Virus record (IMG/VR): IMGVR_UViG_3300045930_000317
Span: 1-21,079 of that record
Source of the DNA: a virus
Direction: 5' to 3' (one strand)
DNA: 21,079 bases
Part shown: positions 1-21,079 of the stretch, piece after piece
How the letters are laid out: each line of letters starts with the position of its first letter
How positions within the stretch are numbered: the first letter of the stretch is position 1
The notes under the pieces: model-generated
Seen by the model: only the letters and a program-made list of their open reading frames with translations
Database searches by the model: none
What the model was told of the DNA's origin: nothing
Program-made: the position numbers and the translations under genes

Positions 1-648
1 ACCCGTGCCAGCCGCGTTAAGAACGTGGGCGATGGTCAGCGGCGCTTGTGCGTCGCCGACGATTGCCACGTCTACATGGCTGGATCCAGTTAGATTCGGG
101 ATCGAGCCAACGACCGGCGTCATGCCCGTGCCGTTCAGAATGCTGGCACTGATCGATGACAAGGCGTACATCGTCCCCACGGCGTCGTCGGTGATAGTCG
201 TGGCGGCGCACAAATCCACGCTGTTAGTCACATCACGCAGCTTCATCGACGTCGATGTTGCGAGCACCGTTGTGACTTCGCCGGTCAGGCTGGTGATCAG
301 CACGCGACCGGTGACCGTAAACAGGTTGTCAGTTCCTGTGCCGTCGGCCAGGTTGCTGACCTTCGTCACGCCAAAACCCATTCGCGGGTTGTAGCCGCTG
401 AGCGGATCCATGAGGGCCTCGAGCCGCTCCAGCACGGAGCCGTCGCGGTTGGCCACGACGCTGCTCGTATCGGCCACGTTGTCGGCGTCGTTGATGCCGA
501 TCAGGTTCGCGGCCGCATCGTCGACCAGGGCCGCAATGATCGCCTCGAGCCGCTCCAGAACGGTGCCGTCACGGTTGGCAGTGACATTGCTAGTAGCAAC
601 GCCGTTGTTGGAGTTGTCGGCGCCGACAAATCGCATATTTCGCCACAT
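1..648 (-). CDS. Phage virion-associated protein, partial (C-terminus beyond window)
   Basis: An open frame of 216 codons runs from an ATG at 648 to the left edge without a stop. An in-frame TGA lies just upstream, so the start must be this ATG or the one at 636; neither has a strong Shine-Dalgarno. The N-terminal 80 residues hold two copies of a repeat (about residues 19-45 and 60-86) centred on V-x-A-N-R-D-G-[TS]-V-L-E-R-L-E-A. Such N-R-D-G-x-L-E-R motifs are common in phage structural proteins of unknown role. The rest is Thr/Val/Ala-rich and beta-like, as expected for a virion surface protein. It follows the major capsid gene in transcription order, the usual place for head-completion, decoration or tail genes. 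The exact function is not recognised. Confidence 0.75.
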   Translation of the reverse strand, partial: MWRNMRFVGADNSNNGVATSNVTANRDGTVLERLEAIIAALVDDAAANLIGINDADNVADTSSVVANRDGSVLERLEALMDPLSGYNPRMGFGVTKVSNLADGTGTDNLFTVTGRVLITSLTGEVTTVLATSTSMKLRDVTNSVDLCAATTITDDAVGTMYALSSISASILNGTGMTPVVGSIPNLTGSSHVDVAIVGDAQAPLTIAHVLNAAGTG

Positions 649-694
649 ACAAAATCGCTTTCAGAAAATGGAGATTCGGGAATTACCTCGATCC

Positions 695-728
695 GCCGCC
701 GGCGTGCGGTAATTACCACGCCGGCGGC
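695..728 (-). terminator. GC-rich stem-loop after the major capsid gene
   Basis: A perfect 12-bp inverted repeat (arms 695-706 and 717-728, 10-nt AT-rich loop) lies about 25 nt past the capsid stop codon. No T-tract follows on the minus strand, so it is either an imperfect terminator or an mRNA-stabilising or processing hairpin. Partial termination here would raise capsid expression over the gene that follows. Confidence 0.5.
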
Positions 729-752
729 CATCCACCTGATCAGCTCGACGGA

Positions 753-1733
753 TTAGTCGTCGTGCGTGGTGGTGACGTTGCTTAGCAGCCGGCACATGCG
801 GGTGTAGAAAATCTTTTGATGCACCTCGTGGCGGCAGCGGACGATGTCGGCGCGGACCGTCTCGTCGCGGTACGTTTCCATCGTGCCGCCGATCTGGGAT
901 CCGTCGCGACCCCAGTGGATGGTTCGGCCGACGCACGGCTCCTTGATATTTTTGGTGCGGGCGACGCGCAACACGGCGGCGTACTCGCTCGACCAAATGT
1001 TGTCGATGTCCATCGTGACGCCCTCGTTGGCGGCGTTTTTCGCGCTGCCGGCGACGATCACCTCATCGACGTCAAACACGCCGGCCAGCATCGTGGACGT
1101 GATGTCCTTCGGCTTCACCGCGGCACCTGCGCCCTGGCCGGCGATCTTGTCGATCACCTGCTCGCACATCCGCAGATTGCGGAATTGGATGCGGTTGATC
1201 AGGATCGCGTTGGGCCACAATCCGCTGGCCAGGAAAAACGCTTGGATCTCGGTTTCCAGGTCGTCGCACGGCGTGGCGTTGGCGTAGTCGTCCCACTCGT
1301 TGGTAATGGCCGTGGGCGTGAACGTGCCGGTGTCGTAAATGGCGGCCGCGGCCCGGATCTCGTGCGCGCGGAGCACGATGTCGCGGGCGATTTCGGCGCT
1401 GACCATTTCAGCGTCGAAGTAATCGCCATAGAAATTTTCGTCGCGGTCGTCGACGGGCTCCTCCCAGCCGTATTCGGCCGTGGCATAGCTCTGATCCTCG
1501 AACGTCCATTTACCGCGGGGATAGCCGGCTCGGCTCTGGCGCCGGGTGGCCGGCGTCTTGAGGAGCTGCTCGACGGGGATCGTGCCGAACGTGCCGCTGG
1601 GCTTGTCGGCCTCGATCACCGGAAAAACCCGGTTCCCGACAAAGCCCTGGCGGTCGGCGGCCAGGTCAAACTCCTCCATGCTGCCCCCAAGATCTGGTCG
1701 CAGCGTGGCAAGTGATTCAGAAGGGGCAGGCAT
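753..1733 (-). CDS. Major capsid protein (lambda E-like)
   Basis: This 326-residue protein would be the main building block of the icosahedral head. Its length fits the lambda gpE-type family (about 340). It directly follows the decoration-protein gene, as E follows D in lambda. The N-terminal part (residues 25-75) has the acidic/aromatic character of capsid N-arms and loops, with G-N-R-V-F-P-V near 33-39. The C-terminal part is rich in Arg and short beta strands. The start is an ATG with an AGGAG Shine-Dalgarno about 9 nt upstream, one of the best in the window, which suits a highly expressed gene. A terminator lies upstream (1798-1840) and a hairpin downstream (695-728). Assignment rests mainly on gene order, size and general similarity. 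Confidence 0.78.
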   Translation of the reverse strand: MPAPSESLATLRPDLGGSMEEFDLAADRQGFVGNRVFPVIEADKPSGTFGTIPVEQLLKTPATRRQSRAGYPRGKWTFEDQSYATAEYGWEEPVDDRDENFYGDYFDAEMVSAEIARDIVLRAHEIRAAAAIYDTGTFTPTAITNEWDDYANATPCDDLETEIQAFFLASGLWPNAILINRIQFRNLRMCEQVIDKIAGQGAGAAVKPKDITSTMLAGVFDVDEVIVAGSAKNAANEGVTMDIDNIWSSEYAAVLRVARTKNIKEPCVGRTIHWGRDGSQIGGTMETYRDETVRADIVRCRHEVHQKIFYTRMCRLLSNVTTTHDD

Positions 1734-1797
1734 AGGTCATTTCTCCTGTTTCCCCGCAGGAAAAATGAGGTTGTGCGAAAGGTGAGGGTTGGTTGGT

Positions 1798-1840
1798 AAA
1801 AATGCCGGGAGAGCCGCGAAGTAAGACGCGGCCCCCCCGG
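1798..1840 (-). terminator. Rho-independent terminator between decoration and capsid genes
   Basis: On the minus strand a stem forms from 1836-1840/1805-1809 (5 bp) and, after a 3x3 internal loop, 1827-1832/1813-1818 (6 bp), with an 8-nt loop. TTTTT (complement of 1798-1802) begins two bases after the stem. This is the best intrinsic terminator in the window. It lies between two head genes of one operon, so it probably acts partially or is overridden by antitermination. Confidence 0.65.
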
Positions 1841-1861
1841 ACTTCCTGCGGGGTTCCGCGG

Positions 1862-2551
1862 TTAAACGACGGTCCAAGTGCCGTTGTAGGGGCCGGCGAC
1901 CCAGTCGCCATTGCCGTCGGCCGTGAGGGTGACGTGCTCGGCCTCGTCGTCGGCCGAAATATAGGAATCGTCGGATTGCTTGCCGCCGTTGATGTAGATA
2001 CCGCCGGCGGCGCCTGGATCGACTCGCAGCTCCTGCGCTGCCATCACGTTGAAATGGAACTTGTCGCCGGCAATCGCGTCCTGCGGCAGCGTGAAGGTGT
2101 GGGTGGCGCCCAGGGCCAGGTTGGTAAAGGTGCCGTTGCGCTGAGCGCGGGTCAGCGTCGTGGAGGTGCCCGAAGCATGCGTGATGTTGACGCCCGGCTC
2201 GGGCAGGCGGAGCACCTCGAGGACCGCACCGTCGCCACTGGCGGCCGACAGTGCAATGCCCAGGTAGCGGCCGCCGCCAACGTCGTTGACCTTGCCGTTG
2301 GCCGCGGCGTAAACGTCGGCGCCGATGCTGATGGCAGCCAGTGCCACCATGCGGGCCGTGCCCTGGGCCGTATTGAGTTTGACGGCCGCATAATCGCCGT
2401 CCGCAAACGTATCGATCTCGATGGTGCCCAGCTCGACATCATCGATGCCGGCATACTGCAGCTTGCCGCTCGTCAGTTTTACCCGTCGATCGGCTGCCAG
2501 AGCGGCGCCCGCCTGAAAGGTGCGGGTCCCCGTTTCCACATGACCAGCCAT
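1862..2551 (-). CDS. Capsid decoration protein (DUF2190-like N-terminal domain)
   Basis: The product is 229 residues. The first ~115 resemble DUF2190/lambda D-type decoration proteins, which trimerise on the capsid surface: M-A-G-H-V-E-T-G start, G-T-I-E-I-D-T, G-x-Y-A-A-V-K, then G-A-D-V-Y-A-A and Y-L-G-I-A-L-S-A. Lambda D is only 110 residues. The extra ~115 residues here (N-I-T-H-A-S-G onward, Thr/Gly-rich, ending near G-T-W-T-V-V) look like a second beta-rich domain that could be exposed on the head. The ATG at 2551 has GGAG 11 nt upstream. It lies between the protease/scaffold gene and the capsid gene, as D lies between Nu3 and E in lambda. Confidence 0.72.
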   Translation of the reverse strand: MAGHVETGTRTFQAGAALAADRRVKLTSGKLQYAGIDDVELGTIEIDTFADGDYAAVKLNTAQGTARMVALAAISIGADVYAAANGKVNDVGGGRYLGIALSAASGDGAVLEVLRLPEPGVNITHASGTSTTLTRAQRNGTFTNLALGATHTFTLPQDAIAGDKFHFNVMAAQELRVDPGAAGGIYINGGKQSDDSYISADDEAEHVTLTADGNGDWVAGPYNGTWTVV

Positions 2552-2589
2552 AGTTGACTAACTCCGAAAAAAGGTGTGATTGATGGTTT

Positions 2590-2608
2590 TTGCTAGTCGG
2601 ACTAGCAA
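2590..2608. repeat. Dispersed palindrome, copy A
   Basis: TTGCTAGT (2590-2597), spacer CGG, ACTAGCAA (2601-2608). It lies in the 61-bp gap between the scaffold/protease stop and the decoration start. The same palindrome occurs at 13495-13515 and 20376-20396, with a variant at 9053-9070. No T-tract follows on either strand, so a protein-binding site is more likely than a terminator. Confidence 0.7.
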
Positions 2609-2612
2609 GTCG

Positions 2613-3167
2613 TTAGGCTCGCCGCTGGCGGGCCTTGGAATGCTTGGCGTTGTGGGCGGCGACCATCGCCTCCCGCATTTGGGGATCACGGCGGCAAACC
2701 GCTTGCACGGCCTCGTGCCGCGGCTTTTTGGTCTGCTCGATTTCCTCGGCGACGGCCTGCTCAAATTGGCTGAGCGCGTCGCCGGTGGTTTGGTTGCCTT
2801 CGACGCCGGCGCCGACCGGATCCGCTCCGGGGCCCTTGCCGGCGGGCGCGGCTTGTTCGGCCGGCTTCGCATCCTTGAGGCTCGCGTTTTCCTGGGACAG
2901 CCGGGCATTGTCGGCGGCCAGCTTGGCCATCCAGGCGGCGGAAGCCTGGGCGGCCGTGGCGTTGGCCTCGAGCTGCGAGACCAGAAAATCGTTAGTGGCG
3001 CCGGGGCAGGCCGCCTTCAGCTCGGCGAGGGTCGCCGGGCGGCTGGCCGGCTTGGCCTCGGCCGCAAACGGCAGGATCTGAGCCGCGGCCGTGGCGGCCG
3101 TGGTGACCGCCGCGTCGGTCGATGCTTGGGGCGTAAGGGCCGCTTCGGCGGCCGTTTCGAGGGACAT
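2613..3167 (-). CDS. Nested in-frame scaffold protein (Nu3-like)
   Basis: Within the S49 gene an in-frame ATG at 3167 is preceded by AAAAGGAG with about 7 nt spacing, clearly better than the protease gene's own start. It would give a 184-residue protein identical to the C-terminus of the protease. The sequence is Ala-rich and helical, with a heptad-like stretch (about residues 75-105, A-S-A-A-W-M-A-K-L-A-A-D-N-A-R-L-S-Q-E-N), a Pro/Gly linker, and a basic C-terminal end K-H-S-K-A-R-Q-R-R-A. These are typical of head scaffolds, whose basic tail contacts capsid or portal. In lambda, Nu3 is made in just this way from within gene C. Translation from this start is inferred from sequence. Confidence 0.75.
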   Translation of the reverse strand: MSLETAAEAALTPQASTDAAVTTAATAAAQILPFAAEAKPASRPATLAELKAACPGATNDFLVSQLEANATAAQASAAWMAKLAADNARLSQENASLKDAKPAEQAAPAGKGPGADPVGAGVEGNQTTGDALSQFEQAVAEEIEQTKKPRHEAVQAVCRRDPQMREAMVAAHNAKHSKARQRRA

Positions 3168-4007
3168 GCTGGATCTCCTTTTGCGGCCATAGGCGGCCAA
3201 CTGGGAAAACGTGTCGTCGAGCGATTGGACGCCGTCGATGAGCTGTCGCTCTACGGCGGCCTGGCCCACGTGCACGCGCCCGTCGGCCAACTGCCGCGCC
3301 GCTTCCAGGCTGAGCTTGCGCCCCGCCTTCACGCCGCGGATAAAAAACTCGTTTAGTTCGGTGACGATCTTTTGCTGCTCGGTGAGCTGCTCGGCTGTCA
3401 CCTCGGTGCCTGGCGTAAACGCGCCTTTGAAGTCGCCGGCGCGGATCACGTGCACCTTGATGCCTTCCTTGGCGGCCATTGCCGAATAGTCGTAGACCAC
3501 GCCATAGGTGCCGATGCTGCCGACGATCGCCGTCGGGTTGGCATAGACGTGCGTCGCCTGGCTGGCGATCCAGTAGGCGGCACTGGCGCCCAGGTCCTCG
3601 ATAAAGGCCCAGACCGGTTTTTGCTTGGCGGCCGCGGCCACGTCGTCGGCCAGCTCCTTGGTGCCGGCGGCCGTGCCGCCTGGCGATTCGACGTGCAGCA
3701 GGATGGCGGCCACGTCGGGGTTGCGGACTGCCGCGCGGATCTTGCGGCGGGTCATCACGGTGCTGGTCGAGCGGGACAGGCTGGCCTGTTGCTTTTGCAG
3801 GCTGCCGTAAATGCCGATCAGCTCCACGCCGTCGCGGATGTCGGGCCGCTGCTCTTCGGATGCTTGCCTGGCGGCCTGGCTGGGGGCGGTCTGCAGGTGC
3901 AGGTGCAGGTCCAGGCCCATAAACCATTGATAGCCGGCGCGGAAATCCTCCTCGCGGATGGCCCACACTCCCAGCCACTGATCGAAATGGGGGACGCTAG
4001 CTAGCAT
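2613..4007 (-). CDS. S49 (SppA/lambda C-like) capsid maturation protease
   Basis: The product is 464 residues. The N-terminal ~270 form an S49/SppA-type serine protease domain like lambda gpC, which matures the head. Visible motifs are the oxyanion strand E-S-P-G-G-T (107-112), the nucleophile Ser142 in G-A-S-A-A-Y-W-I-A-S, G-S-I-G-T-Y-G-V (163-170) and the general-base Lys194 in G-D-F-K-G-A-F. The C-terminal ~184 residues are Ala/Glu/Gln-rich, helical and end in a basic tail, as in scaffold proteins, and they have their own internal start (2613-3167). The ATG overlaps the portal stop by 11 bp, indicating translational coupling. Lambda C is arranged the same way, with the scaffold (Nu3) encoded in its 3' end. 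Confidence 0.88.
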   Translation of the reverse strand: MLASVPHFDQWLGVWAIREEDFRAGYQWFMGLDLHLHLQTAPSQAARQASEEQRPDIRDGVELIGIYGSLQKQQASLSRSTSTVMTRRKIRAAVRNPDVAAILLHVESPGGTAAGTKELADDVAAAAKQKPVWAFIEDLGASAAYWIASQATHVYANPTAIVGSIGTYGVVYDYSAMAAKEGIKVHVIRAGDFKGAFTPGTEVTAEQLTEQQKIVTELNEFFIRGVKAGRKLSLEAARQLADGRVHVGQAAVERQLIDGVQSLDDTFSQLAAYGRKRRSSMSLETAAEAALTPQASTDAAVTTAATAAAQILPFAAEAKPASRPATLAELKAACPGATNDFLVSQLEANATAAQASAAWMAKLAADNARLSQENASLKDAKPAEQAAPAGKGPGADPVGAGVEGNQTTGDALSQFEQAVAEEIEQTKKPRHEAVQAVCRRDPQMREAMVAAHNAKHSKARQRRA

Positions 4008-5625
4008 TGGCTGCCTTTGGTTTGGCCGGCGGCTCGGCGTCTTCGCCCTCGGTGGCGCTGACGCTGGTGCCCTGGGCGGTGAACACGCGGAGCAGCTCGT
4101 CGCGGGTGATCTCTTTCGCCGGCGGCAGCTTGAGCTTCTTGTTGAGTTCCTGGGCTTTCAGCTCGGCGGCCTCGAGCATGGCCGCGGCGTCGGCCACAAA
4201 CTCGGGGACCAGCTCGTCGTATTGCTCGCCCTGGCGGGCCCGCTGTCGGCGGGGGCTGATCTGCTTGGTGGCCAGCTCCAAAGCGTTGGCGCTGATGTCC
4301 TTGTTTGGTTCGATGTACGACCAGGTGGGCGGGTGCCAGGTGTGATCGAACGGCCGAAAGCTGTCGCTCTTCATGGCCGTGCGACGGCGAGGATCCTTGG
4401 CCAGCTTGCGGCGGACACGCCAGCGCCAGACCGGTGAATAGAAACCGTCGATCTGTCGCCGCTGAATAACGCGGTAACGGATCCGGGCCTGGTCGATGGC
4501 TCCGCGCCAGCCGCTGAAATTGGTTTGCTTGGCGTCGAGCAGCAAAACCTGGACTGGCAGGTCCAGGTTTACGGCAATGATCGTGAGGATCATTAGCGTA
4601 TGTTCGCTGTACTGCGGGCCTGGGATTGTCGGGGAAAACCCGGTCAGGCCCCACCCTTCCGGCGCCCGCACGCGCATGCCTGGGGCCAGGCCCTGGCGGG
4701 TGCGTGTGGTGCCGTCGTCGAGCGTTTCGCTGGTGCTGGCGCCGGTCGTGATCTGGGCGGCCGTGCGGGGCTGCGGCAGATTGGCACCGATGCCGATGAG
4801 CTGCTGCTCGAGGATGGCGAAACAGCTTTGCGCCTGGACGGCCACCAGCGTGGCGAATTGAATGTCGTCGTGGTATGAGCAGGGCAGGGCGATCGGGGCA
4901 AACGCGGTGATGCCGCGGCGTTGGCTGAAGCGCTTGGGGAAGTGGAGGTGCAAAACCTGCTTTTCGCCTTCGCTGTCGCGGGCCGGCACTTCGCGTACGT
5001 CCTTGTCGAGCAGCGTGGCGAAGGGGTCCACGTCCTCATTGGCGAAGTAGTAGCTGGTGCGGCGGGCCGTCTTGGCGTCGAGGTTGACGCCGTGCACGCA
5101 GCTTTTGCGACGCGATCGGCTGGGCTGGCGGCAGCGGTGGGCCTCGATGAATTGCAGCCGGTCGTTATTTAGCGGCAGGCAAAACGTGTCGCCGTCGACC
5201 GGAATCGAACGGATGGCGAGCAGCTCCAGCTCATAAAAGGTACGCTCACCCTCGGCGTCGCAACGGTCGGGATTCGCGCACCAGTCGTACCAGTCGTCCT
5301 TGAGCTCGGTATCGAAACCGGTGTCGCCGGTGTTGGGGTCGGGGGTAAATCCCTCTTGGACCAGGTTAGCCGTGAGCCGGTCGACCGCCTGGCCGACGAT
5401 CATGTTGTTGCGGTCGTAGTTACGGGCCCGCTCAATACCGCGGTAAAACTTGGTGGCGTCTCGATAGTGATAGTCGGCGCCGCTGCCGCTGATCTGCACG
5501 CCGCGGGGCGTGGGGAAATACGGTCCCGTGCCGCCGATGTCAAAATCGGCCCGATAGTCCTGATAGGCCTGGGCAAACTGGCTCGGCAGGTCCAGGCACT
5601 CGGATTGTCGCTGGCGGCTGGGCAA
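3997..5625 (-). CDS. Portal protein (lambda B family)
   Basis: This 542-residue protein would form the dodecameric ring at the unique capsid vertex through which DNA is packaged. It resembles lambda-family portals (gpB is 533 residues). Features are an N-terminal Y-R-G-I-E-R-A-R-N-Y-D-R-N-N segment, V-D-R-L-T-A-N-L-V-Q-E-G-F-T-P (about 82-96), W-Y-D-W-C-A-N-P-D-R-C-D, and a central I-A-V-N-L-D-L-P-V-Q-V-L-L-L-D and N-F-S-G-W-R-G-A-I-D-Q-A region typical of the family. The only usable start near the N-terminus is a TTG at 5625, two bases after the preceding gene's TAA, with no obvious Shine-Dalgarno, so translation probably depends on coupling. Its stop overlaps the protease start. Confidence 0.9.
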   Translation of the reverse strand: MPSRQRQSECLDLPSQFAQAYQDYRADFDIGGTGPYFPTPRGVQISGSGADYHYRDATKFYRGIERARNYDRNNMIVGQAVDRLTANLVQEGFTPDPNTGDTGFDTELKDDWYDWCANPDRCDAEGERTFYELELLAIRSIPVDGDTFCLPLNNDRLQFIEAHRCRQPSRSRRKSCVHGVNLDAKTARRTSYYFANEDVDPFATLLDKDVREVPARDSEGEKQVLHLHFPKRFSQRRGITAFAPIALPCSYHDDIQFATLVAVQAQSCFAILEQQLIGIGANLPQPRTAAQITTGASTSETLDDGTTRTRQGLAPGMRVRAPEGWGLTGFSPTIPGPQYSEHTLMILTIIAVNLDLPVQVLLLDAKQTNFSGWRGAIDQARIRYRVIQRRQIDGFYSPVWRWRVRRKLAKDPRRRTAMKSDSFRPFDHTWHPPTWSYIEPNKDISANALELATKQISPRRQRARQGEQYDELVPEFVADAAAMLEAAELKAQELNKKLKLPPAKEITRDELLRVFTAQGTSVSATEGEDAEPPAKPKAANAS

Positions 5626-5627
5626 GG

Positions 5628-5918
5628 TTATTCGCGAAAGTCGGTGAAATCGGCGTGGATCACGCTGCCACTGGTGGCGGCCAGGGTGGCGGCGACCCAG
5701 CGGCGGGCCTCGTCGAGCTGCTTGGCGATCTGCTCGGGGTCCATTTCGATCTCGTTGCCGTCTCGGCCGCCCTGGGCGGATCGCGTGACGGGCACGGCCA
5801 GCAGCTTGCGGCAGGCGGTGACAAACGCTTTCGCCTCGGTCAGCGATTCGTTTTCCTCATAGCCTGCGTTGTCAAAGTAGGCGTCGCGGGCTGCGGAAAT
5901 CTCTGCGTCGAGGGCCAC
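5628..5918 (-). CDS. Small head-tail joining protein candidate (gpW-like position)
   Basis: The product is 96 residues, helical and acidic: M-A-L-D-A-E-I-S-A-A-R-D-A-Y near the start and P-E-Q-I-A-K-Q-L-D-E-A-R-R-W in the middle. It lies directly before the portal gene, where lambda has W (68 residues), a head-tail joining protein. Its stop is two bases from the portal TTG start. The start is GTG at 5918 with only a weak G-rich Shine-Dalgarno. The W-like role is inferred from position, size and helical character; no diagnostic motif is visible. Confidence 0.6.
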   Translation of the reverse strand: MALDAEISAARDAYFDNAGYEENESLTEAKAFVTACRKLLAVPVTRSAQGGRDGNEIEMDPEQIAKQLDEARRWVAATLAATSGSVIHADFTDFRE

Positions 5919-5956
5919 GCCACCATTTTGCGAGCAGAATGGGCAAGAACGGGCAC

Positions 5957-6001
5957 TAATCCGGCGCGTCCGGCGCCGGATGCGCCGGATGCGCCGGATT
6001 A
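5957..6001. repeat. REP-like GC-rich inverted repeat cluster
   Basis: An 11-bp perfect inverted repeat (5957-5967/5991-6001) encloses a further 12-bp palindrome (5969-5980), and the 9-mer ATGCGCCGG is repeated in tandem at 5980-5997. The whole stretch is made of four versions of TCCGGCGC or its complement. It fills the gap between the W-like gene and the gene ending at 6026. It could be a REP-type element, a weak terminator or an mRNA-stabilising hairpin. Confidence 0.6.
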
Positions 6002-6020
6002 ACTGGATGCTTCGTCCAGT
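6002..6020. repeat. ACTGGA-N7-TCCAGT hairpin, copy 1
   Basis: Arms 6002-6007 and 6015-6020 pair perfectly around a 7-nt spacer. On the minus strand the sequence reads CACTGGAC-N5-ATCCAG, a pattern shared with 20401-20418 and 20958-20977. It lies 5 nt past the stop of the gene ending at 6026 and abuts the REP-like cluster. Confidence 0.55.
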
Positions 6021-6025
6021 GCGCG

Positions 6026-6262
6026 CTAATCCTGGGCCAGGCCGTACCGCCGGCGGATCTCGTCGGCCATTGCATCAATGATCTGGCGGACGGATGTCAG
6101 GCAGTCCTCGCCGATCGCTGACTCCGCGGCCGCCGTGCGGGCCGTATAAAGCGCGTCGAGGGCCGCGGCGCCACCGGGCAGCTCGGCGCGGATCGCCGCG
6201 TTGATGAGCTGGCGCAGATTCTTAGACGCGCCGTATTTGGCGGCCAGGTCGGACTTGGGCAT
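6026..6262 (-). CDS. Small helical phage protein of unknown function
   Basis: From the ATG at 6262 this encodes 78 residues with an N-terminal M-P-K-S-D-L-A-A-K-Y-G-A-S-K-N-L-R-Q-L-I-N segment and a C-terminal amphipathic helix ending R-R-R-Y-G-L-A-Q-D. Longer upstream starts in this frame would overlap the end of the Mom-like gene and add a Pro/Arg-rich segment that looks non-coding, so the ATG at 6262 is preferred (33-nt gap). No Shine-Dalgarno is obvious. It lies between the Mom-like gene and the head genes, and no domain is recognised. Hairpins at 5957-6020 follow its stop. Confidence 0.6.
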   Translation of the reverse strand: MPKSDLAAKYGASKNLRQLINAAIRAELPGGAAALDALYTARTAAAESAIGEDCLTSVRQIIDAMADEIRRRYGLAQD

Positions 6263-6294
6263 AAAGAATACGGCCGCGCGGGCCGCCTCGTTTC

Positions 6295-7080
6295 TCAAAG
6301 GATAGTGTATTTGGGATAGGGCAGGGACGGGGGCAGCTCGAGGCGGGCCTGGCGGTCGAGGCCCCACGCATATTTATGGTTGCCGGCGTGTCGTAGCGGC
6401 CGGGTGATAATGGGCAGCCAGGCGGCTGCCCACTCCCGCAAATCACGTCCAGGCCGATCGGCGCCGTGGGCGATCAGCAGCTCGGCGGTGTAGCGCCAGC
6501 CCTTCGCGCCGGCCTGCAGCTTGGAAATAGCACGGGCAGATAGGACCGATCCGTCGGGCAGTAGCCGCAGGGTGCGGCGCGTCGCGCGGCCCAGGTAGAC
6601 GCCATTGTGGGCTTGGTAGATCGTCCCAATATGTCCGGGGAAAACTATGACTCCGGCGGCTGTCCGGCGCCGCACCGGATCGCTAAAGCTGACCACGCCG
6701 CGGGCGCCCTCGCGGTGGAGCAGCTCGAAGCACCTGGCCAAGAACCAGGTCTCGCCATTGCCGGGGACTGTGTCGAGCAGCACAAAGCGGCCCAGCTCGC
6801 GGGCGTCCAGGGCGGGCATGGGGAAGGTATTAGTCAGGACCAGGTCATTGCACGGGTGCGAAAATACGGCCACGCCGGCCAGGCGTCCGCGGGTATATAG
6901 GCCAAACCGATCGCGGGCAGCCGGGTAGGTGCCGCTGTAGTGGTGTTGCTCAACAAACCGCTTGGGCTCGGTGTCGTTATCGATCGGCGCGACCTCATAG
7001 CGTCGCGGGTCGATGACCTCGCCGGCGGGGCGGTAGCTGTCGCGACGGTCGCGCCAGCGCTGGTTACTCGTCGCGATCAT
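6295..7080 (-). CDS. Mom-like DNA-modification protein
   Basis: The 261-residue product resembles the phage Mu Mom family, GNAT-fold proteins that modify adenine in phage DNA to block host restriction. Seen in order: E-Q-H-H-Y-S-G-T-Y-P (44-53); G-L-Y-T-R-G-R-L-A-G-V-A-V-F (60-73); E-L-G-R-F-V-L-L-D (95-103); N-G-E-T-W-F-L-A-R (108-116); V-S-F-S-D-P (130-135); G-T-I-Y-Q-A-H-N-G-V-Y-L-G (152-164, like the Y-x-A-x-N-W-x-Y-x-G signature); and a terminal L-P-Y-P-K (253-257). The start at 7080 is an ATG with a small hairpin 7 nt upstream. Upstream in-frame codons run through the 49-bp repeat and are probably leader. Its neighbours are unknown accessory genes, and no Com-like zinc-finger gene lies next to it. 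Function is inferred from motifs. Confidence 0.75.
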   Translation of the reverse strand: MIATSNQRWRDRRDSYRPAGEVIDPRRYEVAPIDNDTEPKRFVEQHHYSGTYPAARDRFGLYTRGRLAGVAVFSHPCNDLVLTNTFPMPALDARELGRFVLLDTVPGNGETWFLARCFELLHREGARGVVSFSDPVRRRTAAGVIVFPGHIGTIYQAHNGVYLGRATRRTLRLLPDGSVLSARAISKLQAGAKGWRYTAELLIAHGADRPGRDLREWAAAWLPIITRPLRHAGNHKYAWGLDRQARLELPPSLPYPKYTIL

Positions 7081-7087
7081 CGAATTA

Positions 7088-7102
7088 CTGCCGCGGGGGC
7101 AG
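7088..7102 (-). promoter_or_regulatory. Start-proximal hairpin before the Mom-like gene
   Basis: On the minus strand CTGCC, a 5-nt loop and GGCAG form a 5-bp stem that ends 7 nt before the ATG at 7080. GAGG lies just before it. The same hairpin, with a 6-nt loop, precedes the gene starting at 7615. Its position suggests control of ribosome access. Confidence 0.5.
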
Positions 7103-7133
7103 CCTCGAAACGGGGAACAAACGGGCAACAAAT

Positions 7134-7182
7134 AGGCCGCGCGGCCGGGGACGATCCGGCCAGGTGCCAGCGCGCGGCGGGG
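7134..7182. repeat. 49-bp direct repeat, copy 1 (leader of the Mom-like gene)
   Basis: It is identical over 49 bases to 7685-7733, and each copy lies 50-70 bases upstream of an ATG. It contains GGCCGCGCGGCC (12-bp palindrome) and a GGCCGG/CCGGCC hairpin on the minus strand. It also covers the end of the gap after the gene ending at 7190. Confidence 0.85.
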
Positions 7183-7189
7183 CATCGTC

Positions 7190-7615
7190 TTAGGCCAGAT
7201 CGCGCGGATCCGGGCGACAAGTGGGCAGGAATTTGAAACCGTGCTCGCGACACCAACGGCGGAACCAAATGACCGCGCGGACGTCGCAAGCCAGAATGCT
7301 CAACTCATTGGCGGCGTTCCACCAATAGTCTGATACTCTGACCAGGCCTCGGGGCGTGTCGAAATACCAAACGGCGGATACTTTGCCGGCGCCGTCGATC
7401 AGGTCGTGACCCTCATAGTTGCGCCATTGATCCGACGGGGCGGCGCAGTGCGGATTGCCTAACCGCGCGGCGAATTGCTCGAGCGTGCATACCAGCGTGG
7501 CGCAACGGCCGCCCGCTCTGCGCTTCAATGGGACTCGGGGCAGGTCGTGGTGCCATTGCTTAGATCGCTCGGCGGTGGCCAGGGATACATGCCGGCTAGC
7601 TAGAATCGTCGTCAT
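7190..7615 (-). CDS. Unknown phage accessory protein (YWWN-type)
   Basis: The product is 141 residues, beginning M-T-T-I-L-A-S-R at an ATG (7615). It has a conserved-looking core W-Y-F-D-T-P-R-G-L-V-R-V-S-D-Y-W-W-N-A-A-N-E-L-S-I (about 83-107), then W-F-R-R-W-C and G-F-K-F near the C-terminus. Many aromatic residues and a few Cys are present, but no regular zinc motif. No signal peptide or membrane segment is visible. It is expressed with the Mom-like gene and shares the duplicated leader (49-bp repeat at 7685-7733 and hairpin at 7624-7639). I do not recognise a function; joint regulation with the Mom-like gene suggests a role in DNA modification or anti-restriction, but that is a guess. Confidence 0.7.
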   Translation of the reverse strand: MTTILASRHVSLATAERSKQWHHDLPRVPLKRRAGGRCATLVCTLEQFAARLGNPHCAAPSDQWRNYEGHDLIDGAGKVSAVWYFDTPRGLVRVSDYWWNAANELSILACDVRAVIWFRRWCREHGFKFLPTCRPDPRDLA

Positions 7616-7623
7616 TGGTCGTA

Positions 7624-7639
7624 CTGCCTCGAGGGGCAG
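7624..7639 (-). promoter_or_regulatory. Start-proximal hairpin before the gene at 7190-7615
   Basis: CTGCC and GGCAG arms (7635-7639/7624-7628) with a 6-nt loop lie 8 nt before the ATG at 7615. GAGG-CTGCCCC followed by GGCAGTA is shared with the leader of the Mom-like gene. Confidence 0.5.
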
Positions 7640-7684
7640 CCTCCTGGGAATGGGGTGACACTATCGGCCGCCGAAATGGCGGCC

Positions 7685-7733
7685 AGGCCGCGCGGCCGGG
7701 GACGATCCGGCCAGGTGCCAGCGCGCGGCGGGG
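7685..7733. repeat. 49-bp direct repeat, copy 2
   Basis: It is identical to 7134-7182 and starts immediately downstream of the stop of the gene ending at 7739. Together with the hairpin at 7624-7639 it forms the leader of the gene at 7190-7615. The exact identity over 49 bases in non-coding DNA implies recent duplication or strong constraint. Confidence 0.85.
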
Positions 7734-7738
7734 GACGA

Positions 7739-8164
7739 TCAGACCGCGGCCAGCGGAATATGGCCGGGTTGGATGCAATCGGTGGGCTGTTTATCCTGGG
7801 CGTCGCGAATGGCGCGGGCGGCGTATATCGCGCGCTCCCAGGCCTGCCCGTCTGGCGCGTGCATCCGCGGCATGCTGGCCAGGTCGCGCAGAAATCTATC
7901 GGCCCAAAATACGTCGAGGATCGGGCCGCGATTGGCCGGGCAATGCTCCTCGATAAATAACAATCCGCCGTGGCCTGAGCTGGCGCGGGCAATGCCAGCG
8001 CGGCAGCGGTAGCCGAATTCTCCGCGCTGAAATTCGGTCCAAGTGATTTCGTTTCGCGCGACGCAATAAAGCGCGATGCCGTGCAGCGTAACCTGCTGGC
8101 CTAGTCGGCGGATCTCGTCTTCGGCGGCGGCGCGGCTGGGGAAATTGTACTTTCGGCGTGTCAT
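7739..8164 (-). CDS. Unknown phage accessory protein
   Basis: The product is 141 residues from an ATG at 8164 with GGAG about 10 nt upstream. The N-terminus (M-T-R-R-K-Y-N-F-P-S-R-A-A-A-E-D-E-I-R-R-L-G) looks helical. The middle contains I-A-L-Y-C-V-A-R-N-E-I-T-W and the acidic I-L-D-V-F-W-A-D-R-F-L-R-D-L-A. No catalytic motif, signal peptide or membrane segment is evident. It precedes the YWWN-type gene in the same direction, and its stop is 5 nt from the 49-bp repeat. Function is not recognised. Confidence 0.65.
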   Translation of the reverse strand: MTRRKYNFPSRAAAEDEIRRLGQQVTLHGIALYCVARNEITWTEFQRGEFGYRCRAGIARASSGHGGLLFIEEHCPANRGPILDVFWADRFLRDLASMPRMHAPDGQAWERAIYAARAIRDAQDKQPTDCIQPGHIPLAAV

Positions 8165-8215
8165 GGTTTAAGGCTCCAAAAAATAAGGTTCAAACGGGAT
8201 CGAAACGGGGAAGGA

Positions 8216-8911
8216 TTAACGGGCGAAAGCGGCGGGGCTCGGTGCCTCGGTGCCGTCTTGGATTGCTGCCAGCTCGGCGGAGCAGGCGGCCAGGTATTTG
8301 CGCAGCCGATTGGCCAGGCCGCGCGTGGTGGTCAGGATCGGGAGCACGCAAAACGGATGGGCGGCGCCGTCGCGCCGATCGTCGAGGCGCTCGGCGGCGC
8401 CTGGCCGCCGAAATACGGCGGGCGGCAGCCAGCGGGCGTATGGGTGGGCCTGATACCAGGCCACAATGGCGCCGTCCGTGCGGTACTCAGCCGCGGACCA
8501 TTGGCGGAGCAGGGCCATTACTTCGGACGATTGGGCGGCCGATCGGGCCAGCTCCTCGCGGGCCTGGGCGGCAGCCTCGAGGCGGGCCGCGTCGGCCATT
8601 AAGCGGCGGACCAGCTCGGGCGATACGCTGGCGTAGTGCTCGATGCAAGTACTGCCGACAATGGCCGTCCGGCCGTCGCGCAGGTGGTGCAGCGTGAACA
8701 AATAGCGCAGCCCCTGGTGGCCGCAGCTACATTTTGTAACCCTTCCGCATGCGGCATAGTTTAGTGAATTGTTTGACCCTATTTCCAGGCCTATTTGACC
8801 AACTATTTCGCGTGCACAAGCGTACCCTACTGCCCCCCCCTTTGGGTCCTTCCAAGGGCATGGCCGCGGGGGGGCGTAGCCCCCATCGATCCACTTTTTT
8901 GTGCACAACAC
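8216..8911 (-). CDS. Zinc-finger-like phage protein with coiled coil; start uncertain
   Basis: The frame encodes up to 231 residues. A probable zinc-binding block lies at residues 55-92: Cys55, C-S-C-G-H (61-65), then G-S-T-C-I-E-H-Y (86-93). A helical Ala/Glu/Arg-rich stretch follows (about 100-140), then a Pro/Arg-rich C-terminus. Such a C-x-C-G-H...G-S-x-C-I-E-H block occurs in phage proteins of unknown role. The only listed start codon before the zinc block is a TTG at 8911, and residues 1-45 read through a hairpin-rich, G-run-containing stretch. An ATG at 8915 in another frame has GGA just upstream, and a frame change at the 8-C/G run (8833-8840) would join it to this protein. The true N-terminus is therefore open. 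Confidence 0.6.
   Translation of the reverse strand: MLCTKKWIDGGYAPPRPCPWKDPKGGAVGYACAREIVGQIGLEIGSNNSLNYAACGRVTKCSCGHQGLRYLFTLHHLRDGRTAIVGSTCIEHYASVSPELVRRLMADAARLEAAAQAREELARSAAQSSEVMALLRQWSAAEYRTDGAIVAWYQAHPYARWLPPAVFRRPGAAERLDDRRDGAAHPFCVLPILTTTRGLANRLRKYLAACSAELAAIQDGTEAPSPAAFAR
8833..8884. promoter_or_regulatory. GC-rich hairpin cluster near the 5' end of the zinc-finger gene
   Basis: A run of eight C (8833-8840) can pair with seven G (8868-8874). Alternatively GGGGGC (8870-8875) pairs with GCCCCC (8879-8884) around a 3-nt loop, so the G-run can choose between two partners. On the plus strand TTTTTT follows some 11 bases after the second hairpin. It may be a leader structure or a weak plus-strand terminator. 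Confidence 0.35.
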
Positions 8912-8952
8912 TCATTTTTCCAAGTAAGAAAGTATGCCCGCCGGCCGGCTGG

Positions 8953-8980
8953 TTGACCCAATCTGCTTGAAAAGTAGAAT
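8953..8980 (+). promoter_or_regulatory. Sigma-70-type promoter for the plus-strand cassette
   Basis: TTGACC (8953-8958), a 16-bp spacer and TAGAAT (8975-8980) match the -35 and -10 consensus with one mismatch each. The predicted start point (about 8986-8989) coincides with the first arm of the 13-bp inverted repeat, which contains ACTAGCAA, half of the dispersed palindrome. A regulator bound there would block this promoter. Confidence 0.6.
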
Positions 8981-8988
8981 GCTCCGCG

Positions 8989-9082
8989 CGACTAGCAATC
9001 GTCTCGATCACTTGGCCACTGGGTATGCCCTCGGCGCGGTGCTATCTCTCGATTGCTAGTCGGAACTAGCCCGCGCCGAGGG
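8989..9082 (+). promoter_or_regulatory. Structured leader with two interleaved perfect inverted repeats
   Basis: Repeat 1 pairs 8989-9001 with 9050-9062 (13 bp). Repeat 2 pairs 9028-9039 with 9071-9082 (12 bp). The pairs cross, so the RNA could form an H-type pseudoknot (loops of 26, 10 and 8 nt) or switch between two exclusive stems. The 3' arm of repeat 2 includes GAGGG, the likely Shine-Dalgarno of the gene at 9093. A degenerate copy of the dispersed palindrome (TTGCTAGT-CGGA-ACTAGC, 9053-9070) lies inside. Confidence 0.65.
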
Positions 9083-9092
9083 AATCTGGCTG

Positions 9093-9545
9093 ATGACGCA
9101 GCGCAACGATGAAACGCGCGGTGAATACTTAGAAAGAATTCGGCGCGAGTACCACCGCCCAGAGCTGACGATCGGTGAGTTGGAACAGAGAAAGGAAAAC
9201 GAGCGAAAGCGCAATCGTCTGTATTACCACAACAACCGGGGCCGCATCCGAGCGGCCGCTCGATCGCCGGCTGGCCGCAAGAAAAATCGGCAACATCAAC
9301 ATGCATGGCGGGCGAAAAATCCTGAACGGGAACGCGCGATCAATAGGAAATCGGCGGCTGTATATCGACTTCGGCATCCCCAAAAGGTGCGCGAAAGTAA
9401 GCGGCGTGCGAGTCGGTTGCGTTACCAACGCAAGAGGTTTGACCAGTTGGAACTCGAATTAACTATTGCAGAAGCACAACTGGCGGGCCGGGCGGCTGCT
9501 GGCGTGCTAAAAACTCCCGCCCGTGACAAACGGAGTGACCCATGA
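9093..9545 (+). CDS. Highly basic nucleic-acid-binding-like protein
   Basis: The product is 150 residues and very rich in Arg and Lys. It contains a loosely repeated ~20-residue helical motif, R-N-R-L-Y-Y-H-N-N-R-G-R-I-R, W-R-A-K-N-P-E-R-E-R-A-I-N-R and Y-R-L-R-H-P-Q-K-V-R-E-S-K-R. Such N-P-E-K/R repeats occur before HNH nuclease domains in many phage proteins, but no HNH domain follows here; a short Leu/Glu helix (L-E-L-E-L-T-I-A-E-A-Q-L) does. It is the first gene of the plus-strand cassette, with GAGGG about 10 nt before the ATG inside a possible stem. Its stop overlaps the next start (ATGA). DNA or RNA binding is inferred from charge; function is unknown. Confidence 0.7.
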   Translation: MTQRNDETRGEYLERIRREYHRPELTIGELEQRKENERKRNRLYYHNNRGRIRAAARSPAGRKKNRQHQHAWRAKNPERERAINRKSAAVYRLRHPQKVRESKRRASRLRYQRKRFDQLELELTIAEAQLAGRAAAGVLKTPARDKRSDP

Positions 9546-10183
9546 CGGCAACAGTAACACGGACAGTTTCGGCGATCGAGCGTTATCTGGCTTCACACCC
9601 AGATCTGCAGGATGAGGTTGATCGTCTGCGAAGCGTCGATTCTCAAGATACGTTGCAGGAGTGTTTTAGCCTGCTCATGCAATCGTATGAGGAGCGACTG
9701 TTTTTGATGGCCGTAGTCTGCGAGAAGGCAATTGCAGAGGGGTGGGTGCTGGATCTCGGGAAGGCACTCAAGAAAACGCTGATGGGTATAGTTCGCGGCG
9801 AGACTTCTGTTGCCCTGATTGCCAATCGCGATGTAGATCCTGGCCTAAAAACCCTGGCGCTCAAGCGATTGAACGCCCGCGATCAAGAATTAGTCGCCAA
9901 CGATGCACGCATCCAGGTGGTCGATGAAGGTGGCGACGTGCGAATGCAGAAATTTTCGGAATTGACCGACAGTCTTCGATCTCAGGTAATTGGCAAAAAT
10001 GGTCTTAGGAGGCCCGACGAGCAGCGTGAATGGCAGAGCGACCAGCAGCGACGAGAACGGGCGATTGCGGAAACCAGGTTCTTTTTTGATGATGACGCGC
10101 AAGCGGTAGTCGTGCGTAAGGCGAATACTGTACTTCGTAAACGCGACATTGAAAAAATCGCTAAGCACTTCGAGCTCCTATGA
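9542..10183 (+). CDS. Unknown 213-residue protein of the plus-strand cassette
   Basis: This is a mainly helical protein: I-E-R-Y-L-A-S-H-P-D-L-Q-D-E-V-D-R-L near the start, then E-E-R-L-F-L-M-A-V-V-C-E-K-A-I-A-E-G-W and a charged C-terminal half ending R-D-I-E-K-I-A-K-H-F-E-L-L. No catalytic motif or membrane segment is evident. Its ATG overlaps the stop of the gene before it, and its TGA overlaps the start of the next (ATGA in both cases), so the three are translationally coupled. The gene has visibly lower GC and more A/T-ending codons than the flanking phage genes, which suggests separate acquisition. Function is not recognised. Confidence 0.7.
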   Translation: MTATVTRTVSAIERYLASHPDLQDEVDRLRSVDSQDTLQECFSLLMQSYEERLFLMAVVCEKAIAEGWVLDLGKALKKTLMGIVRGETSVALIANRDVDPGLKTLALKRLNARDQELVANDARIQVVDEGGDVRMQKFSELTDSLRSQVIGKNGLRRPDEQREWQSDQQRRERAIAETRFFFDDDAQAVVVRKANTVLRKRDIEKIAKHFELL

Positions 10184-10347
10184 CCGTCAAAGAGCTGATC
10201 GAGATTCTCCAGCGGATGCGGCCGGAGTGTGAGCTGCACGTGCTCGATCAGCAATACGGCGAAATGAGCGACCAGCCGCTGGTCGAGGTCGAGCCATGGG
10301 GGCCGGGCGGCTTAGAAAAGTGTGATGGCGCGGCGCTTCGCGCCTGA
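10180..10347 (+). CDS. 55-residue small phage protein
   Basis: The frame begins M-T-V-K-E-L-I-E-I-L-Q-R-M-R-P-E-C-E-L and ends near D-G-A-A-L-R-A. An M-T-V-K-E-L-I-x-x-L-x-x-M-x-P start followed by a short beta strand and acidic V-E-V-E-P resembles a frequent small phage/plasmid protein type of unknown function. It overlaps the preceding stop (ATGA). Its TGA is directly followed by TCA, the reverse complement of the stop of the convergent gene, so the two genes meet end to end with no terminator between. Its higher GC fits the surrounding phage better than the two genes before it. Confidence 0.7.
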   Translation: MTVKELIEILQRMRPECELHVLDQQYGEMSDQPLVEVEPWGPGGLEKCDGAALRA

Positions 10348-10734
10348 TCAAGCCGAAGGGGCGGTGGCGGCGTCGTATTGCTCGAGGAGGTAGCGGAGCA
10401 CGTCGCTGGCTTTGTCGATGTGCAGGCCGTTGGCCAGCCTGGTGTCGCTGTCGTGGAGCGCAAAATACAGCTTGGTGAAGGCAATTTGCAGCGTTCGATC
10501 GGTGAGCCGCAGCTCCACCTTGTGGAAGCGGCGGCGATAGCTCTTATCATCCGGCCGGGGCGGCGACGGTGCGGGCAGCTCGACGATGACCGTGCCGCCC
10601 AGCGTGGCAACGGGCGTCGGCTCGATGGTGAAGCGTTCCGGCGGCAGCTCGAAGCCGGGGTGATCTTCCGACAGCTCGGTAATGGCGGTGGGGGCGAACG
10701 GGTTGGCGTGCTTCTTGCCGTTTTTCTTGCTCAT
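10348..10734 (-). CDS. Small unknown protein next to the terminase
   Basis: The product is 128 residues from an ATG at 10734 with AAGGA about 9 nt upstream. The N-terminus is Lys/Pro-rich and probably disordered (M-S-K-K-N-G-K-K-H-A-N-P-F). The C-terminal half looks folded: R-R-R-F-H-K-V-E-L-R-L-T-D, L-Q-I-A-F-T-K-L-Y-F-A-L, D-V-L-R-Y-L-L-E-Q-Y-D. It follows the large terminase gene by 20 bases and is the last minus-strand gene before the plus-strand cassette. Head-gene control or DNA packaging is possible, but nothing in the sequence shows it. Confidence 0.6.
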   Translation of the reverse strand: MSKKNGKKHANPFAPTAITELSEDHPGFELPPERFTIEPTPVATLGGTVIVELPAPSPPRPDDKSYRRRFHKVELRLTDRTLQIAFTKLYFALHDSDTRLANGLHIDKASDVLRYLLEQYDAATAPSA

Positions 10735-10754
10735 CGGTCCGGTCCTTTGGTTAG

Positions 10755-12863
10755 TCAGTGGCGATCGAGGACGAAATAGGGGCGGCCGTCGGGAAGCGAC
10801 AGCGCGCTCGAGGGTGTCGGGGGTCGGTGCTCGGGGCTCGGCCGTGGGGTCGTCTTCACCAGGCGGACGCCGCAGTAGTGGGCGGCGGGGCTGGCCAGCA
10901 TGCCGGCGTCGAGAAAGTGATTGGTGCGGCGGAGCTGCTCAAATCGCGTGACGTGTCCTTTTCCGGGGACATACTCGGTTACGCGGCGCTCGGCCGACCA
11001 GTGCTTGGCTATACCGGCGTGCTCCTTGCGGTCCGGCGTGCGGTACAGCGTGAGGCAGGCGGGCAGCAGGGTCTGGGACCCCTCCGCGCGGAGCGGCGCC
11101 AGCAGGCGATCCTGAAAAAAGCCTTTCCAATGGTCGGAATCGATATGCACGACGGCCAGGCGGTGGACCGGGTCGGCCTGCAGGTGGTAGCGCTCTCCGA
11201 TCGCCAGGATGGTCTTGCTGGTCGCCCGCGGCTGGCTGTAGCGCTCCGCCCGAAAATTGCCGACGCCAAAACCCAGGCAGGGCCGAAACCTCTCGCGCTC
11301 GCTTTCCAAAATGAATCGGAAGACGGCGGCGTCGCCCTTGTTGTCACCCTGATAGCGGGCGTCGACCCAGCATTGATCGGGCACCCATTTGGTGCTGGTG
11401 CCATCGATGGTAAAGCCGGGCATGATCACCTGGTCCCGCCACGCGCGGAGGGCCTGCAGGATGGCGACCGCGGCGTCCAGCTCGTCGCCGGCGACCGGCA
11501 GCCAGCGGTAATCGACGACGTGGGCCCGGCCGTCGGCCGTCCAGGCTATTACCTTGTAGTGCAGTTGCCGCTTGCGGAGATCGCAGCCGCTGGTGAGGCA
11601 GAAAGTATCGGCCGGCACGATACCGCGCTCCCAGGGACCCATGCGGCCCATCAGGGCATTGGCGTCGAGGGTCTGCTGCTCGTCGCCGGCGGCCTGGTAG
11701 GGCCGGCACCAAATAAATTGATGCTGCTTTCGCTCGTGGGCGTCCTCATCGACGGCGTTTTTGCCTTCCCACTCGAATTGACCTAGCTGGCCGGCGGTGA
11801 GAAACAGGTTATTAAACGCATTCCAGCGGAAGCCCAGCATGTCGGTTTTGGGGGCGTCGCCGACGATCCGCAGGCGATGACTCTTGGCCCGCGCGTTTTC
11901 GACCTCGATCGCCTGGCCCTTATGCAGCAGCACGGCCCGCTCATTCATGGCGCGGCGCTGGGTGTCGTCGATGGGATTTTCGCAGGCCGGGCACTGGAAG
12001 CTGGTTGTGAGCTTGGCGTCGTCGCCGCTGGCCGCGTCGCTCCAGCCGACCAGGTGCTCACGCTCGGGCGTGACAAAGGCGCGGCAGTGGGGGCAGGGGC
12101 AAGCGATGCGGCTGGCGGTCCCGGCCGTGTAGTGCGACCAGATCACGTCGCTTTCGATCTCGACCGTGCATTCCATGTAAACCAGCGACTGATCGCCGAA
12201 TGACAGCAGGCGGGCCAGGAGCTGCTCGAGCTTCGTGGATTCGTTGGAGGCCTCGGCGGATCCGCCAAAAGCATTCGCCTCGGTGATGACCAGCACGCGG
12301 CAGGCAAAACCGGCCCGGCTTTTGTCGCCGCCGCCGGCGGAAAAGAACTTGAGAGCTGCCCCGTTCTTGAACAGCACCATGTTTTTGACTTTGCCGCCCT
12401 GCGATCCCTCGCCGCGGGCGGGCAGCAGCTCGCGATAGCGGGTCCGCTCGATGGCCGGCAGGATGTCCTTGCGCCATTTGTCGTCTGCCATGTCCATGTC
12501 GGGCAGCGCAAAGCCGACGGTCTCGCCGATCTCGAATAGGTGGTAGGTGACGGGGACCACGGTCCCCTGCCAGGATTTGCCGGATTGGCTGGGGCCGGTG
12601 GTGATGATGCGGCGAAAGCGGGTCGACGGCTGAAAGTCGAGGTTGCCGTCGCAGGCGTCGAGCCAGAGCCCGGTAAACGGCTGGCGGGCAACTTTGAAAC
12701 GCCGATCCTTGAATGGCCCCTCGGGCAGGATCAGCTCCTGCTCGGCGAATTGGCGGCGGGTGCGGAGCTTTGGCGCGCGGGAATTGGAAAGCATCCAGCG
12801 CAACTCATCGCGGGCGCCGGATATGCCAGGCAAGTGGCCGCCCCACTCAAGCGTCGCCGTCAT
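10755..12863 (-). CDS. Terminase large subunit (GpA family)
   Basis: This 702-residue ATPase and nuclease would cut and package phage DNA into the head. Seen in order: a Walker A motif G-P-S-Q-S-G-K-S (90-97); L-V-I-T-E-A-N-A-F-G-G (191-201, the Walker B region); a zinc-ribbon-like cluster with Cys at 255, 257, 260, 291 and 294; and a nuclease part with G-C-D-L-R-K-R-Q-L-H-Y-K-V and C-W-V-D-A-R-Y-Q-G-D. Lambda gpA is 641 residues. I choose the ATG at 12863 over a GTG at 12887 because GGGG lies 5-8 nt before it. It overlaps the preceding gene by 17 bp. Accessory genes, not W, follow it. Confidence 0.93.
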   Translation of the reverse strand: MTATLEWGGHLPGISGARDELRWMLSNSRAPKLRTRRQFAEQELILPEGPFKDRRFKVARQPFTGLWLDACDGNLDFQPSTRFRRIITTGPSQSGKSWQGTVVPVTYHLFEIGETVGFALPDMDMADDKWRKDILPAIERTRYRELLPARGEGSQGGKVKNMVLFKNGAALKFFSAGGGDKSRAGFACRVLVITEANAFGGSAEASNESTKLEQLLARLLSFGDQSLVYMECTVEIESDVIWSHYTAGTASRIACPCPHCRAFVTPEREHLVGWSDAASGDDAKLTTSFQCPACENPIDDTQRRAMNERAVLLHKGQAIEVENARAKSHRLRIVGDAPKTDMLGFRWNAFNNLFLTAGQLGQFEWEGKNAVDEDAHERKQHQFIWCRPYQAAGDEQQTLDANALMGRMGPWERGIVPADTFCLTSGCDLRKRQLHYKVIAWTADGRAHVVDYRWLPVAGDELDAAVAILQALRAWRDQVIMPGFTIDGTSTKWVPDQCWVDARYQGDNKGDAAVFRFILESERERFRPCLGFGVGNFRAERYSQPRATSKTILAIGERYHLQADPVHRLAVVHIDSDHWKGFFQDRLLAPLRAEGSQTLLPACLTLYRTPDRKEHAGIAKHWSAERRVTEYVPGKGHVTRFEQLRRTNHFLDAGMLASPAAHYCGVRLVKTTPRPSPEHRPPTPSSALSLPDGRPYFVLDRH

Positions 12864-13467
12864 TTGTTTCCCCGCTAGTTGTCTCACCGTCGAAAAACTG
12901 CTCGACGGCCCGCTCGCATTCGTTTAGCGTCTCGTTGAACAGGTCCAGGGCGTCCTCGCCAAACTGCCTTTGGAGCTGGTCACCGCAGTGCCGCAGGATG
13001 CCGGCGATCTGGGCCAGCGCTGCGCGCATCTTGTCACGCGAAACCAGCGTGCCGTCGCGCTCGGCCAGGTCCCGCAGGCGGAGCTGATACTCGACTTCTC
13101 GCTTCCGCTCGAGGGCCGGACTGTCGGTCCCGCCCTCCCAGATTTCGCTCGAGGCGTCGCCGGCTAGCAGCTTGCGGCCACTGGTGGCCAGCATGTCGTG
13201 CAGCCAGCGGGCCACGTTGGGCAGGTTGATCGTTTCCTCGCCCAGGGGCACGCCGTAAGCCATCGCCTGTTCGTTGATGACCTTGTGCTGCCGGCCGCTC
13301 CACTGGCACCACAGTTTTTTCGGCAGCGTGGCGTAGTGCTCGCGCCGCAGCTCCTGGTCGCGGAGCTTGGCGGCCCGGTCGGCGGCGCGCTGCTGGCGCA
13401 GCGAGGGCTCCCGCTGGGCTGGCGGCTCGGCGGGCGGGATGTTCTTTCGCGGCAGCTTGCGCGGCAA
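12847..13467 (-). CDS. Terminase small subunit-like protein (Nu1-like)
   Basis: This 206-residue protein lies directly before the large terminase and overlaps it by 17 bp, where lambda has Nu1 (181 residues), the DNA-recognition subunit. The N-terminal 50 residues are basic, Pro/Arg/Gln-rich and probably disordered. A segment near 60-90 (H-K-V-I-N-E-Q-A-M-A-Y-G-V-P) could hold a winged-helix-type DNA-binding element. The C-terminal half is helical, L-E-R-K-R-E-V-E-Y-Q-L-R-L-R-D-L-A-E-R-D-G-T-L-V, then R-A-A-L-A-Q-I-A-G-I-L, as in Nu1-type oligomerisation regions. The frame is closed upstream by a TGA, leaving a TTG at 13467 as start. The dispersed palindrome at 13495-13515 lies 28 bases upstream. 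Confidence 0.72.
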   Translation of the reverse strand: MPRKLPRKNIPPAEPPAQREPSLRQQRAADRAAKLRDQELRREHYATLPKKLWCQWSGRQHKVINEQAMAYGVPLGEETINLPNVARWLHDMLATSGRKLLAGDASSEIWEGGTDSPALERKREVEYQLRLRDLAERDGTLVSRDKMRAALAQIAGILRHCGDQLQRQFGEDALDLFNETLNECERAVEQFFDGETTSGETNDGDA

Positions 13468-13494
13468 ATGTCACTCGCTGGTAACTCCGGACGG

Positions 13495-13515
13495 TTTGCT
13501 AGTTCGACTAGCAAA
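13495..13515. repeat. Dispersed palindrome, copy B, upstream of the terminase operon
   Basis: TTTGCTAGT (13495-13503), spacer TCG, ACTAGCAAA (13507-13515): 9-bp perfect arms. It fills most of the gap between the gene ending at 13518 and the small terminase start, where an operator or roadblock site for the packaging genes could act. Confidence 0.7.
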
Positions 13516-13517
13516 AC

Positions 13518-13856
13518 CTACGGGGCGGGCGGCGCCGGGGGCGTGGTCAGCGCGTCCAGGCTGGTAAACTTCGCGCTGATTGCTTCGGCGCGGGTCTGGA
13601 CGCTGGCCAGGATGGCCTGCGTTTCGGGTGGCAACTGGCCGCTGGCCGCCACCAGCTTGGCGATTTCGTCCTTGAGGGACGCCACGTCGGCGGCCAGGCC
13701 GTCGTGCGCGACGTCGAGGTTGTCGAAAGCGGCGGTCACTGCCGCCTGGAAATCGTCGATCTGTGCCATGATTTTGTCCTCGGAATTTCTAAGCAGCCGC
13801 GCTATCACTCGTAGAGCGGCGGCGTCGAACGTGTGGTGATGGCGAAACGTGAACAT
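13518..13856 (-). CDS. Small coiled-coil phage protein
   Basis: From the ATG at 13856 this gives 112 residues, starting M-F-T-F-R-H-H-H-T-F. A long helix follows (A-L-R-V-I-A-R-L-L-R-N-S-E-D-K-I-M-A-Q-I-D-D-F), then a segment V-A-S-L-K-D-E-I-A-K-L-V-A and a Pro/Ala tail. His-rich starts followed by M-A/T-x-x-D-D-helices are common in small phage proteins near lysis or tail genes; their role is unknown. A second start at 13769 (83 residues, M-A-Q-I-D-D-F) has the better Shine-Dalgarno (AGGA, 8 nt). The longer start is chosen because it continues the helix and leaves only a 13-nt gap to the gene before it. Confidence 0.62.
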   Translation of the reverse strand: MFTFRHHHTFDAAALRVIARLLRNSEDKIMAQIDDFQAAVTAAFDNLDVAHDGLAADVASLKDEIAKLVAASGQLPPETQAILASVQTRAEAISAKFTSLDALTTPPAPPAP

Positions 13857-13869
13857 CAAAAAATGCGGT

Positions 13870-14142
13870 TTACGGCCGGGCGGCCGTATGGTTGTGCGAG
13901 TCTTTCCAGACACCGCTGCGCTGATCGTCGCGGATCTCTTTGAGCAGGTCCTTGAGGGTTTCCATTGCCGACGCGGTCCGCAGCGAAGCCTCGGAATAGT
14001 TTTTGTTGGCTTCAACCATCGGCAGGATCAGGTCGTAACGGATAATTCCCAGCAGGATCATTACCACGATGGCGGCGAAGCCGTACCGCCCGACAATCGC
14101 TTTCCAGTCGTAGGTGCCGCCGTTGCCGTTGGTGTCGCTCAT
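13870..14142 (-). CDS. Single-pass membrane protein, holin-like candidate
   Basis: The product is 90 residues from the ATG at 14142, which overlaps the stop of the nuclease gene by 4 bases (ATGA). One clear membrane segment lies at about 20-43 (Y-G-F-A-A-I-V-V-M-I-L-L-G-I-I-R-Y), followed by a charged helix (E-T-L-K-D-L-L-K-E-I-R-D-D-Q-R-S-G) and a His-rich end. Upstream in-frame codons overlap the nuclease gene and are Pro/His/Arg-rich, so they are not used. Small one-pass proteins with a charged tail near the terminase are often holin or spanin components. That role is inferred from position only. Confidence 0.65.
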   Translation of the reverse strand: MSDTNGNGGTYDWKAIVGRYGFAAIVVMILLGIIRYDLILPMVEANKNYSEASLRTASAMETLKDLLKEIRDDQRSGVWKDSHNHTAARP

Positions 14143-14477
14143 CGGGTGCTTTCCATCGGCAGGGCCTGGCCGGCGGTGATCAGGTCGTCGTTGAGGATGT
14201 GGCCGGAAGTGCCGTACACGCGGGCCAGCATGCGGCCATACTTTTCCCGCTTGTCTTTGAAGGTTTGCAGGGTGAATGCGTCCTGGCGGTCGACCCATTC
14301 CTTGGCCCATTTTTTGGCCGCCTTGCCCTCGGGCGTGGTCAGCTCGGGGGCGTTGACGCCGTACAGCCGCACCTGCGTCTTGGTGTGGATGCAAAACCCC
14401 AGATCGACCGTGACCGCGAGCGTGTCGGCGTCAATGACGCGATCGATCGTGCAGCGGTAGATAAATTCGGGCAGCAT
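14139..14477 (-). CDS. Staphylococcal nuclease-like (SNase/TNase) protein
   Basis: This 112-residue protein shows the SNase fold pattern: R-V-I-D-A-D-T-L-A-V-T-V-D (the metal-site D-A-D-T), V-R-L-Y-G-V-N-A-P-E-L, and D-K-R-E-K-Y-G-R-M-L-A-R-V-Y with the typical catalytic Arg/Lys residues. It lacks a signal peptide and is shorter than secreted thermonuclease (about 150), as phage and plasmid copies often are. The ATG at 14477 overlaps the stop of the small membrane gene before it (TAATG). It would cut DNA or RNA with calcium. In this cassette it could degrade host DNA late in infection. Substrate and timing are unknown. Confidence 0.85.
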   Translation of the reverse strand: MLPEFIYRCTIDRVIDADTLAVTVDLGFCIHTKTQVRLYGVNAPELTTPEGKAAKKWAKEWVDRQDAFTLQTFKDKREKYGRMLARVYGTSGHILNDDLITAGQALPMESTR

Positions 14478-14572
14478 TATTCGAGGCAGCACCAGGCCAG
14501 GCCGCCGGCGACGGCCGCAAAGGCCGCCCCGGCGGAGAGGACGATCAGAGTTAGCAGGGCGTGGTCGATCAC
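14477..14572 (-). CDS. 31-residue membrane peptide
   Basis: A GTG at 14572 overlaps the stop of the gene before it (GTGA), and its TAA overlaps the next ATG (TAATG). The product, M-I-D-H-A-L-L-T-L-I-V-L then S-A-G-A-A-F-A-A-V-A-G-G-L-A-W-C-C-L-E, is a single hydrophobic helix with almost no other sequence. The exact fit between two genes with overlaps at both ends argues that it is translated. It could be a miniature holin, an antiholin-like peptide or a partner of the secreted protein encoded before it. Confidence 0.5.
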   Translation of the reverse strand: MIDHALLTLIVLSAGAAFAAVAGGLAWCCLE

Positions 14573-14826
14573 TTCACAAAGAAGGCGCTGCAGCTCGGCG
14601 CGACGACGGCCGCGGGTGCGTACACGGGCGCCGCATACACGGCGGCAGGTGCGACGACGGGCGCGGCGTACACTGGCGCGGCGACGACCGGAGCAACCAC
14701 CACGGCCGCGCGGTGATGCGACACTCGCACGCGAGCGCGGAAAGCCCGCGGGTGGGTGGCCTGGGCCGGCTGGGCCAGGCAGGATACCGCCAACAGGGCG
14801 GCGCCGATCAGGGCGATGCGTTTCAT
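14569..14826 (-). CDS. Secreted Ala/Pro/Val-rich protein with repeats
   Basis: The product is 85 residues with an N-terminal signal peptide (M-K-R-I-A-L-I-G-A-A-L-L-A-V-S-C-L-A-Q-P-A-Q-A), either cleaved after A-Q-A or, less likely, lipidated at Cys16. The mature part starts with Arg/His residues and then consists of V-V-A-x-P-V-Y-A-A-P repeats, ending C-S-A-F-F-V-K. The ATG has GGAG 7 nt upstream and overlaps the stop of the cytochrome-like gene (ATGA). Similar low-complexity secreted proteins are frequent in Planctomycetes. A structural or spanin-like role at the cell envelope is possible. Confidence 0.72.
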   Translation of the reverse strand: MKRIALIGAALLAVSCLAQPAQATHPRAFRARVRVSHHRAAVVVAPVVAAPVYAAPVVAPAAVYAAPVYAPAAVVAPSCSAFFVK

Positions 14827-15425
14827 TTGAATTCTCCACTCGGTAAGGGTTCAGGGACTTGCACGGGTGACGGCCGGTCTGCGGCCTGCTCGCGAGCCTC
14901 CAGATCGAGCAGCTCCTGCATGGCTAGGCCTTTGACCTCGGCCGCGATCTTGTGATCTTTGGGCATCGCGTCGCTGGCGATCGCGCGCAAGGATGCTGTG
15001 ATCTGCCAGCAGTCCATTGGCGTCTCGCCGTCGATCGTGATGCCGCTTTTCGGTGTGGGCCCGCTGTGACACTTGGCGCAGTGCTGGGAGAGCACGGATT
15101 TCTTGGCGGTCTGCGGCTGGCGGATGTTGGCGGTGGCGAGCTGGGCCACGATCTTAGGCACGGCCAGGCGGGCTACCTTTTCGGCCAGGGCCTCGGCCTC
15201 GATGTCGCGGCCAGCCTGGTAATAAATCGGCGCGGCATAGGCGGCGACGACCGGCGCCACGGCCACGGCCTGCTTGTGGACGAAAAACTGGCGGCAGTTG
15301 TCGGCACGGGCCGCAGAAGTGCAGGCCAGCAGCAGCAGGATCGTGAGGATCCAAAAGGCGACCGTAGCGATCAGGTCCCAATTCCAATGTGGCAGTTTCA
15401 GGTCGCGAATTAGTTTGCTTGCCAT
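14823..15425 (-). CDS. Exported protein with one c-type haem motif (cytochrome c-like)
   Basis: The product is 200 residues from the ATG at 15425. A hydrophobic segment (about 18-35, ending L-L-L-L-A-C at a lipobox-like site with Cys35) would export or anchor it. Residues 116-120 are C-A-K-C-H, a c-type haem-binding motif, preceded by V-L-S-Q-H and followed by S-G. A plausible axial Met is in S-D-A-M-P (Met154). The C-terminal part is Glu-rich with Pro. The start overlaps the end of the gene before it by 16 bp. A longer frame to 15857 overlaps that gene and is Pro/Arg-rich, so it is rejected. Haem attachment needs the host's cytochrome c maturation machinery. Why a phage would encode it is unclear. 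Confidence 0.72.
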   Translation of the reverse strand: MASKLIRDLKLPHWNWDLIATVAFWILTILLLLACTSAARADNCRQFFVHKQAVAVAPVVAAYAAPIYYQAGRDIEAEALAEKVARLAVPKIVAQLATANIRQPQTAKKSVLSQHCAKCHSGPTPKSGITIDGETPMDCWQITASLRAIASDAMPKDHKIAAEVKGLAMQELLDLEAREQAADRPSPVQVPEPLPSGEFK

Positions 15426-16711
15426 AGGGCGATTACCTTTTGAGCGAGTGCGAAACTGGCCTGCCACTGTTCGCGGCTGATCGGTACGTCTTGCGCTGCC
15501 AGAGCCAGGCGGCCGGTGAGCTGATACGTGCGCGAATAGTCGCCCAGCGCCAGCCGCCACTCGTCGCGCGTGGTGTAAAGCTCGCGGGCCTGCTGCTCGA
15601 GGGTGAGCGGGGCGTCGTAGAGCTGGACCAGCAGGCGGAAGGCGGCGGCGTTCTGCTGGGGCGTCAGGCCATTGCAGAGCCCCACTGCGGCCGCATAGTC
15701 CTCGTTGTTGCGGTTGATCTCCTTGGCGATCGGTGAATCCAGATAGCGGTCGATCTCCTGCTGGGTGGCCTTGTCGTGCGTGTAGATCCGGGCGCCGCTG
15801 AGAATGTACGACCGATATTGATCGAGCGTCGGGTGCCGTAGGCCCTCTGTGTGGCAAACGATGCAGCTCAAGGTGTTGCGGATCTCGACGCCGCGCGTGC
15901 CGGTGCTGTCGGTGACGATGTCGGCCGGCGCTTTCTCCTGCCGTTTACCCTGACCGTCGGCCAAAAAATAGGCTTGCAGGCTGCCGGACTGGCCGGCGTA
16001 ATGCTTGGGGATGGCCGCGATCAGCTCGCTGGCGTCGTGCTTTGGCGGACGGGCGGCGAGATTTTCCAGCGGGTCGGTCGCGCAGGCGATGGCCCGGCTG
16101 TCATACGTCTGCCAGCTATAGCCGCGGTTGCCGGTGGGGTGGTTTTCCATCAGGCGGGTACGCTGCACGGCCACGCCGCTGTCGCCCTCGATGCGGCCGA
16201 AGAATAGATCCGGCTTCTCGTTGACAGCCCAAAACTTGCGAAATTCCTTGTCGGTCTTCGGCGGCGTGCCGTAAAGCAACTGGTACTGGCCGTCGGCCGT
16301 GAGGTTGGAGTCGGGGAGTGCGGCGACGAACCATAGGCCGCTGACCACCAGCGGGATCTGGGTCAGGTGGGCCGTGTCGGGGCGGTAGGCCGGCACGTAG
16401 TGCGTGCGAATTACCGCCGGCCAGGTCTTTTCCCAGCCCAGCCCCAGCAGGTCGAGGCGCAACAGGTTGGTGCCTGGCACGGCGACGGGGAGCTGGTCGC
16501 CCAGGTACGGCTTGCTGCTGAGTGAGGCGGCCGTGAAGGCGATCACCTTGGCCAATGCCTCGCGGTGCTCGGGTGCGACGATCGACGTCGTCAGGTAGGC
16601 CGTGTACGGCTGCTGCGCGGGTGGCAGCGTCTGCAGATCGGAAAACGCGGCGTCGCTGTCAGAGCCAGCGGCCAGCACAAGCATTGCGGTGAGTATGGCC
16701 GACATCCTCAC
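15410..16711 (-). CDS. Secreted CxxCH protein (c-type cytochrome-like), 433 residues
   Basis: The N-terminus (M-R-M-S-A-I-L-T-A-M-L-V-L-A-A-G-S) is a signal peptide. One haem motif C-I-V-C-H lies at 283-287, in N-T-L-S-C-I-V-C-H-T-E-G-L. No Met follows Met188, so any axial ligand must be another residue, such as a His or Lys after the motif. The C-terminal ~130 residues are helical (Y-T-T-R-D-E-W-R-L-A-L-G-D-Y-S-R). The start, GTG at 16711, overlaps the stop of the metalloprotease gene (GTGA); an ATG at 16705 is possible. Long secreted proteins with a single CxxCH are typical of Planctomycetes. Its presence inside a phage late operon is unusual. Confidence 0.68.
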   Translation of the reverse strand: MRMSAILTAMLVLAAGSDSDAAFSDLQTLPPAQQPYTAYLTTSIVAPEHREALAKVIAFTAASLSSKPYLGDQLPVAVPGTNLLRLDLLGLGWEKTWPAVIRTHYVPAYRPDTAHLTQIPLVVSGLWFVAALPDSNLTADGQYQLLYGTPPKTDKEFRKFWAVNEKPDLFFGRIEGDSGVAVQRTRLMENHPTGNRGYSWQTYDSRAIACATDPLENLAARPPKHDASELIAAIPKHYAGQSGSLQAYFLADGQGKRQEKAPADIVTDSTGTRGVEIRNTLSCIVCHTEGLRHPTLDQYRSYILSGARIYTHDKATQQEIDRYLDSPIAKEINRNNEDYAAAVGLCNGLTPQQNAAAFRLLVQLYDAPLTLEQQARELYTTRDEWRLALGDYSRTYQLTGRLALAAQDVPISREQWQASFALAQKVIALWQAN

Positions 16712-17340
16712 GCTACCCTCTTGAATGTTCCCTTGCCGCGGTACTTCGCGCCGCTTATTTCAAACTCCACGGAGCCGGCCAGTTCTGACGGCAGGTTGGC
16801 CGGCGGCGGCTGGCTGCTGATCGGCGGGCCGTACAGCTTGCGGCCATAGCTGACATCGTCCTCCTGCGGCAAGTAAATGCGCGGCGAGTAGGTCGGGTTC
16901 ATCAAGTCGGCGTCGCCGTCGGCCGAAATGTGCTGCATGCCCAGGCAGTGGCCGTTCTCATGCGTCAGCACGGCCAGCAAGTTGATTTTTCCGGCCGGCG
17001 GATTGTCACTGATCACCCACGGGCCCACTCGATCGACGCGCATCAAGAGATTGACGCCGCCGCCATAGGGGAGCTGCTGATCGGCCAGAATCCCGTTGGG
17101 GCCGTCGAGGTCGGCGACGCTCACGATCTGCGTCGTGTCGGTTTTCGGGTTGGCGTGCTTATCGACGGTGATGCCGATCACCGCTGCCCAGCGCTTCCAG
17201 GCCTCCATCACGGCCGCTTCAAAATCCTCGCGCGAGATTCCCGGCAGCACGTCGCGGCAAAAGAACGTCACGCGACTGCTGGGCAGCTTGACTTGCGCAG
17301 CACCGGCGCCGAACGCTTCACTGACTCCGCAAAAGTGCAC
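16708..17340 (-). CDS. Matrixin-type (M10) zinc metalloprotease
   Basis: The product is 210 residues. The metzincin signature H-E-N-G-H-C-L-G-M-Q-H (127-137) gives zinc ligands His127, His131 and His137 and catalytic Glu128. The Met-turn is D-L-M-N-P-T-Y (145-151, Met147). Upstream lies a matrixin-like N-domain with A-V-M-E-A-W-K-R-W-A-A-V-I-G-I-T-V (43-59). No signal peptide is visible at the GTG start (17340), which has AGGCGG about 8 nt upstream, so it may reach its target during lysis or in the virion. It would cleave peptide bonds in extracellular or envelope proteins. It overlaps the next gene by GTGA. Confidence 0.82.
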   Translation of the reverse strand: MHFCGVSEAFGAGAAQVKLPSSRVTFFCRDVLPGISREDFEAAVMEAWKRWAAVIGITVDKHANPKTDTTQIVSVADLDGPNGILADQQLPYGGGVNLLMRVDRVGPWVISDNPPAGKINLLAVLTHENGHCLGMQHISADGDADLMNPTYSPRIYLPQEDDVSYGRKLYGPPISSQPPPANLPSELAGSVEFEISGAKYRGKGTFKRVA

Positions 17341-17343
17341 GCG

Positions 17344-17685
17344 CTAACCGCCTTTCAGCAGCGAGATCAGAAATTGGAGCAGTGCCGGATTCTCGCGGCC
17401 GAATTGCCATAGGGCCCGCAAAAGCGAGCCATCAAATGCCGCATTGGGGCCGGCGATCAGCTCGGCCACCTGCCCCTCGAGGGCCAGCTCCTCGTCGGTC
17501 GGTACACAGATTGAGAGAGTGCCGGCCGCCGGCGTCGTTGACGGAATGAGACCTTTAACGGCGGTGACCAGGTCGGTGGTAGTCGCGACCCAGGCCTGGA
17601 GCTTGGGCCAAATCGCTTGCAGCTTCGGGCCCAGAGTGAGCAGGAACGACAAGAAGGCGGCGTAGCGCTCAAAAGCTGCTGGCAC
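17344..17685 (-). CDS. Small helical, partly hydrophobic phage protein
   Basis: The product is 113 residues from a GTG at 17685 with AGGA 8 nt upstream. It is helical with hydrophobic faces: F-E-R-Y-A-A-F-L-S-F-L-L-T-L-G-P-K-L near the start and L-L-R-A-L-W-Q-F, A-L-L-Q-F-L-I-S-L-L-K-G-G at the end. A linker with P-S-T-T-P-A-A-G lies between. Neither segment is a clear membrane span, though the C-terminus is amphipathic. It is the first gene of the cassette with the metalloprotease. A holin or membrane-active role is possible; no family is recognised. Confidence 0.65.
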   Translation of the reverse strand: MPAAFERYAAFLSFLLTLGPKLQAIWPKLQAWVATTTDLVTAVKGLIPSTTPAAGTLSICVPTDEELALEGQVAELIAGPNAAFDGSLLRALWQFGRENPALLQFLISLLKGG

Positions 17686-17745
17686 GGTAGATCCTCTCAG
17701 CGTGGCGGTTTAAGAGGCGGCGGGCGGCACGTTTTAACCATAGGC

Positions 17746-18177
17746 TCAATGGCGCGGCCTCTTCCCTGTCCCAGTGCGGCCAGGCTTTCGCGTGCCGTGG
17801 GCGATGCAGATCGTGACGTTGAGCAGCTCGCCGCCGGCCGGACACCGCCACGGCTTGCAGGGCTGGGGGGTATTGGCCTGGTTGATCAGGCTGCGAAAGC
17901 GGGCAATGGTCTGATACCGCCAGGCTGTTTTTCGGCCGACGCCCGCCTCGCGGGCGATGCGTGGTCCGCTATATCCCTTGGCCACCAGCCGGGTGACGAG
18001 CTGCCGCCGCTTGGGGGGCAGGCCCGGCCGGCGATGCGGCAATTTATGCCGCTGGGCGATGCGGTGCAGGCGGCTTTTGGACACGGACAATATGTCGGCG
18101 GCCGCCCGGAATGTCGCGTTTTTTGCCAATAACGCGCGCAGGCCCGCCAGCACTTGATTTGCCGTAAGTGGCTGCAA
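17746..18177 (-). CDS. Two-HTH DNA-binding protein with degenerate zinc motif
   Basis: The product is 143 residues. The first helix-turn-helix lies at about 21-44 (A-T-F-R-A-A-A-D-I-L-S-V-S-K-S-R-L-H-R-I-A) and the second at about 66-90 (G-Y-S-G-P-R-I-A-R-E-A-G-V-G-R-K-T-A-W-R-Y). A C-x4-C-P-A-G-G block (107-116) followed by C-I-A-H (124-127) looks like a zinc ribbon with one Cys replaced. The C-terminus is basic. The start is a TTG at 18177, or a GTG at 18153; neither has a good Shine-Dalgarno. Recombinase-type HTH pairs suggest a transcription regulator. As the last gene before the late operon, it could control it. Confidence 0.65.
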   Translation of the reverse strand: MQPLTANQVLAGLRALLAKNATFRAAADILSVSKSRLHRIAQRHKLPHRRPGLPPKRRQLVTRLVAKGYSGPRIAREAGVGRKTAWRYQTIARFRSLINQANTPQPCKPWRCPAGGELLNVTICIAHGTRKPGRTGTGKRPRH

Positions 18178-18339
18178 CTACGCCCGTTACGACGGATATT
18201 CCCTCCCGTCGCCTTTGCAGCTTTGAGGCGGCTAGGGTCAACTTAACAGGTCGGCCAACCATCGGCATACAGAAATGTGTAGCCGGTGGCAGGCATTTGT
18301 CGCCGGCTGGCGGGATTGCCGAGGCGGCACCTCCAGCGT

Positions 18340-18368
18340 TCCCCCCGCTGCTGTCGGCAGCGGGGGGA
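18340..18368 (-). terminator. Strong GC stem-loop in the 203-bp gap at 18178-18380
   Basis: A 12-bp perfect inverted repeat (18340-18351/18357-18368) with a 5-nt loop lies 13 nt after the stop of the gene ending at 18381. No T-tract follows on either strand, so it would be a weak or Rho-assisted terminator or a 3' end stabiliser. The rest of the gap probably holds the promoter of the HTH gene, but no clear boxes are seen. Confidence 0.5.
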
Positions 18369-18380
18369 CGGCGACGGTGA

Positions 18381-18605
18381 TCAGGTTTCGGCCACCTTGA
18401 ATAGCTCGTCCCACCGCTTCAGGGCGGCCTGCTGGAGCAGCTCGGCAAGCCGTGCTTCGGCCACGTCGGCACGCTTCTCCTCGCCCCACAGCGCATTGAG
18501 CAAATGGATCACGTCGCCGGCGGCCAGCGGGACCAGCGTCGGGTCAGGCAGGTGGCCGACCTCGTGGTGGATGCGGCGTGCTAGCTGAAGGGCGGCGGGC
18601 GTCAT
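18381..18605 (-). CDS. Small unknown protein
   Basis: The product is 74 residues, mostly helical: L-A-R-R-I-H-H-E-V-G-H near the start, A-A-G-D-V-I-H-L-L-N-A-L-W-G-E-E-K-R in the middle, and A-R-L-A-E-L-L-Q-Q-A-A-L-K. The H-H-E-V-G-H string resembles HExxH only loosely (H-E-V-G-H fits H-E-x-x-H), but the protein is too short for a metalloprotease and lacks a third ligand pattern. The ATG overlaps the stop of the preceding gene (ATGA). It is the last gene of a three-gene set, followed by the hairpin at 18340-18368. Confidence 0.62.
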   Translation of the reverse strand: MTPAALQLARRIHHEVGHLPDPTLVPLAAGDVIHLLNALWGEEKRADVAEARLAELLQQAALKRWDELFKVAET

Positions 18606-18913
18606 GCGGGCGCTTCGACGTTGACGATAAAAGTTTGCGGGGCTGCGTTTTGCAGCTTGGCGGCCGCTTCAAATCCCTGGAGCTGGACGAATTCGCCTTT
18701 CCAATCGACGCGGCCGGCGCGGGCCTGCAGGGACAATACAAAGCCGTAATGGGTGCAGGTGCGATCGCTGCCGCCCTTGGCCACGACGTAGGCCTTGATT
18801 TCCTCCTTGAGCGGCTTCTGCTCCCGCTCGAGGGCGTCGATCTCGCGCTGCATCGTGCGGCGCCGCTCGTCGAGGCGGGCGTAGTGCTCGAGTTTTTCCT
18901 GGGTCAGGCTCAT
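18602..18913 (-). CDS. Small coiled-coil protein with C-terminal beta segment
   Basis: The product is 103 residues. Residues 5-45 form a charged helix (E-K-L-E-H-Y-A-R-L-D-E-R-R-R-T-M-Q-R-E-I-D) likely to make a coiled coil. The rest is beta-like with Y-G-F-V-L-S-L-Q-A and W-K-G-E-F-V. Similar short proteins occur in phage accessory regions, but no function is known to me. The ATG at 18913 directly follows the stop of the gene before it, and the stop overlaps the next start (ATGA), so the three genes form one transcript. Confidence 0.65.
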   Translation of the reverse strand: MSLTQEKLEHYARLDERRRTMQREIDALEREQKPLKEEIKAYVVAKGGSDRTCTHYGFVLSLQARAGRVDWKGEFVQLQGFEAAAKLQNAAPQTFIVNVEAPA

Positions 18914-19192
18914 TTAGCGGCCCTTTCTCTTTTTGCGGAAGTTGCCCGCCAGCTCGCTTTTCAGATTTGCAATGTGCTCGGGGATCCGGATCAGCGCGTA
19001 ACCTTCGCTGGTCGCCGGCGGCGTTACTTCGTAGCACTGCCGATGTAAAAACGTGATCTGTCCGCCCAGGCCGTACTTGGGGGCGTCACCCATGCGGGGC
19101 TCGACATCGAGGGTAAAGCCGCCCGGCGTGGAACACTCCGGCATGAGCTGCCCGAAGAGCGTCACAACAAAGGGGTACGGCTGTCTGGACAT
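18914..19192 (-). CDS. Small unknown protein
   Basis: The product is 92 residues from an ATG at 19192. It is beta-rich (Y-P-F-V-V-T-L-F-G-Q-L, Y-G-L-G-G-Q-I-T-F-L) and ends in a basic tail F-R-K-K-R-K-G-R that may bind nucleic acid. It starts the small minus-strand set and faces the csrA operon across 71 bp, which must hold both promoters. No Shine-Dalgarno is evident close to the ATG. Function is not recognised. Confidence 0.6.
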   Translation of the reverse strand: MSRQPYPFVVTLFGQLMPECSTPGGFTLDVEPRMGDAPKYGLGGQITFLHRQCYEVTPPATSEGYALIRIPEHIANLKSELAGNFRKKRKGR

Positions 19193-19263
19193 GACGGGAT
19201 ATTTTCGGCCCGCCGCGTTCCCCTCTTCCCTGTCCCGCGCTGGCGATTGCTACGATTCGCGGC

Positions 19264-19563
19264 ATGGAAGCGGAAGCCATCGCACGCACGGAGCTGCAGG
19301 TGCTGTTTGCCCAGCATTTGCTGGCCTGGGTCCGCCGGCTGCCGCCTGGCCGCGTGCTGGCCATGACGGCCGGCGAGCTGCTCCGACGGCTGGAGTCTTT
19401 GCCGTATTCAGAGCCGCCAATAACTCCGCCGGCTGACGATCCGCCGCCTATCTATGCCCGGCTGGGCCGAAATTTGCCCAAGGGTGAGCCGCGGCGGCGC
19501 GTGGCCGAAAAAAAAAGGGCGGATTCGAGCGGGACGCCGTCAATCGCCACCTGTGGAGTGTGA
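19264..19563 (+). CDS. Small unknown protein before csrA
   Basis: The product is 99 residues from an ATG at 19264. An N-terminal helix (E-A-I-A-R-T-E-L-Q-V-L-F-A-Q-H-L-L-A-W-V-R-R-L) is followed by G-E-L-L-R-R-L-E-S-L, then a Pro-rich stretch (P-P-I-T-P-P-A-D-D-P-P-P) and a basic tail (R-R-R-V-A-E-K-K-R). The gene ends 12 bases before csrA and probably shares its mRNA. The AAAAAAAAGGG tract near 19509-19518 might allow slippage, but nothing indicates that it is used. No function is recognised. Confidence 0.62.
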   Translation: MEAEAIARTELQVLFAQHLLAWVRRLPPGRVLAMTAGELLRRLESLPYSEPPITPPADDPPPIYARLGRNLPKGEPRRRVAEKKRADSSGTPSIATCGV

Positions 19564-19575
19564 AGGAGTGCGACC

Positions 19576-19791
19576 ATGCTAGTGCTGTCCCGCAAGCGGA
19601 ATGAATCGATCGTGATCGCCGACAACATCGTGGTCACCGTGGTGGAAGTCCACGGCGACAAGGTGCGGCTGGGAATTGAGGCGCCGATCGAAGTGCCCGT
19701 GCACCGGCGCGAGGTTTATGAGGCGATCCAGCGGGACCGGGCCCGCGAGGCGGCGGCAGCGAGCGAGCAGGCCGATGGATCGGCAAACTGA
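19576..19791 (+). CDS. csrA: CsrA/RsmA-type translational regulator
   Basis: The product is 71 residues and matches CsrA along its length: M-L-V-L-S-R-K-R-N-E-S-I-V-I at the N-terminus, K-V-R-L-G-I-E-A-P in the middle and V-P-V-H-R-R-E-V-Y (RNA-contact Leu4 and Arg44 both present). CsrA dimers bind GGA motifs in mRNA leaders, usually over the Shine-Dalgarno, and repress translation. Its own AAGGAG lies 7 nt before the ATG, so autoregulation is possible. It overlaps the sigma-factor gene by 17 bases, which links the two in translation. In a phage it may reprogram host mRNAs or time phage expression. Confidence 0.95.
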   Translation: MLVLSRKRNESIVIADNIVVTVVEVHGDKVRLGIEAPIEVPVHRREVYEAIQRDRAREAAAASEQADGSAN

Positions 19792-20383
19792 GTATGAGCT
19801 GATCGACCAGGCCCAGGCTGGAAACGAGCAGGCCAAGCTGGCGCTGATCGACCAGCACACGCGAGCCCTGTGGAAAATGGCCCGCAGCACCAGGGCCCGC
19901 GGCGAAACGCTCGAGGATTTATATCAGTGGGCCGTGCTGTTCTTTTTGGAAGCCGTCCAAAAGTTCAAGGCGGTTTTTAATGTGCGGCTGTCCACGTTTA
20001 GCTATCAGCACGTGCGGCAGCGGGTGTATGGCGTGGCCTGGCGTAGCGGCGTCATTCACCTGCCCAACCAGGCCAAAAAAACTGATGCCGGTAAATGCGA
20101 TCTGGCCATGCGGCTCTCGGGAATTACGGACGGGAATTTCAAGTTTGTCGAGCGGCACCTGTCATGCCCGCCGCCCGTGGCCCTGGAAGACGGCGAGGAG
20201 CGGGCGCTGTTCTATGCCGCGCTCGCGCGGCTGCCGAACAGGCTTCGCCACGTGCTCGAGCTGCGGCTCTCGGGGCTGACGCTGGGGGCCGTCGGCGATG
20301 AGCTGGGAGTGAGCAAGGAGCGCGTCCGCCAGATCGAAAATGAGGGGATCCAGCGGCTGCGGCTGATTTTGGGCGTTTGCTAG
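19775..20383 (+). CDS. Sigma-70 family factor (FliA/SigB-like), phage-encoded
   Basis: The product is 202 residues. Region 2 lies at about 17-90: D-L-Y-Q-W-A-V-L-F-F-L-E-A-V (48-61) and R-L-S-T-F-S-Y-Q-H-V-R-Q-R-V-Y (71-85), the core-binding and -10-recognition segments. Region 4 lies at about 145-199: L-P-N-R-L-R-H-V-L-E-L-R (153-164) and an HTH L-G-A-V-G-D-E-L-G-V-S-K-E-R-V-R-Q-I-E-N (170-189) for -35 recognition. Region 1.1 is absent and region 3 reduced. I choose the ATG at 19775 because upstream codons overlap csrA and are Arg-rich. The stop lies inside the palindrome at 20376. It may direct the late promoters of this phage. Confidence 0.9.
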   Translation: MDRQTEYELIDQAQAGNEQAKLALIDQHTRALWKMARSTRARGETLEDLYQWAVLFFLEAVQKFKAVFNVRLSTFSYQHVRQRVYGVAWRSGVIHLPNQAKKTDAGKCDLAMRLSGITDGNFKFVERHLSCPPPVALEDGEERALFYAALARLPNRLRHVLELRLSGLTLGAVGDELGVSKERVRQIENEGIQRLRLILGVC

Positions 20384-20396
20384 TCGGACTAGCAAA
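20376..20396. repeat. Dispersed palindrome, copy C, at the end of the sigma gene
   Basis: TTTGCTAGT (20376-20384), spacer CGG, ACTAGCAAA (20388-20396). It contains the sigma-factor stop codon and lies between convergent genes, 4 bases from the ACTGGA hairpin. Its core is identical to copy A. Confidence 0.7.
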
Positions 20397-20400
20397 GTGC

Positions 20401-20418
20401 ACTGGACCTACAATCCAG
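20401..20418. repeat. CTGGA-N7-TCCAG hairpin, copy 2
   Basis: Arms 20402-20406 and 20414-20418 flank a 7-nt spacer. The plus strand reads CACTGGAC-N5-ATCCAG. With GCAC and GTGC just outside, the stem may extend. It lies between the convergent sigma and DUF7352-like genes and could act as a weak terminator for either. Confidence 0.5.
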
Positions 20419-20424
20419 CGTGCG

Positions 20425-20697
20425 CTACAGCACTTCAAAAATATGAAATATCAGCCGGCCGCCTTCCATCGAAAACGTGCTGACGTGCCGCAGCTTGTCC
20501 AACGGTTCGGTAATCGGGTGGCCGGTGCCGGCGAAACGGAAACGCCGCGTCACAGTGACGTTGGTTTCTGGATCGACCAATGCCCACAACTGCGGGCGGC
20601 CGTCCTGGGCTTCGGCGTGCAGCACCCTGGCACCTTCCGGCAAGTCGATGGAAAAATAGTCGTCGATGTGAACGGGGTACTTAAAAACCTTGAGCAT
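20425..20697 (-). CDS. DUF7352-like small phage protein
   Basis: From the ATG at 20697 the product is 90 residues: M-L-K-V-F-K-Y-P-V, then G-A-R-V-L-H-A-E-A-Q-D-G-R-P-Q-L-W-A-L-V-D-P, R-F-R-F-A-G-T-G-H-P-I, and a final G-G-R-L-I-F-H-I-F-E-V-L. This combination of W-A-L-V-D-P, G-T-G-H-P and F-H-x-F-E is typical of a widespread small phage and prophage family (DUF7352) with no known function. GGAGG directly upstream decides for this start over an ATG at 20724. Confidence 0.82.
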   Translation of the reverse strand: MLKVFKYPVHIDDYFSIDLPEGARVLHAEAQDGRPQLWALVDPETNVTVTRRFRFAGTGHPITEPLDKLRHVSTFSMEGGRLIFHIFEVL

Positions 20698-20733
20698 AAA
20701 ACCTCCAGGTACAGGACTCTTCATCCTGTGCGC

Positions 20734-20955
20734 TCAGTCGAAACTAACGTCTGGAAACAGCGCCCGGACGAAACGCTCCCCCGATGACCTGGCCGATTCT
20801 TCGGATTCGTAATCGACCGTGGGGCGAAGTTCGACGTGCGCCAAGTTGCCGCGCTTGGCGGTTATCAGTGGTGCCCGCCAGCGATAGCCGCGTTCGGTGT
20901 TGACGAGGTAAACGATGATTTTGGTTCTGCGGACTTCTAACGGGTTCATGGTCAT
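20734..20955 (-). CDS. Small unknown phage protein
   Basis: The product is 73 residues, M-T-M-N-P-L-E-V-R-R-T-K-I-I-V-Y-L-V then G-Y-R-W-R-A-P-L-I-T-A-K-R-G and an acidic/Arg C-terminus. It looks like a small alpha/beta phage protein; no family is recognised. The start is an ATG at 20955 (or 20949). A 7-bp hairpin sits one base upstream, and AAAGGA lies directly before the hairpin, so folding would bring the ribosome-binding site close to the ATG. It lies before the DUF7352-like gene in the same direction. Confidence 0.6.
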   Translation of the reverse strand: MTMNPLEVRRTKIIVYLVNTERGYRWRAPLITAKRGNLAHVELRPTVDYESEESARSSGERFVRALFPDVSFD

Positions 20956-20956
20956 G

Positions 20957-20977
20957 CACTGGATTTAGGGTCCAGTG
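20957..20977. repeat. CACTGGA-N7-TCCAGTG hairpin, copy 3, before a start codon
   Basis: Arms 20957-20963 and 20971-20977 (7 bp) flank a 7-nt spacer. On the minus strand it sits between AAAGGA and the ATG at 20955, with one base to the ATG. It is the longest-stemmed member of the three-copy family. Confidence 0.65.
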
Positions 20978-20982
20978 ATCCT

Positions 20983-21079
20983 TTAGTCGATTTCGTTGAG
21001 AAACTCCGCCGCGTTGATGGCGCCTGGCACCAGCTCGAGCGTGGCTCGTCGTTGATTCGGTCTTCGGGCATGGGTGTCC
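20983..21079 (-). CDS. Partial gene (C-terminus only) at the right edge
   Basis: One frame is open from the right edge to a TAA at 20983 and encodes 32 residues ending L-E-L-V-P-G-A-I-N-A-A-E-F-L-N-E-I-D, with an Arg-rich stretch before. Codons end mostly in G or C, like the other genes. An alternative frame holds a complete 39-codon frame (20952-21071, ATG start, ending in ATGA with the next gene). Its 3' half has poor codon bias and reads through the hairpin, so I prefer the first. Confidence 0.4.
   Translation of the reverse strand, partial: DTHARRPNQRRATLELVPGAINAAEFLNEID

Follow-up and report, generated by a model that had tools for sequence, protein, structure and literature searches.

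The stretch of DNA analysed here, referred to as the window, is an entire IMG/VR record of 21,079 bases, for which no completeness is stated and which is incomplete. It contains a terminase gene (Pfam PF05876 and PF20454), together with putative portal, S49-type protease and capsid genes whose names were assigned by reading the sequence rather than by family search; the portal, protease, capsid order is the same in relatives. A phage CsrA-family gene (19576-19791, plus strand; PF02599, E = 2.3e-25), whose product might give the phage an RNA-level regulator of its own, is directly followed by a sigma factor gene (19775-20383, plus strand). Near the record edge, a 91-nt direct repeat (410-500 versus 536-626, 76% identical) lies within a reading frame. 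Judging from one protein, the portal, the host phylum is probably Planctomycetota. Its two best relatives in genomes (E = 4.6e-118 and 5.4e-113) belong to one family, in a phylum shared with the Planctomycetes genome Pla86 (L169, identical to G010). Portal searches matched 25 of 294 genomes of the probable host phylum (E up to 0.001) and 27 of 150 genomes in the family of genome G165, the majority of these matches being weak and partial, and none of the 57 stretches found in the genome_contigs collection was confirmed. The 16S end carries the anti-Shine-Dalgarno sequence CACCTCC in three of five genomes of the probable host phylum, with no pattern match in the other two.

The interval between terL and portal runs on the minus strand through g8216, g7739, g7190, a mom-like gene, g6026 and g5628 before reaching portal, and measures 5,130 nt (10755 to 5625). 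Across 47 loci with both genes, some of them near-duplicates, the corresponding gap ranges from 646 to 6429 nt and stays below 2.3 kb in 42. The gene at 6295-7080 (minus strand, ATG at 7080) had been called Mom-like from the letters alone, and rightly so: it matches PF25680 (E = 6.3e-21) and phrog_1384 (E = 3e-21), families of a mom-like DNA-modification gene, and has relatives with 55-71% identity at 17 viral loci of the viral_contigs collection. Both g7190 (7190-7615, minus strand, ATG at 7615) and g7739 (7739-8164, minus strand) encode 141 aa and have no Pfam or PHROG relative; none was found in viral_contigs for either gene, nor in the phage collection for g7190. As previously held, mom and g7190 are unrelated (BLASTP E = 5.1). 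The short g6026 (6026-6262, minus strand, 78 aa) has a homologue in the viral contig L029, the closest relative to share this interval (portal 75%, mom 71% and g6026 67% identical). When 81 terminase/portal loci were scanned, mom or g6026 occurred between terL and portal only in L029. The remaining gene g8216 (8216-8911, minus strand) encodes a Cys-rich CGRVTKCSCGHQG...GSTC stretch resembling a zinc-binding motif and has no Pfam family above the cut-off.

The sequence-only reading had described a duplicated leader before g7190 and mom, composed of an exact 49-bp repeat and a CTGCC-loop-GGCAG hairpin beside GAGG, 7-8 nt before each ATG. Both elements are real, but they are separable, as the hairpins before g6026 in the window and before its L029 homologue stand without the repeat. 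At mom, the start-associated hairpin (7088-7106, minus strand) consists of GAGG (7103-7106) and CTGCC-CCCGC-GGCAG (7088-7102), with 7 nt to the ATG at 7080. At g7190 (7624-7643, minus strand), GAGG (7640-7643, within AGGAGG) is followed by CTGCC-CCTCGA-GGCAG (7624-7639) and 8 nt to the ATG at 7615; this leader alone contains an extra 7-bp hairpin, GGCCGCC-ATTTC-GGCGGCC (7665-7683, minus strand). A third copy in the window, previously missed, precedes g6026 (6271-6289, minus strand; GAGG, CGGCC-CGCGC-GGCCG, 8 nt to the ATG at 6262). Two further copies, equally missed, are found in L029. One (L029:19-47) precedes a small ORF starting at L029:45 that has no match to window proteins by tblastn, and is 90% identical to the mom site over 29 nt; here the contig starts 18 nt before the element, so that this site does not bear on whether hairpin and repeat are separable. 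The other precedes the g6026 homologue (L029:1647), whereas the mom gene of L029 lacks the hairpin. This homologue could also start at another in-frame ATG, L029:1599, which has a normal AAGGAG at a distance of 8 nt upstream, so the hairpin may lie inside the coding region. Because the contigs L030 and L029 represent one virus (100% identity over 6,549 bases), the evidence comes from two viruses, not three, and the hairpin occurs three times in the 21,079 bases of the window, twice in the 8,629 bases of L029 and not in the 25,271-base L030 record, all of these records being incomplete.

Aligned, the five sites have in common GAGGC-N-GCCC...GGC-N'-G, followed by the AUG 7 or 8 nt on. All 25 pair cells of the alignment are standard pairs, compared to 8-72% when the partner is slid by 1-3 columns. 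Four of the five stem pairs are invariant, and the fifth carries a compensatory T-A to G-C change on both sides in the g6026 hairpin of the window. Covariation thus consists of one double change, which 104 of 500 shuffles equalled or exceeded in a test that is weak with so few sequences. A pattern of GAGG, a GC-rich 5-bp stem, a 3-8 nt loop and an ATG at 5-9 nt opening an ORF of 45 codons or more was found three times in the window, compared to a mean of 0.01 and a maximum of 1 in 200 shuffles. As the pattern was derived from two of the three window sites, only the third and those in L029 are independent finds.

Searches for further copies returned few candidates. When AGG was required together with a stem of 5 GC-rich base pairs, a short loop and a start codon, the two known sites, the one at 6262 and two in the relative (L002/L029) were recovered; the same scan lists scattered sites in other loci, mostly with GTG or TTG starts and other stems. 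Within the viral contigs, the strict hairpin pattern occurred in L029 only; a looser one added single sites in L115, L116 and L117, which were not counted as their ORFs have just 31, 42 and 31 codons. Another loose motif, which allows GTG and TTG starts, lies near possible starts in a few other relatives such as L037, L040, L063 and L084 (twin L087), where the sites differ from the five in spacing or in GAGG. A stricter scan of 1,184,418 bases of other loci gave three matches at two places (L019 and L010), and we rejected the L019 place, which has an ordinary AGGGG before its start. In genome_contigs, 53 contigs from many phyla had one match each with about 37 expected at equal base frequencies, which we read as chance. 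A covariance model, R1, scored 38.9-46.7 bits at the five sites, which form its own training set; no other site exceeded 14.9 bits in the 592,669 bases of 41 sources picked from the fetched loci. Its scan of the family of G165 (0 of 101 genomes) had no positive control and is hence uninformative.

Folded locally, the five hairpins reach -7.1 to -8.9 kcal/mol. Predicted hairpin probability was 0.84-1.0 for g7190 and the small L029 ORF in all six fold lengths, and 0.97-1.0 for mom in five of six (0.37 in the other). Both g6026 hairpins lose to other structures in folds of at least 100 nt (probability 0.00-0.02); the copy in the window reaches 0.80-0.89 only in pieces of 43-75 nt, and that of L029 never exceeds 0.25. 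The mom GAGG is predicted to pair with UUCGA before the AUG and to be only 11-20% unpaired across six fold lengths; if so, this pairing would hinder translation rather than help it.

These observations can be read as two independent leader modules, a portable split ribosome-binding site and a 49-nt linker that was duplicated with the g7190 cassette, a reading that we regard as somewhat probable. GAGG would serve as the Shine-Dalgarno sequence, 21-24 nt from the AUG (mom 22, g7190 24, g6026 23, L029:45 22 and L029:1647 21 nt, counted from its end), and the 5-bp GC-rich hairpin behind it would take 14-16 nt out of this distance, leaving an effective spacing of 7-8 nt for the ribosome (7, 8, 8, 7 and 7 nt in the same order). 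In the alignment, the spacers between hairpin and AUG contain no Shine-Dalgarno-like sequence at any of the five sites, leaving GAGG as the nearest. The mechanism presupposes that the hairpin folds in the cell and that translation depends on it, both of which we infer. The phage lineage would have put this module before the unrelated small accessory genes g7190, mom and g6026 and, in L029, before a small unrelated ORF as well as the g6026 homologue. In a mechanical start list that includes wrong starts, genes other than those with the hairpin also have their best anti-Shine-Dalgarno pairing far upstream. An RNA-level role of the hairpin at translation initiation is supported by its sequence and position, and the element is more general than first noticed and plausibly a new use of a known device. 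Of the earlier suggestion that the Mom-like gene and its neighbour are controlled at the RNA level, the part that stands is this initiation role, with a hairpin between GAGG and AUG whose pairing is kept at all five sites; its parallel with Com and mom of phage Mu does not hold. Owing to the g6026 folds, the paired mom GAGG and the alternative start in L029, we place the split ribosome-binding site only slightly on the probable side and retain a regulated operator as an unlikely contender.

In such an operator, the hairpins would bind a regulator (the phage CsrA or a phage or host protein of another kind) that switches mom and its neighbours together; for mom, a lower stem (UCGAG with UUCGA) would sequester the Shine-Dalgarno sequence and keep it off by default. 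Since the mom Shine-Dalgarno sequence is predicted to be mostly paired, RNA-level regulation could indeed apply, and the local hairpin of mom folds more strongly than shuffled versions of it (z = -2.56). The invariance of four stem pairs exceeds what pairing requires, and a CsrA-family protein is encoded by the phage itself. CsrA operators follow the consensus ANGGA, overlapping the Shine-Dalgarno sequence. Yet this core is present in none of the six leaders tested, those of g6026 and the small L029 ORF lacking even GGA; the lower stem is missing in the alignment from the g7190 copy and the L029 g6026 copy, and the L029 mom gene has no such hairpin. The precedent of Mu, whose mom gene is under RNA-level control by Com through the motif CC(N)2-3GAG in a loop near the start (PMC6483171), lends some weight to an operator, but this motif is present in one of the six leaders, that of g7190, and absent from mom. 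No Com-like protein was named by Pfam among the 19 window proteins scanned, and no CxxC-x6-25-CxxC motif occurs in any stop-to-stop frame of at least 40 aa in this incomplete record. Combining both ideas, a transposable translation module could stand before newly acquired anti-host genes while the same hairpin is bound by a phage regulator, creating a common RNA-level regulon that includes mom; we consider this a speculation with little chance of being right.

The other module is the 49-nt repeat, whose copies (7685-7733 behind the g7739 stop codon and 7134-7182 behind that of g7190, both minus strand) are identical at 49 of 49 bases, as first noted. They begin 6-7 nt past the stop codons and flank g7190. 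Among the exact direct repeats of the window none is longer, and the next measures 20 nt; 200 dinucleotide shuffles gave a mean of 14.8 and a maximum of 18 nt. The unit is predicted to form a 13-bp stem interrupted by a 10-nt bulge (-25.7 kcal/mol). By eye, the g7190 leader (7685-7745, minus strand) starts with TGATCGTCCCCcGCCGCGCG and repeats GGATCGTCCCCgGCCGCGCG inside the 49-mer, an imperfect internal direct repeat. Searching the repeat in other genomes had been proposed at the outset, and in viral, phage and plasmid collections, which may omit records near the window, the unit was found nowhere else. Nine loci in viral_contigs contain an exact 19-nt core but agree with the full unit in register at just 26-32 of 49 letters, which we read as chance. 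At the 17 mom loci, the only 14-mers of the unit lay within the coding sequence of mom, in L003 and L013. The 111-nt mom leader gave a best E of 0.3 in the phage collection, the 49-mer a best E of 0.07 among the plasmid matches listed, and Rfam returned no match at E up to 1 over 6200-8300. The copies do not appear to be promoters, which was also suggested as a check: a sigma-70-type prediction called none there, and the one promoter-like site in 5900-9100 (0.8 expected) lies away from the 49-mer. An assembly artefact is possible, but the bases flanking the two copies differ on each side.

The mom leader is a mosaic, having 49 nt in common with that of g7190, the hairpin with other genes, and 13 nt with the g7739 leader, as TTCCCCGTTTCGA at 7105-7117, which runs into the GAGG of the hairpin, is matched exactly at 8200-8212 (both minus strand). 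Of 2975 random pairs of stretches from the window, 2 shared at least 13 nt. We read the interval as an accessory region in which cassettes, each bringing its own start module, are swapped, with the 49-nt copies as the latest joint. The unit would have been duplicated recently as the g7190 cassette entered, or was duplicated into, the terL-portal interval, leaving the orphan g7190 between direct repeats. Based on its position and on not being found elsewhere, we infer that the unit is a hairpin-forming intercistronic linker. A recombination scar, named at the outset as an outcome that would count against the regulatory idea, is now the likeliest reading of the 49-bp part, though not of the hairpin. 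Going one step further, repeat and hairpins might both be recombination linkers only, with a role in expression limited to carrying the ribosome-binding site. The exact copies enclosing one orphan gene, the mosaic leaders with their rare shared stretches, and an interval that varies among relatives would all fit. In five copies, however, the distance between hairpin and AUG varies by no more than 1 nt, and pairing is kept through a base change, neither of which simple homology would call for. We consider it improbable that repeat and hairpins are linkers only.

It is highly improbable that, instead of marking starts, the hairpins terminate transcription or stabilise mRNA 3' ends of the upstream genes: the hairpin at 6286-6270 was called terminator-like, 5900-9100 holds seven such sites with 2.4 expected, and the 49-nt unit folds stably just behind stop codons, but the hairpins at 7102 and 7639 have no T run and were not called, the distance to the next AUG is fixed while that to the previous stop varies (leaders of 32, 109 and 123 nt), and the fold of the 49-nt unit does not clearly surpass those of shuffled sequences (z = -0.95).

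Other intergenic hairpins were observed in these viruses. The perfect palindrome TTGCTAGTNNGACTAGCAA occurs at 2590-2608, 13496-13514 and 20377-20395, with a degenerate copy near 9053-9070, and has four sites in L029 and four in the L030 record (one being the same site); among its positions in either virus is one that immediately follows the stop codon of the protease gene, and none of 294 genomes of the probable host phylum matched it. A second family, CCCCCGCTGC...GCGGGGCCC, lies behind stop codons (L030:3392, 5236, 6583 and 9355; L174:1070 and 1542) or, inverted, before a start (L030:7224) in related virus sequences, with one match in the same 294 genomes.

Compared to known systems, the locus resembles Mu Com/mom in combining a mom gene with a foldable start region (PMC6483171). 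Unlike in Mu, no Com-like gene was found, the Com motif is confined to a leader other than that of mom, the AUG lies outside the conserved stem, and the hairpin is common to unrelated genes and absent from the L029 mom. Closer in arrangement are the start-associated sequences (SAS) of cluster K mycobacteriophages, which are 13-bp repeats (GGGATAGGAGCCC) with an internal Shine-Dalgarno sequence, present in 11-19 copies per genome a few (typically 3-7) nt before the start codons of non-structural genes of different families (PMC3203893, PMC12699233). At a subset of these, 17-bp imperfect inverted repeats (ESAS) lie upstream, for which the authors find little support for RNA pairing, and they leave the role of SAS open (PMC3203893, PMC12699233). 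Our element is likewise a short repeat with a Shine-Dalgarno core near the starts of unrelated genes, 7-8 nt from the AUG, with a second unit farther upstream at a subset of starts. It differs in that the consensus GGGATAGGAGCCC is not matched by eye (here GAGGCnGCCC...GGCnG), in having 2-3 rather than 11-19 copies, though in incomplete records, and in its Shine-Dalgarno sequence standing before the hairpin. The upstream unit is here an exact 49-mer with a bulged 13-bp stem and is found in just two leaders of one virus. By analogy, the hairpin element may work like SAS/ESAS, although we do not regard it as a member. Lambdoid phage boundary sequences are short conserved sequences at gene junctions that may serve cassette exchange; unlike these, the element described here is a structured one at gene starts, and its distance to the AUG is fixed.

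The closest mechanistic parallel is offered by phage T4 genes 38 and 25, where RNA structure shortens the spacing from 22 to 5 nt and from 27 to 11 nt, respectively, backed by mutation, reporters and probing (reviewed in PMC3014915). A structure between Shine-Dalgarno sequence and AUG would act likewise here, from 21-24 to 7-8 nt, as deduced from sequence only, and all five sites have a Shine-Dalgarno-like sequence more than about 20 nt from the AUG and none nearer, which is one of the features of a split site. Unlike the T4 sites, which are single gene-specific structures conserved by descent, one near-identical sequence stands before unrelated genes. No repeated split site in a phage was reported in the mostly open-access literature searched. 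Split ribosome-binding sites are known as one-off cases, and their repeated copying before unrelated genes would make them a reusable part. If true, this would explain how freshly acquired phage genes are expressed immediately, and would provide a testable case of start-associated repeats working via RNA structure.

Follow-up and report, generated by a model that had tools for sequence, protein, structure and literature searches.

The cassette and its leader

The stretch of DNA analysed here (the window) is a 21,079-base IMG/VR virus record (IMGVR_UViG_3300045930_000317) from an uncultured phage. Its genes, among them those encoding the terminase, a lambda-type portal, an S49 peptidase and a Mom-like protein, are carried mainly on the minus strand. 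A three-gene cassette at 9093-10347 lies on the plus strand inside this block, between the minus-strand genes at 8216-8911 and 10348-10734, and is antisense within the late-gene strand. In its leader, two inverted repeats, S1 and S2, cross each other. The features of the leader and the cassette are as follows.

8953-8980, plus strand: sigma-70-like promoter, TTGACC-16-TAGAAT, 10/12 matches
8989-9001, plus strand: 5' arm of S1, CGACTAGCAATCG, containing the putative operator half-site GACTAGCAA at 8990-8998
9028-9044, plus strand: 5' arm of S2, CCCTCGGCGCGG at 9028-9039, followed by a bulged base and GCTA at 9041-9044
9050-9062, plus strand: 3' arm of S1, CGATTGCTAGTCG, containing the putative operator half-site TTGCTAGTC at 9053-9061
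9067-9082, plus strand: 3' arm of S2, TAGC followed by CCGCGCCGAGGG, overlying the Shine-Dalgarno
9078-9083, plus strand: probable Shine-Dalgarno, GAGGGA, recognized from sequence, 9 nt 5' of the ATG
9093-9545, plus strand: cassette gene 1, a 150-aa basic, all-helical protein without a known family
9542-10183, plus strand: cassette gene 2, 213 aa, with a match to DUF6388 below the cut-off
10180-10347, plus strand: cassette gene 3, 55 aa, without a family

The promoter had been described in the initial annotation as near-consensus. Its 10 of 12 matches are present, although sites of this quality have a chance expectation of 0.8 per 1.8 kb of the region, so that about one would be found there anyway. 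The spacing predicts a transcript start at G8986 or G8988, immediately 5' of S1, and the first arm of S1 does hold a palindrome half-site at this predicted start.

No family above the cut-off was found for any of the three cassette proteins. None of them showed an HTH family either, so that the cassette has no HTH-type Aca such as an acr-aca operon would contain. The basic 150-aa protein was modelled from its single sequence as five helices (mean pLDDT 86.5). This all-helical, high-confidence model had no match in the PDB, and it lends no evidence to the earlier suggestion that the leader is the target of the basic protein itself. The predicted structure of the 213-aa protein was too low in confidence for use.

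Searches for homologues of the cassette and leader, by peptide patterns in IMG/VR and also in phages and in plasmids, returned none. Among 76 portal relatives, only one marginal match to the basic protein was obtained (L055, E 0.009), and the terminase-portal stretch of another relative (L004) carries no homologue of the cassette; the 74 Mom relatives likewise gave none. An exact-pattern scan for S1-like pairs yielded five matches, all in unrelated sequence, and that for S2-like pairs yielded no match. The Mom-like DNA modification gene itself lies at 6295-7185 of the window; of the 74 IMG/VR loci with relatives of this gene, only one has the window's structural genes too.

Crossing repeats and predicted folds of the leader

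S1 (8989-9001/9050-9062) is a 13-bp repeat at 100% identity. S2 is a perfect repeat of 12 bp (9028-9039/9071-9082) within a 15-nt pair of 93% identity, and its hairpin reaches 16 bp with one bulge. The two perfect interleaved repeats thus lie, to the base, where they had first been annotated, and the last arm does cover the Shine-Dalgarno, as 9067-9082 includes GAGGGA. The window contains four perfect repeats that reach or exceed 12 bp within a span of 120 bases, against 0.36 expected, and S1 and S2 are the sole crossing pair among them. Dinucleotide shuffling of the whole window gave a 12/12 crossing in 0 of 150 shuffles and a 10/10 crossing in three. When positions 8953-9092 were shuffled 20,000 times, a repeat of at least 12 bp was obtained in 0.04% of the shuffles and a 10/10 crossing in none.

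The claim that such a crossing is very unlikely to arise by chance is borne out fully for S2 by these shuffles, but not for S1, whose arms are built from half-sites found throughout the genome. S1 consists of two half-sites paired with each other and a 3-bp extension, UCG/CGA. The repeated half-site of the phage supplies 9 to 10 of the 13 bp of S1, which ties S1 to the rest of the genome and leaves the chance argument fully valid for S2 only. The operator sequence accounts for a part of S1 and does not account for S2.

Folding of the growing transcript predicts that S1 is formed by nucleotide 9062, with an energy of -35.5 kcal/mol, and that the best fold up to nucleotide 9076 includes S1, which encloses the 5' arm of S2. 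S1 is displaced by the S2 hairpin once nucleotide 9082 is reached. In the transcript spanning 8987-9130, the predicted energies are -54.3 kcal/mol for the S1 state and -61.0 kcal/mol for the S2 state. The Shine-Dalgarno at 9078-9083 is mostly open in the S1 state (0.64 to 0.99 unpaired), whereas the S2 state closes both the Shine-Dalgarno and the AUG. S2 remains the more stable state for transcripts that start at 8986 or 8988, with ends between 9095 and 9150, and at temperatures of 15 to 60 C; its advantage at 37 C is about 3 to 10 kcal/mol. The leader also has a folding z of -4.0 against 200 shuffles, and its folding z is the lowest among the 32 gene starts examined in the window. Two alternative stable folds with opposite exposure of the Shine-Dalgarno, as in a two-state attenuator, are thereby predicted, and the initial proposal of a two-state switch agrees with this order of events, in which S1 forms early with the Shine-Dalgarno open and S2 hides it later. 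In terms of the energy models, folding favours a two-state leader.

No Rfam covariance model matched the leader. Pieces resembling a type III hammerhead were noticed (CTGATGA at 9090-9096 and GAAA at 9111-9114, with a 7-bp pair CCGCGCG/CGCGCGG at 8983-8989/9115-9121). A hammerhead ribozyme was rejected, as stem II, stem I and a U before the cleavage site are lacking and no Rfam ribozyme matched.

A palindrome repeated in the phage group

The half-site in the arms of S1 belongs to a palindrome, TTGCTAGTNNNACTAGCAA, with three exact copies elsewhere in the window against 0.02 expected. This palindrome is also the reason why its half, ACTAGCAA, is found at nine places in the window (0.13 expected). 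The full copies in the window, for which no strand is assigned, are the following.

2590-2608: exact palindrome, TTGCTAGTCGGACTAGCAA, just 3' of the S49 peptidase gene
9053-9072: degenerate full palindrome, TTGCTAGTCGGAACTAGCCC, with a 4-nt centre and 2 mismatches (0.03 expected)
13496-13514: exact palindrome, TTGCTAGTTCGACTAGCAA, between the gene at 13518-14015 and terS
20377-20395: exact palindrome, TTGCTAGTCGGACTAGCAA, on the TAG stop of the sigma-factor gene, between convergent genes

In the leader, a half-site coincides with the predicted start point and is followed 63 bp downstream by the degenerate full copy, a distance between half-site centres of about six helical turns. As the upstream site is only a half and the downstream site departs from the motif by its 4-nt centre and two mismatches, both may bind weakly. 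The degenerate copy is also able to form a 6-bp RNA hairpin of its own (-6.5 kcal/mol).

A scan of IMG/VR revealed the palindrome in multiple copies elsewhere in only two contigs, G001 and G002, whose portal proteins share 75% identity with that of the window. These two relatives contribute nine further sites; their contigs stop short of the region expected to hold the leader. In the twelve sites listed for the window, G001 and G002, which are not all independent since the site after the S49 gene is common to G001 and G002, the arms are invariant in eleven and carry one change in the other (G001 1113), while the three central bases vary. No further site within four mismatches was found in these three sequences. 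None of the twelve listed sites shows the compensated changes in its arms that would be expected of hairpins kept for their structure. The nearly invariant arms, the variable centre and the lack of compensated changes suggest that the motif is read as sequence, and we infer that the palindrome is a putative sequence-specific phage operator. The possible operator of the initial annotation gains support from the three exact intergenic copies in the window and the nine sites in two relatives.

The sites are mainly intergenic, and some are at promoters, a count that is approximate as some fall within mechanically called open reading frames of doubtful reality. Several lie on or just after stop codons and some between convergent genes. 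Repetition of the motif is far above chance in the window and its close relatives, as in a set of operators or stoperators. Two of the G001 sites occupy the interval from an HTH_3 repressor-like gene to a divergent neighbour, and one of the two is just 5' of a promoter-like TTGACG/TATAGT. This stretch of G001 (L106, 440-1180), with its HTH_3 gene, two palindromes and divergent promoter-like sequence, is probably an immunity region of this relative. A search of GTDB species genomes with a stricter form of the palindrome gave no match, and neither did a search of 80 genomes from the phylum to which the host of one relative belongs. The palindrome was rejected as an intrinsic terminator, since T and A runs are on the wrong sides on both strands. 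A helix-turn-helix protein (HTH_23) at 17746-18177 of the window is a candidate regulator.

Proposed dual control of the cassette and competing explanations

We tentatively propose a dual cis-regulatory leader for this accessory three-gene cassette, in which a putative operator at the start point is combined with a sequestering hairpin (probability roughly 0.4). A phage regulator of TTGCTAGTNNNACTAGCAA, acting at many intergenic sites, would also occupy the +1 half-site as well as the degenerate palindrome at about +66 and would thereby limit transcription. After transcription, the same half-sites are predicted to pair as S1, which would be the first to form and would leave the Shine-Dalgarno open. 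Once the polymerase has moved beyond 9082, the more stable S2 would form and hide the Shine-Dalgarno and the start codon. Translation would then be set by the lifetime of S1, and the open state may be held by the pace of transcription, by binding of a protein or by a ribosome that arrives early. The transcription step of this scheme is based on motif statistics and the folding step on energy models. What has been demonstrated is confined to features of the sequence and to predicted folds, from which a regulator, a ligand and an effect of the leader can be proposed. In a more speculative form, which we hold to be improbable, the regulator would read the half-sites twice, as promoter DNA and as the S1 RNA helix, and would couple repression of transcription to a kinetic switch of translation in one 100-base element.

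The main rival is control through DNA operators only, in which the regulator would block the promoter, or loop it, through two operator copies placed on either side of the start point. S1 would then be a by-product of oppositely oriented half-sites, and the RNA would fold without a regulatory role. The share of S1 made up by the repeated half-site, the spacing of its centres by about six helical turns and the conservation of the palindrome arms in sequence, not by compensatory change, are all consistent with such control. However, it leaves unexplained the S2 hairpin, which covers the Shine-Dalgarno with 12 to 16 bp, when a repeat of at least 12 bp arises in 0.04% of local shuffles, as well as the UCG/CGA pairs of S1 beyond the half-sites, and we regard it as rather unlikely. 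Those additional pairs also bear on constitutive damping or insulation, in which a stable S2 keeps translation of the cassette low or limits expression from read-through RNA, with no switch involved. The dominance of S2 in the equilibrium fold at every temperature tested and the antisense position of the cassette in the late-gene strand both fit this explanation, but S1 would have to be an accident, yet its arms run 3 bp past the half-sites; damping is given little weight.

A pseudoknot, which the predicted switch does not require, would use S1 and S2 together as a compact H-type fold that blocks ribosome binding and is possibly stabilized by a protein or ligand. The two helices cross without a base in common, and their stacking sums are about -24.8 and -31.7 kcal/mol. 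If about 9.6 is charged as the usual penalty for a pseudoknot, the hand-estimated total comes within a few kcal/mol of the S2-only fold. On the other hand, just 8 nt (9063-9070) would have to bridge the 13-bp S1, or 4 nt with the extended S2, and Rfam offers no match; we hold this fold to be slightly less probable still than damping. Least probable is an origin of the palindromes as host-derived, REP-like mobile hairpins, with what is left of one or two such elements in the leader. Hairpins of this type, with GTAGCA as a conserved foot, do occur in the relatives L075 and L089, and GC-rich hairpins lie near several palindromes of G001 and G002. However, no conserved GTAG-type foot accompanies the palindromes and the flanks of the 12 listed sites are unconserved, and the motif, besides its absence from the GTDB search in its stricter form, is multi-copy among viral contigs in this phage group only.

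The proposed dual leader can be compared with several known systems. In cluster A mycobacteriophages such as L5 and Bxb1, group-specific operators and stoperators are repeated over the genome, most of them away from promoters; those of L5 are 13-bp asymmetric sites, present in 20 to 30 copies per genome and mostly in one orientation (PMC6550527). The palindrome resembles them as a short motif specific to a phage group and repeated genome-wide, with some sites at promoters and most not, and also in its positions on or after stop codons and between convergent genes. Unlike those of L5, the window sites are 19-bp and symmetric, with 3 exact copies in 21 kb. Aca-controlled anti-CRISPR operons carry two similar inverted repeats (IR1 and IR2) in and near one promoter (PMC9410906). 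The cassette is similarly an accessory phage operon with a core promoter, a site at this promoter and a similar second site nearby, but it has no HTH gene or known Acr, and its site is part of a genome-wide set. Aca2 of phage ZF40 is reportedly a DNA- and RNA-binding repressor. As in that case, transcription makes the operator sequence part of a structured leader close to the ribosome-binding site; S1, however, brings together half-sites that lie apart from each other, and the Shine-Dalgarno would be exposed by it rather than hidden. Translational attenuators and the expression platforms of riboswitches alternate between a sequestor and an antisequestor. The leader likewise has two alternative hairpins, of which the later covers the Shine-Dalgarno, but unlike in riboswitch platforms, no Rfam aptamer was found in it.

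If the dual leader is correct, the phage has reused pieces of its own operator as a switch in RNA that protects an accessory cassette; a double lock on DNA and RNA of this type is known so far for very few regulators. For this uncultured phage group, which has a Mom-like DNA modification gene, the palindrome also marks out a regulon that can be tested.

Several other features were recorded in the window and its relatives. The REP-like hairpins of L075 and L089 have GTAGCA/GCGAAC feet (for example, L075 4566, 10981, 11051 and 14563), and several of them lie between genes of these related phages. Nested palindromes rich in CCGGCGC are found 5' of the gene preceding the portal, at 5957-6001 in the window and 1959-2045 in L010; they are strong predicted hairpins, with a z of -3.1 at the window gene start. 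Genes at 14823-15857 and 15410-16711 of this phage record contain CxxCH cytochrome-c-like motifs, the former with a weak Pfam match only. A Matrixin-type metalloprotease (Pfam M10) is encoded at 16708-17340, and a CsrA gene and a sigma-70-like open frame overlap in different frames at 19576-20383.

Follow-up and report, generated by a model that had tools for sequence, protein, structure and literature searches.

The stretch of DNA analysed here (hereafter, the window) is a linear, incomplete IMG/VR record of 21,079 bp. Because it is a fragment, the remaining genome of this phage, about half of the whole, lies outside the window and is unseen. The feature under study is a cassette that forms a single minus-strand run, from 17685 to 13518, upstream of the genes for the small and large terminase subunits (TerS and TerL). 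The initial annotation had described a set of coupled genes at this location, and all of these are present at about the positions given below, on the minus strand, with start and stop codons that overlap or almost do so. The ORFs show the codon-position GC of real genes, resembling TerL in a low GC2 and a GC3 of about 0.75–0.88.

In order of transcription, the cassette opens with a protein of 113 aa that is hydrophobic or amphipathic by composition (17344–17685), followed by a matrixin-type metallopeptidase of family M10 (16708–17340). Two proteins with a haem-binding type of motif come next, as had been claimed: CxxCH-L (15410–16711; 433 aa), which has a single SCIVCH and is predicted to be exported, and CxxCH-S (14823–15422; 199 aa), which is PSCyt1-like, carries HCAKCH and is predicted to be exported or membrane-anchored. 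The secreted Ala/Pro-rich protein and tiny membrane proteins of the earlier description were also found. The former is a predicted exported protein of 85 aa, rich in Ala, Val and Pro (VAP-rich; 14569–14826), recognised by position, composition and hydropathy. The latter are a protein of about 31–36 aa with a single transmembrane (TM) segment (14477–14587; hydropathy 2.34, no family match) and, further along, a 90-aa TM protein with a helical tail (13870–14142; hydropathy 2.36, likewise no family match). Between these two lies an SNase-like endonuclease (14139–14492), an assignment that PF00565 (36 bits) and phrog_452 (109 bits) both support, and the last gene encodes an 83-aa helical or coiled protein that ends in PPAPPAP and has weak matches only (13518–13769). 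The tiny protein is a holin-like candidate and the 90-aa protein a holin- or i-spanin-like one; these holin and spanin assignments are guesses from hydropathy only, and no holin match was obtained in Pfam or PHROG for the 90-aa protein or in Pfam for the tiny one.

The palindrome TTGCTAGTTCGACTAGCAA (13496–13514) separates the cassette from TerS and has near-identical copies at 2590 and 20377, with 0 expected by chance. TerS follows (12847–13467, minus strand; phrog_57 17 bits, 30–45% identity to the TerS of relatives), then TerL, a member of the GpA family (10755–12887, minus strand; PF05876 66 bits, PF20454 43 bits), a Mom gene, a lambda-family portal, an S49 protease and the major capsid protein. 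The capsid protein has relatives in a Pirellulales MAG contig (55% identity) and in Candidatus Scalindua (29%), as well as in a Microbacteriaceae MAG that is perhaps mis-binned (52%) and, more distantly, in a Calditrichia MAG (28%). Together with the homologues of CxxCH-L in planctomycete chromosomes (see below), these comparisons make it likely that the host is a planctomycete, and it is plausible to connect the module with the unusual envelopes of the Planctomycetota.

The matrixin call of the initial annotation withstood an HMM search, with a PF00413 score of 54 bits against a cut-off of 24. The protein keeps the zinc motif HENGHCLGMQH (HExxHxxGxxH) and the Met-turn LMNP, its PDB matches are MMP-8 and MMP-1 (down to 7.5e-9), and it aligns to MMP-8; judged by its residues, it is catalytically intact. 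It thus shares sequence family, zinc motif and Met-turn with the M10 matrixins and MMPs, but differs from them in being phage-encoded, in having no signal peptide by hydropathy and in being coupled to CxxCH genes. By eye only, its N-terminal MHFCGVSE looks like the cysteine switch of MMPs, PRCGVPD. A pattern search of IMG/VR returned no relatives of this enzyme.

The CxxCH proteins and their peptidase partners

CxxCH-L belongs to an unnamed family that, on sequence comparison, is common to huge phages, a prophage and planctomycete chromosomes. No Pfam family matched the window protein, and hhalign connects it to the family of the phage record LR756511.1 with an E-value of 1.4e-20. In an alignment of 23 sequences, S178, V180, R186, E229, C283, C286, H287 and G290 are invariant, and the CxxCH motif suggests covalent haem. 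The AlphaFold (AF2) model, made without the L003 and L097 sequences, has a pLDDT of 80 and a pTM of 0.83; Foldseek found no PDB or BFVD match to it with E <= 0.001, nor any with E under 0.1. Since the model has no match among solved folds, the predicted fold is not that of cytochrome c. A further scan of viral sequences with A23 returned only contigs that were already known.

CxxCH-S is laid out as a V/A/P-rich stretch followed by HCAKCH...AMPKD, in which CAKCH and AMPKD would supply the CxxCH and a candidate distal Met. It appears in this way to retain the CxxCH...MP pattern of PSCyt1 (PF07635), but whereas the host fusions described below carry PSCyt1 above cut-off, the window protein stays below Pfam cut-offs: all of its cytochrome matches are sub-threshold, among them PF13442 at 18.1 bits against a cut-off of 27. 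Around the motif it aligns with the CxxCH-S of huge phages (E 4e-4). A match to an Rz-spanin PHROG (17.6 bits, E 0.0078) was probably due to chance and was set aside. By hydropathy, both the CxxCH proteins and the VAP-rich one carry signals for export.

When CxxCH-L was used in a tblastn search of INPHARED, the one record matched was LR756511.1, a 595-kb phage with two copies; LR756511 is not mentioned in the open-access papers that we searched. The first copy is part of a six-gene run that encodes an exported Trx-like protein, a papain-like peptidase, an amphipathic protein, CxxCH-L (611 aa), CxxCH-S (243 aa) and an exported VAP-rich protein, and that is also present in contigs L110 (341 kb), L112 (187 kb), L156 (85 kb) and L150 (51 kb). 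The second copy follows an exported, putatively C39-like protein. Contig L158 (149 kb) reads amphipathic, exported, papain-like, CxxCH-L, CxxCH-S, while L155 and L157 read Trx-like, CxxCH-L, CxxCH-S, VAP-rich, with a divergent C39-like gene nearby in L157. No peptidase is present in the DNA read beside CxxCH-L in L155 or in L159, which has the CxxCH pair. About 10 contigs, several of them from huge phages, have CxxCH-L, CxxCH-S and mostly the VAP-rich protein with their order kept.

By kind and order of genes, the window cassette corresponds to genes 3–6 of the huge-phage run, with the matrixin replacing the papain. We regard the homology, as read from sequence, as firm for CxxCH-L and moderate for CxxCH-S; the VAP-rich and hydrophobic proteins are equated by position and composition, the 85-aa protein being in this sense the counterpart of the last gene of the huge-phage module. 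Because hhalign between the 113-aa protein and the amphipathic gene of huge phages (134–221 aa; A12) is weak (E 0.0067, prob 5.7), the counterpart status of the former also rests on position and composition. A saposin-like match of 15 residues in the L156 amphipathic protein was dropped, its model being poor (pLDDT 66). The papain assignment is, at the level of profiles, solid (A10 against PDB 3ois, 2e-17). Neither the Trx-like first gene nor the C39-like proteases gained PDB support, and the C39-like proteins (L003, L157, L002) and the papain-like protein of L158 are putative, from motifs and weak profile scores.

A prophage, L144, adds a further arrangement. It lies in a Planctomycetota genome, on a 134-kb contig with host genes (recJ-like) on its flank, and has a different terminase. 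Its genes run TM-plus-coil, hydrophobic (133 aa), subtilase S8 (PF00082 199 bits), CxxCH-L (484 aa), ParB-like, TerS-like, TerL and portal, with the subtilase directly before CxxCH-L. Two phages that are unrelated to each other therefore have CxxCH-L upstream of the terminase, with a different peptidase beside it in each. Taken over all of these viruses, the assigned families indicate that the class of the peptidase next to CxxCH-L is variable (M10 in the window; papain C1, putative C39-like and subtilisin S8 elsewhere), and that a peptidase-coupled CxxCH module is conserved is, on this comparison, very probable.

Signal peptides, again by hydropathy, are absent from the papain and subtilisin as they are from the matrixin, and are present on the L003, L002 and L021 proteases. 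One could imagine that such genes serve host-surface remodelling or superinfection exclusion, the secreted CxxCH and VAP-rich proteins coating or altering the envelope while the peptidase trims receptors; the export predicted for most members and the retention of low-complexity VAP-rich proteins would suit that purpose. However, in both the window and L144 the genes belong to or adjoin the block of late genes that precedes the terminase, and three peptidase types have no signal peptide, and we consider this role improbable.

The slot upstream of the terminase

We took as relatives those phages that have TerL, portal and capsid genes in common with the window phage. Among these lambda-like kin there are no sequence relatives of the cassette proteins, and the content of the slot turns over. 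It had been proposed at the outset to look for the same gene set beside the terminases of other phages: CxxCH-L is indeed so placed in prophage L144, but the lambda-like kin hold no relatives of the cassette proteins.

In the circular, complete G005/L010 genome (44 kb), the genes that immediately precede TerS encode a papain-like peptidase and two exported proteins, one of them Trx-like and the other a thioredoxin (WCGPC; PF00085 28 bits). The peptidase in the G014/L021 slot is trypsin-like (PF13365 44 bits) and is accompanied by TM proteins and a YiiX-like protein; a TM-plus-coil gene at 5230–5547 of L021 resembles the 90-aa TM protein of the window. An exported protein in the slot of G001/L002 may have a C39-like triad, which is seen at motif level with weak profile scores and has no PDB support. 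Since TerS is not directly preceded by a peptidase gene in G004 and G011, and other relatives hold unrelated genes at this place, the slot is a frequent, and not a fixed, home for peptidases. The G005 proteins are 24–30% identical to genes 1–2 of the huge-phage run, and so, in the same slot, each of two lambda-like relatives has one half of the huge-phage module, and the halves complement one another.

Two further explanations should be weighed here. Variation of the slot among relatives is compatible with unrelated cargo genes (morons) that share an insertion spot by chance, a suggestion that we find scarcely credible, as the genes recur in a set order in lineages with identities down to about 25%, and this conserved order already contradicts it. 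The exported thioredoxin of G005, the CxxCH that is invariant in all 23 CxxCH-L sequences and the CxxCH...MP pattern of CxxCH-S might instead be taken to indicate an auxiliary redox function, in which both CxxCH proteins are true haem proteins that aid host electron transport and the peptidases are incidental. This is decidedly improbable in our view, given that the CxxCH-L model does not point to a cytochrome c and that the repeated pairing with different peptidase classes would be left unexplained.

The lambda genes S-R-Rz-Rz1 offer the closest comparison for position. Like them, the cassette lies upstream of the terminase of a GpA-terminase phage in late orientation, and it has small TM proteins together with an enzyme without a signal peptide. 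It differs in that its enzyme is a peptidase, whereas that of lambda is a muralytic transglycosylase, and in that exported CxxCH and VAP-rich proteins are added, while its holin and spanin are only candidates. The reported absence of a classic endolysin stands for the window ORFs scanned, in which no endolysin family was found. By Pfam, there is also no canonical endolysin in the complete G005 (53 ORFs, 92% of the genome) or, among 25 of the 26 families listed, in G004. A diverged endolysin could escape Pfam.

The initial annotation had also raised the possibility of an envelope-targeted module based on proteolysis. The peptidases in the slot of relatives, the pairing of CxxCH-L with peptidases in unrelated viruses and the lack of a canonical endolysin by Pfam in G005 speak for this idea. 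Its extension to lysis fares less well: the matrixin has no signal peptide, the slot in G004 and G011 has no peptidase, and in huge phages the module is near structural genes and not near a recognised terminase.

Chromosomal CxxCH-L and its CHAT neighbours

A search of 392 Planctomycetota genomes found CxxCH-L in 11 (one of these being the prophage), some of which have several copies. In the chromosomes it is fused behind a PSCyt1-type domain, which is N-terminal and above cut-off, and some of the fusions add FGE-sulfatase, Ser/Thr protein kinase or DUF4384 domains. CxxCH-L and CxxCH-S of the phages match the two halves of this chromosomal protein and are encoded by separate genes in phages. 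Why c-type cytochrome-like proteins should belong to such a cassette had been left as a puzzle; the match to the halves of a protein encoded near CHAT gives them a context, but the cytochrome label does not suit CxxCH-L, whose modelled fold is a different one.

A CHAT gene (TPR-CHAT) lies within 8 kb of CxxCH-L in 6 of the 10 chromosomal carriers, where 0.06 would be expected (P about 5e-12, or 6e-10 leaving out the near-duplicate G393; the carrier genomes have 0–5 CHAT genes each). The coupling to a peptidase therefore extends beyond phages. Chromosomal and phage loci are alike in encoding a CxxCH-L protein beside a peptidase gene, and differ in that the phages use M10, C1, C39-like or S8 and no CHAT; among the cassette ORFs scanned there is no CHAT match, and M10 is found instead. 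We found no description of CHAT loci with a CxxCH-L partner in the open-access papers searched. In two eLife papers on conflict systems, the terms "cytochrome c" and "matrixin" occur only in a remark on the apoptosome and in reference lists.

The main rival explanation arises from these loci, namely that the phages interfere with or hijack the host CHAT/CxxCH system. If the latter is a suicide or defence system, which is possible, the phage domains and peptidase could act as decoys or counter-defence, blocking, titrating, cleaving or hijacking the system made up of the exported PSCyt1+CxxCH-L protein and the caspase-like TPR-CHAT peptidase. The proximity of CHAT in 6 of 10 carriers, the further domains fused in some of them and the encoding of each CxxCH domain by a gene of its own in phages are all in keeping with this. 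Against it, the PADLOC defence models gave only an unconvincing match to the cassette (PDC-M40C to CxxCH-S; E 0.0048, 14 bits), a detectable copy in as few as 11 of 392 genomes would provide few targets for a widespread phage module, and CxxCH-L and CxxCH-S are kept together in many phage lineages, beyond the needs of a decoy. On balance, we judge counter-defence to be rather unlikely.

A proposed envelope-directed module

The best explanation as a whole, in our opinion, is that planctomycete viruses have a mobile, late module directed at the envelope and that the cassette is one form of it, a proposal on which we are evenly divided; that lysis or release is the purpose of the module, although this is the likeliest of the roles considered, we accept slightly less readily. 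Its core would be two extracytoplasmic CxxCH proteins and an exported VAP-rich protein, served by a peptidase that is exchangeable between phages. The matrixin, which has no signal peptide and would be made in the cytoplasm, might reach the envelope late by way of the small membrane proteins, much as endolysins cross through holins. Not every case agrees with such release through a holin, because the L003, L002 and L021 proteases carry signal peptides. The exported CxxCH proteins may be envelope partners of the peptidase, for example as docking, activating or redox/haem-sensing factors that limit proteolysis in place or time, and the outcome would be a proteolysed host envelope and the release of virions. 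Redox control is an idea only; it draws on the cysteines of two enzymes, namely the catalytic one of papain and that of the matrixin's possible cysteine switch, and on the exported thioredoxin of G005.

A more far-reaching version, which we regard as doubtful, would make CxxCH-L a general partner of extracytoplasmic peptidases and have viruses turn host machinery into a lysis system that replaces the peptidoglycan endolysin and has a peptidase exchangeable across catalytic classes. The machinery borrowed would in that case be a peptidase/CxxCH system for death or envelope remodelling, with CHAT as its peptidase in chromosomes, where the viruses would use matrixin, papain, C39-like or subtilisin enzymes.

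Our searches of the open-access literature found no relevant paper on planctomycete phage lysis or endolysins, or on phage or host CxxCH/CHAT proteins, and phage lysis of, or exit from, planctomycetes appears to be undescribed so far. It is important to remember that the enzymes themselves are unremarkable and belong to peptidase families already known. The novelty lies in the module, an unnamed CxxCH family of unknown fold that is tied to phage peptidases of changing class and to host CHAT, and not in a demonstrated lysis mechanism. The parallel between CHAT/CxxCH and eukaryotic cytochrome c and caspases in cell death is superficial and should not be over-read. If the proposal is true, CxxCH-L, coupled to four types of phage peptidase and to host CHAT, would represent a new kind of envelope-acting system. 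The proposal predicts that CxxCH-L bears haem and physically contacts several peptidases, and that release depends on the protease. Should the host CHAT/CxxCH locus serve suicide or defence, a new arena of phage–host conflict would open as well.

Repeats and palindromes in the window

Three near-identical copies of a 19-bp palindrome (TTGCTAGTCSGACTAGCAA) occur in the window, at 2590-2608, 13496-13514, and 20377-20395, where none would be expected by chance, and each copy lies in an intergenic gap. The window also carries an exact direct repeat of 49 bp (7134-7182 and 7685-7733), located near the ends of two adjacent genes. Within the truncated gene at 1-648, a 91-nt repeat (410-500 and 536-626; 76% identity) encodes NRDGxVLERLEA units.

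Genes near the terminase

A Mom-family DNA modification gene (6295-7185, minus strand; PF25680, 75 bits) is placed between the genes for TerL and the portal protein. In the relative G005 (locus L010), an exported thioredoxin with a WCGPC motif (3867-4505) is flanked by a papain-like peptidase and TerS. Reading the sequences of other loci, we noted an ORF in the relative L021 (1149-1904) that resembles the Mom-family gene, and an SNase-like sequence upstream of TerS in another relative (L012 6402-7277), between TM segments; the window cassette likewise contains an SNase. The same reading places ParB-like genes recurrently beside terminase genes, on their upstream side, in the planctomycete prophage L144 (7099-7821), the relative L002 (8012-8662), L011 (43-705), and L020 (7124-8458). 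Those of L144 and L002 had no match in a Pfam search.

Host CxxCH-L loci and regulatory genes

Near the chromosomal genes for CxxCH-L, the exported cassette protein family, five host loci (L137, L141, L142, L143, and L147) appear from their sequence to encode an exported CsgG/FlgO-like protein of 374-467 aa; the two tested had no Pfam match. Host loci L141 and L143 also contain a sigma-factor-like gene.

On the plus strand of the window, a CsrA gene (19576-19791; PF02599, 89 bits) is followed by one for a sigma-70-type factor (19778-20383, plus strand). CsrA-like genes are present as well in the relatives G001, G005, and G006.
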